Origin: Bradyrhizobium centrolobii
GTDB taxonomy: Bacteria > Pseudomonadota > Alphaproteobacteria > Rhizobiales > Xanthobacteraceae
Assembly: GCF_001641635.1 (NCBI RefSeq)
Contig: NZ_LUUB01000054.1
Span: forward strand, 71,860-135,859
DNA: 64,000 nucleotides
Direction of reading: 5' to 3'
In this document: positions 1-64,000 of the stretch, piece by piece
How positions within the stretch are numbered: position 1 is the stretch's first letter
How the letters are laid out: each line of letters begins with the position of its first letter
Made by a program: the position numbers and the translations under genes
The notes under the pieces: model-generated
Databases searched by the model: none
The model's input: the letters and a program-made list of their open reading frames with translations, nothing else
Told to the model about the DNA's origin: nothing

Positions 1-457
1 ATTTGCGCAGGCCGAGCCGTTCTTCCGCGCAATGGGCACGACCATCACCAATGTCGGCGCGTCCGGCGCCGGGCAGACCGTGAAACTCTGTAACCAACTC
101 ATCTGCGGCATCAACATCCAGGCCGTCTGCGAGGCGCTCGCACTGGGACGCGCCTCGGGCGTCGATCTCAACCTGCTGCGCCGGGTGCTGCTCGGCGGTT
201 CTGCCGCCTCCTGGATGCTCGACAAGCTCGGGCCCGCCATGATCGAGGGCGACGTCGCCGCTGGCTTCCGGATCGATTTGATGCTCAAGGACCTCCGCCT
301 GGTGCAGGAGCACGCGCAGGCGCTGAACGTGCCGCTGCCCGGCACCGCGCTCGTCACGAGCCAGTATGTCGACGCGCGGGCCCATGGCGAAGGCACAAAC
401 GGCAACCAGGCGCTGTTCCGTGTCTATGACCGCATGACCAACCAGGTCACGGGCTGA
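1..457 (+). CDS. NAD(P)-dependent 3-hydroxyisobutyrate dehydrogenase-family oxidoreductase, C-terminal part
   Basis: The reading frame is open from the first bases of the window, so the N-terminal Rossmann domain lies outside. What remains is the all-helical C-terminal domain of the beta-hydroxyacid dehydrogenase family (HIBADH, GarR/tartronate semialdehyde reductase, L-threonate dehydrogenase). The segment GASGAGQTVKLCNQ carries the family's catalytic lysine, and the MLKDLRLV stretch matches the usual KDL motif. The family oxidises or reduces short beta-hydroxy acids. It sits 9 bp before an ABC transporter and sugar-phosphate enzyme genes, which suggests a sugar-acid or polyol substrate (inference). 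The exact substrate cannot be read from this fragment. Confidence 0.85.
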   Translation, partial: FAQAEPFFRAMGTTITNVGASGAGQTVKLCNQLICGINIQAVCEALALGRASGVDLNLLRRVLLGGSAASWMLDKLGPAMIEGDVAAGFRIDLMLKDLRLVQEHAQALNVPLPGTALVTSQYVDARAHGEGTNGNQALFRVYDRMTNQVTG

Positions 458-466
458 TCGGGCGCG

Positions 467-1150
467 ATGAGCATCCAACTCGACTTTCCTGCGGTGCTGG
501 AGCGTTGGCCGAGCTTCCTCGGCGGCGCCGTCCTCACCCTGGAGCTCGCGGCCCTCGCGACCGTGTTGGGCGCCCTCCTCGGCACGCTTGCCGCGGTCGG
601 GCGCGGAACGCACAGCGCGCTGATCGCGACCGCCTGCAGGATCTATGTCGAGGCGATCCGCAACACGCCGCTGCTGGTCCAGATATTCCTGGTCTATTTC
701 GGGCTCGCCAGCCTCGGCCTGAAGTTCTCCGCCTTCACCGTGGCCGTCGCGGCCCTGACGATCAATGTCGGCGCCTACACCGCCGAGATCATGCGCGCCG
801 GCTTCGAGGCGATCCCGCGCGGACAGATCGAGGCGGCCGAAGGGCTGGCGCTATCGCGCGTGCAGATCTACTGGCACATCATCCTGTTGCCTGCCGTCGA
901 GCGGGTCTATCCCGCGCTCACCAGCCAGTTCGTGCTCTTGATGCTGGCCTCCTCGGTCTGCTCGCAGATCTCGGCCGAGGAGCTCACCGCGATAGCCAAC
1001 TACATCCAGTCAGACACCTACCGCGCCTTCGAGACCTACATCATCGTCGCCGTCCTCTACGTCGTCCTGTCGCTGGTGATGCGCGCCGGCTTCTGGGGCC
1101 TCGGCCTCGTGCTGTTTCCGCGCCGGCGCCGGCTCGGCACGCCCCTGTGA
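467..1150 (+). CDS. Polar amino acid-type ABC transporter permease
   Basis: A 227-residue inner-membrane permease of the PAAT (HisM/GlnP) family with about five hydrophobic segments. The family signature for contact with the ATPase is visible as [20 protein letters not shown] near residues 124-143, and the conserved EAIRNTPLLVQIF motif near residue 62 is present. It begins 9 bp after the oxidoreductase and ends 1 bp before a second permease, so the two permeases probably form a heterodimer. The family imports amino acids and related zwitterions. The surrounding sugar-type enzymes suggest a different or modified substrate, which is inference. Confidence 0.93.
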   Translation: MSIQLDFPAVLERWPSFLGGAVLTLELAALATVLGALLGTLAAVGRGTHSALIATACRIYVEAIRNTPLLVQIFLVYFGLASLGLKFSAFTVAVAALTINVGAYTAEIMRAGFEAIPRGQIEAAEGLALSRVQIYWHIILLPAVERVYPALTSQFVLLMLASSVCSQISAEELTAIANYIQSDTYRAFETYIIVAVLYVVLSLVMRAGFWGLGLVLFPRRRRLGTPL

Positions 1151-1151
1151 G

Positions 1152-1826
1152 ATGACCATGGGCGGACATCTCAACGTCAACCACCTGATCTTCCTCGGCC
1201 ATGGCGCGCTGTGGACCGTCGGGCTGTCCGTGATCGCGCTCGTCGGCGGCGGCATCGTCGGCTTCGCGATCGCGCTGGCGCGGATATCACCGCTCAAATC
1301 GGTGCGGCTCGCCAGCGCCGCCTATGTTCAGCTCGTCCAGGGCACGCCGCTGCTCGTCATCCTGTTCCTCGGCTATTTCGGCCTCGCCGCGATCGGCCTG
1401 CAGGTTTCGCCGCTCGTGGCCGCCTCCGCCTCGCTCACGCTCTATGTCGCCGCCTATCTCGGTGAGATCTGGCGCGGCTCCATCCAGTCCGTGCCGAAGC
1501 CGCAATGGGAGGCCGCCGAAGGTCTGGCGCTGAGCCGGACCCAGCGCATGCTGAAGGTGATCCTGCCGCAGGCGATCCGCATCGCAACGCCTCCCACCGT
1601 CGGCTTCATGGTGCAGATCATCAAGAACACCTCGCTCGCCTCGGTGGTCGGCTTTGCCGAGCTGATGCGCTCGGGCCAGATCGTCAACAACTCGCTGTTC
1701 GAACCCTTCGTCATCTACGCGATCATCGCCGTCGTCTACTTCGCCATGTGCTATCCGTTATCGCTGTTCAGCCAGAGGCTTGAGCGGCGCATGGGCCGTG
1801 GCAGGGTCAACCTCGCTCCGGCCTGA
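1152..1826 (+). CDS. Polar amino acid-type ABC transporter permease
   Basis: This 224-residue protein is the second PAAT-family permease, homologous to the gene just upstream. It has the [13 protein letters not shown] motif and the coupling-helix sequence [20 protein letters not shown]. Start at 1152 lies 1 bp after the previous stop, a typical translational coupling arrangement. Together with the following ATPase and the periplasmic binding protein it makes a complete four-gene importer. It is an integral inner-membrane protein. No frameshift or missing motif is seen. Confidence 0.93.
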
Positions 1827-1827
1827 C

Positions 1828-2586
1828 ATGCAGCAGAACGCCTTTTCCTCCGAACCGATTGTGTCGCTCCGCGACGTGCAGAAGAGCTTTGGTCCGCTCA
1901 AGGTCCTTGACGGCGTCAGCTTCGCCGTCGATCGCGGCGAGGTACTCGCCATCATCGGCCGGTCCGGCTCCGGCAAGAGCACGGCGCTACGCTGCATCGA
2001 CCGCTTCGAGAAAGTCGACGGCGGAGAGATCGTGGTGTGCGGGCATCGCGTCGACCGGCCGGACGTGAATCTGCGCGCCCTGCGCCAGGACGTCGGCATC
2101 GTGTTCCAGAGCTACAACCTGTTTCCGCACCTCACGATCGAACAGAACATCGCGCTGGCGCCCTGCGCCGTGAAGAAAATGGCCACCGGCCAGGCGAAGG
2201 AGCTCGCGCGCAAGGTGCTGGCGCAGGTCGGGCTCGAAGAGAAGCTTCACGCCTATCCCGAACAGCTCTCGGGCGGCCAGCAGCAACGCGCCGCGATCGC
2301 CCGCTCGCTTGCAATGCAGCCGAAGGTCATGCTGTTCGACGAGGTCACCTCCGCGCTCGATCCCGAGCTGACCGGCGAGGTGCTGAAGGTGATCGAGCAA
2401 CTGGCGGCTGATGGTATGACCATGGTGATGGTCACCCACGAGATGGGGTTCGCCAAGAGCATCGCCGACAGGATCGTGTTCATGCATCGCGGCAAGGTCC
2501 ACGAAACCGGGCCTGCCTCGATCCTGACATCGCCAACGACCCCCGAGCTGATTCAGTTCGTCGGCACGGGCAATCTAAAATCATAA
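1828..2586 (+). CDS. Polar amino acid-type ABC transporter ATP-binding protein
   Basis: A 252-residue ABC ATPase of the GlnQ/HisP class. Walker A is GRSGSGKST, the Q-loop is in [10 protein letters not shown], the signature is LSGGQQQR, Walker B is [12 protein letters not shown], and the switch histidine is in VTHEMGF. I place the start at the ATG at 1828, just past the stop of the permease gene. An upstream in-frame ATG at 1780 would add 16 residues inside the permease gene and is less likely. It energises import by the neighbouring permeases from the cytoplasmic face. Confidence 0.94.
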
Positions 2587-2605
2587 CAGGAGAGGAGAAC
2601 CAAGG

Positions 2606-3400
2606 ATGACAAACAAGAAATTGCTGGGGGCAGCCGTGTCGCTGTGTTGCCTCGTCATGATGGCGGCGACGCCGGCATCAGCCGACCTGCTCGACGATAT
2701 CATGCAGGCGAAGAAGATCCGCATCTCGACCGACCTCGCCATCCCGCCCTCGGGCATGATGGACTCCAGCATGAAGCCGACCGGCTCGGACGTTGAAGTG
2801 GCCCAGCTGCTCGCCAAGGACTGGGGACTCGAGCTTGAGTTCATCCAGACCACCGGCGCGACCCGCATCCCCAATGTTTTGACCGGCAAGGCCGACATCA
2901 TCATCTCGACCCTGTCGGTGACGCCGGAGCGCGCCAAGGTGATCGACTTCACCAAGCGCTACGCGACGCTGCAATCTGACATCGGCTGCCTGAAGTCGTC
3001 GACCGTCAAGAACTGGCCCGACCTGAAGGACAAGTCGATCGGCGTCTCGCGCGGCACCACGCAGGACACCACCCTGTCCAACATGAAGGACAAGGACCTC
3101 AAGATCGCCCGCTACGACGACGATGCCACGATGGTGACAGCGGCCGTCTCCGGCCAGGTCGACTGCGTCGCCTCGTCGGCGACGATCATCAACCAGATCG
3201 GCGTGAAGAACCCCGCGCGCGTCTTCGAGTCCAGGATTCCGCTCGCAACTTTCGACCTCGCCATCGGCCTGAAGAAGGGCGAGCCGCGCCTGATGGACAA
3301 GCTGAACGCCTGGATCAGCGAAAACGTCAAGAACGGCAAGCTGAACGCCATCTACAAGAAGTTCCACGGGGTCGAGCTGCCGCCCGACATGCGTAGCTGA
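2606..3400 (+). CDS. Periplasmic substrate-binding protein of the PAAT-type transporter
   Basis: A 264-residue type II solute-binding protein (SBP_bac_3). A cleavable signal peptide is clear (residues 1-26, ending near ASA). Conserved features are ISTLSVTPERAKVIDFTKRY, which holds the ligand-carboxylate arginine, and the GVSRGTTQDT loop of the second lobe. It has a good ribosome site, AGGAGAGGAG, ahead of the ATG. It follows the ATPase gene by 19 bp and presumably delivers ligand to the two upstream permeases. Ligand identity cannot be deduced; the downstream isomerase and kinase hint at a carbohydrate-derived compound. Confidence 0.92.
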   Translation: MTNKKLLGAAVSLCCLVMMAATPASADLLDDIMQAKKIRISTDLAIPPSGMMDSSMKPTGSDVEVAQLLAKDWGLELEFIQTTGATRIPNVLTGKADIIISTLSVTPERAKVIDFTKRYATLQSDIGCLKSSTVKNWPDLKDKSIGVSRGTTQDTTLSNMKDKDLKIARYDDDATMVTAAVSGQVDCVASSATIINQIGVKNPARVFESRIPLATFDLAIGLKKGEPRLMDKLNAWISENVKNGKLNAIYKKFHGVELPPDMRS

Positions 3401-3469
3401 ACCAGAAGAAATCGTGACAGCCGCTTGCAGCGGCTGTCACGACCAAAGCAGGGTTAAGAAGGACATCAC

Positions 3470-3916
3470 ATGCGTCTCGTCATTGGATCCGACCACGCCG
3501 GCTGGCCGCTCAAGCAGACTGTCATCGACCATATCCGCAGCCTCGGCCACGACGTCGTCGACGTCGGCTCTTACGATGACAAGCCGGTCGACTTCCCCGA
3601 TATCGCGCGGGCCGTGGCGCAGAAGGTGACCTCGGGCGAAGCCGCGCGCGGCATCATGGTGTGCGGCACCGGCGTCGGCGCCTCGATCGCCGCCAACAAG
3701 ATGAAGGGCATCCGCGCCGCGGTCTGCCACGACGTTCATTCGGCCCATCAGAGCGTCGAGCATGACGATGTGAACGTCATGTGCATCGGCGCCCAGATCG
3801 TCGGCGCCTGGCTCGCCGTGGATCTCGTCTCCTCATATCTCTCCGCCGAATTCTCCACCGACGAGGATTTCCGTCGCCGGGTCGAGAAGCTTCGCGTCAT
3901 GGACGAGGAAGGCTGA
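3470..3916 (+). CDS. rpiB: RpiB/LacAB-family sugar-phosphate isomerase
   Basis: This 148-residue protein is of normal length for ribose-5-phosphate isomerase B and relatives. The N-terminal GSDHAGWPLK motif and the catalytic-cysteine motif CGTGVGASIAANK are intact. RpiB interconverts ribose 5-phosphate and ribulose 5-phosphate. Close paralogues isomerise tetrose or allose phosphates (EryI, DerI, AlsI types). Because it sits between a transporter and a PfkB kinase, with a beta-hydroxyacid dehydrogenase upstream, a catabolic role on a transported sugar or polyol is as likely as the pentose-phosphate role. The 69 bp before it contain a short GC-rich palindrome, AGCCGCTTGCAGCGGCT, near 3419-3435. 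Confidence 0.9.
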   Translation: MRLVIGSDHAGWPLKQTVIDHIRSLGHDVVDVGSYDDKPVDFPDIARAVAQKVTSGEAARGIMVCGTGVGASIAANKMKGIRAAVCHDVHSAHQSVEHDDVNVMCIGAQIVGAWLAVDLVSSYLSAEFSTDEDFRRRVEKLRVMDEEG

Positions 3917-3932
3917 TCGCGAGCCACTTGCC

Positions 3933-4850
3933 ATGATCCTGGTGTTCGGATCGCTCAATATCGATCTGGTCGCCCAGGTCCCGGTCATTCCCGGGCCCGG
4001 CAGGACGGTGCTTGCGCCCTCCTACCAGACCCATTTTGGCGGCAAAGGGGCTAACCAAGCCGTCGCCGCCGCACGGATCGCTGGCCGCGGACGCGTTCGC
4101 ATGGCGGGCCGCGTGGGGCGGGACGCGTTCGGTGAACGTGCGCTCGACAATCTTCACAGTAATGGCGTCGATACAAATCTCGTCGTCAGGGCGGACGAGT
4201 CGACGGGATGCGCCTTCATCGCCGTCGATCCCGCCGGCGAGAATGCGATCACGGTCGCGAGCGGCGCCAACATGACCGCCAGCGCCACCGACCTGCCGGT
4301 GAGCCAACTCGCTGCCGACACCGTCCTGGTGCTGCAGATGGAGGTGCCGTTCGCGCAGTCGCTTGCGGCCGCGCGCCGGACGAAATCGGCGTCGGGCACC
4401 GTGGTCTGGAATCTCGCGCCGGTCCCGGAGAAGATGACGGCGGCGATGGTCACCGAGCTGCTCGCCGTGACCGACTACCTCCTCGTCAACGAGCATGAGG
4501 CGCGCGATGCCGCCGCAGGCATCGGCCTTGGCGCACCCGATTACGAGACCGCAGGCGGTCATCTTGCAAAGGCGGGCGACCTCACCTGCATCGTCACCGC
4601 GGGCGCGCAGGGCGCGCTCGCGGTCACGGCCGACGGCACCTGCCTTCAGGTGCCTGCCCCGCGCATCACGCCGGTTGATACGACCGGCGCGGGCGACACC
4701 TTCGTCGGCGCATTCGCCGCCATGCTGAGCGAAGGCATGCCGCTGCAAGCCGCGATGGGGGTCGCGTGCGAAGCCGCGGCCCAAAAATGCCTGAAGCCGG
4801 GCGCGCAAGCCGGCATGCCAGTTCGGACCGCAATTCCGTCCCTCACCTGA
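3933..4850 (+). CDS. rbsK: PfkB-family carbohydrate kinase, ribokinase-like
   Basis: A 305-residue ribokinase-type enzyme. The N-terminal substrate signature GGKGANQAVAAAR and the C-terminal ATP/catalytic signature DTTGAGDTFVGAF, with the catalytic base aspartate, are both intact. It phosphorylates a sugar hydroxyl using ATP in the cytoplasm. It begins 16 bp after the isomerase gene and is presumably the last gene of this catabolic operon, as a repeat-rich gap follows. Ribose is the default substrate, but the neighbouring transporter is not of the ribose type, so another sugar is possible. Confidence 0.88.
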   Translation: MILVFGSLNIDLVAQVPVIPGPGRTVLAPSYQTHFGGKGANQAVAAARIAGRGRVRMAGRVGRDAFGERALDNLHSNGVDTNLVVRADESTGCAFIAVDPAGENAITVASGANMTASATDLPVSQLAADTVLVLQMEVPFAQSLAAARRTKSASGTVVWNLAPVPEKMTAAMVTELLAVTDYLLVNEHEARDAAAGIGLGAPDYETAGGHLAKAGDLTCIVTAGAQGALAVTADGTCLQVPAPRITPVDTTGAGDTFVGAFAAMLSEGMPLQAAMGVACEAAAQKCLKPGAQAGMPVRTAIPSLT

Positions 4851-4873
4851 CCGGTGCACTGCTGCCCGCGCTC

Positions 4874-4953
4874 CGTCATTGCGAGCGCAGCGAAGCAATC
4901 CAGAGTCCTTCCGCGGTGACCGTCTGGATTGCTTCACTGCGCTCGCAATGACG
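4874..4953. repeat. Palindromic intergenic repeat, family 1 copy a
   Basis: Two 31-bp arms face each other: the left arm starts CGTCATTGCGAGCGCAGCGA and the right arm (4923-4953) is its reverse complement apart from one base. The spacer is about 18 bp. A second copy lies at 49589-49667. The structure would form a long RNA hairpin if transcribed and sits just after the end of the kinase gene. Such elements are widespread between genes in Bradyrhizobium-type genomes (general knowledge). Confidence 0.85.
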
Positions 4954-4985
4954 ACGTTGAAGCAGTTTCGCAAAATGCCCCCCAT

Positions 4986-5011
4986 GTCGTCCTGGCTTTC
5001 GCCAGGACGAC
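4986..5011. repeat. Short GC-rich hairpin repeat, family 2 copy a
   Basis: Perfect 11-bp inverted repeat, GTCGTCCTGGC and GCCAGGACGAC, around a TTTC loop. A sister copy with a GAAG loop lies at 49526-49551. There is no T-run, so it is not a standard terminator. Confidence 0.75.
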
Positions 5012-5087
5012 ACCGAGGGGGGCGGCACGACCATTCGCCCTCTCCGCGTCCTCCGGCTACACTTCCCCGATTCCCGGAGCACGCCCC

Positions 5088-5813
5088 TTGGCCTTCCTCT
5101 TCGTCCTCAGCGTCGGTCTCCTCGCCGGCACCATTTCCGGCATCGTCGGCACCGGATCGTCGATCATGCTGATGCCGGTGCTGGTCTATGCCTACGGGCC
5201 GAAGGAGGCCGTGCCGATCATGGCGGTCGCGTCCGTGATGGCGAATTTTTCGCGGATCCTGGCCTGGTGGCGCGAGGTCGACTGGCGGGCCTGCACGGCC
5301 TATTCGGTCACCGGCATTCCGGCCGCCGCGCTCGGTGCGCGGACGCTGCTGGCGCTGCCCTCGCACGCCGTCGATCTCGCCATCGGCCTGTTCCTGATCG
5401 CGATGGTGCCGGCCCGGCACTATCTCGCGCGGCACCAACTGAAGGCCAATCTCTGGCACCTCGCGATCGGCGGCGCGGTGATCGGCTATCTCACCGGCAT
5501 CGTGGTCTCGACCGGCCCGCTCAGCGTGCCGCTGTTCCTGTTCTATGGCCTGACCAAGGGCGCCTTCCTCGCGACAGAGGCCGCCGCCTCGCTCGGTCTC
5601 TACTTCGCGAAGTCCGTGACGTTCGAGCGTTTTGGCGCGCTGACGCAGGATGTATTCATCAAGGGCCTGATCGCGGGCTCCTCGCTGATGGCGGGCGCGT
5701 TCATCGCAAAGCGCTTCGTGCTGCACCTGAAGCCAGACGTGTTCCGTCTGGTGATGGACGCGATCATGATCGCGGCCGGGCTCTCCATGCTCTGGAACGC
5801 GACGCAGCCGTGA
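5088..5813 (+). CDS. TauE/SafE-family membrane permease
   Basis: A 241-residue integral membrane protein with about seven to eight hydrophobic helices. The TauE/SafE (UPF0721) family hallmark GIVGTGSSIMLMPVLVYAYG lies near the N-terminus. The family exports or imports sulfite, sulfoacetate or other organosulfonates, mostly unproven. I choose the TTG at 5088 because CGGAG sits 8 bp before it. The frame stays open upstream to 4929, but that extension would translate the palindromic repeats. It stands alone, facing the convergent GGDEF-EAL gene. Confidence 0.82.
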   Translation: MAFLFVLSVGLLAGTISGIVGTGSSIMLMPVLVYAYGPKEAVPIMAVASVMANFSRILAWWREVDWRACTAYSVTGIPAAALGARTLLALPSHAVDLAIGLFLIAMVPARHYLARHQLKANLWHLAIGGAVIGYLTGIVVSTGPLSVPLFLFYGLTKGAFLATEAAASLGLYFAKSVTFERFGALTQDVFIKGLIAGSSLMAGAFIAKRFVLHLKPDVFRLVMDAIMIAAGLSMLWNATQP

Positions 5814-5824
5814 TGTCGGCGCGC

Positions 5825-7906
5825 TCAGGCCGCGAATTCGGGCACAACTGACGGGCTGTCGGCAAGCGCCGGGTTCGCCGCGCCCTCGCCCGTCGCCCGC
5901 CCGTCAAGCCATCGCAGCGCGGCATCGAGCGGCTGCGGCCTCTGATAGAGATAGCCCTGACCGAACCTCACGCCGATCTCGCGCATGGCCAGCACCTGCT
6001 CGGCCCGCTCGATGCCTTCCGCAATCAGGGTCAATCCCAGAGTGTCCGCGAGCGAGGCGATGACGCCGACAATCGCCTTGTCCTCGGCGCTTGCCGGGAT
6101 CTCGCTGATGAATGCCTTGTCGATCTTGACCTTGTCGAGCGGGAAGCGGCGCAGATGCGCGAGCGAGCTGTAGCCCGTGCCGAAATCGTCGAGCGCAATC
6201 GTGGCTCCCAGCCGCCGCAGGCGGCGAAGCGTCTCGGAAGCACTGGCGATGTTGTTGATCAGCGACCCTTCCGTGATTTCGAGCTCGAGGGACGACGGTG
6301 CAACACCAAAGCGCTCGCAGGTCTCGCGGATCTCGCCGGCGAGCGAATGGTCGGCGAGCTCTGACGGCGGCAGATTGATCGCAATCCGGATGTGCGGTTT
6401 GCCGGCGGCGGCGAGCCGCTGCAGGGAGCGGCAGGCGTCGGTCAGCACGTAGCGCGTCAGCCGCACATTGTTGCCGCTGCGCTCGATAAGCGGAAGGAAC
6501 TCGCCCGGGCCGATGATGCCGTGCTCGGGGTGCCGCCAGCGGATCAACGCCTCCAGGCAAACGACGCTCTGGCTTTCGAGGTCGACCTGGCTCTGGTACC
6601 AGACCTCGAACTGCCCTTCGGCGAAGCCGGCTGGAATTGCAAGTTCCAGATCCCTGCGGCGGCGATACTCGCGCTGGAGCGCCTCGTTCAGCACGGCGAC
6701 GGTGCCCGGCGCCTTGCTCTTGGCATGATAGAGCGCGATGTCGGCGAGCGCCGGCAGATGCGACAGTTCCGGATCGTCCGCGTGGCGCACGGCAAGGCCG
6801 ATGCTGGCGCGCGGCATGACCAGCTTGTCATGCAGCCGGATCGGCTCGGAAATGGCGTCCAGCAATCGCCGCGCGAACGCCTGCGCGGCCGCCTCATCCC
6901 TCACCTCAGGGCGAATGACCACGAATTCGTCGCCGCCGAGCCGCGCGACCCAATCCTCCGCCTCGACCGCGCCGCGAAGCCGCTCCGAGATGTGAATCAG
7001 GAACTTGTCACCGGCATCGTGGCCGAACGTGTCGTTGATGCCCTTGAAGTCGTCGAGATCGATGAAGCAGAACGCGACCAGCGCATCGTGCGAGCCGGCA
7101 TGGCTGCTGAGGACGACCAGGCGCTCGGTCAGGGAGCGCCGGTTCGGCAAGCCCGTGAGCGGATCGTGCGAGGCCATGTGCCCGAGCCGGTCGAGTGCGC
7201 CGGACGTCGTGTGCTGCATGGCGTTGAAGGCGCGCGCGAGCTGACCGAACTCGTTCGAGGAGTGCACATCCGCCGGATAGGCGCGACCGTCCTGCTTGCT
7301 GCGCTGGATCGCCGACATCATCGCGGCCAGCGGCCTGCCTATGAAGATGTTCGCTGAAATCCGCATCGCGACCATGGTCGCAAGCGTCGCAAGCAGGCCG
7401 ACGACGAGAAGCAATACCAGCCGGCTGCCCGTATCCGCGTACAGCGTCGTATAGGAGTAGGCGATCGCGATGCGGCCGGCCTGAACGGCCATGTTGCCGT
7501 TGCTGTACTTGATGGGGCGGGAGACTTCCGCGACCGCCTGCCCCGTCGGCCGCGCCATCACCCGGGCAATCGCAACGCCCGTGTCGTCATAGACGGCTGC
7601 CGCAGCGATCGACTCGTCGTGCATGATCTCGTTGAGCACGCTCGTGACCTGCTCGTAGCGCATCTTCCAGAGCGGCTCGGCAATGAGCTCGGCGCGGCTG
7701 TCGGCGACCCGGGCAATGCGCGCGTCGAGCTGCCTGATCTGCGACCAGAAGCTCGAGACCTCGACGCCGGCCGAGGCGAGCAGCTGAACCAGCAGCAGCA
7801 CGGGCACCGTGGCCCAGATCATCGCGCGGACGACCGAGCGCGAAGCCGCGCGCTTCGGCTGCCCGGTCCGATCCGGCTCGCTCACCCCGTCGCCTTTTCG
7901 CATCAT
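5825..7906 (-). CDS. Membrane-bound GGDEF-EAL protein (c-di-GMP cyclase/phosphodiesterase)
   Basis: A 693-residue protein: transmembrane helix near residues 27-47, periplasmic sensor region to about 160, second helix near 162-184, HAMP linker, GGDEF near 250-410, EAL near 425-670. ARLGGDEFVV is intact, so diguanylate cyclase activity is possible. The inhibitory RxxD site five residues upstream reads EAED, lacking the arginine. EAL catalytic motifs are intact: LEALIRWRHP, ELEITEG, LDDFGTGYSSL, KIDKAFI, IAEGIE, QGYLYQRP. Its start codon overlaps the stop of the upstream periplasmic binding protein gene by 4 bp, so the pair is likely co-translated and may act as one sensor. Confidence 0.93.
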   Translation of the reverse strand: MMRKGDGVSEPDRTGQPKRAASRSVVRAMIWATVPVLLLVQLLASAGVEVSSFWSQIRQLDARIARVADSRAELIAEPLWKMRYEQVTSVLNEIMHDESIAAAAVYDDTGVAIARVMARPTGQAVAEVSRPIKYSNGNMAVQAGRIAIAYSYTTLYADTGSRLVLLLVVGLLATLATMVAMRISANIFIGRPLAAMMSAIQRSKQDGRAYPADVHSSNEFGQLARAFNAMQHTTSGALDRLGHMASHDPLTGLPNRRSLTERLVVLSSHAGSHDALVAFCFIDLDDFKGINDTFGHDAGDKFLIHISERLRGAVEAEDWVARLGGDEFVVIRPEVRDEAAAQAFARRLLDAISEPIRLHDKLVMPRASIGLAVRHADDPELSHLPALADIALYHAKSKAPGTVAVLNEALQREYRRRRDLELAIPAGFAEGQFEVWYQSQVDLESQSVVCLEALIRWRHPEHGIIGPGEFLPLIERSGNNVRLTRYVLTDACRSLQRLAAAGKPHIRIAINLPPSELADHSLAGEIRETCERFGVAPSSLELEITEGSLINNIASASETLRRLRRLGATIALDDFGTGYSSLAHLRRFPLDKVKIDKAFISEIPASAEDKAIVGVIASLADTLGLTLIAEGIERAEQVLAMREIGVRFGQGYLYQRPQPLDAALRWLDGRATGEGAANPALADSPSVVPEFAA

Positions 7907-9057
7907 TCGCCGCCGCCGTTCGGAGGCGACAGCGACGAGATGAGCGCTGCGACGGAGAAGTCATAGTGACCGCACCCTCCAGCCTTCGCCCTGAAGCGCG
8001 TGAAGTCGATGCGATCGAATGCTCGATTACCGATCAGGTCGCTGACGGAGATAAGATTGTCGCGCGTGATCGCGGACGTCTTGACCTCGACGTGGGTTGA
8101 AGCGGCTGCGAAATCGCAGCCATCGGCATAGTCGCGAAGAAGGACGATCGACCAGCCGCCAAGCAGGAAGTGACCGCCGTCGGTCAGGAGGAGACGACCC
8201 GCCTTGATCTCGCGCAGCGCGTCCTCCGACCAGTTGAGACCGACCACCTGGATGTCCCGGCCCGGCGAGAGGCCGGCGGATGCCGCCGCGTGGAGCGCTC
8301 CCAGCGCCATCGGGTCGTTTCCGGCCCAGATGCCTGCGGGGCGGATACCCTTGCGCGATGCCCAGCTCAGATAATTGGCCGTGACATGCTCAGCCTCCGA
8401 CTGCGTCCAGTTGGCGAACAGCATCCGGTCGACCACCACGTCGGAAGCGGCGGCCACTGCGAGGTCGAGACCCGCGTTGCGAGCGATTGAGGCCGGCGTG
8501 ATCTCGTCGCCGCCGATTCCGAGAATGTGGATCCTGCCGTCCGGGCTCTGCCATTTCGCTGCGCGCGCCGCGCCGATCAGCGCATTCGCCATCCGCGCGC
8601 CCGCTGTCGTCAGATCGGTCGTGATATCACCGAGCCAGGTCCTGAGTTTCTGGCGTGGCGGCCCGAGGCGTGCCGCGTCCTCGCCAATCAGCGTATTCGA
8701 CAATAACAGCGTCTTGACGCCGGCGGCCTCGGCCGCCTCCACGATCGGCACTGCCGCGGATTCTTCGTTGGACAGGATGAGGAAATCGGGCTTCTCGGCA
8801 CGCGCGACCACGCCGAGGCCCAGCTCCTGCATGGTGCGGTAATTCCGCTCGCTGGTGAGCACCTCGACCTTCGCATTGAGCTTGCGGCCGGCGGCCTGCA
8901 TGGTCTGCGAGACCATGTCCCAATAGACCTCGCCAGTCTTGCCCGGATTCACGAAGACGATGTTGAGGGGCCTTGCGTCGGCCGCAACGCCGCGGCCGGC
9001 CGGCGTAAGAACGCCGCAGGCCAGGCTCACGGCCAGCAATATGCGCAGGAATCTCAT
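7903..9057 (-). CDS. Periplasmic sugar-type binding protein coupled to the GGDEF-EAL gene
   Basis: About 384 residues with a signal peptide (MRFLRILLAVSLACG...) and a type I periplasmic-binding fold of the ribose/LuxP class (NIVFVNPGKTGEVYWDMV, then FLILSNEESAAVPIVEAAEAAGV split over the first lobe). I prefer the ATG at 9057, which has AAGAGA just upstream; a GTG at 9072 would add five residues. No permease or ATPase gene is nearby. The 3' end overlaps the GGDEF-EAL gene by 4 bp, so the protein probably works as a ligand-sensing partner rather than as part of an importer. Confidence 0.88.
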   Translation of the reverse strand: MRFLRILLAVSLACGVLTPAGRGVAADARPLNIVFVNPGKTGEVYWDMVSQTMQAAGRKLNAKVEVLTSERNYRTMQELGLGVVARAEKPDFLILSNEESAAVPIVEAAEAAGVKTLLLSNTLIGEDAARLGPPRQKLRTWLGDITTDLTTAGARMANALIGAARAAKWQSPDGRIHILGIGGDEITPASIARNAGLDLAVAAASDVVVDRMLFANWTQSEAEHVTANYLSWASRKGIRPAGIWAGNDPMALGALHAAASAGLSPGRDIQVVGLNWSEDALREIKAGRLLLTDGGHFLLGGWSIVLLRDYADGCDFAAASTHVEVKTSAITRDNLISVSDLIGNRAFDRIDFTRFRAKAGGCGHYDFSVAALISSLSPPNGGGE

Positions 9058-9283
9058 CGTTCTCTTCGCCACCCCGAATTGGTTCCGAGGTTGGCCCGGC
9101 GTCCGCTAACATTTCGCAAAGTCCGGTTGGTTACGGCAGCGCAGAGCTAACAAAGGGTGTATCCGATCCCTTGAATTGCGATATTGGCCTGCGCAGGGGA
9201 CGCCGGACCATCAGCCGGCACTGCTCTCCCGGCTTCCTGTTCCGTGCTATCAGCAAATCTGAAACCCTCGACTCGCTCTCCCC

Positions 9284-10729
9284 ATGGCCAAGAACACGCT
9301 TTCCTTCGTCTGTCAGAACTGCGGCGCGGCCTATAACCGCTGGCAGGGCAAGTGCGACGCCTGCGGCGAGTGGAATACGCTTGCCGAGGAGGACACGACG
9401 GGAAGCGTGCCGGTCTCGATCCGCTCCAAGCGCAAGGGACGGACATTCGCGCTGGAAAGCCTCGCCGGAAAGAGCCCGGATGCCCCGCGCCTGTCCTCTG
9501 GGATGACCGAGCTCGATCGCGTCACGGGCGGCGGTTTCGTGCGTGGCTCGGTGCTGCTGGTGGGCGGTGATCCCGGCATCGGCAAGTCGACGCTGCTCAC
9601 GCAGGCGACCAGCATGCTGGCGCGCGCCGGTCACCGCATCGTCTACATCTCCGGCGAAGAGGCGGTTGCGCAGGTGCGGCTGCGCGCCGAACGGCTCGGA
9701 CTGTCGGATGCGCCGGTGCAGCTCGCCGCGGAAACCTCGGTGGAGGACATCGTCTCCACGCTGTCAGAAGGCGCGGTGCCGAGGCTGATCGTGATCGACT
9801 CGATCCAGACCATGTGGACCGACACGGTGGAATCCGCGCCCGGAACGGTGACGCAGGTACGCGCCTCCGCGCAGGCCCTGATCCGCTTCGCCAAGAAGAC
9901 CGGCGCGGCGATCATCCTGGTCGGCCACGTCACCAAGGACGGCCAGATCGCCGGGCCCCGCGTGGTTGAGCACATGGTCGATGCCGTGCTGTCCTTCGAG
10001 GGCGAAGGCTCGCAGCAATTCCGAATCTTACGTGCCGTGAAGAACCGCTTCGGCCCGACCGACGAGATCGGCGTGTTCGAGATGACGGGCCTCGGACTGC
10101 GCGAGGTCACGAATCCGTCCGAGCTGTTCCTGTCCGAGCGCGATCTTGGCACACCGGGCACTGCGGTGTTCGCCGGCATCGAGGGCACGCGGCCCGTCCT
10201 GGTCGAGTTGCAGGCGCTGGTCGCGCCGACCTCGCTCGGCACCCCGCGCCGGGCCGTGGTCGGCTGGGACCCGAGCCGGCTCTCGATGGTGCTGGCGGTG
10301 CTGGAGGCCCATTGCGGGGTCAAGCTGTCCGGGCACGACGTCTATCTGAACGTCGCCGGGGGCTTGCGCATCCACGAGCCTGCGGCCGATCTCGCCGCGG
10401 CAGCTGCGCTGGTGTCCTCGCTGGTTAATGCGCAGTTACCCACCGATGCGGTCTATTTCGGTGAAATCTCGCTCTCCGGCGTGGTCCGCCCGGTGGCCCA
10501 GACGCCCGCGCGGCTCAAGGAGGCGGCCAAGCTCGGCTTCAGCCGCGCCGTGCTGCCCGAATCGGCCCGGGGCGAGGCTGGCGGCGACGCCGGGCTCACG
10601 CTCAATGCGGTCGGCAGCCTGACGACGCTGGTGGCGGAAATCGCCGCCCGCGGATCCCGCCGGGGCGCGCAGAACGCATCGGCGGAGAAAAATGCCACAC
10701 CGGCAAGATTCCGCCGCGGAGAGGGTTAG
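9284..10729 (+). CDS. radA: DNA repair protein RadA
   Basis: A 481-residue RecA-like ATPase that promotes branch migration in recombination. It has the N-terminal zinc motif CQNCG...CDACGEW, Walker A GGDPGIGKST, the RadA-specific KNRFG motif (AVKNRFGPTDEIG), and the C-terminal Lon-protease-like domain. The C-terminus has a short extra charged tail compared with typical 455-residue members. It reads away from the binding-protein gene across a 226-bp gap that must hold both promoters. Confidence 0.97.
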   Translation: MAKNTLSFVCQNCGAAYNRWQGKCDACGEWNTLAEEDTTGSVPVSIRSKRKGRTFALESLAGKSPDAPRLSSGMTELDRVTGGGFVRGSVLLVGGDPGIGKSTLLTQATSMLARAGHRIVYISGEEAVAQVRLRAERLGLSDAPVQLAAETSVEDIVSTLSEGAVPRLIVIDSIQTMWTDTVESAPGTVTQVRASAQALIRFAKKTGAAIILVGHVTKDGQIAGPRVVEHMVDAVLSFEGEGSQQFRILRAVKNRFGPTDEIGVFEMTGLGLREVTNPSELFLSERDLGTPGTAVFAGIEGTRPVLVELQALVAPTSLGTPRRAVVGWDPSRLSMVLAVLEAHCGVKLSGHDVYLNVAGGLRIHEPAADLAAAAALVSSLVNAQLPTDAVYFGEISLSGVVRPVAQTPARLKEAAKLGFSRAVLPESARGEAGGDAGLTLNAVGSLTTLVAEIAARGSRRGAQNASAEKNATPARFRRGEG

Positions 10730-10897
10730 CTGGAGGTGACGTTCCCCGTCCCCACCGCTATACACCCGTCACAAAAGCAGCATGGGATTGCGTGGTTCCG
10801 GCCTTGCCGGGAGCGCCGTCTGCCCGTCAGTTAGGGCGGCGGCCAAGACACCGATTCGCTGAGCACCTTTGAGAGTACGAGCGGACCAGACCTGCCG

Positions 10898-11527
10898 ATG
10901 CCAGTAACACTCCTCGACCTGATCTTGCTCGGTGTGATGCTGATCTCGGGCCTGCTCGCCATGGTCCGCGGCTTCATGCGCGAAATCCTGTCGATTGCGG
11001 CCTGGGGCGCCGCTGCGATCGTGACGCTGTACTCGTTCTCCAAGCTGCTGCCGACCGCGAAGACCTATTTCAACAACGACACGGTCGCGAGCGTGGTCGT
11101 CGTCGCCGGCGTGTTCGTGGGCACCCTGATCGTGGTCTCCGTGATCACGGTGCGCATCTCCGACATGATCCTGGATTCGCGGATCGGCGCGCTGGACCGC
11201 ACCCTCGGCTTCCTGTTTGGCCTCGCTCGCGGCCTTTTGATCGTGGTGGTCGCCTTCCTGTTCTTCACCTGGCTGGTGCCGGACAAGCAGCGCCCGGACT
11301 GGGTCACCGGGGCCAAGTCCCGGGTGGTGCTCCAGGGAACCGGAGATTGGCTGATGTCGCTCTTGCCGGATGACCCCGAGAACACCATCTTGAAGAGATT
11401 CAAGAAAAACAAACCAGATGATGATCAAGCTGATTCCGAGCAGCAGCCTTCGGGCGGCAGCGACGGATACAGTAAACCGGCCCGTGACAGCCTGAAAAAG
11501 CTGATCGAGAAACCCGCGGCGCGTTGA
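10898..11527 (+). CDS. cvpA: CvpA-family membrane protein
   Basis: A 209-residue protein with four hydrophobic helices in the first 150 residues (LDLILLGVMLISGLLAMVRG, then ILSIAAWGAAAIVTLYSF and others) and a polar C-terminal tail rich in Asp, Gln and Ser. CvpA homologues are inner-membrane proteins first linked to colicin V secretion and later to envelope homeostasis. Its stop is directly followed by the purF region, the same cvpA-purF neighbourhood as in enterobacteria, which supports the call. Confidence 0.9.
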   Translation: MPVTLLDLILLGVMLISGLLAMVRGFMREILSIAAWGAAAIVTLYSFSKLLPTAKTYFNNDTVASVVVVAGVFVGTLIVVSVITVRISDMILDSRIGALDRTLGFLFGLARGLLIVVVAFLFFTWLVPDKQRPDWVTGAKSRVVLQGTGDWLMSLLPDDPENTILKRFKKNKPDDDQADSEQQPSGGSDGYSKPARDSLKKLIEKPAAR

Positions 11528-11554
11528 TTGAGCCCAGAGAGAGGCGCGAACGAG

Positions 11555-13066
11555 ATGCGAAACCCTGACCAGGACGCCCAACTTGATCTCGATGTCGGCC
11601 CAGCCGCGCTAGAGCTTCAGGACGACCTGGAGGGGGATACGCTGCGCGAGGAATGCGGCGTGTTCGGCATTTACGGCCATCCCGACGCCGCCGCCATCAC
11701 AGCGCTCGGCCTCCACGCCCTTCAACACCGAGGCCAGGAAGCCGCCGGCATCGTCTCCTACGACGGCAACCGCTTCCATTCCGAGCGCCGCCTCGGCCTC
11801 GTCGGCGACACCTTCTCCCGCCGCGAGGTGATCGACCGCCTGCCCGGCAATGTCGCGGTCGGCCATGTCCGTTACTCCACCACCGGCGCCACGATCCTGC
11901 GCAACGTGCAGCCGCTGTTCGCCGAGCTCAATGCCGGTGGCCTTGCCGTCGCCCACAACGGCAATCTCACGAATGGTCTGACGCTGCGCCGCGAGCTCGT
12001 GAGGAACGGCGCGATGATGCAGTCGACCACCGACACCGAGGTGATCCTGCACCTAGTCGCGCGCTCCAAGCGCAACCGCTTCATCGAACGCTACATCGAC
12101 GCGCTGCGCGAGATCGAAGGCGCTTATGCGCTGGTGTCGCTGACCAACAAGAAGCTGATCGGCGCGCGCGATCCCCGCGGCATCCGTCCCCTCGTACTCG
12201 GCGAGCTCGACGGCTGCCCGATCCTGACCTCTGAGACCTGCGCGCTCGACATCATCGGGGCACGCTTCATCCGCGACATCGAGCCAGGCGAAGTCATCGT
12301 GTTCGACGAGAACGGCCAGGACGTCCACAAGCCGTTCCCGCCGATGGCGCCGCGCCCCTGCATCTTCGAATACATCTATTTCTCCCGTCCGGATTCCGTC
12401 GTCCACGGCCGCTCCGTCTACGAGGTGCGCAAGGCCTTCGGCGCCCAGCTCGCGAGGGAGAGCCACGTGCCGGTCGACGTGGTGGTCCCGGTGCCGGATT
12501 CCGGCGTGCCTGCCGCGGTCGGCTACAGCCAGCATTCCGGCGTGCCGTTCGAGCTCGGCATCATCCGCAACCACTATGTGGGCCGCACCTTCATCCAGCC
12601 GACGCAGGCGATCCGCGAATCCGGCGTGCGCATGAAGCATTCGGCCAACCGCGCCGCGATAGAGGGCAAGCGCATCATCCTGATCGACGACTCGCTGGTG
12701 CGCGGCACCACCTCGAAGAAGATCGTGCGCATGATGCGCGATGCGGGCGCGACCGAAGTGCACTTCCGCCTCGCCTCGCCTCCGATCCTCTATCCCGACT
12801 ATTACGGCATCGACCTGCCCGATCGCGGCGGCCTGCTCGCCGCGACGCATTCGCTGGAGGAGATGCGCGAGATCATCGGCGCCGACTCGCTCGCCTTCCT
12901 GTCGATCGACGGCCTGTACCGCGCCATGGGCGAACCCGGCCGCGATCCCGCCAATCCGAAGTTCTCGGATCACTGCTTCACCGGCTCCTATCCGACCCAC
13001 CTCACCGACCAGACCCAGATCGAGCCGCAGCCGCGGCAATTGTCGCTGCTGGCGGAAGCGAGCTGA
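11555..13066 (+). CDS. purF: Amidophosphoribosyltransferase
   Basis: This roughly 503-residue enzyme catalyses the first committed step of purine synthesis, making 5-phosphoribosylamine from PRPP and glutamine. The nucleophile cysteine is in REECGVFGIYGH; the preceding residues form the usual propeptide to be removed. The PRPP-binding motif IILIDDSLVRGTTSKK is intact. I choose the ATG at 11555, preceded by GAGAGAGGCG; a TTG at 11528 abutting the cvpA stop would add nine residues. It lies directly downstream of cvpA and is probably co-transcribed. Confidence 0.97.
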   Translation: MRNPDQDAQLDLDVGPAALELQDDLEGDTLREECGVFGIYGHPDAAAITALGLHALQHRGQEAAGIVSYDGNRFHSERRLGLVGDTFSRREVIDRLPGNVAVGHVRYSTTGATILRNVQPLFAELNAGGLAVAHNGNLTNGLTLRRELVRNGAMMQSTTDTEVILHLVARSKRNRFIERYIDALREIEGAYALVSLTNKKLIGARDPRGIRPLVLGELDGCPILTSETCALDIIGARFIRDIEPGEVIVFDENGQDVHKPFPPMAPRPCIFEYIYFSRPDSVVHGRSVYEVRKAFGAQLARESHVPVDVVVPVPDSGVPAAVGYSQHSGVPFELGIIRNHYVGRTFIQPTQAIRESGVRMKHSANRAAIEGKRIILIDDSLVRGTTSKKIVRMMRDAGATEVHFRLASPPILYPDYYGIDLPDRGGLLAATHSLEEMREIIGADSLAFLSIDGLYRAMGEPGRDPANPKFSDHCFTGSYPTHLTDQTQIEPQPRQLSLLAEAS

Positions 13067-13075
13067 CGCCGAAGG

Positions 13076-13197
13076 CGTCATCCCGGGGCGGTCCGCAGGA
13101 CCGAACCCCAATGCGCAATTGTGCATTGTGGGATCTCGAAGTCGTCAACCAACCTCTGGATTCCGGGTTCGATGCTTCGCATCGCCCCGGAATGACG
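13076..13197. repeat. Palindromic intergenic repeat, family 3
   Basis: The element begins CGTCATCCCGGGGCG and ends CGCCCCGGAATGACG, with an inner palindrome, AATGCGCAATTGTGCATT, in its middle. The arms are imperfect inverted repeats. It fills most of the gap between purF and the SDR gene and could act as an RNA hairpin limiting read-through. Confidence 0.7.
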
Positions 13198-13243
13198 ATC
13201 GCGCGGGCTTGTGTGGGCCGCCCACCTCTGCAATACCCCCGCC

Positions 13244-13984
13244 ATGACAAAACCCCTCGCCAACCGCATCGCTCTCGTCACCGGCGCCTCGCGCGGCATC
13301 GGTTTTGCCACAGCCAAGGCGCTGGCGAAGGCCGGCGCGCATATCGTCGCGGTGGCACGCACGCAGGGCGGGCTCGAGGAGCTCGATGACGAGATCCGCA
13401 AGGAGGGCAGCACGGCGACGCTGGTGCCGCTCAACCTCACCGATTCCGATGGCATCGCGCGGCTCGGCGCCGGGCTGCATGAGCGCTACGGCAAGCTCGA
13501 CATTCTCGTCGGCAATGCCGGCGTGCTCGGCCCCTCCTCGCCGCTCGGCCATATCGAGCTGAAAACGTTCAACGACGTGATGGCGGTCAATGTCTCCGCG
13601 AACTTCCAGCTCATCCGCTGCATGGAACCGCTGCTGAAGCAATCCGACGCCGGCCGCGCTGTGTTCATCACCTCGGGCGCCGCCAACAAGGCCACCGCCT
13701 ATGTCGGCCCCTACGCCGCCTCCAAGGCGGCGCTGGAAACGCTGGCGCGCGCCTGGGCGCAGGAAACGGCGAACACGCCTCTGCGCATCAACCTGTTCAA
13801 CCCGGGCCCGATCCGCACCCGCATGCGCGCGACCCTGATGCCGGGCGAGGATCCGATGACGCTCGATACGCCGGAGCAGGTCGCCGAATTCATCGTCCCG
13901 ATGTGCGCGCCCGACTGGACCGAGACCGGCAAGTTCTACGATTACAAGACCAACACCTTGATGAGCTTCCGCTCCCCAGCCTGA
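13244..13984 (+). CDS. SDR-family NAD(P)-dependent oxidoreductase
   Basis: A 246-residue classical short-chain dehydrogenase. The cofactor motif TGASRGIGFATA is at the N-terminus, NAG is in LVGNAGVLGP, the active-site serine is in ITSGAANK, and the catalytic YxxxK is YAASK. The ATG at 13244 starts the conserved fold directly; an earlier ATG at 13211 would add residues from the repeat-derived gap. Substrate is unknown. It resembles the YciK-like oxidoreductases often annotated in this family. Confidence 0.92.
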   Translation: MTKPLANRIALVTGASRGIGFATAKALAKAGAHIVAVARTQGGLEELDDEIRKEGSTATLVPLNLTDSDGIARLGAGLHERYGKLDILVGNAGVLGPSSPLGHIELKTFNDVMAVNVSANFQLIRCMEPLLKQSDAGRAVFITSGAANKATAYVGPYAASKAALETLARAWAQETANTPLRINLFNPGPIRTRMRATLMPGEDPMTLDTPEQVAEFIVPMCAPDWTETGKFYDYKTNTLMSFRSPA

Positions 13985-14060
13985 TTGACTCGGGTGCCTC
14001 CCCGCGATTGACTGCCCGCGCTCAAGCGGCAGCAAGCCGCAAGCCAAAAGGGAGGTCGCC

Positions 14061-15209
14061 ATGGCGCCATGGCATGATCGCGCTGGCTTTACGCCTGCGC
14101 TCGCACGTATCTCTCACGCCTTCTCTATCCTGATCGCAGCGGTCGCCTTCGTGTTTCCCGCTGTTGCTACCGCCGGCGACGTCCCGACATTCGCCGTCGA
14201 CCCATCCTGGCCGAAGCCACTGCCGAACAATTGGATCCTCGGCCAGGTCGGCGGCATCACCGTCGACTGGCAGGGCCATATCTGGGTGATCCACCGCCCG
14301 CGCTCGCTCACCGACGACGAGAAAGGCGCCGCTCTCAACCCGCCCCGCTCGAAGTGCTGCGTGTCGGCGCCGCCCGTCCTCGAATTCGATGCCGACGGCA
14401 ATCTGCTGCGCTCCTGGGGCGGTCCCGGCGAAGGCTATGAATGGGTCGGCCGCGAGCACGGCATCGAGGTCGACGAGCGCGGCTTCGTCTGGATCGGTGG
14501 CAATGCCGACAACGACAATGCCATTCTGAAGTTCACGCTCGACGGCAAGTTCGTAGCCCAGATCGGCAAGATCGCGCCGAGCCTCGGCAGCAACGACACC
14601 ACCCAGCTTGGCAAGCCCGCCGAAACCGCGATCGACAAGGAGGCGAACGAGATCTACGTCGCCGACGGCTATGGCAATCACCGCGTCATCGTGTTCGATG
14701 CGAGCACGCTCGCCTACAAGCGCCACTGGGGCGCCTATGGCAACAAGCCGAACGACGACAAGCAAGCGCCCTACGACCCCAAGGCGCCGGTTGCCCAACA
14801 ATTCGGCAATCCCGTCCACTGCGTGAAGCTCGCCAATGACGGTCTCGTCTATGTCTGCGACCGCATCAACAACCGCATCCAGGTGTTCAGGAAGGACGGC
14901 ACCTTCGTGAAGGAGTTCTTCTTCGAGAAGAATACGCTCGGCAACGGCGCGGTCTGGGACATCGCGATCTGGCCTGATCCGAAGCAGACTTATCTGCTCA
15001 GCGCCGACGGCGAGAATAACGAGATCCGGATCATCAAGCGCGACGACGGCAGCGTGGTCGGCAGTTTCGGCCGTAACGGCCGCAATGCCGGGCAATTCCA
15101 CTGGGTGCATGCCATGGCGGTCGATGCCAAGGGTAACGTTTATACCGCCGAGGTCGACACCGGGAAGCGCATCCAGAAATTCAAGCTGACTTCGGACGCG
15201 CTCAAATAG
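14061..15209 (+). CDS. Secreted NHL-repeat beta-propeller protein
   Basis: A 382-residue protein with a long signal peptide (hydrophobic FSILIAAVAFVFPAVATAG, cleavage near residue 38) and repeated NHL-type blades, for example GITVDWQGHIWVIHRP, GIEVDERGFVWIGG and YVADGYGNHRVIVFD. The fold is a six-bladed propeller like that of peptidyl-hydroxyglycine lyase. A GGGAGG ribosome site precedes the ATG. Enzymatic function cannot be claimed. It is probably periplasmic or extracellular. A terminator-like hairpin follows at 15240. Confidence 0.85.
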   Translation: MAPWHDRAGFTPALARISHAFSILIAAVAFVFPAVATAGDVPTFAVDPSWPKPLPNNWILGQVGGITVDWQGHIWVIHRPRSLTDDEKGAALNPPRSKCCVSAPPVLEFDADGNLLRSWGGPGEGYEWVGREHGIEVDERGFVWIGGNADNDNAILKFTLDGKFVAQIGKIAPSLGSNDTTQLGKPAETAIDKEANEIYVADGYGNHRVIVFDASTLAYKRHWGAYGNKPNDDKQAPYDPKAPVAQQFGNPVHCVKLANDGLVYVCDRINNRIQVFRKDGTFVKEFFFEKNTLGNGAVWDIAIWPDPKQTYLLSADGENNEIRIIKRDDGSVVGSFGRNGRNAGQFHWVHAMAVDAKGNVYTAEVDTGKRIQKFKLTSDALK

Positions 15210-15239
15210 ACGGCGGCACAGCCTTGCCCAAAAGTTAAC

Positions 15240-15270
15240 CCGGATGACGCTTCGACGCAGCGTCATCCGG
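15240..15270 (+). terminator. Probable terminator after the beta-propeller gene
   Basis: Perfect 11-bp stem, CCGGATGACGC with GCGTCATCCGG, 9-nt loop, followed by CTTT. The T-run is short, so termination strength is uncertain. Confidence 0.6.
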
Positions 15271-15374
15271 CTTTAGGCGCATTGCCGCAGCCCCCGGGAC
15301 GCGCTAGAGCCATCAGTCGGAACAAGGCCCCCCAAGAGAGCCGTCCGAATATTTGACAATGGAGGAAACCTTTT

Positions 15375-16601
15375 ATGACGACGACGTTCGCGCGCCACTA
15401 TGTGGCCCTTCTGGCCTGCGCCGCCTTCGGTTTTGCAACATCCGCTCACGCCCAGGACAAGACCGTCACGATCGGCGTGCTCAACGACATGTCTAGCCTC
15501 TACGCTGACATCGGCGGCCCCAACGCGGTGGTGGCAGTCAACATGGCGGTGGAAGATTCCGGTCTCCGCGCCAAGGGCTGGAAGATCGAGGTCATCAGCG
15601 GCGATCACCAGAACAAGCCGGACGTCGGCGTCAACATCGCACGCCAGTGGATCGACACCCAGAAGGTCGATGTGATCGCCGACACGCCGAACTCCGGCGT
15701 GGCGCTGGCCGTGAGCAACGTCGTCAAGGAAAAGAATGCGGTCCTGCTCAACTCGGGCGCCGCGACCGCCGACCTCACCGGCAAGGCCTGTAACGCCAAC
15801 ACCATCTCCTACACTTACGACACCTACATGCTCGCCAACGGCACCGGCAAGGCGCTGACCAAGGCGGGCGGCGACACCTGGTTCTTCCTGACCGCCGATT
15901 ACGCCTTCGGCGCCGCGCTGGAGCGCGATACAAGCGCGGTCGTCACCGCGAACGGCGGCAAGGTACTGGGCGGTGTCAAGCATCCGCTCAACACGTCGGA
16001 CTTCTCGTCCTTCCTGCTCCAGGCGCAGAACTCCAAGGCGAAGATCGTCGGGCTCGCCAACGCCGGCGGCGACACCACCAACTCGATCAAGCAGGCGGCC
16101 GAGTTCGGCATCGTCGAAGGCGGCCAGAAGCTTGCCGCGCTCCTCTTGTTCATCAACGACGTTCACTCGCTCGGCCTGAAAACCGCGCACGGCCTGACCT
16201 TCACTGAATCCTTCTACTGGGACCTGAACGAAAACACGCGCACCTGGTCCAAGCGCTTCCAGGAGAAGGTGAGCAATCACGCGATGCCGTCGATGACGCA
16301 GGCCGGCAATTATGCTGCCGTGCTGCATTACCTGAAGGCGCTGGACGCCCTTGGCGGCAACCCGCATGACGGCGCCAAGGTCGTCGCCAAGATGAAGGAA
16401 ATTCCGACCGACGATCCGCTGTTCGGCAAGGGCCCGCTGCGCGTCGACGGCCGCCGCCTCATCCCGGCCTATCTGTTCGAGGTGAAGAAGCCGGAAGAGT
16501 CGAAGGGGCCGTGGGACTATTACAAGCTGGTCGCGACCATCCCGGCGGAAGATGCGGCTAAGCCGCTCAAGGACAGCGAGTGTCCGCTGGTGAAGAAGTG
16601 A
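15375..16601 (+). CDS. LivK-type branched-chain amino acid-class binding protein (orphan)
   Basis: A 408-residue type I periplasmic-binding protein with signal peptide ending AHA-QDKTV. It is a close paralogue of the binding protein at 30564-31787; long blocks such as GGDTWFFLTADYAFGAALE are identical. No permease or ATPase gene accompanies it, so it may feed a transporter encoded elsewhere, perhaps the liv system 14 kb away (inference). The AGGAGG-like site GGAGGAAACC precedes the ATG. Confidence 0.9.
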   Translation: MTTTFARHYVALLACAAFGFATSAHAQDKTVTIGVLNDMSSLYADIGGPNAVVAVNMAVEDSGLRAKGWKIEVISGDHQNKPDVGVNIARQWIDTQKVDVIADTPNSGVALAVSNVVKEKNAVLLNSGAATADLTGKACNANTISYTYDTYMLANGTGKALTKAGGDTWFFLTADYAFGAALERDTSAVVTANGGKVLGGVKHPLNTSDFSSFLLQAQNSKAKIVGLANAGGDTTNSIKQAAEFGIVEGGQKLAALLLFINDVHSLGLKTAHGLTFTESFYWDLNENTRTWSKRFQEKVSNHAMPSMTQAGNYAAVLHYLKALDALGGNPHDGAKVVAKMKEIPTDDPLFGKGPLRVDGRRLIPAYLFEVKKPEESKGPWDYYKLVATIPAEDAAKPLKDSECPLVKK

Positions 16602-16635
16602 CCGCGTAGCGGTCGCGCACTGCCTTCACGGCGTC

Positions 16636-16658
16636 ATGCCCGGGCTTGTCCCGGGCAT
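16636..16658 (+). terminator. GC-rich hairpin after the orphan binding protein gene
   Basis: Perfect 9-bp inverted repeat, ATGCCCGGG and CCCGGGCAT, with a CTTGT loop, 34 bp after the stop codon. There is no T-run. It may be a repeat element doubling as a transcription stop. Confidence 0.5.
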
Positions 16659-16686
16659 CGACGTTTGGGCCCTGGACACAACCGCT

Positions 16687-16776
16687 GTAGGGTGGGCAAA
16701 GGCGCTAAGCGCCGTGCCCACCATCTCTCCGTTACCTGAAAACAGCGGTGGGCACGCTTCGCTTTGCCCACCCTAC
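16687..16776. repeat. Inverted repeat overlapping the 3' end of the MFS gene
   Basis: The left arm begins GTAGGGTGGGCAAAG and the right arm ends CTTTGCCCACCCTAC. The right arm contains the TAG stop codon of the minus-strand MFS exporter gene, so the repeat supplies that gene's last codons. Confidence 0.75.
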
Positions 16777-18029
16777 GAAACCGTCTTCGCCGCAGCCAGC
16801 GTCCGCATCGCGATGGCCACGCACACCACCATCAACACCGCCGCAAGCAGGAACGGCGCGCCCGGCAGATGCAGCGGCGCGCTGGCGCCGATGAAATACG
16901 AAAACGTCAGCGTGAACAGGAACGGGCCGACGAGCTGCGATACGCTCTGCACGCTTGAGGTCGCGCCCTGCAACCGGCCCTGCTGATCGGGCGCAACCAG
17001 CCGCGTCATCAGCGATTGCATCGCGGCGCCCGAAATGCCCCACAGCGACATCACGGGGATGCCGAGCCAGAACAGCGGGCCGGTCGGCGCACCGCCGAAG
17101 ATCACGAAGCCGATCGCGCCACAGCACAAGCCCATCAGCAGCGCGTTCCGCTCGCCGAGCGCGCGTACGATCGGGCCTATCGCAAGCCCCTGCACCACCA
17201 TGGCGCAGATGCCGACCATCGCGAGCGTCAGTCCCACGGTCTTTGAATCCCAGCCATACCGATAGGTCGCATAGAGCACGAAGGTCGACGGCAACACGAC
17301 ATGCGCAACCTGCGCAATGAAGTTGACGACCGACAACCCGGCCAGCACCGCGTTGGAGCGCAGCAGATGCAGCGCCCCGATCGGATTGGCCCTCGTCCAG
17401 CGGAACGGCGCGCGCTTCTCCGGCGCCAGCGACTCCGGCAGGATCAAGAGGCCATAGAGCGCATTGGCAAAACTCAGGGCCGCCGATGCCCAGAACGGCA
17501 AGCGTGGGTCGATATCACCGAGCAGGCCGCCCAGCGCCGGGCCAAGGATGAAGCCGGCGCCGAAGGCCGCACCGATCCTGCCGAAGATCGCCGCCCGCCG
17601 CTCGGGCGGCGTGATATCGGCGATATAGGCGAAGGCGGTCGAGATGCTGGCCGAGGTGATGCCGGAGATCACGCGGCCAATGAACAGCCACGCCAGCGAC
17701 GGCGCCAGCGCCATCAGCACGTAGTCAGCCGCGAGCCCGAAATTCGACAGCAGAACCACCGGCCGTCGTCCGAAGCGGTCCGACAGCGCGCCCAGGACCG
17801 GTGAGAACACGAACTGCATCAGCGCCCAGGCGGTGCCGAACAGGCCAAAGATGCGGGCTGCATGCGCCGTGTCGTTATCGACGAAACTCTCGATGAGTTT
17901 TGGCAGGATCGGCATGATCACGCCGAGCGCGAGCATGTCGAGCAGGATGGTGACGAAGATGAAGGCGACGGCGCCACGCCGGACCGGGCCAGCGCCTGGC
18001 GCGATCGCCTGGCCGGCCTCTCCGCTCAC
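16773..18029 (-). CDS. MFS exporter of the TCR/Tet type
   Basis: A 418-residue major facilitator with twelve hydrophobic helices. Motif A is [14 protein letters not shown] between helices 2 and 3, and the N-terminal [11 protein letters not shown] matches TetA-like drug:H+ antiporters. A repeat-like motif, [21 protein letters not shown], sits in the second half. The start codon overlaps the der stop by 4 bp (ATGA), so it is expressed with der. Resistance to tetracycline is not implied; most chromosomal members have unknown substrates. Confidence 0.9.
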
Positions 18030-19408
18030 GACAACCGCTTGCGCTTGTGCGCGAAGGGATTGGCTTTCTCGCGCAGCGTGATCCGGACCGGCGTGCCTGG
18101 CAGCTCGAAGGTCTCGCGCAGGGAATTGGTGAGATAGCGCAGATAGGCCTGCGGCACTGCGTCGGCGCGCGAGCAGAACAGCACGAAGCTCGGCGGACGC
18201 GCCTTGGTCTGGGTGATGTAGTTGAGCTTGAGCCTACGGCCGGACACGGCTGGCGGCGGATTGGCCTGAATCGCCTGCTCGAACCAGCGGTTCAATGCGG
18301 AGGTCGGCACGCGCCTGTTCCAGATCGCGTAGGCGTCCTGAACCGCCTGCATAAGGCGATCGATGCCGTCGCCCATCAGGCCGGAAACCGCGACGATCGG
18401 CACGCCCTTGACCTGCGGCAGCCAGTGGTCGGCGTCACGACGCAGGCCGGAGATGGCGCCGCCGCCCTTGGTCTCCATCAGGTCCCACTTGTTGACCGCG
18501 AGCACGACCGCGCGGCCCTCGCGCTCGATCAGGTCGGCGATGCGCAGGTCCTGCTCCTCGAAGCGGTTCTGCGAGTCCATCATCAGCACGACGACCTCGG
18601 CAAAGCGCACCGCGCGCAGCGCATCCGCGACCGAGAGCTTTTCCAGCTTCTCCTCGATACGCGAGCGCCGGCGCAGGCCGGCAGTGTCGAACACACGAAA
18701 ATCACGGCCCTTCCAATTGATTTCGACAGCGATGGAATCGCGCGTGGTGCCTGCTTCGGGACTTGTCAGCAGGCGCTCCTCGCCAAGCAGATGGTTGATC
18801 AGCGTCGACTTGCCGGCATTGGGCCGGCCGACAATGGCGACCCGGATCGGACGCGTGGCGGCCTCTTCCTCCGAGAGCGGCTCGTCGTCCTCGGCCTCAT
18901 CCTCGTCCACTGGCTCCGGCATTAGCCCGCTCAGGGCGTCATAGAGCTCGCCCATGCCCTCGCCGTGCTCGGCCGAGATCTGGATTGGATCGCCGAGGCC
19001 CAGCGCAAAGGCTTCCATCGCTCCGGCGTCGCCGTGCTTACCTTCGCTCTTGTTGGCGACCAGCAGCACCGGCTTGTTGGCGCGGCGGGCGAAATCGGCA
19101 AAGGCGCGGTCGGTCGGCGTGAGGCCGACGCGGGCATCGATCACGAAGAACAGCGCGTCGGCCTGCGCAATCGCGGTTTCCGTCTGCTCCTGCATGCGCG
19201 CGGTCAGCGAGCCCCTGGCGCCCTCGTCGAGGCCGGCGGTATCGATCACCGTGAACTGGAGGTCGCCAAGCTTGGCCTCGCCCTCGCGGCGGTCCCGGGT
19301 GACGCCGGGCAGATCATCAACAAGCGCGAGCTTTTGTCCGACCAGGCGGTTGAACAGCGTCGACTTGCCGACATTGGGCCGGCCGATGATGGCAATCGTG
19401 AAGGACAT
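18026..19408 (-). CDS. der: Ribosome biogenesis GTPase Der
   Basis: A 460-residue essential GTPase for 50S subunit assembly (also called EngA). It has two tandem G domains: GRPNVGKST at the N-terminus and GRPNAGKST near residue 190, with DTAGL in both. The first domain has NKSE where NKxD is usual; the second has NKWD. A KH-like domain with the basic end AHKRKRLS closes the protein. An acidic linker ([17 protein letters not shown]) separates the G domains. Confidence 0.97.
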
Positions 19409-19457
19409 CGGTCATTCGTGCGCTGCGGGGGATGCGCCTGTCAATGCAATGAAACAA

Positions 19458-20024
19458 TCAGCGCGAGAAGCTGCCGCTCGGCAGCGGGGCCGGGAATGCC
19501 CCTTGTGACTGCTGTTGCTGCGTGGTCTGCGCCGATTGCGACGGCTGCTGGGTGGACTGATCAGGCGGCGGCGCGGTGGTGCGCTTGCGCGCGATCTTCT
19601 GCTTGGGCGGCGGGCTGGTTGCAGGCGGCGCCTCGGCGGGTTGGGCTTCGCCATCGACCTCGCCCGCCGGCGCCTCGGCCGGCGCGGTCGCAGCGGTGGC
19701 CGGCTGCTTGGTCTTCTTCGCCTTGGCGGATTTCGACGATTTGGCGGGCTCGGGCGGCGGCTCGACTGGTACAGCCGCAGCGGCAGCCGCATTCTGCTGG
19801 TCCTGCTGTTGCTGGGCGCCCTTGTACATCTCCTTCGGCACGCCCTGCTCAAGGCCCGGCACGCCCTCGGGGAAGACCGGCTTGCGGTCGCCCGGCAGCT
19901 TCTTCTTGGTGTCGAGGAAGTCGAGGAGGTCGCTCGGATCGAATCCGCCGCTGGAGCAGCCGCCCAGGAGGCCGGTGAAGGCGATCAGGACGGCGGCTGC
20001 GATCAAACGTGGCGTGCGGCGCAT
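19458..20024 (-). CDS. Pro/Gln/Ala-rich lipoprotein between the TPR protein gene and der
   Basis: A 188-residue predicted lipoprotein: signal MRRTPRLIAAAVLIAFTG followed by lipobox LLGGC. The mature part is low complexity (QQQQDQQNAAAAAA, PPPEPAKSSKSAKAKKTKQ, PPPKQKIARKRTT) and lacks any recognisable fold apart from a short conserved N-terminal stretch DLLDFLDTKKKLPGDRKPVF. I set the start at 20024 where the signal peptide begins and GAGAGACC precedes; the frame is open upstream into the TPR gap. It occupies the position of bamB in the enterobacterial yfgM-bamB-der order. Function unknown. Confidence 0.82.
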   Translation of the reverse strand: MRRTPRLIAAAVLIAFTGLLGGCSSGGFDPSDLLDFLDTKKKLPGDRKPVFPEGVPGLEQGVPKEMYKGAQQQQDQQNAAAAAAVPVEPPPEPAKSSKSAKAKKTKQPATAATAPAEAPAGEVDGEAQPAEAPPATSPPPKQKIARKRTTAPPPDQSTQQPSQSAQTTQQQQSQGAFPAPLPSGSFSR

Positions 20025-20067
20025 CGTGGTCTCTCGTCTAACGTCAGAGGGCCGTAAGCTCTCAAGC

Positions 20068-20721
20068 TCAGCTCTTGGCGACGGGCGGAAGCAAGGCCTG
20101 GAGCGCCTCGGCGCGCGAGCGCAGGCCCGGCGGCGTTTCGCCGTCCTCCGCAATCACGTCCAGCCATTTGCGGGCCGCGGCCGTGTCGCCATTGCGCCAG
20201 GCCGACAGCGCCAGCATCTCGCGCGCGCTATGGCGGAAGGTCGATCCGGCCGCAGCCGAGGCTTCCAACCGTTGCTGCATGTCGGCGTAACTTGTGCCGT
20301 CGAGCAGCAGCCCGGCGGAGCGAATCTTCGCGAGGTCCTGCCACTCGGTGCCGACGCTGCGATCGGCGGCGATGTCGTCATACATCTTGGCTGCAGCCTT
20401 GGGATCCCGGGCCGCAGCCTCGGCGGCGGCACGCAGCAGCGCGAGCGTGCGGTAGCCCGAAGGAGCCCTGGCCGCGAGCTCGGTAAAGGCCTTCTCGGCC
20501 TCCGCGTGCTTGTCCTGCTCCGACAGCTCGACGGCCTTCTCGAAGGCGGCGCCGGCCTCGGCGGACTTCTTGGCCTCCAGGAACTGGTAGCCGCGCCAGC
20601 CACCCACGGCCGCCACGATCAGCACCATCAGGGCGATGAAGTAGATCGAATACTTATCCCACAGCTTCTTGAGCTGTTCGCGACGTACTTCCTCGTCGAC
20701 TTCGTCAAATAATTCAGACAC
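20068..20721 (-). CDS. YfgM-like TPR membrane protein (TPR_21 family)
   Basis: A 217-residue protein: short cytoplasmic N-terminus (FDEVDEEVRREQLKKLWDKY), one transmembrane helix (SIYFIALMVLIVAAVGGW) and periplasmic TPR repeats. This is the layout of YfgM, the ancillary SecYEG translocon subunit that aids periplasmic folding. It sits 43 bp before the lipoprotein and upstream of der, the same neighbourhood as in gammaproteobacteria. The three genes probably form one operon with the MFS gene. Confidence 0.85.
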   Translation of the reverse strand: MSELFDEVDEEVRREQLKKLWDKYSIYFIALMVLIVAAVGGWRGYQFLEAKKSAEAGAAFEKAVELSEQDKHAEAEKAFTELAARAPSGYRTLALLRAAAEAAARDPKAAAKMYDDIAADRSVGTEWQDLAKIRSAGLLLDGTSYADMQQRLEASAAAGSTFRHSAREMLALSAWRNGDTAAARKWLDVIAEDGETPPGLRSRAEALQALLPPVAKS

Positions 20722-20890
20722 TTAAGCTAATCCCATGCCCGGTCGGGAGCGCGCGCCAGATCGTTCGCGTCGGAAATCCCGTCCCCGCGTGGCCGCGGCG
20801 TACCCTATCGATATGGCGGTGGCAAGGCAAAGCCAGCCCGATCAAGGCGTTAACCCACGCCCTCGCACGCCCTTCAGGCTGCCCGCCCGC

Positions 20891-22486
20891 TCAGGTTCCC
20901 GTCAGTTGCTCCCGCAACTGCCGCTTCAGCACCTTGCCGTTGGCGTTGCGTGGCAGCGGCTCGGCGGTGACGGCAAGCGTCTCCGGCACCTTGTAGTCGG
21001 ATAGCCGTTCGGCACACCAGGCCCGCAACTCCTCGCCGGCAACCGGCAACCGCGTTACCACCACCGCGTGGACGCGCTCGCCCAGCACCGGGCAAGGCTT
21101 GGCGAGAATCGCGCTTTCGACCACGGCGGGATGGCCGGCCAGCACGGATTCGACCTCGGCCGAATAGATCTTCAGCCCGCCGCGATTGATCATGTCCTTC
21201 TGGCGGTCGAACACGCGAACGAAGCCGTCCGCGTCGACTGAGCCGAGATCACCGGAATGCCAGAAGCCGCTGGTAAAACTTTCGGCCGTCGCCTTCGGAT
21301 TGTTCCAATAACCCTTGATCACGGATGCGCTCTGGATCCAGAGCTCGCCGATCTCGCCGCGCGGCAGCTCGCGCCCGTCCACACCCATCGCGACGATCCG
21401 GGCGCCGGGGCACGGCAGGCCGACGCTGTCGATATGGCTTGCCGTCAGCTCGCCCGGCATGATCGTCGAGGGCGACGTCGTCTCAGTGGATCCATAGCAG
21501 TTCATCAGCTTCAGGCCGGGAATCTTCGCCTTGAGCTTCTCGATGGTCGCGACCGGCATCGGCGCGCCGCCGAAGCCGCCGATGCGCCAGCTCGACAGAT
21601 CATGGCTGTCGAAATCGGGCTGGAGCAGGCAGAGATTGTACATCGCCGGCACCATCACCGTGTATGTGACGCGCTCGCGCGCGGCGAGCCTGAGATAGTC
21701 CGCCGCCTTGAACTCCGGCATGATGATCAGCGTGCCGGCGCAGCAGATCATGGTCGTGATGTTGGCGACGACGCCGGTGACGTGGCCGAGCGGGACCGCC
21801 GCGATCGAACGGTCCGCCGACGTGAGTTGCAGGCAGGACACGAACACTGTCGAGGAATGGATGATGTTGCAGTGGGCCAGCATCGCGCCCTTCGGCTTGC
21901 CGGTCGTGCCCGAGGTGTAGAGGATCATCGCGGTGTCCTCTTCGGCAACGTCGACTGGCGCGGGTGCCGGCGCATTGTCCGCGAGCACCGCGAAGCGCGA
22001 CAGCTGCGGATCATCGTCCATGGCGACGCGATTGACGACGTCAGGGATATCCCGCCCATCGGGCAGGCGCTCGGCAAGCGCGGCCTCGTGGATCAGGACT
22101 TTGGCGCCGCAATCGGTGAGCACATAGGCGATCTCGGGCTTCTGCTGGCGGGTGCTGAGCAGCACCGTCACCAGCCCTTGATGCGCGGCGGCAAACAGGA
22201 TCAGCGGAAATTCGATGCGGTTGCCGAGCAGGACCGCGACGCGGTCGCCGCGCTTGAGGCCGAGCTTGCGAAAGCCCGCCGCGATCCGCGCGGCCTTGTC
22301 GGCGGCCTGCCGCCAGCTCAGCCGGACATGGCCGCAGATCAGTGCCTCGCCATCGCCGTTCTGCGCAACCGCTTCCGCGATCATCGCCCACAGGCTGCCC
22401 GGCCGCTCCGGGAAAGCCGGCACGACGCGGTCACCGAAGCGCGGCTCAAGCCGCATGGGCGGAAGTGCGTGCTGCGACCAGTCCAT
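20891..22486 (-). CDS. Acyl-CoA synthetase (AMP-dependent ligase)
   Basis: A 531-residue adenylate-forming enzyme of the ANL superfamily, which activates a carboxylic acid to acyl-AMP and then acyl-CoA. The P-loop-like motif is ILYTSGTTGKPKGAML, the A5 motif is NCYGSTETTS, A7 is FWHSGDLGSVDADGFV, and the C-terminal catalytic lysine is in PRNANGKVLKRQL. Start chosen at 22486, with GAGGGGG upstream and 11 bp after the panB stop. The frame is open further upstream but would run through panB. Substrate is unknown. Confidence 0.92.
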   Translation of the reverse strand: MDWSQHALPPMRLEPRFGDRVVPAFPERPGSLWAMIAEAVAQNGDGEALICGHVRLSWRQAADKAARIAAGFRKLGLKRGDRVAVLLGNRIEFPLILFAAAHQGLVTVLLSTRQQKPEIAYVLTDCGAKVLIHEAALAERLPDGRDIPDVVNRVAMDDDPQLSRFAVLADNAPAPAPVDVAEEDTAMILYTSGTTGKPKGAMLAHCNIIHSSTVFVSCLQLTSADRSIAAVPLGHVTGVVANITTMICCAGTLIIMPEFKAADYLRLAARERVTYTVMVPAMYNLCLLQPDFDSHDLSSWRIGGFGGAPMPVATIEKLKAKIPGLKLMNCYGSTETTSPSTIMPGELTASHIDSVGLPCPGARIVAMGVDGRELPRGEIGELWIQSASVIKGYWNNPKATAESFTSGFWHSGDLGSVDADGFVRVFDRQKDMINRGGLKIYSAEVESVLAGHPAVVESAILAKPCPVLGERVHAVVVTRLPVAGEELRAWCAERLSDYKVPETLAVTAEPLPRNANGKVLKRQLREQLTGT

Positions 22487-22497
22487 GCGCCCCCTCG

Positions 22498-23319
22498 TCA
22501 GCTCTTCTTCATCTCGTAGACGTGCTCCGGGCCTGGGAAGGCACGGCTCTTCACATCGCGCGCATAGCCCGCGATGGCTTCCTCGATCGCCGGCCCGAGA
22601 TTGCCATAGCGGCGCACGAATTTCGGCGACCGCGGTGACAAGCCGAGCATATCCTCCAGCACCAAAATCTGGCCGTCGCAGGCTGCGCTCGCGCCAATGC
22701 CGATGGTAGGAACGGCGATCGATTGCGTGATCTTGCGCGCCAGCGGCTCGGCGACCGCCTCGATCACGATCGAGAAGGCCCCCGCCTCTGCGATCGCCCT
22801 GGCGTCGTTCTCGATCGGAGCCCAGTTCGTCTCCTCGCGACCCTGTGCGCGGAACGAGCCAAGCGTATTGATCGACTGTGGCGTCAGCCCGATATGGCCC
22901 ATCACGGGAATGCCGCGCTCGGAGAGAAACGCCACCGTCTCCGCCATCCGCGCGCCGCCCTCGAGCTTGACCGCGCCGCACAGCGTTTCCTTCATGATCC
23001 GCACCGCCGACTGGAAGGCCTGTTCCTTCGAGCCTTCGTAGGAGCCGAACGGCATGTCGACGACGACGAGCGCCTGCCGAGAGCCGCGCATCACCGCGCA
23101 GCCCTGCAGGATCATCATGTCGAGCGTCACGGGCACCGTGGTCTCGAAGCCATGCATGACATTGCCCAGGGAATCGCCGACCAGGATCGCGTCGCAGTGC
23201 TTGTCGACCAGCGCGGCGGTGTGCGCGTGATAGGAGGTCAGCATCACGATGGGCTCGCCATTCTTGCGAACGCGGAGGTCGGGCGCGGTCTTGCGCTTGA
23301 TCGCGGATTGGACGGACAT
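22498..23319 (-). CDS. panB: 3-methyl-2-oxobutanoate hydroxymethyltransferase
   Basis: A 273-residue enzyme of pantothenate synthesis that transfers a hydroxymethyl group from methylene-tetrahydrofolate to ketoisovalerate, making ketopantoate. The fold begins at [15 protein letters not shown], metal and substrate residues are in [13 protein letters not shown] and [12 protein letters not shown], and VKLEGG and [11 protein letters not shown] are intact. Length matches the family. It is preceded 3 bp away by the NnrU-like gene and followed by the acyl-CoA ligase. panC is not in the window. Confidence 0.97.
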
Positions 23320-23322
23320 TGT

Positions 23323-23907
23323 TCAGGACCCCATGACAGGCACGCCGATCACGACCGGGTGGAACGCGAACGCCAGCGCCAAATAAGCGACGACGCCGAC
23401 CGCGACCGCGATCAGGTCGTTGGTGGCGCCCCCCACTGGAATGGGCGGGCCGCCGCTATCGGTGCGGTACTTCAGCGAGATACGGTCATAGACCGCCCAG
23501 CCCAGGAACGAGCCAAACAGGATGATGGAGCCGAGGTCGCCGTTCGCCAAGAGGTGCGCCGCGGCCCACAGCTTGATGCCGGCCAGCATCGGATGCTTCA
23601 GCGTCGCGTAGATGCGGCCGCGCAGATAGGAGGCAACCACCAGGATGACGGCAGGCAGCATCAGCGCGACCGTGATGTGCTTCAACGCCTTCGGCGGATA
23701 CCAGACGTCGATCCAGCCGGTGGCGCGGTAATGGGCGAAGCCCCAGACGATCAGCGCAAGGCCCGCGAGCGACACCAGCGAATAGAGGATCTTGTAGGTG
23801 CCCTCGCCCAGCCTCGCGATCGCCTGCGCCCGCGCCTTGCGTTTCGAGGTGAATACGTGCGCCGCGAAAAACAGCACAAGCCCCAGGATCATGACCAGCA
23901 GACCCAC
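23323..23907 (-). CDS. NnrU-family membrane protein
   Basis: A 194-residue protein with about five to six transmembrane helices. It matches the NnrU family (KHPMLAGIKLWAAAHLLANGD is the family's most conserved part), related in fold to isoprenylcysteine methyltransferases. NnrU was named from a denitrification locus, but most members have no proven role. The start is a GTG at 23907 with GGGGAGG upstream. It directly precedes panB. Confidence 0.88.
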   Translation of the reverse strand: MGLLVMILGLVLFFAAHVFTSKRKARAQAIARLGEGTYKILYSLVSLAGLALIVWGFAHYRATGWIDVWYPPKALKHITVALMLPAVILVVASYLRGRIYATLKHPMLAGIKLWAAAHLLANGDLGSIILFGSFLGWAVYDRISLKYRTDSGGPPIPVGGATNDLIAVAVGVVAYLALAFAFHPVVIGVPVMGS

Positions 23908-24007
23908 GGCATCCTCCCCTTAAGCTAGCGCCCCCGCTCATGGGGTATCATTGATTGGCCGCCCGTCGCAACCGATGGAGTGCGCTCTGTGGGAGGCGCA
24001 AGCGCCA

Positions 24008-24607
24008 CTACTTCCCCAGTTCCCGATTGTCGACATACCGGATCGCGATCGGCCGCCCGGCGAGTGCACCGCCTAGGCCGCTGGTGAACTTCAGCGGCAG
24101 ACATGCCTTCAGCGACGCATTGATCGCGTCGAGATAGGTCGTTCGGGTATCGACCGGGACGCCCGCGGTCGCAAAGGTCGGGCGTGGCGGCCCGATCAGG
24201 CCGCCCGCCTTGTTGAAGCTGAAGCGCACCGACATCTGCATGCCCGCACGCGCATTGTCTGATGGCGGCGACCAGCAGGTACGGAGCTCAGCAAAGAGGT
24301 CGCCGATCGTATCAAGGTCGTGGTCCGGCTTCTGATATTTGGCGCGATCGGCCTCGGGCGGAACGCTCTCGACCGTGAGCCGAAGATCCTGACCGTAGGG
24401 ATAGTCGATCTCGGGAATGCAAGGCCCATGCTCGAGCACGCTGCAATAGTACGGCGTGCAGGGACGGCCATCGAGCACGCTGCAAGGCTCGTGCGAGAAT
24501 GGAATTGGATTGATCTGCCGCCGCCGTGCGTCGGCACCGAGCGTCGATGCCGCTAGCAGGAGAAGAACCAGAATGACGCGCCACATGATCCGAGCCCGCA
24601 ATGCCAT
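24008..24607 (-). CDS. Secreted protein of unknown function
   Basis: A 199-residue protein, with a second possible start at 24586 (MWRVILVLLLLAAS). It has a signal peptide ending near LGADA. The mature N-terminus is Cys-rich with a near repeat (EPCSVLDGRPC, then YYCSVLEHGPC). The C-terminal 80 residues, MSVRFSFNKAGGLIGPPR to AIRYVDN, resemble the short alpha/beta C-terminal domain of TonB/TolA-type proteins, a tentative resemblance. It is alone between NnrU and prfC. I do not recognise a named family. Confidence 0.7.
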   Translation of the reverse strand: MALRARIMWRVILVLLLLAASTLGADARRRQINPIPFSHEPCSVLDGRPCTPYYCSVLEHGPCIPEIDYPYGQDLRLTVESVPPEADRAKYQKPDHDLDTIGDLFAELRTCWSPPSDNARAGMQMSVRFSFNKAGGLIGPPRPTFATAGVPVDTRTTYLDAINASLKACLPLKFTSGLGGALAGRPIAIRYVDNRELGK

Positions 24608-24757
24608 CTATCTGATACATGGCATCGTCCGTGAACGCATCAAGCCCGCAGGCGTTCACATGCTCGCGCTCGGCTTCTTGTCGCCGCCCCGCCTGACCGG
24701 GCAACCCAATACGCCGTGGTGCAAGCCGGGGGCATGACAGCTGGGGTCAAGCTGCCC

Positions 24758-26377
24758 TTAGCCCTTCTTCTTCACGTCCTTCACGTTGGCGAACTCGATG
24801 CCCTCGGCGCGTTCCCTGGTGTAGCCGAGATAGAACTCGTTCCTGGCGAGATACACGGGATCGCCGTCGACATCGTCGGCAATGCTGGAGGTATTGGCGG
24901 CTACGAAGGTCTCGAGCTTCTTGCGGTCGTCCGAGGAGACCCAGCGTGCGAGCTGGAATTCGCTCACCTCGAACTCGACCGGCAGCGCATATTCGGCCTC
25001 AAGCCGAGCCTTCAGCACGTCGAGCTGCAGCGCGCCGACCACCCCGACCAGCGCCGGCGCGCCGTCGCGCGGGCGGAACACCTGCACCACGCCTTCTTCC
25101 GACATCTGCTGAAGCGCTTCCTTCAGCTTCTTCGCCTTCATCGCATCGGTCAGCCGGACGCGGCGGACGATTTCCGGCGCGAAGCTCGGCACGCCGACGA
25201 AGGTGAAATCCTCGCCCTCGGTCAGCGTATCGCCGATGCGCAGCGTGCCGTGGTTGGGAATGCCGACGACGTCGCCGGCGAAGGCCTCGTCCGCGACCGA
25301 GCGGTCCTGCGCGAAGAAGAATTGCGGGCTCGACAACGGCATGCTCTTGCCGGTGCGCACGAGCTTGGCCTTCATGCCACGGCTGAGCTTGCCGGAGCAC
25401 AGCCGCGCGAAGGCGATACGGTCGCGGTGGTTCGGATCCATGTTTGCCTGGATCTTGAACACGAAGGCGCTCATGCGCGGATCGGTGGCTTCGACTTTGC
25501 GCTGGTCACTCTCCTGCGCGCGCGGCTCCGGCGCAAACTTGCCGAGCCCTTCCAGGAGGTCGCCGACGCCGAAATTGCGTAGCGCGCTGCCAAAATAGAC
25601 CGGCGTCAGATGGCCCTCGCGAAACGCGGCGAGTTCGAACGGCTTGGAGGCCTCGGTGACGAGCTCGAGTTCGTCCTTCACGGCCCCAACGTCGAGGTTT
25701 GCGTTGAGCTTTGCCAGCTCCTCGATCTCGATCTGCTGCGCAGCGCCGGTCTTGGCGCCGCCGCCTTCGAGCAGGCGCACGCCGCCATTGACGACGTCAT
25801 AGGTGCCCAGAAAGTCGCGGCCGCGGCCGACCGGCCAGGTCATCGGCGTAGTGTCGAGCGCCAGCGTCTTCTCGATCTCATCCAAGAGCTCGAAAACGTC
25901 GCGGCTCTCGCGGTCCATCTTGTTGATGAAGGTAATGATCGGGATGTCGCGCAGGCGGCAGACCTCGAACAACTTTCTCGTGCGCGCTTCGATGCCCTTG
26001 GCGGCGTCGATCACCATCACGGCGGAGTCCACCGCCGTGAGTGTCCGATAGGTGTCTTCCGAGAAGTCCTCGTGGCCCGGCGTGTCCAGAAGGTTGAACA
26101 CAAGGCCTTCGAACTCGAAAGTCATCACCGAGGTCACGACGGAGATGCCGCGCTCGCGCTCGATCTTCATCCAGTCCGAACGGGTGTTGCGCCGCTCGCC
26201 CTTGGCCTTGACCTGGCCGGCAAGATTGATGGCGCCGCCGAACAGTAGCAGCTTTTCGGTCAGCGTGGTCTTGCCCGCGTCAGGGTGGGAGATGATCGCA
26301 AAGGTGCGCCGCCGCGCCACTTCGGCGGCAAGCGGGGAACGGGCCGGCGATTCGGCGGGAATGGCGATGTCGGACAT
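24758..26377 (-). CDS. prfC: Peptide chain release factor 3
   Basis: A 539-residue translational GTPase that recycles RF1/RF2 after termination. G1 is SHPDAGKTTLTE, G2/switch I lies in the RNTRSDWMKIERERGISV region, G3 is DTPGHEDFS, and G4 is NKMD. The RF3-specific C-terminal region with QVKAKGERRN early and PRDGAPALVGVVGALQLDV later is present. Length is typical. It is transcribed away from the guanidine exporter gene. Confidence 0.97.
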   Translation of the reverse strand: MSDIAIPAESPARSPLAAEVARRRTFAIISHPDAGKTTLTEKLLLFGGAINLAGQVKAKGERRNTRSDWMKIERERGISVVTSVMTFEFEGLVFNLLDTPGHEDFSEDTYRTLTAVDSAVMVIDAAKGIEARTRKLFEVCRLRDIPIITFINKMDRESRDVFELLDEIEKTLALDTTPMTWPVGRGRDFLGTYDVVNGGVRLLEGGGAKTGAAQQIEIEELAKLNANLDVGAVKDELELVTEASKPFELAAFREGHLTPVYFGSALRNFGVGDLLEGLGKFAPEPRAQESDQRKVEATDPRMSAFVFKIQANMDPNHRDRIAFARLCSGKLSRGMKAKLVRTGKSMPLSSPQFFFAQDRSVADEAFAGDVVGIPNHGTLRIGDTLTEGEDFTFVGVPSFAPEIVRRVRLTDAMKAKKLKEALQQMSEEGVVQVFRPRDGAPALVGVVGALQLDVLKARLEAEYALPVEFEVSEFQLARWVSSDDRKKLETFVAANTSSIADDVDGDPVYLARNEFYLGYTRERAEGIEFANVKDVKKKG

Positions 26378-26464
26378 GGCGGGAGCGTTTGGCAGGGAAA
26401 ATGGGCCTGATCAAGCCTCATTTGGTGATTGCGAAGCCCTCTGACCAGCCCCATATCGGTCTTT

Positions 26465-26531
26465 GGAAGGACGACCTTCCTCTCATCAGGATATCCCGCG
26501 GGGACGACCCTGCCTTGAACGGAGGGTCGTC
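26465..26531 (+). promoter_or_regulatory. Guanidine-II (mini-ykkC) riboswitch ahead of the SMR exporter gene
   Basis: Two hairpins with ACGA tetraloops are present, as the guanidine-II class requires (ACGR loops). P1 is GGAAGG-ACGA-CCTTCC at 26465-26480. P2 is GCGGGG-ACGA-CCCTGC at 26498-26513, one G-U pair. The Shine-Dalgarno GGAGGG is at 26521-26526. The stretch AGGGTCGT (26523-26530) is exactly complementary to ACGACCCT of P2 (26504-26511). So an alternative fold would hide the ribosome site when P2 is not formed. The switch class and its guanidine ligand are established knowledge; the pairing is seen here. Confidence 0.93.
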
Positions 26532-26846
26532 ATGGCTTGGTCCATCTTGTTCGTCGCCGGTCTCCTGGAAATCGCCTGGGCGATCGGCCTCAAATACACC
26601 GAGGGTTTCACCAAGCTCGTTCCGTCGGTTCTCACGCTCGCCGCCATGGCCGGCAGTGTCATCTTGCTCGGCCTTGCCCTCAAATCGCTTCCGATTGGAA
26701 CCGCCTATGCGGTCTGGACCGGCATTGGCGCGGTCGGCACCGCGGTGCTGGGGATCATCCTGTTCGGCGAGCCGGCCACCGCATTTCGACTCGCCAGCAT
26801 CGGGCTGATCGTCTCAGGGATCGTCGGGCTGAAGCTCGTCACTTGA
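26532..26846 (+). CDS. gdx: SMR-family guanidinium exporter (SugE/Gdx)
   Basis: A 104-residue four-helix small multidrug resistance protein. The key glutamate is in [16 protein letters not shown], and [20 protein letters not shown] is the SugE/Gdx signature. Gdx members export guanidinium ion in exchange for protons and function as antiparallel dimers. The start at 26532 is fixed by GGAGGG just upstream and by the riboswitch; a longer in-frame start would read through the riboswitch hairpins. Confidence 0.95.
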
Positions 26847-27843
26847 AGATCTGGACCGCCCACCAGGTGAGTGCCGCGACGATCGCGGACGCCGGGATCG
26901 TAATCACCCAGGCGTACACGATCGAGCTTGCGACGTTCCAGCGCACCGCCGAGACGCGGCGCGCGGCGCCGACGCCGACGATCGCGCCGGTGATGGTGTG
27001 CGTGGTCGAGACGGGAACGCCGAGGAACGTCGCCATGAACAGCGTCGCGGCGCCGCCCGTCTCGGCGCAGAAGCCCTGCATCGGCGTCAGCTTGGTGATG
27101 CGCAGGCCCATGGTGCGGACGATGCGCCAGCCGCCCATCAACGTGCCGAGCGCCATCGCCGCCTGGCAGGACAGCACCACCCAGAACGGCACTGAGAATT
27201 CGCTGCCGAGATGCCCCTGCGAATAGAGCAGCACGGCAATGATACCCATGGTCTTCTGCGCGTCATTGCCGCCATGGCCGAGCGAATAGAGCGAGGCGGA
27301 GGCGAATTGCAGGATGCGGAAGGCGCGGTCGACCGCGAACGGCGTCGAGCGCACCGAGGCCCAGGACACGATGGCAACCAGCATCATCGCGAGCAGGAAG
27401 CCGACCAGCGGCGACAGCACGATCGCCAGCACCGCCTTGGACAATCCGCTCCACACCGCGGCCGAGATTCCTGCCTTCGCCATGCCGCCGCCGACGAGGC
27501 CGCCGATCAGGGCATGTGACGATGAGGACGGGATGCCAAGCGCCCAGGTGACGATATTCCAGACGATGGCACCGACCAGGGCCGAGAAGATTACCTGGGC
27601 ATCGACGATCGAGGGATCGATGATGCCGATGCCGATGGTCTGGGCGACGTGCAGCCCGAACACGGTGAAGGCCACGAAGTTGAAGAAGGCCGCCCAGAAC
27701 ACGGCGAATTGCGGCCGCAGCACGCGGGTGGAGACGATGGTTGCGATCGAGTTGGCGGCATCATGCAGGCCGTTCAGGAAGTCGAACAGCAGCGCGACGG
27801 CGATCAGTCCGACCAGGACGGGAAGACCCAACGCGACATCCAC
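26839..27843 (-). CDS. pit: PiT-family inorganic phosphate transporter
   Basis: A 334-residue membrane protein. The two PiT signature repeats appear as [17 protein letters not shown] near the N-terminus and [16 protein letters not shown] in the second half. It is the low-affinity, metal-phosphate:H+ symporter. It follows the DUF47 gene by 15 bp, the orfA-pit arrangement described in Sinorhizobium meliloti. Its 3' end overlaps the end of the convergent gdx gene by 8 bp. Confidence 0.96.
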
Positions 27844-27858
27844 GGCGCGGCCCCTGCT

Positions 27859-28503
27859 CTAGACCTGCTCGATGACGATGCTGTTGATCTCGTTCGCCAC
27901 GTCGTCGAAGCGGTCAGCGACCTTTTCGAGGTGGTCGTAGATCTCGGCGCCGACGATGAAGTCCATCGCGCTGCCGTCGCGGTGCTTGAGGAACAATTCC
28001 TTCAGCCCGATGTCGTGGAGGTCGTCGACGCGGCCTTCGAGCTTGGTCAGCTCTTCCGTGATCGCCGTCAGCATGGCGACGTTCGGGCCGATCGATTGCA
28101 GCAGCGGCAGCGCGCGCCCGACCAGATTGGCGCACTCGACCACGAGGCCGCCAATCTCGCGCATCGGCGGCTCAAAGTCGCGCACCTCGAACAGCATCAC
28201 CGCCTTGGCGGTCTGCTGCATCTGGTCGATGGCGTCGTCCATCGACGTGATGAGGTTCGTGATGTCGCCGCGGTCGAACGGCGTGATGAAGGTGCGGCGC
28301 ACAGCCGTCAGCACCTCACGGGTGACGTTGTCGGCATCATTCTCAAACTGGCTGACGCGCTGGCAATAGACCGGGGTCTCCTCGCCGCCGTTCAGCATCC
28401 CCTGGAGCGCGATGGCGCCCTGGATCACGGTCTGGGCATGGCGGTCGAACAGGTCGAAGAACCGTTCTTCCTTGGGGAGGAAAGCGCGAAACCATCGCAT
28501 CAT
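27859..28503 (-). CDS. DUF47 (PhoU-like) regulator of phosphate transporter, OrfA-like
   Basis: A 214-residue all-helical protein of the DUF47/PhoU-like family. FLPKEERFFDLFDRHAQ, DRGDITNLITSMDDAIDQMQ and HDIGLKELFLKHRDGSAMDF are family-typical. Members are cytosolic and encoded directly upstream of pit genes; they are thought to modulate the transporter. A PHO-box-like site lies about 40 bp upstream of the start, so PhoB control is likely (inference). Confidence 0.93.
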   Translation of the reverse strand: MMRWFRAFLPKEERFFDLFDRHAQTVIQGAIALQGMLNGGEETPVYCQRVSQFENDADNVTREVLTAVRRTFITPFDRGDITNLITSMDDAIDQMQQTAKAVMLFEVRDFEPPMREIGGLVVECANLVGRALPLLQSIGPNVAMLTAITEELTKLEGRVDDLHDIGLKELFLKHRDGSAMDFIVGAEIYDHLEKVADRFDDVANEINSIVIEQV

Positions 28504-28542
28504 GGGAATTGCTGCCGCTTGAAAATGGCCGGCCCGAATGAG

Positions 28543-28560
28543 CCGTCATAAAACTGTCAT
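28543..28560 (+). promoter_or_regulatory. PHO box upstream of the DUF47-pit operon
   Basis: CCGTCATAAAACTGTCAT consists of two 7-bp direct repeats (CCGTCAT and CTGTCAT) with a 4-bp A-tract spacer, 11-bp periodicity, matching the PhoB box consensus with one mismatch. It lies 40 bp from the DUF47 start but points away from that gene. In S. meliloti PhoB represses orfA-pit, so this reversed box may be repressive. Confidence 0.75.
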
Positions 28561-28657
28561 AGACCATTTTCGATCCACGCGCGTGCCATCGCACGCCCGC
28601 GGAGCGGGATCATCCACCGCTTTTGTAAGGCGATCAAATTGCAGTTAGATCAACGAC

Positions 28658-29626
28658 TTAGAGTGATCTACGCAAGTAATGCGCGATCTCGCCGATGACG
28701 CCTCGGCGGAAGGTGAGCACGCAGATCACGAAGATCGCGCCCTGGATCACCGTCACCCACTGGCCGAAGCTCGCCAGGTATTGCTGCATGGCGATGATCA
28801 CGAAGGCGCCGACCACAGGTCCGAAGATGGTGCCGAGACCGCCGACCAGCGTCATCAGCACGACTTCGCCGGACATCGACCAGTGCACGTCGGTGAGCGA
28901 GGCATTCTGCGCCACGAACACCTTCAGCGATCCGGCAAAGCCGGCCAGCGTGCCCGACAGGATGAAGGCCAGGAACTTGTACTGGTCGGTCCGGTAGCCC
29001 AGCGAGATCGCGCGCTGCTCGTTCTCGCGGATCGACTTCAGGACCTCGCCGAAGGGCGAGTTGATGATGCGATAGATCAGCAGAAAGCCGGCAAGGAATC
29101 CGACCAGTACGACGTAGTAGAGCACCGTCGGCTTGGACAGATCGAAGATGCCGAATAGGTGCCCCTGCGGAATGCCCTGGATGCCGTCCTCACCATGGGT
29201 GAACGGCGCCTGGAGGTAGATGAAGTACAGGAGCTGCGACAGCGCCAGCGTGATCATCGAGAAGTAGATGCCCTGGCGCCGGATCGAGATATAGCCGGTC
29301 ACGATCGAAAGCAGGAAGGCCGCCGCAACGCCGACGAGGATGCCGAGCTCCGGCGGCAGCCCCCACACCTTCAATGCGTGCGCGCTGCAATAGCCGGCGG
29401 TACCGAGGAACATCGCGTGGCCGAACGACAGCAGGCCGCCATAGCCGATCAGCAGGTTGAAGGCGCAGGCGAGCAGCGCAAAGCACAGCGCCTGCATCAC
29501 GAAGAACGGATAGATGCCAGTGAACGGCACGGTTGCGAGCAGCAGCGCCATCACCGCGAACACGATCATCTCGTCGCGCATCGCGCGCGGAGTCATCGGC
29601 AAGGTATCGTCTGTCAAGGCTGTCAT
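28658..29626 (-). CDS. livM: Branched-chain amino acid-type ABC permease LivM
   Basis: A 322-residue inner-membrane permease with about eight to ten hydrophobic segments. LLIGYGGLLSFGHAMFLGTAGY and SIRENEQRAISLGYR are hallmark LivM motifs, the latter contacting the ATPases. Its start lies 1 bp after the livH stop. It is the last gene of livGFKHM. The family moves leucine, isoleucine, valine and sometimes other amino acids, amides or aromatic acids. Confidence 0.95.
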   Translation of the reverse strand: MTALTDDTLPMTPRAMRDEMIVFAVMALLLATVPFTGIYPFFVMQALCFALLACAFNLLIGYGGLLSFGHAMFLGTAGYCSAHALKVWGLPPELGILVGVAAAFLLSIVTGYISIRRQGIYFSMITLALSQLLYFIYLQAPFTHGEDGIQGIPQGHLFGIFDLSKPTVLYYVVLVGFLAGFLLIYRIINSPFGEVLKSIRENEQRAISLGYRTDQYKFLAFILSGTLAGFAGSLKVFVAQNASLTDVHWSMSGEVVLMTLVGGLGTIFGPVVGAFVIIAMQQYLASFGQWVTVIQGAIFVICVLTFRRGVIGEIAHYLRRSL

Positions 29627-29627
29627 A

Positions 29628-30491
29628 TCAGGCCGCCCTTCCCGTCAATCCCGTCGGCTTCACCAGCAGCACCAGCACCATCAGCACGAAGACGACGGTA
29701 TTGGAGGCCTCGGGGTAAAAATACTTGGTCAGGCCCTCGATCACGCCGAGCGCAAAACCGGTGATGATCGACCCCATGATCGATCCCATGCCGCCGATCA
29801 CCACCACCGCGAACACGACGATGATGAGATCGGCGCCCATCAGCGGCCGCACCTGGTTGATCGGTGCCGACAGCACCCCGGCAAGTGCCGCAAGGCCGAC
29901 GCCGAGGCCGTAAGTCAGCGTTATCATGCGCGGCACGTTGATGCCGAAGGCGCGCACCAGCGTCGGATTTTCGGTCGCGGCGCGCAGGTAGGCGCCAAGC
30001 CGCGTCTTCTCGATCAGGAACCATGTCGCCAGGCACACGACGAGCGAGAAGATGACGACCCAGCCGCGATAGACGGGCAAGAACATGAAGCCGAGATTCA
30101 TGCCGCCCTTGAGCTGATCCGGAATGGCGTAAGGCATGCCGGATGAACCGAAATAGTTCTGGAACACGCCCTGCACGATCAGCGCGATGCCGAAGGTCAG
30201 AAGCAATCCGTAGAGATGGTCGAGGCCGGTCAGCCACTGCAGCATGGTCCGTTCCAGGATCATGCCGAAGATGCCGACGATGATCGGCGCGATGAGCAGC
30301 GCCCACCAATAGTTGATGCCGCCGAGGTTCAGCAGGAAATAGGCGACGAAAGCACCCATCATGTAGAGCGCGCCGTGGGCGAAATTGATGATGTTGAGCA
30401 TGCCGAAGATCACGGCAAGCCCGAGACTGAGCAGCGCGTAGAACGAGCCGTTGATCAGTCCCACCAGTAGCTGTGCATAGAGAGCCTGCAT
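29628..30491 (-). CDS. livH: Branched-chain amino acid-type ABC permease LivH
   Basis: A 287-residue permease. Motifs GLAVIFGMLNIINFAHGALYMMG at the N-terminus (given here in part, positions about 24-45) and RAATENPTLVRAFGINV in the coupling loop are typical of LivH. It pairs with LivM to form the membrane channel. A strong hairpin separates it from livK upstream, which may keep the permeases at lower levels than the binding protein. Confidence 0.95.
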   Translation of the reverse strand: MQALYAQLLVGLINGSFYALLSLGLAVIFGMLNIINFAHGALYMMGAFVAYFLLNLGGINYWWALLIAPIIVGIFGMILERTMLQWLTGLDHLYGLLLTFGIALIVQGVFQNYFGSSGMPYAIPDQLKGGMNLGFMFLPVYRGWVVIFSLVVCLATWFLIEKTRLGAYLRAATENPTLVRAFGINVPRMITLTYGLGVGLAALAGVLSAPINQVRPLMGADLIIVVFAVVVIGGMGSIMGSIITGFALGVIEGLTKYFYPEASNTVVFVLMVLVLLVKPTGLTGRAA

Positions 30492-30529
30492 CGATCCCGC
30501 ACCCAGTCCCTTGGCGTTCCCTCAAAGTC

Positions 30530-30556
30530 GCCCGCAGGCCTCTAAGGCCTGCGGGC
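30530..30556 (-). terminator. Intra-operon hairpin between livK and livH
   Basis: Perfect 11-bp inverted repeat, GCCCGCAGGCC and GGCCTGCGGGC, around a 5-nt loop, 7 bp after the livK stop. There is no T-run on the coding strand. It probably stabilises the livK message or attenuates read-through into livHM, as is common after binding-protein genes. Confidence 0.65.
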
Positions 30557-30563
30557 CGTTAGC

Positions 30564-31787
30564 TTACTTCTTCAGCAGCGCGCACTTGCTTTCCGACAGC
30601 GGCGTGAAGGCCTGGTCGCCCGGCACCGTGCCGACCAGCTTGTAGAAGTCCCACGGTCCCTTGGACTCGGAGGGCTTCTTCACTTCGAACAGATAGGCAT
30701 TGTGGATGGTGCGGCCGTTGGGCTGGATCTCGCCCTTGCCGAACAGATCGTCCTCGGTCGGAATCGACTTCATCTTCTCCACGACCTTGACGCCGTCGTG
30801 CGGATTGCCACCGAGCGCTTCCAACGCCTTGAAGTAATGACGCAGGCCCGAGTAGACGCCCGCCTGCACCATAGTCGGCATCGCGCCGTTCTTCATCCGC
30901 TCGGAGAACCTCTTGGAGAACGCCCGGGTCTGATCGTTCATGTCCCAGTAGAAGGTCTCGCTGAAGTTCAGGCCCTGCGCCGTCTCCAGGCCGATCGCCT
31001 TGACGTCGGTGAGGAACAGCAGCAGCGCCGCAAGCTTCTGGCCGCCCTTGACGATGCCGAACTCGGCCGCCTGCTTGATCGAATTGGTGGTGTCGCCGCC
31101 GGCATTGGCAAGGCCGATGATCTTGGCCTTTGAGGCCTGCGCCTGAAGCAGGAACGAGGAGAAATCCGGCGTGTTCAGCGGATGCTTGACGCCGCCGACC
31201 ACCTTGCCGCCATTCGCGGTGATGACCGCCGTAGTGTCACGCTCCAGCGCCGCACCGAAGGCGTAGTCCGCGGTCAGGAAGAACCAGGTGTCGCCCCCGG
31301 CCTTCACCAGCGCCTGGCCGGTGGTATGGGCGAGCATGTAGGTGTCGTAGGTCCAGTGCACGGTGTTGGGCGTGCACTGCGCGTTGGTCAGGTCCGAGGT
31401 CGCCGCCCCCGAGTTGATGTAGACGCCGTTCTTCTCCTTCACGACATTGTTGACCGCGAGCGCCACGCCGGAATTCGGCACGTCGACGATGATGTCGACC
31501 TTGTCGACGTCGAACCACTGCCGCGCGATCGCGGTGCCGATGTCCGGCTTGTTCTGGTGATCACCCGAGATGATGTCGATCTTCCAGCCCTTCGCGGTGA
31601 GGCCGGAATCCTCGACGGCCATCTGGGCCGCAAGCGTGGAGCCGGGGCCACCGAGATCGGCGTAGAGGCCGGACTGATCGGACAGCGCGCCGATCTTGAC
31701 GGTCTTGTCCTGCGCGGAAGCGACGCCTGCTGCGGCGAACGTCAGCGCGGTGGTCAGCAGAAATGACGCAAGCGACCTGGTCTTCAT
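30564..31787 (-). CDS. livK: Branched-chain amino acid-type periplasmic binding protein
   Basis: A 407-residue type I binding protein with signal peptide ending VASA-QDKTV. It is highly similar to the orphan at 15375-16601 along the whole length. AAAGGAAAG precedes the ATG. It is encoded third in the livGFKHM operon and delivers ligand to LivHM. The subgroup is the Leu/Ile/Val-binding family, whose members also bind aromatic acids or amides, so the true ligand is open. Confidence 0.95.
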   Translation of the reverse strand: MKTRSLASFLLTTALTFAAAGVASAQDKTVKIGALSDQSGLYADLGGPGSTLAAQMAVEDSGLTAKGWKIDIISGDHQNKPDIGTAIARQWFDVDKVDIIVDVPNSGVALAVNNVVKEKNGVYINSGAATSDLTNAQCTPNTVHWTYDTYMLAHTTGQALVKAGGDTWFFLTADYAFGAALERDTTAVITANGGKVVGGVKHPLNTPDFSSFLLQAQASKAKIIGLANAGGDTTNSIKQAAEFGIVKGGQKLAALLLFLTDVKAIGLETAQGLNFSETFYWDMNDQTRAFSKRFSERMKNGAMPTMVQAGVYSGLRHYFKALEALGGNPHDGVKVVEKMKSIPTEDDLFGKGEIQPNGRTIHNAYLFEVKKPSESKGPWDFYKLVGTVPGDQAFTPLSESKCALLKK

Positions 31788-31822
31788 GCAACTTTCCTTT
31801 TTGAATTTTCTCGTTGGCAGTT

Positions 31823-32569
31823 CTAGACGCCGAGATAGGTGTGGAGCTTGTCCATGTTGGCGGCAAGCTCCGCGTTGGAAAATCCGTCGATGATCTTGCC
31901 GTGTTCGACCACGTAATAACGATCCGCAACGGTGGAGGCGAAGCGGAAGTTCTGCTCGACCAGGAGGATCGTAAAGCCCTCCTTCTTGAGCCGCGCAATG
32001 GTGTGGCCGATCTGCTGGATGATGACCGGCGCGAGGCCCTCCGTCGGCTCGTCCAGCATCAGGAAGCTCGCTCCGGTGCGCAGGATACGCGCGATCGCGA
32101 GCATCTGCTGCTCGCCGCCGGACAGCTTGGTGCCCTGGCTGGTGAGACGCTCCTTCAGGTTCGGAAACAGGTCGAAGATCTGTTCGAGCGGCAATCCCCC
32201 TGCCCGCACCACCGGCGGCAGCAGCAGGTTCTCCCGCACGTCGAGGGTCGAGAAGATCCCGCGCTCCTCCGGACAGAACGCGATGCCCAACCGCGCGATC
32301 TTGTCGGAGGTCGTGCGGATGATGTCCTGATTATTGAACTTCACCGAGCCGGTACGCTTGCCGATGATGCCCATGATTGACTTCAGCGTGGTCGTCTTGC
32401 CCGCGCCGTTACGCCCGAGCAGCGTGACAACCTCGCCCGCATTCACGTCGAAGTTGATCCCGTGCAGGATGTGGGACTCGCCGTACCAGGCTTCCAGGTT
32501 GCGGACCTGAAGGATGTTGCCGCCGGTTGCGGCCTTTGCCGGAGCTTCCGCGGTTGCAGTCTCAGGCAT
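31823..32569 (-). CDS. livF: Branched-chain amino acid-type ABC ATPase LivF
   Basis: A 248-residue ABC ATPase. Walker A is GRNGAGKTT, the signature is LSGGEQQML, and Walker B is FLMLDEPTEGLAP, all typical of LivF. It starts 8 bp inside the end of livG, so translation is probably coupled. An N-terminal extension of about 18 Ala/Thr-rich residues precedes the fold. Confidence 0.95.
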   Translation of the reverse strand: MPETATAEAPAKAATGGNILQVRNLEAWYGESHILHGINFDVNAGEVVTLLGRNGAGKTTTLKSIMGIIGKRTGSVKFNNQDIIRTTSDKIARLGIAFCPEERGIFSTLDVRENLLLPPVVRAGGLPLEQIFDLFPNLKERLTSQGTKLSGGEQQMLAIARILRTGASFLMLDEPTEGLAPVIIQQIGHTIARLKKEGFTILLVEQNFRFASTVADRYYVVEHGKIIDGFSNAELAANMDKLHTYLGV

Positions 32570-33317
32570 GACCGGCTCCCAGATAAGCTTCCTTGACGCG
32601 CTCGTCCTTGGTGAGATCGGCGTAATTGCCCTGCGCGAGCACCTGCCCGCGCGTCAGCACGGTGATGATGTCGGAGAGATTGGCGACGACGCTCAAATTA
32701 TGCTCGACCATCAGGATGGTATACTTCGCCGAAATACGCTTGATCAGCGCCGCGATCTTGTCGATGTCCTCGTGACCCATGCCGGCCATCGGCTCGTCCA
32801 GCAGCATCATCTCCGGGTCGAGCGCGAGCGTGGTTGCGATCTCAAGTGCGCGCTTGCGCCCGTAGGGCATCTCCACCGCGGGCGTATTGGCAAACTCGCT
32901 GAGGCCGACATCGTTCAACAGCTCAAGCGCGCGATTGTTGAAGCGGTTGAGCACCGACTTCGAGCGCCAGAAATCAAAGGAGCTGCCGTGCTGGCGCTGA
33001 AGCGCGACACGGACGTTTTCAAGCGCGGTGAGATGCGGAAATACCGCCGAAATCTGGAACGAACGCACCAGCCCCATGCGGGCCACGTCGGCCGGCGCCA
33101 TCGCGGTGATGTCCTGTCCCTTGTACAGGATTTTTCCGGCGGACGGTTTCAGGAACTTGGTCAACAGATTGAAGCAGGTCGTCTTCCCGGCCCCGTTCGG
33201 ACCGATCAAGGCGTGAATGCTCCCACGGCGGACCTTGAGCGCAACGTTGCGGACAGCAAAGAAGCCCGCGAACTCCTTGGTCAGGCCTTCCGTTTCGAGA
33301 ATGAACTCATCGGCCAA
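32562..33317 (-). CDS. livG: Branched-chain amino acid-type ABC ATPase LivG
   Basis: A 251-residue ABC ATPase, first gene of livGFKHM. Walker A is GPNGAGKTT, Walker B is MMLLDEPMAGMG, and the LivG-type C-terminal segment VKEAYLGAGHA is present. The ABC signature reads EMPYGRKRALEIA, with PYGRK in place of the usual SGGxx, as in many LivG proteins. I choose the TTG at 33317 because GGAGGGGGAG lies 6 bp upstream; an ATG 141 bp further upstream would add residues unlike the family. Confidence 0.94.
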   Translation of the reverse strand: MADEFILETEGLTKEFAGFFAVRNVALKVRRGSIHALIGPNGAGKTTCFNLLTKFLKPSAGKILYKGQDITAMAPADVARMGLVRSFQISAVFPHLTALENVRVALQRQHGSSFDFWRSKSVLNRFNNRALELLNDVGLSEFANTPAVEMPYGRKRALEIATTLALDPEMMLLDEPMAGMGHEDIDKIAALIKRISAKYTILMVEHNLSVVANLSDIITVLTRGQVLAQGNYADLTKDERVKEAYLGAGHA

Positions 33318-33672
33318 ACAGATCTCCCCCTCCCCGCGCGACGCGCTGGCCGCGCGTGGCTGTCCTTGTTGACTATCGGCTTTCCGGAGGCCTTGGAGCC
33401 CATCCCGGAACGCCGCCTCCGGGCGCGGAATATGCCGGAGGTGACGGGGGTTAGGCAAGGCGGAAAGCTAAGCAGATCAAGCCTCCGGCCGGGATACATA
33501 TGCTCCCTTAGTCGGAGGTGTTTTGATATCGCGCCCGCCCGGCTTCCCGGTTCGCAAAGCGCCGGTCATCAAGCTGTCGTTAACGGTCTTTGGTCCCGCG
33601 CGCCAGCCTTCATAGAAAATTTTCCCGCGGCAAGGATCATGCCGCGCGTTTCTGTTCGCCGGGAATATTGTT

Positions 33673-34320
33673 TTGGATTTCGCAAGCGCTGCTCCCTCCA
33701 TCGTCAAGTCGATCAAGCAGCGCGATCTGTTGAACACGTGGCTGCGACTTTACGCGCGCCAGCAGATTGCACCGGCGATCTGGGAGTACCAGCCCGCGCG
33801 ACTCGAGGAGGAGCTGTCCGATCTCATCTACTACACGGTGGATACGTCGACGCCGACGCCGCGTCTAACGATCCAGAGCGAAGGCACGCGCATCTCGCGC
33901 GCCTACGGGCATACCGGCAAAGGCATTTTCCTGGACGATTATGTGGGGCCGCGGCTCGCGTCGTTCGTGATGCCCATCTACCATGAGTGCGTTGCGTGCG
34001 GACTTCCGGTCTACAGCATTGCCGACGTCGACGACATCTACGGACGCGTCGTCGCCTATGAACGGCTGCTGCTGCCTTTCCTGACCGACGACAAGGTCAG
34101 CCACATCATCGCGTCGCTGAAGACGTTTTGCGAGGACGGCGGATTCGAGATCAAGAACCTTATGCGCGCAAATGACGCGCTGCCGCGTCCAAAACTGCGC
34201 GCCGTGATCGACCACGATCTCTTCCATCGCGCACCGGGCCGCATCGCGGCCGCGGACGTGATCGAATTCACCGACCAGCCCGGCCCCGGCGTCACCGCCG
34301 AGATCATCGAACTGAACTAG
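33673..34320 (+). CDS. PAS-like domain protein (PAS_5 type)
   Basis: A 215-residue soluble protein. The N-terminal RDLLNTWLRLYARQQIAPAIWEY and the central YHECVACGLPVYSIADVDD and GRVVAYERLLLPFL are characteristic of a PAS-like domain family common in Rhizobiales (PAS_5, recalled, not searched). No output domain is attached. The start codon is probably a TTG at 33673, uncertain. It diverges from livG and ends overlapping by 4 bp with the convergent ArsC-like gene. Confidence 0.7.
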   Translation: MDFASAAPSIVKSIKQRDLLNTWLRLYARQQIAPAIWEYQPARLEEELSDLIYYTVDTSTPTPRLTIQSEGTRISRAYGHTGKGIFLDDYVGPRLASFVMPIYHECVACGLPVYSIADVDDIYGRVVAYERLLLPFLTDDKVSHIIASLKTFCEDGGFEIKNLMRANDALPRPKLRAVIDHDLFHRAPGRIAAADVIEFTDQPGPGVTAEIIELN

Positions 34321-34700
34321 CCTTTGCGCGACTTGGCGCCGACTTCCTTGGCATAGATATCGGGCTTGAAGCCGACCAGGAGCTTGCTGCCGATTTCCAG
34401 CACCGGTCGCTTGATCATCGATGGTTGCGCTAGCATCAATGCCAGCGCCTTCTTCTCGTTCAAGCCGTCCTTGTCGGCATCGGGCAGCTTCTTGAAGGTC
34501 GTGCCGGCGCGATTGAGCAGCGTCTCCCAGCCGACCTCGTCGCTCCACTGCTTGAGCTTGTCCTTCTCCACGCCCGCGGCCTTGTAGTCGTGGAACTCAT
34601 AGGCGACGCCATGCGTATCGAGCCAGGCACGTGCCTTCTTCATGTTGTCGCAATTCTTGATGCCGTAGATGATGCTGGGCAAGACCCGGTCCTCGCGCAT
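34317..34700 (-). CDS. ArsC/Spx-family (YffB-like) thioredoxin-fold protein
   Basis: A 127-residue protein of the ArsC family, Spx/YffB branch. The single N-terminal cysteine is in YGIKNCDNMKKA; GTTFKKLPD and SMIKRPVLE are conserved family motifs. A true CxxC is absent, so it is not a classical arsenate reductase; YffB-like proteins bind glutathione. The start may be the ATG at 34700 or a TTG at 34682 with GAGG ahead of it. Confidence 0.88.
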   Translation of the reverse strand: MREDRVLPSIIYGIKNCDNMKKARAWLDTHGVAYEFHDYKAAGVEKDKLKQWSDEVGWETLLNRAGTTFKKLPDADKDGLNEKKALALMLAQPSMIKRPVLEIGSKLLVGFKPDIYAKEVGAKSRKG

Positions 34701-34795
34701 GCGTGGTGTGATGCTGTGGTCGCGGCGTTGTACGAAACTCCGGTTCGCGCCACAATATTCCGAACGAAGCTGTGAATTCCCCGAACGGACACATC

Positions 34796-35167
34796 ATGCA
34801 CGTCACCCACGATCCCGCCGCGGCCGCGTCGTCGACAATCGACTTCAACACATTTCTCGCGGTCGATATCCGCGTCGGCACCATCATCGATGCCAAGCCG
34901 TTCCCGGAGGCGCGCAAGCCGGCCTGGCGGCTCTGGATCGACTTCGGTCCCGTGATCGGCGTGCGCAAGAGCTCGGCGCAGATCACCGAGAACCATCCGC
35001 TGGAGACGCTGGTGGGACAACAGGTCGCGGCGGTCGTCAATTTCCCGCCGCGCCAGATCGGACCCGTTGTCTCCGAGGTGCTGACGCTCGGCTTCCCCGA
35101 TGCCGAAGGCAAGGTCGTGCTGGTGCAGCCGAGCAAGCGCGTGCCGAACGGCGGCCGGCTGTTCTAG
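34796..35167 (+). CDS. tRNA-binding domain protein (CsaA-like)
   Basis: A 123-residue OB-fold protein of the EMAPII/CsaA group. DIRVGTIIDAKPFPEARKPA and IGVRKSSAQITENH are the family core, and it ends NGGRLF as CsaA does (typically PNGxRL). CsaA binds tRNA and has been ascribed a secretion chaperone role. ATG at 34796 is used; a GTG at 34772 would add eight residues. The RNA repair locus is 3.5 kb away, with no sign of co-regulation. Confidence 0.88.
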   Translation: MHVTHDPAAAASSTIDFNTFLAVDIRVGTIIDAKPFPEARKPAWRLWIDFGPVIGVRKSSAQITENHPLETLVGQQVAAVVNFPPRQIGPVVSEVLTLGFPDAEGKVVLVQPSKRVPNGGRLF

Positions 35168-35270
35168 CGTCGCGACTTCGAGCCCGGGCAATAGCCCCCG
35201 CTCGGCCCGATCCCCCGTCAATTCCCCTGCTTGAACCGTGCCGCCGATCGGATGGCTTGACGAAGCTTAA

Positions 35271-35284
35271 ACCGATCGATCGGT
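35271..35284. promoter_or_regulatory. Probable TetR operator
   Basis: Perfect 14-bp palindrome ACCGATCGATCGGT, 22 bp ahead of the TetR gene start. It resembles known TetR-family sites of the ACCGACCGATCGGT kind. It would overlap the promoter region of the tetR-tauE operon and suggests autorepression (inference). Confidence 0.7.
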
Positions 35285-35305
35285 CACTTATCCGGGGACG
35301 GACCC

Positions 35306-35938
35306 GTGCCGAAAATCACCGAGAAAAAGCGTGAAGGCCGCCGTCAGCAGGTTCTCGAGGCTGCGCTTGCCTGCTTTTCCGAGGATGGCTTTCACCAGAC
35401 CGGCATGGCCGATATCGTCAAGCGCTCGGGGCTGAGCCATGGCGCGGTCTATCTCTACTTCCGGAGCAAGGACGATCTGATCGAGGCACTGGCGGACGAC
35501 CGCCATCGCCGCGAGGCCGTGCTCAACTCGGTTGCACAAGGCTCGAGCGATCCGCTCGAAGCGCTTCACGCGCTGGTCCGCGTTTACGCACAATGGCTCA
35601 CCGAGCCCGCAGGCGAAGCGCGGCGGCGCGTCGGAATCCATGGCTGGGCGGAAGCGCTGCGAAACCGGCGCGTCCGTGCCAGCGTCGTCGAAGGCATCGA
35701 CATGCCGCGCGCGCTGATCGTGGCGTTGATCGAACGGGCCCAGCATGACGGGCTGATCAAGCGCCACCTCGACGCCGATGCGACGGCGCGCGTCCTGATC
35801 GCGATCTTCCAGGGTTTTGTGCTGCAGAAGTGCTGGGGCGAGGACATCGACGTCGAGGCGTGCATGACGGCTGTCGCGGGCGTGATCGATGGCTTTCGCA
35901 CGACCAAGCCGGACGTCAGGCGCAGGACCAGGGCCTGA
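35306..35938 (+). CDS. TetR/AcrR-family transcriptional regulator
   Basis: A 210-residue repressor-type regulator. The N-terminal HTH is QVLEAALACFSEDGFHQTGM then ADIVKRSGLSHGAVYLYFRSKDDL, a textbook TetR DNA-binding domain. The C-terminal ligand domain is helical. It precedes a TauE/SafE permease gene by 3 bp, so it likely controls that transporter. A palindromic operator lies just upstream. Confidence 0.94.
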   Translation: MPKITEKKREGRRQQVLEAALACFSEDGFHQTGMADIVKRSGLSHGAVYLYFRSKDDLIEALADDRHRREAVLNSVAQGSSDPLEALHALVRVYAQWLTEPAGEARRRVGIHGWAEALRNRRVRASVVEGIDMPRALIVALIERAQHDGLIKRHLDADATARVLIAIFQGFVLQKCWGEDIDVEACMTAVAGVIDGFRTTKPDVRRRTRA

Positions 35939-35941
35939 GCG

Positions 35942-36724
35942 ATGTCCTGGATCCATGAACTGCTCGCTGGCATCGGCGTCGGACTTGCCGGAGGACTGAC
36001 GTCGGGCTTCATGGGCGTGAGCCCGGGCGGCGGCCTCGTCGTCTTTTCCGTGCTCCTGCTTGGCGCCGAGCAGCATGTGGCACAAGGCACGTCGCTGATC
36101 GCGCAGGTGCCGCCGACGGGTCTTGCCGGCGTGCGCCGCTACTGGCAGGGCGGCAATCGCAGCCCGCTGCCATGGATCATCTGGATTGGACTCGGATTTC
36201 TCATCGGCGGCGTGAGCGGCGGCTATGCTGCCGTGGCAGTTTCCGACTCCTTCCTGCAATGGGCCTATGTCGTTTACCTCGTTGCGCTGATCGCGGCGCT
36301 CGCTCTGCGGCGTGAACGCAAGGACGGGAATGACGAGATCGGCAAGCGACGCGAGCTGCCGTGGCTGCCCCTACTCCTCGTCGGCACGCTCGCCGGCTTC
36401 TCTTCGGGCTTCATGGGCATCGGCGGCGGACTTGCGATCACGGTCGGCCTCGCGGCAGGCTTGCGCGTGCCGCAGCATCAGGCCCAGCTCGTCAGCCTCA
36501 TCTTCTCCGTGATCCCGACCACGATTCCGCCCGCGTCCATCTACTGGAGCAAAGGCCACGTGGTCGGCTGGCCCGCCATCATCGGCATCCTGGCCGGCCT
36601 CTGGGTCGGCACCGACCTTGGCGCGCGGATGGCCAACGGTGTCAGCAAGTCGGTGCTGCGCCGGATGATGATCGGCTTCGTCTCGCTGATGGCGCTCTAC
36701 ATGACCTACAAAGCGCTGAGCTAG
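35942..36724 (+). CDS. TauE/SafE-family membrane permease
   Basis: A 260-residue membrane protein with about eight hydrophobic segments and two related halves, each with a conserved glycine-rich motif: SGFMGVSPGGGLVV near residue 20 and SSGFMGIGGGLAITVG in the second half. This is the TauE/SafE family of putative sulfite or organosulfonate exporters. It is co-transcribed with the upstream TetR gene, which probably senses its substrate. It is only distantly related to the TauE-like protein at 5088. Confidence 0.92.
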   Translation: MSWIHELLAGIGVGLAGGLTSGFMGVSPGGGLVVFSVLLLGAEQHVAQGTSLIAQVPPTGLAGVRRYWQGGNRSPLPWIIWIGLGFLIGGVSGGYAAVAVSDSFLQWAYVVYLVALIAALALRRERKDGNDEIGKRRELPWLPLLLVGTLAGFSSGFMGIGGGLAITVGLAAGLRVPQHQAQLVSLIFSVIPTTIPPASIYWSKGHVVGWPAIIGILAGLWVGTDLGARMANGVSKSVLRRMMIGFVSLMALYMTYKALS

Positions 36725-36726
36725 CT

Positions 36727-37431
36727 TCACGGCCGCTTCGGAATATTGAGCCCGCGCTGCACCGCCGGACGCGCCAGCCCGCGCTCGAGCCAGGCGGCGA
36801 CCGAGTTGAACTGGCTGAACTCGACAAGCTCGCCTGCCCCGTAAAAACCGACGAGATTGCGCACCCAGCCGAGCATGGAGATGTCGGCGATGGTGTAGTC
36901 GTCGTCCATGAACCATTGCCGGCCGGCGAGATGGGATTCCATCACCCCGAGCAGACGCTTGGATTCGTCGACGTAGCGCTCGAGCGGCCGCTTGTCCTCA
37001 AAATCCTTGCCGGCGAATTTGTGGAAGAAGCCGACCTGGCCGAACATCGGCCCGATGCCGCCCATCTGGAAGTGCACCCACTGGATGGTCTGGTAGCGGC
37101 GCGCGGCATCCTGCGGCAGCAGCTTGCCGGTTTTCTCCGCCAGGTATTGCAGGATCGCCCCCGACTCGAACAGCGGCAGCGGCCTGCCGCCGGGACCGTT
37201 GGGATCGAGGATCGCCGGGATCTTGCCGTTCGGATTGAGCGAGAGAAATTCAGGTGTCTTCTGATCGTCCTTGCCGAAGTCGATGAGATGGACCTCATAA
37301 GGCAGTCCGATCTCCTCCAGCATGATCGAAACCTTCACCCCGTTGGGCGTCGGCAGGGAATAAAGCTGAAGCAGTTCGGGATGCTTGGCTGGCCAACGCT
37401 TGGTGATGGGAAAGACGGACAGATCAGACAT
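36727..37431 (-). CDS. Glutathione S-transferase family protein
   Basis: A 234-residue GST of the YfcG/Ure2-like group. The N-terminal thioredoxin-like domain starts at LLQLYSLPTPNGVKVSIMLEE (LYSLPTPNGVKVSIML, with the typical TPNG motif), and IPAILDPNGPGG and LFESGAILQYLAEK bind glutathione. The C-terminal helical domain has the N-capping motif DDDYTIADI. It converges on the TauE gene. YfcG members show disulfide-bond reductase activity with glutathione. Confidence 0.94.
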   Translation of the reverse strand: MSDLSVFPITKRWPAKHPELLQLYSLPTPNGVKVSIMLEEIGLPYEVHLIDFGKDDQKTPEFLSLNPNGKIPAILDPNGPGGRPLPLFESGAILQYLAEKTGKLLPQDAARRYQTIQWVHFQMGGIGPMFGQVGFFHKFAGKDFEDKRPLERYVDESKRLLGVMESHLAGRQWFMDDDYTIADISMLGWVRNLVGFYGAGELVEFSQFNSVAAWLERGLARPAVQRGLNIPKRP

Positions 37432-37534
37432 CAGGACCCCTGCTTCATTCTTGAGACGCCTGCTAATCTAGGCGAGCCGTCGAATGGCGCAAGGTCGGGC
37501 GGCCATCACACGATTATCCCGTGCCGAAGCTTCT

Positions 37535-37678
37535 TCACAATGGCCGCAGCAAATGACTTGTCGCGTAGGCGATCTCGCGCTCTGCGCGCTGCTCGATGAA
37601 GAGCTGCCCGGTGATGAGCAGGGCTGCGGTGAAGGCGAGCGCGAGCATCGCGGTCGCGAATTGACTGGCATCATTCAT
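37535..37678 (-). CDS. Small single-helix membrane protein (doubtful)
   Basis: A 47-residue frame starting at the ATG at 37678: a polar N-terminus, one hydrophobic helix (TAMLALAFTAALLITGQLF) and a charged tail, EQRAEREIAYATSH. No strong ribosome site is visible. The composition is what a real small membrane protein would have, but there is no family evidence. Confidence 0.4.
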   Translation of the reverse strand: MNDASQFATAMLALAFTAALLITGQLFIEQRAEREIAYATSHLLRPL

Positions 37679-37800
37679 CGCGGATTTCTGTCTATTCGGT
37701 TCGCACGGAGAACGCGAGCCAGCCACCGCAGTTCCTATTCATGCCAAAGAAACTGCCATTCTTTCCCGATAGGTATCGGTGCCCGCGGAAGCCGACAGTC

Positions 37801-38466
37801 TCAGTAGTTGATCTCCATCCGCAGGCCGCGTGGATCGATCTCGTCGCCGCCGACACGCTGCGTGCCGTCACGCGCCGCAACCGCGCAGGCACAGGCATCA
37901 ATCAGATCGTCGCGGCCGATGCCGGTGCCGTGACGCTGCGTCAGCCATTTGCGCAGTCGTGTGAAGCCGCGTTGCTTCAGGAGCGCGATGCGCTGCGCGC
38001 GGCCGTGCGCAGATGTCTTCGGTTCGAGCCGGACACGGCCAGCGAGATTCCAGAAGATCAATTCCGGATGCGCTTCACCGATGGTCTCCTGCCGTGCCGG
38101 CGTCATGACATCGTCGATCTCCTTAAGCTTGTCCCTGATGTTCCAGAGCTGAGCCGACACACCCCTGCCCTTGCCTTCGTGCTCCCAGTAATGCCGATTG
38201 GCCGCCGCCATGTCTGAGAACTCCCAGAGGTTTCGGCGCGCGCCGAGGAACACGGCTGCGCCGACCATCTGGCGAGCATGTAGATCGCAGACGCGATAGC
38301 CATCGGTCTTCAATCCGATCGGCATGTCGATCATCGCCCTCGCATGCGGCATCGCGAGCAGCCGCGTGAGCCCCGGTGAATAATCGAAGCCGTGATCGCC
38401 GCTCTCGTCGATCCAGGCCGCGACCCAGCCGTAGCGAAATCCATCGAGGCCGAGATAGGTTGGCAC
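37801..38466 (-). CDS. DUF429 family protein
   Basis: A 221-residue protein of the DUF429 family, whose fold is related to RNase H-like nucleases. YLGLDGFRYGWVAAW holds the first conserved aspartate, MIDMPIGL the second acidic motif, EAHPELIFW the third, and GRDDLIDACACAVAAR the fourth, so all putative metal-binding acids are present. Start is a GTG at 38466. It is transcribed away from the RNA repair locus; the shared gap is about 40 bp to the promoter-like site of that locus. No biochemical function is known. Confidence 0.88.
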   Translation of the reverse strand: MPTYLGLDGFRYGWVAAWIDESGDHGFDYSPGLTRLLAMPHARAMIDMPIGLKTDGYRVCDLHARQMVGAAVFLGARRNLWEFSDMAAANRHYWEHEGKGRGVSAQLWNIRDKLKEIDDVMTPARQETIGEAHPELIFWNLAGRVRLEPKTSAHGRAQRIALLKQRGFTRLRKWLTQRHGTGIGRDDLIDACACAVAARDGTQRVGGDEIDPRGLRMEINY

Positions 38467-38506
38467 GTCATTCGTCCGTCATTTGCAATTCTCACACACG
38501 TGTCGC

Positions 38507-38535
38507 TTGACATCCGCAGGTTGCGGGCGTATTTC
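38507..38535 (+). promoter_or_regulatory. Candidate sigma-70 promoter of the RNA locus
   Basis: TTGACA (38507-38512) is followed by a 17-bp spacer and TATTTC (38530-38535). The -35 is perfect and the -10 is weak. Transcription would start near 38542 and enter the attenuator-like RNA. It lies between the divergent DUF429 start and the structured RNA. Confidence 0.5.
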
Positions 38536-38653
38536 CGCGGCCCTCGCGAACACTTGCGTTCGCGAATGACAACATGAACCGAGCGATGCTGCACCGCTAC
38601 GAAATCCTAACCTGCATGTCGAATGGCCTTCGGCCAATCGATTTCGCATGCCC

Positions 38654-38741
38654 GGCTCATGGGAGCGATCTCGCTTGAGAGCGAGATCGACAGTCCGCTT
38701 CTCACGGACCCTCCCGAGCCTGCCGCTCCGGAGGGTTTTTT
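38654..38741 (+). promoter_or_regulatory. Attenuator-like RNA: three-way junction versus terminator
   Basis: Fold 1: P1 pairs GGCTC-GGGAG (38654-38665, AT bulge) with CTCCCGAGCC (38711-38720). P2 is a perfect 10-bp stem at 38666-38689 with a TGAG loop. P3 is GTCCG/CGGAC at 38693-38709 with a 7-nt loop. Fold 2: ACCCTCC and GAGC (38708-38719) pair with GCTC and GGAGGGT (38725-38736), followed by six T. The 3' strand of P1 is thus the 5' strand of the terminator, so the folds exclude each other, as in riboswitch expression platforms. No known riboswitch class is recognised. Confidence 0.65.
38708..38741 (+). terminator. Rho-independent terminator
   Basis: Eleven-bp stem with a single C-C mismatch, loop CTGCC, then TTTTTT. 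It is the strongest intrinsic terminator in the window and lies upstream of the Y-RNA-like array on the same strand. Confidence 0.8.
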
Positions 38742-38985
38742 GTTGCCCACCGCGCGGCCTGTTTGAACATCCCGGCAATCGCCGGAAACGGGAGACCCGG
38801 ATCCCGGGGCTCGCGCTGGAGAGGCGCGTGCCCAAGCGCGCGGGGCCTGCCGGAGGGAACGAGGCGAAGAGCCGGACACCGATGGCAGAGCGAACCCCAA
38901 AGGGTTCGCAAACTGCGGCGCGTCGAAAGCGCCGCGATAGAATATTCGTAAATCGGTTTGCCGCGATGGTCGCGGCTCAACCGAC
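38742..38985 (+). other. Non-coding, hairpin-rich stretch between the attenuator and the Y-RNA array
   Basis: No supported gene is present in these 244 bp. Several perfect hairpins follow one another: GCGAACCC-CAAA-GGGTTCGC (38890-38909), GCGGCGC/GCGCCGC with a 7-nt loop (38915-38935), and CCGCGA-TGG-TCGCGG (38961-38975) nested in TCGGTT/AACCGA. A TAGAAT hexamer at 38938-38943 could be a -10 element for the first Y-RNA element, but no matching -35 is seen. It may be part of a longer structured RNA. Confidence 0.45.
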
Positions 38986-39163
38986 GCTGGTGGTGAAGAT
39001 GTCGGATACTTCTCCACCACGGCAAAGCGGGTATGCCTCCCGCCTTTGACACACGCACCGGGATGCGGCCTCGGAAAGGGCTTGCACGCGGCCCGGCGCA
39101 GTATCTGTGAGCAAGGACGGATCCTGTGTTGTCGTCACTGAAAGCCGATGTCGCCCGTTCCCC
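38986..39163 (+). ncRNA. Y-RNA-like element A (diverged)
   Basis: It carries the 5' box (TGGTGAAGATG then TCGGATACTTC, 38991-39012) and the 3' box TCGCCCGTTCCCC (39151-39163) shared by the four tandem elements. GAAG and CTTC within the 5' box can pair. A T-arm-like hairpin, GCGGG-TATGCCT-CCCGC, is at 39027-39043, but its loop is not tRNA-like and no D arm follows. The interior is longer than in the other copies. Probably a Ro60-binding RNA without a tRNA-like domain. Confidence 0.65.
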
Positions 39164-39203
39164 AGCGTATCGATCAACGGCCGGTGCGAAAGCTCCGGCC
39201 TGG

Positions 39204-39340
39204 CGGTGGTGAAGATGTCTGTTACTTCGGTTAGAGCGCCGGCCTGGCTTGCCAGGACGGAGGTCGCGGGTTCGTATCCCGCCGGCTGAAATGCCGTAGC
39301 TCAGTCCGCTCAAAGAGCAGAGCAGCGTCGCCCGTTCCCC
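39204..39340 (+). ncRNA. Y-RNA-like element B with permuted tRNA-like domain
   Basis: The 5' box TGGTGAAGATG/TCTGTTACTTC starts at 39207 and the 3' box TCGCCCGTTCCCC is at 39328-39340. In between: hairpin CCTGGC-TT-GCCAGG (39243-39256), T arm GCGGG-TTCGTAT-CCCGC (39266-39282), a short acceptor-like stem CGGC/GCCG closed by TGAAAT (39283-39296), then TA and a D-arm-like GCTC/GAGC stem (39299-39318). The order T arm, acceptor, D arm is circularly permuted relative to tRNA. This matches the tRNA-mimicking Y RNAs known to lie near bacterial Ro60 genes. Confidence 0.82.
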
Positions 39341-39357
39341 GCCAACCCCATCACGGT

Positions 39358-39504
39358 CCGTGGTGAAGATTTCTGTTACTTCGCCTGTCACGCGAGAGGT
39401 CGCGGGTTCGAATCCCGCCCGGTGTTCCATGCACCGGTAGCTCAGAAGTTAGAGCGCTTTCCGGCCAGCTTCGGCTTGCCGGGTCACAGCAATCGCCTGT
39501 TCCC
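39358..39504 (+). ncRNA. Y-RNA-like element C, permuted tRNA(Asp)-like
   Basis: The most complete mimic. After the 5' box (39361-39382) an anticodon-like arm TTCGC-CTGTCAC-GCGAG (39380-39396) carries a GTC anticodon. Next are a 5-nt variable region, T arm GCGGG-TTCGAAT-CCCGC (39402-39418), and acceptor strand CCGGTGT joined by TCCAT to GCACCGG (39419-39437; six Watson-Crick pairs and one G-U). TA and the D arm GCTC-AGAAGTTA-GAGC (39440-39455) follow. A TTCG-capped hairpin is at 39461-39482, and the 3' box TCGCCTGTTCCC at 39493-39504. Loop and linker lengths equal those of real tRNA. Confidence 0.88.
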
Positions 39505-39532
39505 GGATCGTGTCATTCTTGTCCCCCATCGC

Positions 39533-39660
39533 CGGTGGTGAAGAGCGCTGTTACTTCGGATCGCAAGGTCGAAGGTTCGGCTCCTTCCGGACGAAAGTCC
39601 GTAGCTCAGCGGTAGAGCATGTGACGTGCCCGCAAGGGCAGTACAGCCTCGCTTGTTCCC
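39533..39660 (+). ncRNA. Y-RNA-like element D with GAAA-capped acceptor stem
   Basis: The 5' box begins at 39536 (TGGTGAAGAGC then GCTGTTACTTC). T arm GAAGG-TTCGGCT-CCTTC (39571-39587) is followed by an acceptor-like hairpin CGGAC-GAAA-GTCCG (39588-39601), TA, and D arm GCTC-AGCGGTA-GAGC (39604-39618) with the GG typical of D loops. A TGCCC-GCAA-GGGCA hairpin (39627-39640) and the 3' box TCGCTTGTTCCC (39649-39660) close it. It ends 43 bp before the Ro60 gene start, so it may share that gene's leader. Confidence 0.88.
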
Positions 39661-39703
39661 TGGCCCCGGTTTCCATTCCACCATCAACCCAGAGGAGGCC
39701 GTC

Positions 39704-41029
39704 ATGGTCAGGCTCAACAAGATCGTTCGCGCCTTCACGCGTGAGGGCGCACGTGCAACGCGCTTCACGCCCGAGATGGAGCTGAAGCGGGCGCTGATGA
39801 ACTGCCTCCTGTGGGAGGACCAGTTCTACGAGGACGGCGTTTCGATCGCCGACCGCATCAAGGCGCTGGTGTCCAAGGTCGCCCCCGCCCGCGTCGCGCA
39901 ACTCGCGATCGAGGCGCGCGAGGTGATGAAGCTGCGGCACGCACCGCTGCTCGTCATCCGCGAGATGGCGCGCAACGAGAAGCATCGCGCTCTCGTCGCC
40001 GACACGCTCGCCCAGGTGATCCAGCGGCCCGACGAGATGACAGAGCTGCTTGCGATCTACTGGGCGGATGCCCTCGGCCCGATGCAGCAGCGCAAGCGTC
40101 AGCCGGTCTCGGCGCAGGTCAAGAAGGGCCTCGCCCGCGCACTGACCAAGTTCGACGCCTATCAGCTCGCCAAGTACGACCGCGACGGCGCGGTGCGCAT
40201 CCGGGACGTGCTGTTCCTGGTGCACGCCAAGCCGAAGGACGCCGAGCAGGAAAAGGTGTGGAAGCAGCTCGTCGACGGCGAGCTCGCCTCCCCCGACACC
40301 TGGGAGGTTTCGCTCTCGGCCGGAAAGAGCAAGCGCGAGACCTTCGAGCGGCTTATCGCCGAGCGCAAGCTCGGCGGCATGGCGCTCTTGCGCAATCTGC
40401 GGCTGATGCAGAACGCGCAGGTGCCGCGCGAGACCATCGCAGGCACGATCGAGGCGATGCGGACGGATCGTATCCTGCCCTATCGCTTCATCACGGCGGC
40501 GCGCTATGCGCCGGATTTCGAGCCCGAGCTCGAAGGTGCGATGCTGAAGTCGGTCAAGGACCATGTGCGGCTCCCCGGCCGCACACGGCTGCTGATCGAC
40601 GTGTCGGGCTCGATGTTCGCGACCCTCTCCGCGCAGTCGGAAATGACGCGCGCGGAGGCGGCGTGCGGTCTCGCCATCCTGGCACGCGAGATCTGCGACG
40701 AGGTCGAGATCTTCACCTTCAGCAATGAAGTTGTGAAGGTCCCGCCCCGCCGCGGCTTCGCACTGCGGGACGCGATCATCAACTCGCAGCCGCATGGCGG
40801 AACCTATCTCGGCAAGGCCGTCGCCGAGATCGACCGCAAGGGCGACCGCCTGATCGTCTTCACCGACGAGCAGAGCCACGACCAGGTGCCCGAGCCCAGG
40901 GCGCGCGGAACGATGGTGAACGTGGCCTCGTATCAGCACGGTGTCGGCCACGGCGCCTGGACCCGCGTCAACGGCTTCTCTGAAGCCGTGGTCGCGTGGA
41001 TCGCGGCATCGGAGACGGCGCTGAACTGA
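39704..41029 (+). CDS. rsr: TROVE-domain protein, Ro60 orthologue (Rsr)
   Basis: A 441-residue protein: the helical-repeat ring of the TROVE domain (residues about 1-270, VRLNKIVRAFTREGARATRF onward) followed by a von Willebrand A domain. The MIDAS motif is complete: DVSGS near residue 299, the threonine in GGTYLGK, and the aspartate in VFTDEQS. It is somewhat shorter than animal Ro60. The ATG at 39704 follows AGAGGAGG by 6 bp. Ro60 binds Y RNAs and misfolded or damaged RNA. Upstream Y-RNA-like elements and the downstream rtcB gene support an RNA quality-control role. Confidence 0.95.
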   Translation: MVRLNKIVRAFTREGARATRFTPEMELKRALMNCLLWEDQFYEDGVSIADRIKALVSKVAPARVAQLAIEAREVMKLRHAPLLVIREMARNEKHRALVADTLAQVIQRPDEMTELLAIYWADALGPMQQRKRQPVSAQVKKGLARALTKFDAYQLAKYDRDGAVRIRDVLFLVHAKPKDAEQEKVWKQLVDGELASPDTWEVSLSAGKSKRETFERLIAERKLGGMALLRNLRLMQNAQVPRETIAGTIEAMRTDRILPYRFITAARYAPDFEPELEGAMLKSVKDHVRLPGRTRLLIDVSGSMFATLSAQSEMTRAEAACGLAILAREICDEVEIFTFSNEVVKVPPRRGFALRDAIINSQPHGGTYLGKAVAEIDRKGDRLIVFTDEQSHDQVPEPRARGTMVNVASYQHGVGHGAWTRVNGFSEAVVAWIAASETALN

Positions 41030-41043
41030 TGCGCAACGACAAC

Positions 41044-41075
41044 GGCCCCGGACGCGAGACATCGCGCCCGGGGCC
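41044..41075 (+). terminator. Strong intercistronic hairpin between rsr and rtcB
   Basis: Stem GGCCCCGG/CCGGGGCC with an inner CGCG/CGCG stem, one A-C mismatch, 6-nt loop, 14 bp after the rsr stop. No T-run follows. It may be a processing or partial-termination site that sets the ratio of the two proteins. Confidence 0.55.
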
Positions 41076-41146
41076 TCCGAAATCTCTGAAATGATCCTCG
41101 TGCCCCGGCTATGATGCGCGCGGGATGTGAAGCAGGAAGCAAAACC

Positions 41147-42487
41147 ATGCGACGATCTGATCCTTACATGGAACGTGCCCGCGAGCTCTGCCTCGCCGCC
41201 GGTGTCGATCCGGATTCGCGCGTCGGCGAAGGACGCGGCCAGCCGGCCTGGTGCCTGTACCGGGACGCGGCGCGCAAGGAGCATCTCGCCCGCGAGGCCA
41301 ATGCGGCCGCGAGCGAGATCGCAAACCTTCGTCCGCAGGAGGCGCGCTTCCAGAACGCGCCGCTGAAGATCTTCGGCGCGCATGACGAGGCGACGGTTAC
41401 GCAGATGCGCAACTGCATGGCGGTCGGCAATGTCGTGTCCGGCGTGATCTGCGCCGACGGCCATCTCGGCTACGCCCAGCCGGTCGGCGGGGTCATCGCC
41501 TACGAGAAGCAGGTCAGCATCTCCGGCGTCGGTTTCGACATCGGCTGCGGCAACATGGCCGCGCGGCTCGACACGCACTTCGACGACATCGCGGGCATCG
41601 TGCCCACGATCATCCGCGACGTCGCCAAGACGATCTCGTTCGGGGTTGGCCGCGCCAATGCCGAGCGGGCCGAGCACGAGCTGTTCGACGACGCAGAAGC
41701 CTGGCGCGAGAGCGACATGGAGGCCTACCGCCAGAAGGCGGTGAGCCAGCTCGGCACGGTCGGGTCCGGCAACCACTATGTCGACCTCATGCGCGACGAG
41801 GAAGGCTTTGTCTGGATCGGCGTCCACTTTGGAAGCCGCGGTCTCGGGCACACCTCCGCGACGCGCTACCTGAAGGCCGCCGGCGGCAAGGACGGCATGA
41901 ACGTCCCGCCCGCCGTGGTCGACGAGGACTCCGAGCTCGGCCGCCGCTACATCGCCGCGATGCATCTCGCCGGGCGCTATGCCTATGCGGGCCGCGAGTG
42001 GGTCGTGGAGCGCGTCCGCCGGATCATCGGCGGCAACGTGACCGAGAGCGTGCACAACCACCACAACTATGCCTGGCGTGAGACCCACGGCGGCAAGGAT
42101 TTGTGGGTGGTGCGCAAGGGCGCGACGCCGGCGTTTCCCGGCCAGAAGGGATTCGTCGGCGGTTCGATGGGCGACGACGCCGTGATCCTCGAGGGCGTCG
42201 ATAGTCCGGAAGCCAAGGCTTCGCTCTACTCGACCGTGCACGGCGCCGGCCGCCTGTTCGGGCGCAAGGAGGCGAAGCGGCGCTTCTCGCGCGCGGAGAT
42301 GGACCGCTGGCTCAACGAGCGCGGCGTCACCTTGATCGGTGCCGACCTCGACGAGAGCCCAATGGCCTATCGCCGCCTGCCCGACGTGCTGGCGCAGCAC
42401 GCCGGCACCGTGCGGGTCTTGCACACGCTGCGGCCGTTCGCCGTCGCCATGGCCGGCGAAGGCGAATTCGATCCGTGGAAGGACTAA
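41147..42487 (+). CDS. rtcB: RtcB-family RNA ligase
   Basis: A 446-residue GTP- and Mn-dependent ligase that seals 2',3'-cyclic phosphate or 3'-phosphate ends to 5'-OH RNA ends. Metal and active-site motifs are intact: the cysteine in GFDIGCGNMA, histidines in GSGNHYVDL and VHFGSRGLGH, ESVHNHHNYA, and the guanylated histidine in STVHGAGR. I choose the ATG at 41147 after AGGAAG. No rtcA, archease or rtcR gene lies in the window. Position 117 bp after rsr implies a shared operon. Confidence 0.96.
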   Translation: MRRSDPYMERARELCLAAGVDPDSRVGEGRGQPAWCLYRDAARKEHLAREANAAASEIANLRPQEARFQNAPLKIFGAHDEATVTQMRNCMAVGNVVSGVICADGHLGYAQPVGGVIAYEKQVSISGVGFDIGCGNMAARLDTHFDDIAGIVPTIIRDVAKTISFGVGRANAERAEHELFDDAEAWRESDMEAYRQKAVSQLGTVGSGNHYVDLMRDEEGFVWIGVHFGSRGLGHTSATRYLKAAGGKDGMNVPPAVVDEDSELGRRYIAAMHLAGRYAYAGREWVVERVRRIIGGNVTESVHNHHNYAWRETHGGKDLWVVRKGATPAFPGQKGFVGGSMGDDAVILEGVDSPEAKASLYSTVHGAGRLFGRKEAKRRFSRAEMDRWLNERGVTLIGADLDESPMAYRRLPDVLAQHAGTVRVLHTLRPFAVAMAGEGEFDPWKD

Positions 42488-42500
42488 CGACAACGTCGAC

Positions 42501-42525
42501 GGGCGGGAGGAAATGCCTCCCGCCC
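42501..42525 (+). terminator. Hairpin after rtcB
   Basis: Perfect 10-bp stem, GGGCGGGAGG and CCTCCCGCCC, with an AAATG loop, 13 bp after the rtcB stop. There is no T-run; it probably ends or protects the rsr-rtcB message. Confidence 0.65.
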
Positions 42526-42573
42526 GCATTGCGCTGTCGCAAGGCAGGGCCGACGAACCGGGCTGCGCCCTCG

Positions 42574-43761
42574 TCACCCCGCGCCGACCGCCTCATAGGC
42601 GAGGCGCTTGAACTCGAAGAAGAAGGGATTCCAGAAGCCCATGTAACGCTGCGTCATCAGGATGCCGGCGGTGTTGGCCTGCGGGCAGATCCACCAATGG
42701 GTGCCGGCAAGGCCGCCCCACTGGAATTCGCCAATCGAATTTGCGGGATCAAAGGGCGTCGGCGCGAAGGTGACGGCGCCGCCGAGGCCAAAGCCTTTTC
42801 CCGGGACCGGCCCGAGATTGGCGAAGCGGATCGTCCGGCCCGCCGGGAGCTGGTTCGTCATCATCTGCCGCAGCGTCTCGGGCTTCAGGAGCGCGTCCGA
42901 TCCCGGCAGCAGCGCGCGTACCAGCGCGAGCATGTCCGGGAGGGTCGAGACCAGGCCACCGCCGCCCGACAGCCGCGGGAACGGCCGCCGATAGGCTTGC
43001 GGATAGGGCAGGTTGTCGGCTCGCGTGAGGCCGGGCTTCATCGGGTCGAGCACGTCGGCGCCGTTATAAAGCGCGGCCAGCCTGCCCTGCTCCACCTCCG
43101 GCACATGAAAACCAGTGTCGGCCATGCCCAGCGGATCGAAGATGCGTGCTTTCAGGAAGGCATCGAGTGACTCGCCGGAGACGACCTCCACGACACGGCC
43201 GAGCACGTCGGTAGCGACGGAATATTCCCAGGCCGTGCCGGGATGATAGGACAGCGGCAGATCGGCAAGCCTGTCGATCATGTCGGTGAGCGGTGTCAGC
43301 GGATTGAGGATGCGCGCTTCGTTGTACCCCCTGAACAGCACCGTGCCGGGATCGAAGATGCCATAGCTCAAGCCGGAGGTGTGGGTCAGGAGCTGGCGGA
43401 TCGTGATCGGGCTCTTCGCCGGCTCGACATCAGCGAGACTCGCGGCGCCCGGTTTCAACACCTTGCGATTGCCGAGCTGCGGCAGGAATTTTTCAACCAC
43501 GTCGTCAAGACCGATACGGCCTTCCTCCACCAGCAGCATGATCGCGCAGGTGACGAAGATCTTGGTGTTGGAGAAGGCCCGGAAGATGTGGTCCGGACGC
43601 AGCACAATGCTCGCCTCGCGGTCGGCGAAGCCGACGCATTGCTGATCGACGACATCGCGGCCACGCACCACAGCCCAGGACACGCCCGGGATGATCTCCT
43701 GATCGACGTAACGCTGCATCGCCGTCCGCGCAGCGGAAAAATCCCTGGTCCTGGCGTCCAT
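42574..43761 (-). CDS. Serine hydrolase of the beta-lactamase/esterase (class C-like) family
   Basis: A 395-residue protein. The catalytic SxxK is SNTK in FRAFSNTKIF (near residue 67), the second motif is YSV in WEYSVATDVLG (YxN variant), and a GxG-like third motif is around WGGLAGTHWW. No signal peptide is seen, suggesting a cytoplasmic esterase or peptidase rather than a secreted beta-lactamase. GGGAGGCAGGAG precedes the ATG. It is convergent with rtcB. Confidence 0.9.
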   Translation of the reverse strand: MDARTRDFSAARTAMQRYVDQEIIPGVSWAVVRGRDVVDQQCVGFADREASIVLRPDHIFRAFSNTKIFVTCAIMLLVEEGRIGLDDVVEKFLPQLGNRKVLKPGAASLADVEPAKSPITIRQLLTHTSGLSYGIFDPGTVLFRGYNEARILNPLTPLTDMIDRLADLPLSYHPGTAWEYSVATDVLGRVVEVVSGESLDAFLKARIFDPLGMADTGFHVPEVEQGRLAALYNGADVLDPMKPGLTRADNLPYPQAYRRPFPRLSGGGGLVSTLPDMLALVRALLPGSDALLKPETLRQMMTNQLPAGRTIRFANLGPVPGKGFGLGGAVTFAPTPFDPANSIGEFQWGGLAGTHWWICPQANTAGILMTQRYMGFWNPFFFEFKRLAYEAVGAG

Positions 43762-44003
43762 CTGCTCCTGCCTCCCACTATTGGTTGCGACAGATATAGC
43801 GAGAGATCACCGGTTGGGAAGCCCGCCTCTCCGACAAGACTTTCAGTCTCCGGCCCGACATTTTTGTTTCGAGGCGTGTTCACCGACGCGCGAGCAACAC
43901 AACGAAAAGCCCCGCAATTCTTCCGGCAAGGCCTCGTTAAGCGCGCGACCTTTAGCCTCACGGTCAAGTTAGGCGTTTCTCAACTCAATCAAGGTGACCG
44001 GCA

Positions 44004-44543
44004 ATGACCTCGATTTCAGCGACCTCCAGCTCCTATTCTCCGCTCGATCTGCTCAAGAGCGAGCTCACGAAGGAAGTCTCCTCAGGCAAGATCAGCTCCA
44101 GCGACGAATCGGCGCTGTCGTCGGCGCTCGACGACATCGATTCCTCCCTGAAGAGCGGCGCGAGCAGCAGCTCGAGCTCCTCGACCCCGCCCTCGCCCGA
44201 CGAGATGCAATCCAAGATCGACGACCTCATCCAGAACGAGGTGTCGAGCGGCAAACTGACCAGCGACCAGGCGAGCGAGCTGAAGAACGTGTTCGCCAAC
44301 ACCTTCTCCGGCAGTGCCGGCGGGCCGTCCCCGCCGCCGGACGCAAGCAGCGACAGCTCGAGCACCAGCAGCACGAGCAGCACGTCCTCGTCCAGCTCGT
44401 CCTCCACTAGCGACGCGGACCTGATGAAGGAGCTGATCGCACTCCTGAAGGACGCGACGAGCCAGACCTCTTCCTATTCCTCCAGCGGCAGCGCCTCGTC
44501 GTCCTCCTCGTCGAACGCGCTGCTCGTGGACTACAAGACCTGA
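44004..44543 (+). CDS. Serine-rich low-complexity protein with an internal duplication
   Basis: A 179-residue protein, roughly 40 percent serine by eye. Two related helical blocks are visible: SELTKEVSSGKISSSDESAL near residue 18 and IDDLIQNEVSSGKLTSDQAS near residue 71. They are joined and followed by poly-Ser/Thr linkers such as SSTSSTSSTSSSSSSST. There is no signal peptide. AAGGTGA precedes the ATG. The function is unknown; the paired EVSSGKxxSxxxS motif could be a small protein-binding or calcium-type helix pair, but the acidic loop needed for an EF-hand is not evident. Confidence 0.75.
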   Translation: MTSISATSSSYSPLDLLKSELTKEVSSGKISSSDESALSSALDDIDSSLKSGASSSSSSSTPPSPDEMQSKIDDLIQNEVSSGKLTSDQASELKNVFANTFSGSAGGPSPPPDASSDSSSTSSTSSTSSSSSSSTSDADLMKELIALLKDATSQTSSYSSSGSASSSSSSNALLVDYKT

Positions 44544-44564
44544 TCAACGACCCGGGGGCGCGCT

Positions 44565-45257
44565 TCACGCCTGCTTCATCAGCGCGGTGACATGCATGCG
44601 GCGGCGGATTCTCATCCCCTGCCGCTGGTACAGCGCGATCGCCGATGCGTTGTTCGAAAACACGTGCAGGAATGGAATTTCGCCCCGCGCCTCGATCTGG
44701 CGCGCGATCGCCCCGAGCAGCGCCTGGGCGTAGCCGCGCCCGCGATGGGCAGGATGCACGCAGACCGCCGTCATCTCGGTGAAATTGCCAGGCTTCATCC
44801 GCTCGCCGGCCATCGCCACCAGTTCGCCGCCTGAGCGGATCCCGAGGAACGCGCCGAGCTCGTGCGTCCGCGCGGCGAACGGACCAGGCTTGGTCAGCGC
44901 GGTCAGCGCCATCATGGCGGGCACGTCGGCGGCCCCTAACGTGACGATTTCGGCGTCGCGCAGCGGGCTATCGGCGGGCGAGCCGATCATTTGCTCGCCG
45001 GTCTCGGCGAGCACGACCTTGAAGCCGGCGGGAGGACTGATGGCTTCAAGGGTGAACAGCGCGGCAACTTCCGAGCCCGACAGGAGCTCGGCGAGCGCTG
45101 CGAAACTCGCCGCCGACATATCGACCATGTCGGCGAAGGGCGTCATCGTCACGGGATAGCGTATCGCTCGCGGGCCGCCCTCCGCCAGATGCTTCTGGCG
45201 GGTCGTCAGCGCAGTCCAGATCGGGCGGTCCAGCAGCCTTACATCGCTGTCGGACAC
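44565..45257 (-). CDS. GNAT-family N-acetyltransferase
   Basis: A 230-residue protein. The C-terminal half is a FR47-like GNAT domain with the acetyl-CoA loop VCVHPAHRGRGYAQALLGA and the end motif FLHVFSNNASAIALYQRQGM. The N-terminal half is less conserved. The start is a GTG at 45257 whose AAGGAG ribosome site overlaps the stop of the preceding Lin0512 gene. Substrate unknown. Confidence 0.92.
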   Translation of the reverse strand: MSDSDVRLLDRPIWTALTTRQKHLAEGGPRAIRYPVTMTPFADMVDMSAASFAALAELLSGSEVAALFTLEAISPPAGFKVVLAETGEQMIGSPADSPLRDAEIVTLGAADVPAMMALTALTKPGPFAARTHELGAFLGIRSGGELVAMAGERMKPGNFTEMTAVCVHPAHRGRGYAQALLGAIARQIEARGEIPFLHVFSNNASAIALYQRQGMRIRRRMHVTALMKQA

Positions 45258-45263
45258 CCTGTC

Positions 45264-45605
45264 CTACTCCTTGTCGAAGCTGACGATGACGGCCGCATTG
45301 GCGATGAGGATGGAATCGCTACCCTGCTCGGCCGGAATTTCGAGCCCGCCCTTCACTGCGTTGACCGTGACGGTGCCGTAAGGAAGCTCCTTCGCGACCG
45401 CCTCCTTGTCGACGGCTTCCGGGTTGGGCACTGCGATCGTCGCGTCGACGAACATGTCATTCGCGGTCTTGCCGAGCATCCGGAAGAAGCCGAGGCTCGA
45501 GTGCCTGATCGCATCCGAGACGGCGCGCTTTGCCGCCTTGGTCGCGTCCCTGCCGTGGACGTCGACACCCATGCCCATCTCGGTGATACAGCGAACGCGG
45601 GTCAT
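45264..45605 (-). CDS. Lin0512 family protein
   Basis: A 113-residue conserved protein of unknown function (Lin0512/TIGR02058 family). RCITEMGMGVDVHGRDATKAAKRAVSDAIRHSSL is spread over residues 4-37 and matches the family core, as does PYGTVTVNAVKGGLEIP. The ATG at 45605 has AGGA six bases upstream; another ATG at 45611 is too close to it. It lies between a ClC channel gene and a GNAT gene in an apparent operon. Confidence 0.85.
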   Translation of the reverse strand: MTRVRCITEMGMGVDVHGRDATKAAKRAVSDAIRHSSLGFFRMLGKTANDMFVDATIAVPNPEAVDKEAVAKELPYGTVTVNAVKGGLEIPAEQGSDSILIANAAVIVSFDKE

Positions 45606-45629
45606 TTCCATTCCTGCCAGTTGTGGAGT

Positions 45630-47462
45630 TCAGAGGGGCTGACCTTCCGCGATCCGCGCCTCCGGCACAAGCGTCTTTTCGCGCAGGAAATATGTGTTGC
45701 GGTCTTCCTCCTGTGCATTCACGACGGCGCGAATTCGCAAGAGATCCTTGCGCGCAACCAGACCTACGACACGAAGGTTGGCGCGCTCGACCACCGGCAG
45801 GCGCCCGAGATCGGAAGCGACCATGAGATCGGCAACCCGCCCCAGCACGTCGTCGGGATGTGCCACCACGGCCGAGGTGTCCGAGACGACATCATCGAGC
45901 GTTGCAGCCTGGTGATCGCCCTCGGTGCGCCAGCGCAGCACGTCGGCGCGGGTGACCATTCCGGTGAGCCGTCCATCGGCGGTGACGACGGGGTAGGACT
46001 TGTGACGCCGTTCCTCCGAGGTGAAGAAGGCGACCGCCGCGTCGTTGGGCATGTCGACCGGCAAGGTGTCGACGTTCTTCACCATGACGTCGGCGGCGCG
46101 CAGCAGTTCGAACGGATCGATCGCATATTCGCGCGTGATGTGCTGGCCGCGACGCGCGATCTTCTCAGTGAGGATCGAGCGCTTCAGCAGCAGGACGGTG
46201 ACGGCATGCGCGGCTCCGGTCGCGGCCAGCAGCGGCAGCAGCATGTCGATGTTGCCGGTCAACTCGATTGCGAACATCACGCCGGTGAGCGGCGAACGCA
46301 TCGTGCCGCCCATCATCGCGGCCATGCCGACCAGCGCCCAGAACGAAGCGCCACCTGGCAGGACGAGCCCCTCCATCCAGCCGGCCGTACCGCCGAGAAT
46401 GAGCAGCGGCGCCAGCACGCCGCCAGACGTGCCCGAGGCCAGCGCGATCACCCAGATCGCGGACTTGACCAGCAACAGCCGGATCGCCTCGTCGCGCATC
46501 ATGTGGCCGGACAACAGATCAGCGATGACGTCGTAACCGACGCCGAGCGCGCGCGGGTCGACGAGACCGCCGAGGCCGACGACCAGGCCGCCCAGCATCG
46601 GCCACCACATCCAGTGCAGCGGTACATGGTCGAACAGATCCTCGGCCGCATAGAGCAGCCGCGTCATCAGTCCGGATTGCAGGCCGGCAACGACGCCGAC
46701 GCCGATCGCAGCCGCCAGTCCCCACCACGGCAGGTCCGGTCGCTCCGCGAACGGAAACAGCGGCCCGGTTCCGAACAGCAGTGGCCGCCATGCTGCCGAG
46801 ATCACGGCGCCCGTCACGACCGGCAGGAAGCTGCGCGGCTTCCATTCGAACAGCAACAGCTCGACCGCGAGCAGGACCGCCGCGATCGGCGTGCCGAAGA
46901 TCGCCGTCATGCCGGCGGCCGCGCCCGCGACCAGCAGCGTCTTGCGCTCGGCCGCAGTGAGATGGAAGCACTGGGCGAAGATCGAGCCGATCGCGCCGCC
47001 GGTCATGATGATCGGTCCCTCGGCGCCGAACGGACCGCCGCTGCCGATCGACACCGCCGAGGACAGCGGCTTCAGGATCGCCACCTTCGGCTGCATGCGG
47101 CTGCCGCCGATCAGGATCGCCTCGATCGCCTCGGGAATGCCGTGCCCCCGGATCTTCTCCGAGCCGAAGCGCGCCATCAGCCCGATCACGAGACCGCCGA
47201 GCGCGGGCGCCAGCACCATCCAGAGCCCCGGATGGGCGTTCGCGAGCGAGACGTTCTCTGTGCTGACCTGGCCGAACCAGACCAGGTTCGTGACCAGCGC
47301 AATCAGCTTCAGCAGCACCCCGCCGGCGCCGGCGCCGGCCCCGGCGCTGCCGACCAGCAGGGCCATGCCGATCAGGACCAGCACGCGGCGGTCGGCAGTG
47401 AAGTCTCCGAGCTTGCCGCGATGACGCGGGAGCCCGCCGGTGATGTCCAGGGTCTGGCGCAT
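45630..47462 (-). CDS. ClC-family chloride channel or transporter with CBS domains
   Basis: A 610-residue protein: ClC membrane core (about residues 20-430) and a C-terminal pair of CBS domains (from about VMVKNVDTLPVDMP onward). The selectivity motifs are GHGIPEAIEA and GSGGPFGAEGPIIM, with the gating glutamate present, and GTSGGVLAPLLILGG. The ATG at 47462 is preferred over one 36 bp upstream. With the glutamate kept, both exchanger and channel modes are possible. It is probably the first gene of the ClC-Lin0512-GNAT operon. Confidence 0.93.
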   Translation of the reverse strand: MRQTLDITGGLPRHRGKLGDFTADRRVLVLIGMALLVGSAGAGAGAGGVLLKLIALVTNLVWFGQVSTENVSLANAHPGLWMVLAPALGGLVIGLMARFGSEKIRGHGIPEAIEAILIGGSRMQPKVAILKPLSSAVSIGSGGPFGAEGPIIMTGGAIGSIFAQCFHLTAAERKTLLVAGAAAGMTAIFGTPIAAVLLAVELLLFEWKPRSFLPVVTGAVISAAWRPLLFGTGPLFPFAERPDLPWWGLAAAIGVGVVAGLQSGLMTRLLYAAEDLFDHVPLHWMWWPMLGGLVVGLGGLVDPRALGVGYDVIADLLSGHMMRDEAIRLLLVKSAIWVIALASGTSGGVLAPLLILGGTAGWMEGLVLPGGASFWALVGMAAMMGGTMRSPLTGVMFAIELTGNIDMLLPLLAATGAAHAVTVLLLKRSILTEKIARRGQHITREYAIDPFELLRAADVMVKNVDTLPVDMPNDAAVAFFTSEERRHKSYPVVTADGRLTGMVTRADVLRWRTEGDHQAATLDDVVSDTSAVVAHPDDVLGRVADLMVASDLGRLPVVERANLRVVGLVARKDLLRIRAVVNAQEEDRNTYFLREKTLVPEARIAEGQPL

Positions 47463-47601
47463 GTTTGCTCTTGTCGGGAGGATTCTCGCGCCTGCCAATA
47501 TATCGGGGAACGATATATTTCAAGGAATGGCTGGTATCCCCGTGCACCAAAATCAGACACGGCCGCAATTGAAACGTCCGGTTACAGTCCCCCTTGCGGC
47601 A

Positions 47602-47718
47602 CATCCTTCGAGACGCCCGCTTGCAGCGGCCTCCTCAGGATGAGGTCCTGTTTTCGCGGCCGGATCCTTGACCCTCATGGCGAGGAGCACCGGGCACGGC
47701 GCGTCTCGAACCATGATG
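47602..47718. repeat. Imperfect palindromic intergenic repeat, family 4
   Basis: The left part reads CATCCTTCGAGACGCCCGC...CCTCCTCAGGATGAGG and the right part CCTCATGGCGAGGAGC...GCGCGTCTCGAACCATGATG, its degenerate inverted copy. It fills the gap between the ClC promoter region and the end of the ThDP enzyme gene. Confidence 0.65.
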
Positions 47719-47754
47719 CCGCGCACATTCACCGCCTCCGAAGGGCCATCGCCC

Positions 47755-49410
47755 CTACCTGTCCCGCGCCCGCAACTCGTCGACCAGCACCCGCACGTTC
47801 TCGGAATAGTCGATCGGGATCGAGATCAGGTGCACGCCGCCCTCCTTGAACGCGGCATCGAGCGTCGGCACGAAGCTGTCGATACTCTCGATCCGATGTC
47901 CTTTCGCGCCATAAGCCTTGGCGTACAGGGAGAAATCGGGATTGCCAAAGGTCATGCCGAAATCCGCAAAGTGATCGACGGCCTGCTTCCAGCGGATCAT
48001 GCCGTAGGCGTTGTCTTCGAGCACCAGAACGACAAGGTTGAGCTTGAGACGGACGGCCGTCTCCATCTCCTGGCTGTTCATCATGAAGCCGCCGTCGCCG
48101 GCGACCGCGAGCACGCGGCGGTCGGGATAGAGCATCGCCGCCATCATCGCCGACGGCAGACCGGCGCCCATCGTCGCCAGCGCATTGTCGAGCAATAGCG
48201 TGTTGGCGACGCGGGTGCGGTAGTTGCGTGCGAACCAGATCTTGTACATGCCGTTGTCGAGCGCGACGATGCCGTTCTCGGGCATCACCTGCCTGATGTC
48301 GTGCACGATGCGCTGCGGCGTCGGCGGCCAGCGCGCCTCGGTGGCGCGATCGGCGATGTGATTGAGAATTCCTTCACGCAACGGCAACAGCGCTGCTGCC
48401 TGCGGCAGCTTGCCTTCGACGCGGTCGGCCAAAAGCTCGAGACTCGGGCCGACGTCGCCGACGACCTCCGCGTCGGGAAAATAGACCTGCTCGACACTCG
48501 CCGGCGTGTAGCTGACGTGAATGACCTTCGGGCCGGAAGGCCCCATGATGAAGGGCGGCTTCTCGACGGGATCGTGACCGATCGCCACGATCAGATCGGC
48601 TGCATCGATCGCGTCATGGACGTAGTCGCGCTCGGACAGCGCCGCGGTGCCCATATAGAGATTGGTGCCGCCGGGCACAGTGCCCTTTCCCATCTGCGTG
48701 GTGAAGAACGGCATGCCGGTCCGGCGCACGAAAGTCGCAATCCCATGTGTCGACCGCGGCCGGCTGGTCGCGGCCCCCATCATCACCAGCGGACGCTTCG
48801 CGGCCAAGATCATCTCGGCGGCGCGGTCGAGCGCGGCGCGATGGGCGACGGGGATTTCGATCGGATGAACCGGGATCACCGGGACGGACGCCACCTCCTC
48901 GCCGGCGACGTCCTCGGGCAGTTCGAGATGCACAGGCCCCGGCCGCTCCTCCATCGCTGCGCGGAAGGCATCACGCACCACCGTCGGGATGCTGGAGGCG
49001 CTGACGATCTGGCGGGCTAGTTTCGTCAGCGGCTTCATCGTCGCGACGACGTCAACGATCTGGAAGCGCGCCTGCCGGCTGCTCATGATCGCCTTCTGGC
49101 CGGTGATCAGGATCATCGGCATCGCGCCGAGATGCGCATAGGCCGCACCGGTGGACAGGTTGAGCGCGCCCGGGCCGAGTGTCGACAGGCAAACCCCCGG
49201 CTTGCCGGTCAGCCGCCCATGAGTTGCGGCCATGAAGGCTGCGGCCTGCTCGTGGCGGGTCAGGACCAGTTCGATCCGGGAGTTGCGCAGCGATTCCACC
49301 AGGTCGAGATTTTCCTCGCCGGGAACGCCGAAGATGCGGTCGACGCCCTCATTCTCCAGCGCCGCGACAAGCAGATCCGATCCCTTCACCTTGCGTGCCT
49401 GCTCGCTCAT
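47755..49410 (-). CDS. Thiamine-diphosphate enzyme, acetolactate synthase large-subunit-like
   Basis: A 551-residue ThDP enzyme. The catalytic glutamate is in FGVPGEENLDLVESL; the ThDP-binding GDG motif is VAGDGGFMMNSQEMETAVRL, with LVVLVLEDNAYGMIRWKQ as the asparagine end. The FAD-related central domain is present. Start at 49410 follows GGGAGGCG; the frame is open 81 bp further. No small regulatory subunit is nearby, so it may be a catabolic acetolactate synthase or a related carboligase/decarboxylase rather than the IlvB of valine synthesis. Confidence 0.9.
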   Translation of the reverse strand: MSEQARKVKGSDLLVAALENEGVDRIFGVPGEENLDLVESLRNSRIELVLTRHEQAAAFMAATHGRLTGKPGVCLSTLGPGALNLSTGAAYAHLGAMPMILITGQKAIMSSRQARFQIVDVVATMKPLTKLARQIVSASSIPTVVRDAFRAAMEERPGPVHLELPEDVAGEEVASVPVIPVHPIEIPVAHRAALDRAAEMILAAKRPLVMMGAATSRPRSTHGIATFVRRTGMPFFTTQMGKGTVPGGTNLYMGTAALSERDYVHDAIDAADLIVAIGHDPVEKPPFIMGPSGPKVIHVSYTPASVEQVYFPDAEVVGDVGPSLELLADRVEGKLPQAAALLPLREGILNHIADRATEARWPPTPQRIVHDIRQVMPENGIVALDNGMYKIWFARNYRTRVANTLLLDNALATMGAGLPSAMMAAMLYPDRRVLAVAGDGGFMMNSQEMETAVRLKLNLVVLVLEDNAYGMIRWKQAVDHFADFGMTFGNPDFSLYAKAYGAKGHRIESIDSFVPTLDAAFKEGGVHLISIPIDYSENVRVLVDELRARDR

Positions 49411-49525
49411 GTCGCCTCCCGCATGTTCTGCTGTCTCCCGTGTTCCACGGGAGAGCGCATGGTAGCGGTCCTTGGCTCCGGCACAACTCACAATGCGGCG
49501 CGGTTGGCGCTACTCTCTCAATATG

Positions 49526-49551
49526 GTCGTCCCGGCGAAGGCCGGGACGAC
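49526..49551. repeat. Short GC-rich hairpin repeat, family 2 copy b
   Basis: Perfect 11-bp inverted repeat, GTCGTCCCGGC and GCCGGGACGAC, with a GAAG loop; sister of the copy at 4986-5011. Confidence 0.75.
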
Positions 49552-49588
49552 ATCGGGGAGATAGTATGCACACTATCTCAACAAACAC

Positions 49589-49667
49589 CGTCATTGCGAG
49601 CGCAGCGAAGCAACCCAGAATCCCTCCGCGGTGACGTCTGGATTGCTTCGCTGCGCTCGCACTGACG
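49589..49667. repeat. Palindromic intergenic repeat, family 1 copy b
   Basis: Same arms as the copy at 4874-4953 (CGTCATTGCGAGCGCAGCGA and its inverse) with two or three substitutions and a similar spacer containing CCTCCGCGGTGACGT. Confidence 0.85.
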
Positions 49668-50044
49668 GAGTGTGGTCGACAGCGATCGTCACTCTCGTGT
49701 CCCGGACGCGCTGCAACGCGTTTACGCTGACGCCGGCCGCGCGCTGCTCTGGTGGTCGTTTCTCGCACAGCGGGATCCAATGGCTATCAGCAATGACCGC
49801 TTCCGCGCCGGCTGGTCGGCGCTGGTGTCGGTCCTGGGCGCCCCCCGGATGACGGCCATCGCCGCCGCCCTGGGGGTCGAGGTCGGGGCCTAGGGCATGT
49901 ACTGATAACGTCGGCTTCCGGGGGTAAAACGGAAGTTGCCCGCTTGGTCGTCGCCGGCTGCTTTTGACCCGCAGCGGACTCTCGTGACGGAAATTGGCTC
50001 CGCCACAGCAGACATTGATGCAGCCGTAAGCGATCGACGGGAAG

Positions 50045-50545
50045 CTACTCGGTCCGCTCGTAAGTGGTGACAACTACGATGTCTTGGCCATCTACAGTGC
50101 TTTTGAATGACGGTGTTGTCACCGTCAACTTGTTGCCCGCCGTCTCCACTTGATACGTCCGGGTGGTGCCGATCCATGACTGGACCCAGGCGATATCGAC
50201 GTTGTAGATGACCTTGTTGCCTTCGGTCTTATAATTACCGCCCCACGCAAACATACTCTTGAAAAGTTCGACACGTTCCGCGTCCGTGGGGTCGGCCTTC
50301 TCGTTCTTTTTACGGTCTTGTGACACCGCGAAGATAAGAAAGCGGCCACCCTTCGTGTAGTAGGCGTAACCCAGCGGGTGCTCGCCGAACGTAGCGGCGG
50401 TCTTGCCCGTCGCCACTTCCTTGCGAGCAAAGCTTGTCAGCTTCCACGTACCGACAATCGAGGATCCCAAATCCTCGCCTGCGACCGGTTGGGCCAACGT
50501 CAGAAGGAAAACAAGAGCTACTGCTGAGATCAGAGTGCGTTTCAC
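50045..50545 (-). CDS. Secreted lipocalin-like protein
   Basis: A 166-residue protein with a signal peptide (KRTLISAVALVFLLTLAQPVAG, cleaved before EDLG). The mature part starts with the lipocalin-like motif IVGTWKLTSF and continues with GYAYYTKGGRFLIFAVSQDR and NKVIYNVDIAWVQSWIGTTR, matching the Lipocalin_5 type family. The GTG at 50545 has GGGAGG 5 bp upstream; longer in-frame starts lack a ribosome site. Such proteins are predicted beta-barrels of unknown ligand. It stands alone. Confidence 0.85.
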   Translation of the reverse strand: MKRTLISAVALVFLLTLAQPVAGEDLGSSIVGTWKLTSFARKEVATGKTAATFGEHPLGYAYYTKGGRFLIFAVSQDRKKNEKADPTDAERVELFKSMFAWGGNYKTEGNKVIYNVDIAWVQSWIGTTRTYQVETAGNKLTVTTPSFKSTVDGQDIVVVTTYERTE

Positions 50546-50942
50546 GGTAACCTCCCAATTCGGTTGAAAGCGCCGCGACGCGTGAATTATTGCCTCCATG
50601 GAAATGAGCGAGTCGTGTGAACTGTGGGCACCGCTCGCGCTGGCAATAAAAGAATGTCGGCAATGAAGGCATGTTGGCCTGGTCTCGCGAGCGGAGACCT
50701 CGGCATTTCCTGCTTCAAAGACCAACTTCTTACAACTTACACCAGTTTACGGCTTATGTGGAGGGTATGGGCAGTTCCGGCCCTGGCCCATCGCGACGAA
50801 TCCTGCCGGCCTTACTGAGATCTCCTTTCGGATGTGGAGCCGACGCGATTTGCTGGCCGCGCACCTGTGGTAGCCGCGCGGCTGGCACCTCGTCGAGTAC
50901 GCCATCCGCACCTGCAATCAGTCTCTTGCGAAGAAGCGAGCC
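50546..50942. other. Gap without a supported gene
   Basis: About 400 bp between the lipocalin-like and cupin-like genes. I see only short, unrelated frames with no ribosome sites or family motifs, and no clear palindromic element. It must hold the lipocalin-like gene's promoter. Confidence 0.5.
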
Positions 50943-51350
50943 TTAAGCCTTCAGGTCCGTGATCCTCATAATTGCGACCACGCTCCCGTCATTGTACGCC
51001 TGCTCTTTTGTGTCTTTGTTGCAGGTCCAGACAAAGTTCTTCTTCGCCGTAAAGGTCTTTCCGTCCTGGTCAAGCCGCATCTCCCCTTCAATGATATGGC
51101 AGACCATGGCATTCATCATCGGGGGACCCATGGTCTTCGATCCCGGTTGCATGATGACATCGCGCATCGAGACGGTCTTAAAACCGGGGATGATGGATGG
51201 GGTCTCGCCATCATAAGCGCGCACCACGACACCTGGCCACGGCGTCTCATCCTTGTAGCCCGTCGTCTGAGCGGCGGCGGGCTTCACGAAGGCCGCCGAG
51301 GCCGCTGCCAATCCGATTCCCAACGCTGACCTTCGATCGATCTTGTTCAT
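50943..51350 (-). CDS. Exported small cupin-like protein
   Basis: A 135-residue protein with a Tat-like signal (DRRSALGIGLAAASAAFVKPAAAQ). The mature part, GSKTMGPPMMNAMVCHIIEGEMRL to FVWTCNKDT, has the spacing of a cupin-like beta-barrel (IEGEMRLDQDGKTF), but the metal-binding histidine set is incomplete (one His visible), so metal-enzyme activity is doubtful. Two cysteines may form a disulfide. Function unknown. Confidence 0.78.
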   Translation of the reverse strand: MNKIDRRSALGIGLAAASAAFVKPAAAQTTGYKDETPWPGVVVRAYDGETPSIIPGFKTVSMRDVIMQPGSKTMGPPMMNAMVCHIIEGEMRLDQDGKTFTAKKNFVWTCNKDTKEQAYNDGSVVAIMRITDLKA

Positions 51351-51945
51351 CGTTTTCTCCTGAGGTTACGGCAGCGACCCGCCGCAGAAGCGGCGCGCGC
51401 ATTTCATGGAATGTGAATTCTGGTGCGAACCGAAAAAAAGCGTCGGTCTCTTGAGAGTGCGTGCCTGCCGATGGCATTAGTCCTGTCCTCGAACGGCAAT
51501 CTCGGCACGTCCCGCTTCCACGGCAACTGCATTCTATCTGACGTGCCGGAGAAACAGGTGACGCACAATGTCTCACCTTGGAAGACCGGACCACGGTGTT
51601 GGCAGGTTCACTGCCGGCCAGCCGATATGGCAAGTCAGCGTCACTGACCGGCCCCGGCAGTAAGTGCGCTGCCACACCCGATTGCTGACGACTGCGGCTC
51701 CCTGGAATGTCCGGATTTGGCCCTTTCGCTGCCGCGCAGTAATTACGTTGCCTTGGGAGCGAAGCGGACATCAACTGGCAGGCGCAGCCCGCAGACTCGG
51801 TCGAAAATGACCCGAAGCCGAAGTTGGGTGTATGATATCGTTATCATCGCAGAACTTTGGACAGCCATCGCCGAGTTGTCAAAGGACGTGCACGAGGCAG
51901 CGTGTCTGGCCACTTCCGATCCGCTAGATGGACCTCGGGGTGCCT
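51351..51945. other. Gap without a supported gene
   Basis: About 600 bp with only short frames that lack ribosome sites. The segment near 51741-51775 (GTTGCCTTGGGAGCGAAGCG) resembles repeat debris common between genes in these genomes. An AT-rich stretch, GTATGATATCGTTATCATCG (51829-51848), is partly palindromic. Confidence 0.5.
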
Positions 51946-53283
51946 TCAGCTCCGCATGAAGCCTTCGCACTCGCCTTCGGCCCATGCGAGCGTGTTTTCC
52001 ATCGTCTCGCCCTGGTAATAACGCAGGCACATCTTGGTCAGCGTTGCGTGTACGTAAATCTGCTGCGCGATCTTTGGCGGCGCAGGAAAAGCCGCGATCG
52101 ACAGAGTCTGGTGCTTGTACGGGTTCGGATAGTGATAGAGCGTGCCTTTCGGCGGCTCGGCCTCAGCCCATGCCTTCAACGTTGTCATTTTCTCGTAGGC
52201 CGGCAGATCAAAGCCGCCACTCGCGTTCACGAGCTTTTCAATCGATTCAGGCGTTGAGAGATACGTCAGCAGGCTCTTTGCGGCTTCCTTGTTCTTCGAG
52301 AAATTCCAAACGCTCCAGAAGAAGGGGAGGTAGGGAGCAAACCGGCCCTTCGGCCCGGATGGGAAGCCGTGAGTCCAGCATTGCGCGGCAACGTCCGGCG
52401 CATCACGCTTGGCCACCGCCCAGGCGCTCGGCGGATTCATGATCATCGCGCCCCTGCCGGAAATCAGCCATTTGTTGTTGGAGGCGTCATCCCAGGACGG
52501 CACATCGGGCGGCAGGAAGGCGATGAGCTTCTTGTAAAATTCGAGCGCCTGTCGCACCGCGTCGGTCTTGACGGTGAGATTCCCCTTTGCGTCGACGAGC
52601 TCAGCTCCGAATGACTGGAAGATGGTGCCGGCCGTATCCACGCTATCGGTGGTCTCGCCGAGACCGATGCCGAATGCGTAGCCGCCTTTTTGGCAAGCTT
52701 CCGCCGCCTTCAAGAAGGTGTCCAGCGTCCAGTTCTCGGCCTTGGGAGGCGAGCCCGCAGGATACATCTGCTGCACATCGATATTGGCATATTTCTTCAT
52801 CAGGTCGATACGCGAGCAGGGACCTTTGATTTGGCTACCGCTGCAGGCGGGAACGGCGAGCCAGTTGCCATCGGCCTGGCCAAGAAATTTGACCGTCTCG
52901 TTGACGTCGCCGTTCCGTTTGATGATCGGCTCCATGATGTCGTTGACCGGCTCAAGCAGTTCGGCATACGCGTGCGGCTGCCACGTCGCGGACGCCAGGA
53001 TGTCGTGGCCGGATTTCGCTTGCGCTTCGGTGGGCATCGTCAGAAGCAGTTTGTTGCCCTGGCTGGTGATGTAGTCGATCTGAACTTCGACTTTCTCCTT
53101 TTGCGCCCATTCATTGACGAGATCGGTCGAGGTCTTGTTCGCTCCGGGCACCCAGTGATCCCAGAAGCCGATCGTCAGTTTGCCAGCCGCGTAGGCACCG
53201 CGCACATAAGGCGCAGCGACAACTGCCACGGATGTGGCGGCCGTGGCCGCTACGAATTGTCGTCGAGACAGATTTTGTGACAT
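51946..53283 (-). CDS. Extracellular solute-binding protein, sugar ABC type (family 1), Tat-exported
   Basis: A 445-residue protein of the SBP_bac_1 (MalE/UgpB) class. The signal is Tat-type: SRRQFVAATAATSVAVVAAP. The mature region begins KLTIGFWDHWVPGANKTS and has GYAFGIGLGETTDSVDTAGT and PDVPSWDDASNNKWLISGRG in the central part. No permease or ATPase gene is adjacent; gene-poor sequence flanks both ends. It may have been separated from its transporter or be a stand-alone receptor. Confidence 0.92.
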   Translation of the reverse strand: MSQNLSRRQFVAATAATSVAVVAAPYVRGAYAAGKLTIGFWDHWVPGANKTSTDLVNEWAQKEKVEVQIDYITSQGNKLLLTMPTEAQAKSGHDILASATWQPHAYAELLEPVNDIMEPIIKRNGDVNETVKFLGQADGNWLAVPACSGSQIKGPCSRIDLMKKYANIDVQQMYPAGSPPKAENWTLDTFLKAAEACQKGGYAFGIGLGETTDSVDTAGTIFQSFGAELVDAKGNLTVKTDAVRQALEFYKKLIAFLPPDVPSWDDASNNKWLISGRGAMIMNPPSAWAVAKRDAPDVAAQCWTHGFPSGPKGRFAPYLPFFWSVWNFSKNKEAAKSLLTYLSTPESIEKLVNASGGFDLPAYEKMTTLKAWAEAEPPKGTLYHYPNPYKHQTLSIAAFPAPPKIAQQIYVHATLTKMCLRYYQGETMENTLAWAEGECEGFMRS

Positions 53284-54331
53284 CTGCTACCTCCCTGCTG
53301 ATCCATTTGCTGGTTTATTTTTGCTCGTTCTGGCCTCCTCTGGCGCCGCGCTAAAAAGGAAGAGCAAACCCGTAGCGATTTGCGTCGCGTACCAAGACAG
53401 AATTGGTTGCTAAAACTGCAAGTTATCTCACTTGCGGCCACTCTGCATCGTCGCCTTGCATCACCGCAAGCGATGCAATCCGGCAGTCACGCTGTCCTAA
53501 CGCCCACCACGCTTTCATCTGGTCCTTTTCAGAGGCGAAAGTCTTGTTGCCCAAATGCAGTGCCTCCGCTCGTGGCCCGAATCTGCCATGACAGACGGGC
53601 AGAGCATGTCGGCTCTGCCCGGTTGCTTCGAACAGCTCCTTCAGCTTTTGCTCGTTTCTCGGCAGCTGCCTTCGCACTCCGAAGGATGAGCGGAGCAAGC
53701 ACCCTGGCGATCCCGTGGGCTTCTACTTCGAGGGCGATCGTTACGCGCGACCGCTTACTGTCAAGTCACGCGCGCGATGTCTCTTCCTGGCCCAAGGCCG
53801 ACATGCGGCCATCTTGGCTTCAACGTCGCCTTCCGGGGGCAAAGCGGACGCGGCGAATTTGAGACGTCCTAGGAAGGGCCGGTTCAAGGCCGGTTCCAGG
53901 CGACTTCAAAATCGTCCCTTGAGGGGGGTGACATTTGAACCTGCGCGAGGTGACATTTGAAATTGCGCGCTACAGTGGGGCCGCAATATCACCGCAAGAC
54001 TTGACGCACAGACTCCGGGCGCCAGGACCACACGATTTTGCCGTACGCGAGCCGCACCGGTCGTGTGCGCGCGGCCTTCGCTCACGGTTGCCCGCCCTGC
54101 GAAGCCATTCGCGCCGATGCTGCCGGCGTCCACCGCCGCCCGGCCCGCGTGTCGTGACGATCGCGATACGCCCCTCTTCCTTGGGCCGGAGTGAGGCAAA
54201 TATACGACAATTCCGAAATTCGGCAAAGTGGAATATCTTTGCGCCAGCGAGTTGACCCAGCGCTCGCGTGTTTTGCCCGTCGGGCAACACAAGGACTTGT
54301 AGCCGGGATGGAGCGGCTGTTTTGCCGGACG
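53284..54331. other. Long gene-poor region with repeat and possible transposon debris
   Basis: About 1050 bp without a convincing gene. A 91-codon minus-strand frame (53423-53698, TTG start) has no known motif. A 22-bp tandem repeat lies at 53927-53970 and a hairpin at 54268-54290 (GTGTTTTGCCCG then TCGGGCAACAC). Sequence near 53826 resembles intergenic debris seen near 49917. Confidence 0.5.
53927..53970. repeat. Two-copy 22-bp tandem repeat, possible insertion-sequence end
   Basis: Both units begin GGTGACATTTGAA and end with GCGCG plus one base; they differ at three of 22 positions. Multiple short direct repeats next to each other at a terminus are typical of IS21-like elements, but no transposase gene is present, so this is only a possible remnant. 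Confidence 0.45.
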
Positions 54332-55210
54332 TCAGGATGCCCGCCCCAAGCGTGCCTGAAGGAACTCGATGAACCGCTGCGTCTTAGTCGGCAACAGCCG
54401 CGTTGCCGTGATGGCGTAGACGGAGACTGGCGATGCCTCCCACTTTGGCAGCACGCGGCGCAGCCGGCCACGCGCCAGATCATCGGATGCGATAGCCTCC
54501 GACAATAGCGCAATGCCCTGGTCGTGGATCGCCAGACGGCAGATCATGCCAACGCTGTTGAGCGTGAAGCGGCCCTTCACGGCGACATCGATCTTCTTCG
54601 CCCCGGACTGCAGCGTCCAGGACCCTGCCCTCGGCATGCACAAGCACTGGTGACGGATGAGATCGGCAGGTTCTCTCGGCTCCCCGGCATGCTTGAGGTA
54701 ACCCGGCGAGGCATAGAGGTAACGCGGCACGCGAGCGAGTTGGCGCGCGATCAGGCCGGAATCGGAGAGTTCGCCCATTCGGATCGCCACATCGAACGGC
54801 TCGGCCACGAGATCGACCCGTCGCGGAGTGAGGTCCAATTCGAAGCTGATGCCCGGATAGCGCCGGGCAAATTCAGCTAACAGCGGCGTCAAGTAGATAG
54901 CGGCGAAATCCACCGGCAGCGAGACACGCAGTACCCCGCTTGGCCGCGCCACCATCTCGCCAAGCTGCTCATGGGCGAGACGCGCCTCTTCGACGATGCG
55001 CATCGATCGTTCGAAATAGAGTTGCCCGGCCTCCGTCAGCTCGATCTTTCGTGTCGTGCGGTTGAGGAGCCGCAACCCGATCGCCTTCTCCAGCGCGCCG
55101 ATCCGGCGCGACAGCGTCGAGTTCGGCACGCCGATCGCCTCGGCGGCCCGGCGAAAACTCCTGGCCTTCGCCACCTCCACGAACAAGGCCATGTCATTGA
55201 GGTACTCCAT
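54332..55210 (-). CDS. LysR-family transcriptional regulator
   Basis: A 292-residue LysR regulator. The N-terminal winged HTH is MALFVEVAKARSFRRAAEAIG then VPNSTLSRRIGALEKAIGLR, and the C-terminal inducer domain starts near residue 88. It belongs to the DsdC/AphB-like branch common next to oxidoreductases. It is divergent from the ene-reductase gene across about 100 bp, which holds an imperfect ATCA-N13-TGAT dyad at 55231-55251 that could be its binding site. Confidence 0.95.
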   Translation of the reverse strand: MEYLNDMALFVEVAKARSFRRAAEAIGVPNSTLSRRIGALEKAIGLRLLNRTTRKIELTEAGQLYFERSMRIVEEARLAHEQLGEMVARPSGVLRVSLPVDFAAIYLTPLLAEFARRYPGISFELDLTPRRVDLVAEPFDVAIRMGELSDSGLIARQLARVPRYLYASPGYLKHAGEPREPADLIRHQCLCMPRAGSWTLQSGAKKIDVAVKGRFTLNSVGMICRLAIHDQGIALLSEAIASDDLARGRLRRVLPKWEASPVSVYAITATRLLPTKTQRFIEFLQARLGRAS

Positions 55211-55309
55211 CCCGATTGCTCCAATAATGGATCACTCAATTCAACTATGATACCTTTATCCCATTTTTGATCGTAGCCACAATGCACTCCACAACTGGAG
55301 AGCATACTT

Positions 55310-56380
55310 ATGAGCCCGCTATTCACCCCGGTCGGCATCGGCCGCTACACGCTCCGCAACCGTGTCGTCATGGCGCCGATGACCCGCTCCCGCGCCGACG
55401 ATGCGGGTGTTCCCGGCGATCTCGTTGCGACCTATTATGCGCAACGCGCCGGCGCCGGATTGATCATCAGCGAGGGCGTCTTCCCGACAGCGACGGGCAA
55501 GGGCTATGTGCGTACGCCCGGGATCGAGACTGATGCGCAACTGTCCGCGTGGAAGCGCATCACCGACGCCGTGCATGGGAACGGCGGCCGCATCTTCATG
55601 CAGCTCATGCATTGCGGCCGCATTTCACATCCATCGATGCAGCCTGGCGGCGAACTCCCCGTCGCGCCCTCCGCAATCAAGGCTGCCGGTCGGGCCTGGA
55701 CCAACGAGGGACTGAAGGACTTCGTCACACCACGCGCACTGGGTGCGGGCGAGATCGCGGACGTCATCGCAGGCTACGGGCGGGCGACGCGCCGCGCGCT
55801 GGCGGCCGGCTTCGACGGCGTCGAACTGCATGGCGCGACCGGCTATTTGCCCGAGCAGTTTCTTTCGTCCGGCAGCAACCACCGCGACGACGCCTATGGC
55901 GGCTCGGTGAAGAAACGCGCGCGCTTCGTGCTGGAGGTCCTGGAGGCGATGACGGCTGAGGCAGGCGGCGACCGCGTCGGCATCAAGGTCTCGCCCGAGA
56001 TGGGCTTCAACGACATCGTCGACGCTACGCCGCAGGAGACCTACGCCTATCTCGTCGACCAGTTGCGCGGCTTCAATCTCGCCTATCTGCACGTCGCTCT
56101 GTTCGGCGCCAAGGTCGACTACCACGCGCTGCTGCGGCCGCGCTTTGCGGGTGCCTACCTGCTCGGCGGCGGTCTCGACAAGGCCGCGGCCGAGGCGGCG
56201 CTGGAGAGCCGGCGCGCCGACGCGGCGGTGTTCGGCAGCGCCTTCCTTGCCAACCCAGACCTGGTGGACCGCTTCTGGGAGGACGCGTCGCTCAACGCAC
56301 CCGACAAATCGACTTTCTACAGTCCTGGAGCGCGCGGCTATACAGATTACCCACCCCTGCGCGCCACCGAAAACGCTTAG
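55310..56380 (+). CDS. Old yellow enzyme-family ene-reductase (NemA-like)
   Basis: A 356-residue FMN-dependent alkene reductase. The fold starts at LFTPVGIGRYTLRNRVVMAPMTRSR (here cut: LRNRVVMAPMTRSRADD). Active-site residues are in FMQLMHCGRISHP and GFDGVELHGATGYLPEQFL, and the FMN phosphate site is in GGGLDKAAAEAAL. The family reduces activated C=C bonds, nitrate esters or N-ethylmaleimide. It is transcribed with the downstream isochorismatase-like gene and presumably controlled by the divergent LysR. Confidence 0.95.
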   Translation: MSPLFTPVGIGRYTLRNRVVMAPMTRSRADDAGVPGDLVATYYAQRAGAGLIISEGVFPTATGKGYVRTPGIETDAQLSAWKRITDAVHGNGGRIFMQLMHCGRISHPSMQPGGELPVAPSAIKAAGRAWTNEGLKDFVTPRALGAGEIADVIAGYGRATRRALAAGFDGVELHGATGYLPEQFLSSGSNHRDDAYGGSVKKRARFVLEVLEAMTAEAGGDRVGIKVSPEMGFNDIVDATPQETYAYLVDQLRGFNLAYLHVALFGAKVDYHALLRPRFAGAYLLGGGLDKAAAEAALESRRADAAVFGSAFLANPDLVDRFWEDASLNAPDKSTFYSPGARGYTDYPPLRATENA

Positions 56381-56392
56381 GGGAAGACCGCA

Positions 56393-56977
56393 ATGGCCTA
56401 CGAAAAGTTCACCGCCGATAACGCCGCGATGCTGCTGATCGACCATCAGGTCGGCACCATGAGCTGGGTCAGGTCGATCCCGTTCGAGGAGATGAAGCGC
56501 AACGCGCTGATGCTCGCCAAGGTCGCCAGCATCTACAAGCTGCCCGTTGTCCTGACCTCAAGCATGGAAGGGCACGCGCAGGGCCCACTCCTCAGCGAGC
56601 TTGCCGAGATCCTACCGGAGGCGTTCGCGGCGCGCGTCAAACGCATCGGCATCGTCAACGCCATGGACGATACGAATTTCGCCGCCGCGGTCAGGGCGAC
56701 CGGACGCAAGAAATTGATCATCGCCGGCGTTACCAATGACGTCTGTACGGTGTTTCCGGCACTCGCCCTCGCCCGCGAAGGTCTTGACGTGCAGGTCGTC
56801 GCCGACGCCGGCGGCTCGCCGAGCAAGATCGGCGACGACATGGCCTTGCGCCGGATGGAGCGTGGCGGCATCACTCTCACCGGCACCAACCAAATGGTCG
56901 CCGAACTCGTCGGCAACTGGACCACGCCGGAAGGCAGCCAGGTGGTCCAGGTCGTGATGGAGACGTTACAGGCCTGA
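56393..56977 (+). CDS. Isochorismatase-family hydrolase (YcaC-like)
   Basis: A 194-residue alpha/beta cysteine hydrolase. The catalytic aspartate is in MLLIDHQVGTMSW, the lysine in GRKKLIIAGVTND, and the cysteine in VTNDVCTVFPALALAREG. Length and motifs match the YcaC subgroup, whose true substrates are unknown. It begins 12 bp after the ene-reductase stop and has GGGGAAG ahead of it. Confidence 0.93.
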   Translation: MAYEKFTADNAAMLLIDHQVGTMSWVRSIPFEEMKRNALMLAKVASIYKLPVVLTSSMEGHAQGPLLSELAEILPEAFAARVKRIGIVNAMDDTNFAAAVRATGRKKLIIAGVTNDVCTVFPALALAREGLDVQVVADAGGSPSKIGDDMALRRMERGGITLTGTNQMVAELVGNWTTPEGSQVVQVVMETLQA

Positions 56978-56983
56978 CGCCCC

Positions 56984-57628
56984 TCACCCCACCTTCAGCG
57001 ACAGCTCCGTGCCGCCCTTGAGCGGCAGCGTCATCGAGACGAAGCCGTTCTTGGGGTCGCGGATGAAGGCGAGGTAATCGGGCTCGGCGTTGTCGTTCAT
57101 GACGTAGCCGCCGACGCGCAGCTGCGGCGCGACGATCTCGATCACCTCGCGCGCGAGCGAAGGACTTTCTTCGCGCGGCCAGCCGTCGATCAGGATGAAA
57201 TCGACGGGCCCGCCGAGATCGCGCAGCGTTTTCCGTGCATCGCCCTCGCGGATCTCGGCATAGTCGGAAAGCCCGGCCTCGGCGAGATTGCGCCTGGCGG
57301 TCTCGACCTTGGCCGGAACGATCTCCGAGCCGATCACGGTGCCGCCGCCATTGTCGCGGATTGCCGCCGCGAAATAGAGCGTCGACATGCCGACCGAGGT
57401 GGCGAATTCGGCGACGCGCCTGGCACGCAGGCCGCGGCAGAGCAGATAGATCAGCTCGCCCTGCTCGGGATGGATCGAGAAGCCCTGTTCTGCATAGGCG
57501 TGAGGGTCGCGGCTGCCGAAGGAGCCGCGCGGCCCGCCGCCGGGCGGACGCTGCCGTGCCGCCTGCATGCGCGCAATGACGGCGTTGACGCGCGGATCCT
57601 GGATCGGGCTATGCGATTGAAGGTCCAT
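56984..57628 (-). CDS. Class I SAM-dependent methyltransferase (O-methyltransferase type)
   Basis: A 214-residue methyltransferase. The SAM-binding region is RRVAEFATSVGMSTLYFAAAI with the acidic end VIGSEIVPAKVE; DFILIDGWPREES is the post-II motif of catechol-type O-methyltransferases. It follows the PadR gene by 33 bp in the same direction, so it is probably controlled by that regulator. Confidence 0.9.
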   Translation of the reverse strand: MDLQSHSPIQDPRVNAVIARMQAARQRPPGGGPRGSFGSRDPHAYAEQGFSIHPEQGELIYLLCRGLRARRVAEFATSVGMSTLYFAAAIRDNGGGTVIGSEIVPAKVETARRNLAEAGLSDYAEIREGDARKTLRDLGGPVDFILIDGWPREESPSLAREVIEIVAPQLRVGGYVMNDNAEPDYLAFIRDPKNGFVSMTLPLKGGTELSLKVG

Positions 57629-57661
57629 GATGGTGCTTCCCTGAAGGTTTCGGGATCGACG

Positions 57662-58297
57662 TTACGAGCGCAGGATCTCTGCGGCGGCGCGGTCCAGGAT
57701 GCCGGCGATGCGGCGTGCCTCGGCGGCGTCGCAGCCGTGCTTGCTGCGCAGCGCGCGCTTGAGGCCATGGCGGGCGCGGTGCAACTCGTCGGACGCATCC
57801 GCATCAAGATCGGTGACGCCGGCAAAGGCCTCGCGCACTTCTTCCATGCGGCCCCCGATCCGCAACAGCGCCTGAAGGATCGCATCCGCCGTGGTGCGGT
57901 GCTCGGCGAGATACGCCTCGCCCTGCGCCGTGATGCTGTAGCGCTTGCGTCCGGCATCCTGCTCGACTTGCGCGTGCGCGACCTCTTCGAGATAGGTCAG
58001 AGCCGGATAAATCACGCCCGGGCTCGGCGTGTAGAAGCCATCGGAGCGCTCCTCGATGGTCTTGATCAGTTCGTAGCCGTGCGCCGGATTTTCGGCGAGC
58101 AGCGCCAGGATGACGAGCTGGAGGTCCTGCGAGGATAGCCGCCGCGCGCCGGGAAAGTCGCCGCCAGGGCCGCGCCCGAAGAAGCCATGCCCACCGCGGC
58201 CAAAGCGATGCCGGCCGCCGTGGCGGCCCATGGCAAAGGCGAAGCGGAGCTCCTGGTCATCTCGACCATGTCTATTGTGGTGCTTGTCACGAAACAT
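57662..58297 (-). CDS. PadR-family transcriptional regulator with Gly/His-rich N-terminus
   Basis: A 211-residue regulator. Residues about 20-50 are low complexity (GRHGGRHRFGRGGHGFFGRG), then the PadR winged helix, DLQLVILALLAENPAHGYEL then IKTIEERSDGFYTPSPGVIYP. The C-terminal part is helical (PadR dimerisation). The histidine-rich head could bind metal, but this is conjecture. The AT-rich sequence upstream, with AGATATATCGTAAGATA near 58317-58333, is a plausible operator. Confidence 0.92.
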   Translation of the reverse strand: MFRDKHHNRHGRDDQELRFAFAMGRHGGRHRFGRGGHGFFGRGPGGDFPGARRLSSQDLQLVILALLAENPAHGYELIKTIEERSDGFYTPSPGVIYPALTYLEEVAHAQVEQDAGRKRYSITAQGEAYLAEHRTTADAILQALLRIGGRMEEVREAFAGVTDLDADASDELHRARHGLKRALRSKHGCDAAEARRIAGILDRAAAEILRS

Positions 58298-58426
58298 ATC
58301 CTATGTCTCCGTTGTTAGATATATCGTAAGATAGGTTTTGAGATATGGAATACAAGGCACAAGTCCGTGATTGTCCGCCGAGGCCCGTTTCACCAGCGAA
58401 ATCAGCGCACGGGCTTGACACACCTC

Positions 58427-58447
58427 TGACATACCGCTGGTATGTCA
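58427..58447. promoter_or_regulatory. GntR operator overlapping the start of its gene
   Basis: Perfect 9-bp arms, TGACATACC and GGTATGTCA, with a GCT spacer. It overlaps an ATG at 58442 and lies next to a TTGACA hexamer at 58415-58420. It probably mediates autoregulation by the GntR protein. Confidence 0.8.
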
Positions 58448-59134
58448 GCTATGTCCACGACCTCCCTGGACCGCGACCGCGCCTACTCCCTGCTCCGCGA
58501 CCTCGTCATCTCCGGCGAGTTCGCGCCCGACGAGCCGCTGTCCGAACGCAGCCTGTCGACCCGGCTGGCGCTCGGGCGCACACCGATCCGCGAGGCGCTG
58601 AAGGCGCTCGCCAAGGACGGCCTGCTCACCATCCATCCGATGCGCGGCACGTTCGTGCGGCAGATGTCATTCGACGACCTGCGCGAGATCCACGAGTTGC
58701 GGCTCGCGCTCGAAGGCATGGCGGCCTATCTCGCCGCGGCACGCGGACCGACCGAGCCGCTGCGAAACGTTGCTGAGGAGCTGCGCAGGATCCAGTCCGG
58801 TGCGACGCTCGATATCGAGGAAGCGCAGCAGGTCGGCTGGGCCTTCCACGACGAACTCTTTCGCGCGACCGGCAATGGCCGGCTGGCGCAGGCCTACGAC
58901 AACCTGCGCGCGCAGAGCGGCCTCGCCCTGCAGAAGATGCGGCAATACAGCGTCGAGCGCACGCGCCAGGCCGTCAGCGAGCATCTCGATATCTACGCAG
59001 CCGTCGACGCCAACGATCCCAATGCCGCGCAGCAGCGCATGTGGCGGCATCTCTCATCCGCATTCGAAGCGCGCCTCACCGCGCTCGGTGCCATCCGCAC
59101 GCAATATCCAGGACAAGGAGACCATCACGCATGA
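58442..59134 (+). CDS. GntR-family (FadR/FCD type) transcriptional regulator
   Basis: A 230-residue regulator with the GntR winged helix (YSLLRDLVISGEFAPDEPLS then ERSLSTRLALGRTPIREALK) and a C-terminal FCD ligand domain. The true start may be the ATG at 58451 (MSTTSLDRDRAY), since the operator covers the one at 58442 and no ribosome site is visible for either, which would suit a leaderless message. It overlaps the transporter gene by 4 bp (ATGA) and heads a three-gene operon. Confidence 0.93.
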   Translation: MSAMSTTSLDRDRAYSLLRDLVISGEFAPDEPLSERSLSTRLALGRTPIREALKALAKDGLLTIHPMRGTFVRQMSFDDLREIHELRLALEGMAAYLAAARGPTEPLRNVAEELRRIQSGATLDIEEAQQVGWAFHDELFRATGNGRLAQAYDNLRAQSGLALQKMRQYSVERTRQAVSEHLDIYAAVDANDPNAAQQRMWRHLSSAFEARLTALGAIRTQYPGQGDHHA

Positions 59135-60381
59135 TCGGACCGCTGTTCAGATTGCCGCTCGTGTTCCAGATGCTGATCGGCCTCGTCCTCGGCCTCGGCG
59201 TCGGACTGATCTGGCCGGACTTCGGCGCGAGCCTGCGTCCCATCGGCACCGCCTTCGTCGAGGCAGTGAAGATGATCGTCATCCCGGTCGTGTTCGCCGC
59301 GGTCACGCTCGGCCTCTACCGTATGGGCAGCGAGCTGAAAATTCTGGGCCGCATCGCCGCAATCAGCCTCGGCTATTTCTATGTCGCGACCGTGATCTCG
59401 ATCATGATCGGCCTGCTCCTCAACGCCGCGTTCCATCCCGGCGCCGGCGCGCCGCTGGCCGCGACCGGCAAGGTGCCGCAGAACCTCGCAGTGTCCGTCG
59501 ACTGGATCAAGTTCTTCATGGACATGATCCCCTCCAACATCGTCGCGGCGATGGCCGAGCAGAAGATTTTGCCGACGCTCGTCTTCGCCATCCTGTTCGG
59601 CCTCGCGCTGGCCTCTAGCGGCAAGGTCGGCGAGCCCATGGTCGCCGTGCTCGAAGCGGTGATGGCGGCGATGTTCAAGATCACCCGGTGGATCACGTCA
59701 CTCGCGCCGATCGCAATCTTCGCGGTGATGGCGTGGCTGTTCGCCACTCAGGGGCTCGCCACCGTGGTCGCGCTCGCAAAGCTTGTCGGCGTCATGTATC
59801 TCGGCCTTGCGATCATGGTCGTGATCTTCTGGCTGATGCTGCTCGCGATCGGTGAGAAACCGATCGCCGTCAGCAGAGCGGTGATGGAGCCGATGATCCT
59901 GGCCTTCTCCACCCGCTCCTCGGAGGTGACGCTGCCGCTGCACATGGAGAAGCTGCGGGCGATGGGCGCTTCCGAGCGCATCGTCTCGGTGGTGCTGCCG
60001 CTCGGCTATGCCTTCAACCGCGACGGCGCCATCATGTATTTCGCGCTCGCCGTGACCTTCCTTGCGGAGGCCTATGGCGTGACGCTGACCTGGTCGACGC
60101 TGTTCACCATCGTGATGGTCACGACCATCGCGAGCAAGGGTAGCGCCAATGTTCCCTCCGGCGGACTCGTCGCCATCGCCATGGTGCTGTCGGCGATCGG
60201 GCTGCCGATCGAGGCGCTCGCGATCATCGCCGGTGTCGACGCCTTCCTCGACATGGGCCGCACCGCGATCAACGTGTTCGGCAACACCGTTGCCGTGAAG
60301 CTGGTCGAGCGGTTTGCCGGCGACGTAGTGGCGGATGAGGCGCAGCCGGCGACGGCGGGCCTGCAAGTGCAGGACGCCTGA
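59131..60381 (+). CDS. DAACS-family dicarboxylate/amino acid:cation symporter
   Basis: A 416-residue membrane transporter of the GltP/DctA family. Hairpin and substrate motifs are visible: FSTRSSEVTLPLHMEKL (serine-rich motif), GYAFNRDGAIMYFAL, and GVDAFLDMGRTAINVFGN. The ATG at 59131 has AAGGAG upstream and overlaps the regulator's stop. It likely imports an anionic or beta-hydroxy amino acid for the following aldolase (inference from context). Confidence 0.93.
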   Translation: MIGPLFRLPLVFQMLIGLVLGLGVGLIWPDFGASLRPIGTAFVEAVKMIVIPVVFAAVTLGLYRMGSELKILGRIAAISLGYFYVATVISIMIGLLLNAAFHPGAGAPLAATGKVPQNLAVSVDWIKFFMDMIPSNIVAAMAEQKILPTLVFAILFGLALASSGKVGEPMVAVLEAVMAAMFKITRWITSLAPIAIFAVMAWLFATQGLATVVALAKLVGVMYLGLAIMVVIFWLMLLAIGEKPIAVSRAVMEPMILAFSTRSSEVTLPLHMEKLRAMGASERIVSVVLPLGYAFNRDGAIMYFALAVTFLAEAYGVTLTWSTLFTIVMVTTIASKGSANVPSGGLVAIAMVLSAIGLPIEALAIIAGVDAFLDMGRTAINVFGNTVAVKLVERFAGDVVADEAQPATAGLQVQDA

Positions 60382-61424
60382 TGTCTGCGCAAGAGAGCAA
60401 CTGCGACGACATCGTCGACCTGCGCAGCGACACCGTCACGCTTCCGACCGAGGCGATGCTGGAGCGCATGCAGTGCGCGCCGCTCGGCGACGACGGCCGC
60501 GAGGGCGATCCGACGGTCCGCGAGCTCGAGGCCCGCGGCGCCGCGCTGACGGGCAAGGAGGCTGGCCTGTTCGTGCCGAGCGGCACGATGGGCAATCTGC
60601 TGGCGATGCTCGCCCATGCCGAGCGCGGCACGGATATCTTCGCCGATGGCTGCGCGCATCTCCTCAATTCCGAGATCGGCAGCGTCGTCACGATCGCGGG
60701 GCTCGTGCCCAAACCCATGCCGAGCCACCGCGGCGCGATGGACGAAGCGACGCTCGCAGAGGCGATCCGCGCCTCGGGCCGGCCCGGCATGATCGCGATG
60801 GAGACGACGCATAATGGTGCCGGCGGCACGGTGCTGCCCCTCGCCCACATGGCGCGCGTCCATGCGCTCGGGCAGGCGAAGGGCATCGCCGTGCATCTCG
60901 ACGGCGCGCGCCTGTTCAATGCGTCCGTCGCGCTCGGCGTGCCGACGGCGCGGATCGCCGAACACACCGACAGCGTCATGTTCTGCCTGTCAAAGGGGTT
61001 GAGCGCGCCGGTCGGCAGCCTGCTCTGCGGAAGCGAAGCCTTCATCGCGCGGGCGCGCGGCTTCCGAAAGCTCGTCGGCGGCAACATGCGCCAGTCCGGC
61101 GTCGTCGCCGCCGCTGGCCTCGTGGCCCTGGAGACCATGATCGAACGCCTGTCCGAGGATCATGCGGCGGCGAAGCGGCTCGCCGCCGGCCTGGCGTGGC
61201 TCGATCCCGCGCTCGCCGATCCCGACCAGGCGCAGACCAACATCCTGCGCATCGACGTCTCCGCGAGCCGGAACGACGCAGCCGCATGGGCCGCGGACGT
61301 CAAGCAACACGGCATTCTCGTGCAGGCGAGCGGCCGCATGCAGCTCCGGCTCGTCACCCATCGCCACATCGATGACGCCGCGGTGGACCGCACGATTGCC
61401 GCTTTCGCGGCGGTCGGCGGCTAG
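60381..61424 (+). CDS. Threonine aldolase-family PLP enzyme
   Basis: A 347-residue PLP enzyme of the beta-eliminating lyase/threonine aldolase group. DLRSDTVTLPTEAMLERM is at the N-terminus, ETTHNGAGGTVLPL and VHLDGARLFNASVA hold PLP contacts, and the PLP lysine is in CLSKGLSAPVGS. It cleaves L-threonine or other beta-hydroxy amino acids to glycine and an aldehyde. Its ATG overlaps the transporter stop (TGATG). The operon regulator-transporter-aldolase suggests use of an imported beta-hydroxy amino acid. Confidence 0.94.
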   Translation: MSAQESNCDDIVDLRSDTVTLPTEAMLERMQCAPLGDDGREGDPTVRELEARGAALTGKEAGLFVPSGTMGNLLAMLAHAERGTDIFADGCAHLLNSEIGSVVTIAGLVPKPMPSHRGAMDEATLAEAIRASGRPGMIAMETTHNGAGGTVLPLAHMARVHALGQAKGIAVHLDGARLFNASVALGVPTARIAEHTDSVMFCLSKGLSAPVGSLLCGSEAFIARARGFRKLVGGNMRQSGVVAAAGLVALETMIERLSEDHAAAKRLAAGLAWLDPALADPDQAQTNILRIDVSASRNDAAAWAADVKQHGILVQASGRMQLRLVTHRHIDDAAVDRTIAAFAAVGG

Positions 61425-61469
61425 TCGCGCGGCGTTGCAAGCCACATGCGGCGTGGTATCGCTCGGGCC

Positions 61470-61991
61470 ATGACTCCGAGACGCTTTGAAGCCCGCTGCC
61501 TGCGCCTGCCCGCCGTCACCAAGGTGGTGCAGTGGGAGGGCACGTCCGTGTTCAAGGTCGGCGGCAAGATGTTCGCGCTGGGCGGCGGCTTTGCCGCGCG
61601 CTCGGGCGGCTACATGTTCAAGGTCTCGAACATGGCCTATGCGATGCTGATCGAGCATGGCATCGCGCGGCCGGCGCCTTATCTCGCGCGCGCCAAATGG
61701 GTGCAGCTGGTCGGCAACGACGCCCTGCCCGACCCCGAGCTCGCGGCCTATCTCGACCAGGCGCATGCGCTGATCGAAGAAGGTCCGCAAGGAGCTCGGG
61801 CTGATCTGACCGTGCGCTCAGCCGCGCCACGTATCACGGCTTCTTCTCGCCGGGCTTGGTGTTGCGCAAGAGATTGTCGCGCAGCCGACTCACCGACTTC
61901 TGCACGACCGGAAAGTCTTCGCCGAGGCCGGTGGCCTCGATCAGGGATTCGCCGAGATCCTTGTCGAGCAGCTTTCTCCCTGCGGGCGTGA
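61470..61991 (+). pseudogene. MmcQ/YjbR-family protein gene with a shifted 3' end
   Basis: Residues 1-103 match the YjbR family (LRLPAVTKVVQWEGTSVFKV, AKWVQLVGND). After ALIE the frame continues 70 codons into unrelated sequence antisense to the MarR gene. In the next frame the expected YjbR end is encoded: KKVRKELGLI then TGA at 61807-61809. So a small deletion or base error near 61779-61785 shifted the frame. The core may still be expressed with a foreign tail, or it is a sequencing error. YjbR proteins have an MmcQ/CyaY-like fold; function unclear. Confidence 0.8.
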
Positions 61992-62301
61992 GGCTCACCC
62001 GCACCTGCCGTTCGTCGGCGGGATCGCGTTCGCGGCGGATGTAGCCCGTCTGCTCCAGCTTCTTCAGGATCGGCGTCAGCGTGTTGGATTCCAGGAACAG
62101 CTTTTCGCCGAGCGCGCTGACGGTCTGCCCGTCCTCTTCGGCGAGCGCCACCAGGGCGATGTACTGGGTGTAGGTCAGTCCGACCGTGTCCAGGATCGGC
62201 TTGTAGGCGCGGCCGAAGGCCAGATTGGCCGAATAGATCGCAAAGCACAGGAAATTCGACAGTTTGCGGTCCGGTTTGGCGGATTTGGCGGGACGGGACA
62301 C
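61834..62301 (-). CDS. ohrR: OhrR-type MarR regulator of organic peroxide response
   Basis: A 155-residue MarR-family repressor of the OhrR class. The sensing cysteine is in KLSNFLCFAIYSANLAFGRA, and the HTH spans VSALGEKLFLESNTLTPILK. OhrR represses ohr until the cysteine is oxidised by organic hydroperoxide. I choose the GTG at 62301 because GGAGG lies 5 bp upstream; an ATG at 62334 would give 11 more residues and abut the operator. It is divergent from ohr. Confidence 0.95.
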   Translation of the reverse strand: MSRPAKSAKPDRKLSNFLCFAIYSANLAFGRAYKPILDTVGLTYTQYIALVALAEEDGQTVSALGEKLFLESNTLTPILKKLEQTGYIRRERDPADERQVRVSLTPAGRKLLDKDLGESLIEATGLGEDFPVVQKSVSRLRDNLLRNTKPGEKKP

Positions 62302-62337
62302 GGGAACCTCCGCAATTCGTGATCTCGCGCCCATATA

Positions 62338-62351
62338 AATCGCATGCGATT
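62338..62351. promoter_or_regulatory. OhrR operator 1 (ohrR side)
   Basis: Perfect 14-bp palindrome AATCGCATGCGATT, with core ATCGCATGCGAT, 36 bp upstream of the ohrR start codon. It shares the ATCG-N-AT-N-CGAT pattern with the second site at 62411. Confidence 0.75.
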
Positions 62352-62410
62352 AAATCGGAAGGGCTTGACCGAGGTGTCGGCGCCATTTACTTCAACGCGC
62401 ACACGATTAG

Positions 62411-62422
62411 ATCGTATACGAT
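62411..62422. promoter_or_regulatory. OhrR operator 2 (ohr side)
   Basis: Perfect 12-bp palindrome ATCGTATACGAT, 28 bp upstream of the ohr start. A TATAAC hexamer at 62422-62427 overlaps it, so bound repressor would block the ohr promoter region. Confidence 0.75.
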
Positions 62423-62449
62423 ATAACTCGATCCTGAAAGGACCCCGTC

Positions 62450-62851
62450 ATGACAACCGCAGCAAAGGTTCTCTTCTCGGGCAAGGCCCACGTCACCTCC
62501 GGCTCCGACGGCGCCGCGCGCTCGGCCGACGGCCAGCTCGACATCAAGCTGGCCCAGCCGCACCCGGCCGCCGAAAACCTGTTCGCCGCCGCCTGGTCGG
62601 CCTGCTATCTCGGCGCGATCGGCCTCGCCGCCGCCCAGCGCAAGATCAAGCTGCCGACTGAGCCGTCCGTCGACACCGCGATCGATCTGAACAATGCGGG
62701 CGGCGCGTTCTTCCTGCGCGCGCGTCTCGATGTGAGCGTCCCCGGCGTCGACCGCGCCGTCGCGCAGGAGTTGATCGAGGCCGCGCACGGCATCTGCCCC
62801 TACTCCAAGGCGGTGCACGGCAACATCGAGGTGACCACCACCCTCGTCTGA
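62450..62851 (+). CDS. ohr: Organic hydroperoxide resistance protein Ohr
   Basis: A 133-residue thiol peroxidase of the OsmC/Ohr family that reduces organic hydroperoxides. The two catalytic cysteines are in AAWSACYLGAIGLAA and AHGICPYSKA. AAAGGA precedes the ATG. It is controlled by the divergent OhrR through the two palindromes between them. Confidence 0.97.
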   Translation: MTTAAKVLFSGKAHVTSGSDGAARSADGQLDIKLAQPHPAAENLFAAAWSACYLGAIGLAAAQRKIKLPTEPSVDTAIDLNNAGGAFFLRARLDVSVPGVDRAVAQELIEAAHGICPYSKAVHGNIEVTTTLV

Positions 62852-62939
62852 CGCGCAACAGCATCACTGACGCGGACTGGCCGGACCATCGGCCCGGTCC
62901 GGCGCGATGCAGCCAACCGGCCGACACAAGGAGCCGACA

Positions 62940-63359
62940 ATGAGCAATTATCTTTTGCGGGCCGCGCGCGTGCTGGCGAGCGCCGCCGTGATCACGATAA
63001 ACCTTGTCACCCTGTCGGCGGCCGCGCACGCGCAAGCCGCGGGCGTGACGCGGACCGACCTGCAGCGCCACGATCTCAGCGTGCCCGGACGCGAGGCGGT
63101 CCAGGTTCGCGTCGACCTCGCCCCTGGCGTCGCATTCAGCCGCCACACCCATCCGGGCGAAGAGATCATCTATGTGCTCGCAGGTGCCATCGAATACGAC
63201 GTCGAGGGCAAACCGCCGGTGACGCTGAAGGCCGGCGACGTGCTGTTCATTCCGGCCGGAACGGTGCATGCGGCGAAGAATGTCGGCAACGAGACGGCGA
63301 GCGAGCTTGCGACCTATATCGTCGCGAAGGACGAGCCGCTCTTGACGCTGGCGAAGTGA
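62940..63359 (+). CDS. Secreted cupin-domain protein
   Basis: A 139-residue protein with signal peptide ending SAAAHA-QAAG. The cupin motif 1 is complete (GVAFSRHTHPGEEIIYVLAG, two His and Glu) and motif 2 has PAGTVHAAKN. Such a metal site suits a small periplasmic binding or dioxygenase-like cupin. The ATG at 62940 has AAGGAG upstream. It is about 90 bp downstream of ohr in the same direction and could be part of the peroxide response. Confidence 0.9.
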   Translation: MSNYLLRAARVLASAAVITINLVTLSAAAHAQAAGVTRTDLQRHDLSVPGREAVQVRVDLAPGVAFSRHTHPGEEIIYVLAGAIEYDVEGKPPVTLKAGDVLFIPAGTVHAAKNVGNETASELATYIVAKDEPLLTLAK

Positions 63360-63388
63360 GGCCTCCCCGCCCGATTGACCTCCACACG

Positions 63389-63410
63389 ATATCTGACTAA
63401 AGTCAGATAT
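63389..63410. promoter_or_regulatory. Palindromic operator abutting the MarR-type gene
   Basis: Perfect 10-bp arms, ATATCTGACT and AGTCAGATAT, separated by AA, ending directly at the ATG at 63411. TTGACC at 63375-63380 and TAAAGT at 63398-63403 could be -35 and -10 with 17-bp spacing, which would place the operator over the -10 and the transcript start at the ATG. Confidence 0.75.
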
Positions 63411-64000
63411 ATGCTCGACCCCGTCTCCCGCGTCCGCCGCTTCAACCGTGCCGTCACCTCCGCCGTCGGCGCGCTCGACACCTCGTTCCTCGGGCGCGGC
63501 CGGCCGCTCGGGGCGGCGCGCGTACTGAACGCGATCGGGCATGGCCGCTCGGATGTCGCCGAGATCCGCGACTATCTCGGCCTCGATTCCGGCCTGATGA
63601 GCCGGCTGCTCCGCAGCCTCGAGGACGAAGGGCTGATCGAGACCACGGCGCACGAGGACGATGCGCGCCGCCGTGTCGCGAAGCTGACGCGCGCGGGCCG
63701 GCGCGAGTTTGCCGCCTACGAGGCGCTCTCGAACGCACAGGCCGAAGGCTTCCTCGACCGCCATTCGCAAGCCGAGGCGCTGCTGGCGGCAATGGACCTG
63801 ATCGCCTCTGCGCTGACACGCGACCGCATCTCGCTCGACGAGATGGATCCGCGCAGCGCCGAGGCACGCTACTGCCTCGGCGAGTACTACGCCGAGCTCG
63901 GCCGCCGCTTCAAACAGGGCTTTGATGTCACGCTGTCGCGCGATCCCGATGCAGCCGATATGCGCCGCCCACGGGGAACGTTCATCGTCGCGATGTCGGA
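63411..64000 (+). CDS. MarR-type regulator, probably fused to a GNAT domain (cut by window end)
   Basis: 196 codons are visible and the frame is still open. Residues about 30-100 form a MarR winged helix (SDVAEIRDYLGLDSGLMSRL then EDEGLIETTAHEDDARRRVAKLTRAG). The later part, from about residue 150 (ARYCLGEYYAELGRRFKQGFD), matches the linker of MarR-GNAT bifunctional proteins (recalled family). No ribosome site precedes the ATG and a promoter-like pair sits just upstream, so the message may be leaderless. Confidence 0.85.
   Translation, partial: MLDPVSRVRRFNRAVTSAVGALDTSFLGRGRPLGAARVLNAIGHGRSDVAEIRDYLGLDSGLMSRLLRSLEDEGLIETTAHEDDARRRVAKLTRAGRREFAAYEALSNAQAEGFLDRHSQAEALLAAMDLIASALTRDRISLDEMDPRSAEARYCLGEYYAELGRRFKQGFDVTLSRDPDAADMRRPRGTFIVAMS

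Follow-up and report, generated by a model that had tools for sequence, protein, structure and literature searches.

In a window of 64,000 nucleotides from Bradyrhizobium centrolobii (contig NZ_LUUB01000054.1, positions 71,860 to 135,859), four Y-RNA-like elements, A to D, were found in tandem at about 38983-39668, directly 5′ of the Ro60-family gene rsr. In three of the four, the effector module of the putative Ro60-binding RNA reads as a circularly permuted tRNA, and the permutation point appears to differ in each, with D opened at the anticodon loop, B at the D loop and C between positions 26 and 27. The C-type body would show an anticodon arm whose triplet changes fast among relatives while the frame of the anticodon loop stays. 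We propose that the C-type RNAs of this array act as decoys or sacrificial substrates for anticodon-cutting nucleases, with resealing by RtcB where it is present, and we place the probability of this reading at about 0.45.

The elements, their parts and the genes rsr and rtcB lie on the + strand, and the ends of the elements are approximate. Element A (38983..39177), a Y-RNA-like gene recognized by its shared ends, relatives and fold, carries the 5′ sequence GGTGGTGAAG at 38989 and the 3′ sequence CGCCCGTTCCC at 39152; a permuted tRNA module was not found in it by the parser. Elements B (39201..39346), C (39354..39509) and D (39530..39668) come after it, and rsr, which encodes a Ro60/TROVE protein (39704..41029; PF05731, E 4.7e-15), is followed by the RNA ligase gene rtcB (41111..42487; PF01139, E 2e-65). 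A Ro60 ortholog close to the elements is what is expected of bacterial Y RNAs. The original prediction had described B, C and D only; its modules are real, but the elements reach past the ends that it gave them, and A lies upstream as a fourth member. The 5′ end GGTGGTGAAG is common to A-D, with one mismatch in C, and so is the 3′ end CGCC[CT]GTTCCC, with at most one mismatch. Among 299 such elements, the longest Watson-Crick run of the terminal stem averages 5.9 with an element's own partner and 3.8 with swapped partners, a comparison that is favoured because the 3′ end had been picked with pairing in view; in the window this run is 7 in A, 6 in B, 4 in C and 4 in D. Scans for a sigma-54-like site and for a sigma-70-like consensus gave promoter matches no more often than chance. 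Elsewhere in the window, a guanidine-II riboswitch is predicted at 26463-26512 (RF01068, 35.3 bits, above the gathering score).

Relatives of the array were collected by scanning genome contigs with Rsr, and 80 of the 106 loci found were kept. These come mostly from Bradyrhizobium, then from Hyphomonadaceae and other Alphaproteobacteria, with three labelled Acidobacteriota; the closest named loci to the window's array are from Bradyrhizobium. Including the window there are 81 sources, in which 299 elements have the shared ends; each source has one to seven (some contigs are cut), and 51 of the 81 have four. A T-acceptor-D arrangement was parsed in 148 of the 299 (B-type in 12, C-type in 75 and, in the other 61, mostly D-like), which leaves about half uncounted, including shorter Y RNAs and, as judged by eye, some B copies with unusual T loops such as those of L014. 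Elements were classed as B-type by a D strand upstream with none at the normal spacing downstream, no element having both, and as C-type by the presence, next to the TTC anchor, of a hairpin whose loop has 7 nt. TROVE itself was detected in 6 of 398 Pseudomonadota genomes at E 1e-5. R1, a covariance model built from C, had matches in 361 of these 398 genomes and was dropped as a map of distribution because many of the matched spans resemble junctions of tandem tRNA genes. By eye, a different conserved module, of the approximate form GTACCGTGGA ... GTGACGCGGG enclosing a hairpin, recurs in the second elements of L061, L066, L073, L078 and L040 and in the first element of L050; it could be a kink-turn.

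In B, C and D alike, a T arm is followed by a closed acceptor-like hairpin, then by TA and the 5′ strand of the D arm, the order that had been predicted; this order is real and beyond chance, and the hairpin loops TGAAAT (B), TCCAT (C) and GAAA (D) are exactly those claimed. The accompanying YrlA-type interpretation is partly supported. Kinship with YrlA holds, as indicated by the adjoining rsr, the shared terminal stem, the published account of permutation (PMC11472068, excerpt) and matches to the Rfam YrlA model RF02553 with C (39.3 bits, E 7.5e-7), D (35.5 bits, E 9.3e-6) and B (24.9 bits, E 0.011), none of which reaches the gathering score of 69 bits. All three contain the T arm, closed acceptor hairpin and D strand in that order, as does RF02553. 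The further claim, that each module is opened at the anticodon toward the Ro-binding end, fits D only; the opening appears to lie in the D loop in B and between 26 and 27 in C.

Element D is permuted in the manner canonical for YrlA, with its opening at the anticodon loop. Its module (39571..39619) consists of a T arm (39571-39587), a hairpin with a GAAA loop (39588-39601), TA (39602-39603) and a D arm, and the match to the YrlA model runs from 39544 to 39648 over model positions 1-114. The strand TCGCA (39561..39565), read from the sequence by comparison with the YrlA alignment as the 3′ strand of the anticodon stem, can pair with TGTGA at 39620-39624. The stem strands of a YrlA-style opening at the anticodon loop run into the Ro stem, an arrangement that fits D and does not fit B. 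ARAGORN calls a tRNA-Arg(tcg) at 39529-39595 of the window, over the 5′ part of D, apparently by mistaking a Y RNA for a tRNA.

The reading that suits element B best is a tRNA-like module of four arms with its opening in the D loop. Its 5′ end is the 3′ part of the D loop and D stem (GGTTA GAGC, then G26; 39229..39238), followed by the anticodon arm as a long hairpin with a CTTG loop in place of a 7-nt anticodon loop (39239..39260), the T arm (39266..39282), the closed acceptor hairpin CGGC-TGAAAT-GCCG (39283..39296) and a segment (39297..39306) of T8 A9 (39297-39298), the D stem 5′ strand GCTC and the D-loop start AGTC. GAGC at 39234-39237 pairs with GCTC at 39299-39302, and GGTTA GAGC before the anticodon arm forms a normal D arm when joined to GCTC AGTC after the acceptor. 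The 5′ strand of the D arm had been identified correctly in the original prediction, but its partner had been taken to be a local downstream GAGC, and the stem pairs better with the GAGC at the module's 5′ end. A downstream GAGC occurs within 40 nt in 6 of the 12 B elements, the window's included, with a loop of 12-15 nt, which rules out the absence of a second D-strand partner as a general B trait. Since the other 6 lack a downstream GAGC, the upstream GAGC is the partner common to all B-type elements; a full D partner at normal D-loop spacing downstream is present in 0 of the 12 with the upstream strand.

The four-arm structure of B was examined in an alignment of 14 sequences (11 of the 12 B-type elements, without L055, plus L038, L041 and L075). 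In this alignment 89.8% of cells are paired, and all five structure measures exceed those of all 500 shuffles; double changes occur in 10 pairs, as compared with a shuffle mean of 3.7 (0/500 as high) and 2-6 when the structure was slid. The anticodon-arm hairpin (helix 2) has changes on both sides in 5 of 9 pairs with 76.5% of cells paired, and the D stem is nearly invariant, its outer pair being non-standard in 3 of 14 sequences. The minimum-energy fold of the window's B contains the same four arms. In whole-element energy folding neither B nor D is remarkable, with 35/200 and 30/200 shuffles, respectively, as stable. After rotation, ARAGORN called a tRNA in 3 of 12 B-type elements, the window's not among them; these calls are few because the anticodon arm of B is a longer hairpin. 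On the acidobacterial contig L082, a B-type element stands beside a permuted element of another type. In L031 and L050 the second element, a Y RNA at the place of B, has shrunk to a short hairpin and has no tRNA module.

Element C presents the positions of a tRNA in the order 27-76 first, then 1-26. An anticodon arm, TTCGC-CTGTCAC-GCGAG with anticodon GTC (39380..39396), is followed by the 5-nt variable loop AGGTC (39397-39401), the T arm (39402..39418), a 7-bp acceptor hairpin (39419..39437) with a loop of T73-CCA (39426-39429) plus one T, and a last segment (39438..39456) of T8 A9 (39438-39439), the D arm GCTC-AGAAGTTA-GAGC and G26. The T arm, acceptor hairpin and D arm had all been noted before; the anticodon arm at 39380-39396 had been missed. 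When rotated, the window's C is a 76-nt tRNA-Asp(GUC) with CCA as called by ARAGORN, and its anticodon loop is identical to that of the tRNA-Asp of the same genome. The same program called a tRNA in 73 of the 75 C-type elements after rotation, in 21 of 75 without rotation and in 0 of 1,500 dinucleotide shuffles; the two without a call are two doubtful elements, in L047 and L067.

So complete a tRNA raises the alternative that C is a permuted gene for a working tRNA, joined at 26/27 by RtcB and opened in the acceptor loop at UCCA/U/G. The position of rtcB, adjoining rsr downstream of the array, is in keeping with this alternative, as is an archaeal precedent for a permuted gene of this form (PMC3978253, excerpt). 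Against it, close relatives differ in the anticodon on a body that hardly changes, and 32 of 68 elements have no NCCA. The GG typical of D loops is absent from the window's copy, rtcB is not present at many of the related loci, and tRNA genes of the ordinary kind, including one for tRNA-Asp(GUC), exist in the genome. We consider a role as a working tRNA very unlikely.

To evaluate the cloverleaf of C, 37 chosen C sequences were aligned in a single register. Of their cells, 98.3% are paired, and double changes fill 47 cells, as compared with a shuffle mean of 14.4 (0/500 as high) and at most 8 when slid; cells paired, double-change cells and covariation score all lie above all 500 shuffles. The number of pairs with double changes (5 versus 3.5 in shuffles, reached by 41/500) and the number of further pair types (11 versus 10.6, reached by 266/500) did not stand out. 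The 31-39 pair is A-U in 15 sequences, C-G in 14 and U-A in 8, with 22 double changes among the 37. In whole-element energy folding only 1 of 200 shuffles was as stable as the window's C, in whose minimum-energy fold the anticodon hairpin is absent and another hairpin takes its place. The probability of the anticodon closing pair exceeds 0.5 in 17/71 bacterial and 7/44 viral elements as compared with 45/60 real tRNAs; the predicted anticodon hairpin rests on comparison and is weak by energy. Taken as a whole, the C-type body as a complete cloverleaf, opened between 26 and 27, is well supported by the alignment.

Selection had originally been predicted to act on shape, with arms kept and loops free to differ. 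Compensatory changes bear this out for the arms, but not all loops are free: in C-type elements the frame of the anticodon loop is mostly kept, and the acceptor loop begins with NCCA, at positions 73-76, in 36 of the 68 elements with a 7-bp acceptor and in 12 of 35 distinct 7-bp hairpins. At the other listed offsets of these hairpins, CCA occurs once in total. The NCCA remnant within the acceptor loop suggests that the permuted module originated where two tRNA genes adjoined, and a duplication model for the origin of permuted tRNA genes exists (PMC3978253, excerpt). Another possibility is that the array is decaying, functionless debris of tandem tRNA genes, and the many places in other genomes that match the C model and resemble tandem tRNA-gene junctions speak for it. 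Its Y ends and array order are common to many relatives and its arms bear compensatory changes; the covariation already contradicts debris, a reading to which we give almost no credence. Some permuted modules in L067, L201, L203, L204 and L205 have Leu-like D strands, such as TGGCGGAA..GGTAGACGC, and L201 has an extra arm-like stretch ahead of the T arm; these Leu-like modules look as if made from class II tRNAs.

The anticodon loop of C-type elements combines a kept frame with a variable triplet. U33 is present in 69, R37 in 73 and Y32 in 73 of the 75 elements, which carry 22 triplets; the 7-nt length of the loop is given by construction because it is part of the definition of C-type. In 45 elements with the AGAGGTCGCGGG motif, nearly all from Bradyrhizobium, entropy is 1.41, 1.55 and 1.91 bits at positions 34, 35 and 36 and 0 at position 33. 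Nine of the 33 distinct bacterial loops are equal to one of the 47 real anticodon loops of the window's genome and 24 have no exact copy there; column shuffles gave a mean of 3.1 matches, with 1 of 2,000 as high as 9. When viral loops were added, 14 of 58 equalled a real loop (column shuffles: mean 4.6, 0/5,000 as high). The triplet ATC, found in 11 of 75 C-type elements, is absent among the anticodons of the tRNAs called in the window's genome. A variable triplet in a kept frame, on a Y RNA beside rsr, would also be expected of a guide, in which the 7-nt loop would choose the substrates of Rsr by pairing with target RNAs. These loops obey the rules of tRNA and equal real anticodon loops more often than expected by chance, which argues against a guide, and we regard such a role as improbable.

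The rate of change was estimated by parsimony on an rsr tree of 43 taxa. Positions 34, 35 and 36 require 11, 13 and 13 steps, and the triplet as a single character requires 17 changes among 10 states; this tree is from rsr only, and steps could be added where strains have exchanged arrays. The 65 other C columns average 0.88 steps, a mean that excludes columns 31, 38 and 39 (8 steps each) and rises to about 1.06 once columns 42-53 are omitted. The 43 of 75 elements in the tree set share one register and a 19-nt acceptor region and have the AGAGGTCGCGGG motif or are from L018 or L041, without L050 and L051, and columns 42-53 are conserved partly by this selection of elements. Third codon positions of rsr average 3.8 steps, and 3.5% of them reach the anticodon rate of 12.3. 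Columns 73-76 are also fast, with 7-9 steps.

These rates bear on a further alternative, that the array functions as ordinary YrlA, in which the tRNA-like module would link Rsr with an effector, for example PNPase, and the anticodon arm of C would be a tolerated tRNA leftover whose triplet drifts freely. A tether of this kind, with Y RNA joining Rsr to PNPase, is described in the RYPER model (PMC8394870, excerpt). D keeps the canonical form, the remnant-like acceptor loop is fast as well, and the anticodon hairpin of C is weak by energy. A free leftover needs neither the mostly kept U33, Y32 and R37 nor the 22 double changes at 31-39; the triplet of C changes at a higher rate than third codon positions of rsr do on average, and the same arrangement recurs in phages. 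We regard ordinary YrlA function as possible, if somewhat doubtful.

Rsr relatives were identified in 90 of 50,697 phage records, and searches of viral contigs returned 19, 32, 75 and 5 loci, with contigs shared between searches. Loci L180-L317, among them a Deinococcus plasmid, yielded 84 distinct permuted cores, of which 44 have an anticodon hairpin; the 84 may include genuine tandem tRNA genes, and a few of the 44 look doubtful (e.g. L265, L294 and L317). The anticodon loops have U33 in 38/44 and R37 in 39/44, and 41 of the 44 C cores were called tRNA after rotation, as compared with 0 of 880 mononucleotide shuffles. In three phages with more distant TROVE genes, crAss001 (L321), cr106_1 (L322) and Vibrio phage pv27 (L323), no permuted core was parsed in the stretch fetched. 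The tRNA-Ser of Kikimora (L200:2266-2340), the tRNA-Thr of 10KY502B (L202:2259-2326) and the tRNA-Gln of CcrColossus (L204:1628-1695) annotated in GenBank overlap C cores; tRNA annotations beside phage TROVE genes can be Y RNAs.

Comparison of related phages gave both changed and unchanged loops. L181 and L182, with about 90% identical DNA, have the anticodon loops CTGTTAA and CTGTGGA, while their 20-nt 5′ flank and the stretch of variable loop plus T are identical; two one-sided changes in the acceptor hairpins keep the pairing. The loops of CcrPW (L203) and CcrColossus (L204), 92% identical in DNA, are ATTAGGA and ATCTGGA with an equally identical compared stretch and further changes in a long acceptor loop. 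The anticodon loop is unchanged, CTGCTAA in both, between Kikimora and Gurke (97%), the permuted core is unchanged between Bambus and Marchewka (99%), and Xanthomonas phage Olaya lacks the C core present in 10KY502B. Such a difference between related phages, confined to the anticodon loop of a stretch that is identical elsewhere, suggests anticodon nucleases as partners, and the question of the partner can be reduced to an exchange of three bases.

A fast-changing displayed anticodon fits a nuclease lure better than a plain tether. From the arms, permutation points, NCCA remnant, variability and phage presence, all established by sequence comparison, we infer a mechanism in which the array would be expressed and Rsr would hold the shared terminal stem. 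The tRNA-like body would thereby be displayed to tRNA-recognizing enzymes, the C-type RNAs would lure nucleases that cut tRNA anticodon loops, and RtcB, where present, would reseal the cut RNAs. The broader picture, in which bacteria and phages alike mount on Ro60 decoys that are whole permuted tRNAs, built from tRNA genes in at least three permutations and driven to fast anticodon change by an arms race with anticodon nucleases, is put forward a shade more tentatively still. Several points count against a decoy: the hairpin is weak by energy, the closest phage pairs are unchanged, columns 31, 38, 39 and 73-76 are fast as well, and many loops are not exact copies of real loops. A further point is that rtcB is often absent, being found within the flank in 40/80 relatives, 1/130 viral loci and 0/13 named phage loci, counts that apply to flanks of 2-3.5 kb, some of them cut, and to viral contigs that are partly repeated. 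In Salmonella, anticodon cleavage accompanies expression of the operon, competitive inhibition is listed among the possibilities by Hughes et al., and YrlA is uncut by the nuclease (PMC7790460, excerpt), which counts against a decoy, although this YrlA is described with D, T and acceptor arms only (PMC8394870, excerpt).

Several Y RNAs per species are already known. In the literature searched, no Y RNA with an opening in the D loop or with an anticodon was found described, and an earlier description is possible. Like YrlA (RF02553; Salmonella YrlA, PDB 6CU1), the elements stand beside Ro60/Rsr and combine a terminal stem with permuted T, acceptor and D arms, and element D matches the RF02553 model end to end. 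A bacterial Y RNA superposes on tRNA with circular permutation (PMC11472068, excerpt), YrlA is modified by DusA and TruB (PMC8394870, excerpt), and phages are stated to carry YrlA (PMC7765460, excerpt). Unlike YrlA, the present array has four tandem copies, the openings of B and C appear to lie in the D loop and at 26/27, respectively, and element C retains an anticodon arm and NCCA. By comparison, the anticodon arm of Bradyrhizobium-type C would form a hairpin instead of an extension of the Ro stem; some Hyphomonadaceae copies, as judged by eye, could form both the hairpin and the continuation. As in the RNA repair operon rsr-yrlBA-rtcBA of Salmonella (PMC7790460, excerpt), Rsr, Y RNAs and RtcB occur together, but the Y RNAs are here 5′ of rsr; the two flanking genes tested (DUF429 and beta-lactamase family) are neither rtcA nor rtcR. 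As in the circularly permuted tRNA genes of algae and archaea (Thermofilum pendens), the 3′ half precedes the 5′ half, and one archaeal gene likewise has an encoded CCA and a one-nucleotide intervening sequence (PMC3978253, excerpt). Unlike those genes, C sits inside a Y RNA beside rsr with a variable triplet, and it is not expected to serve translation.
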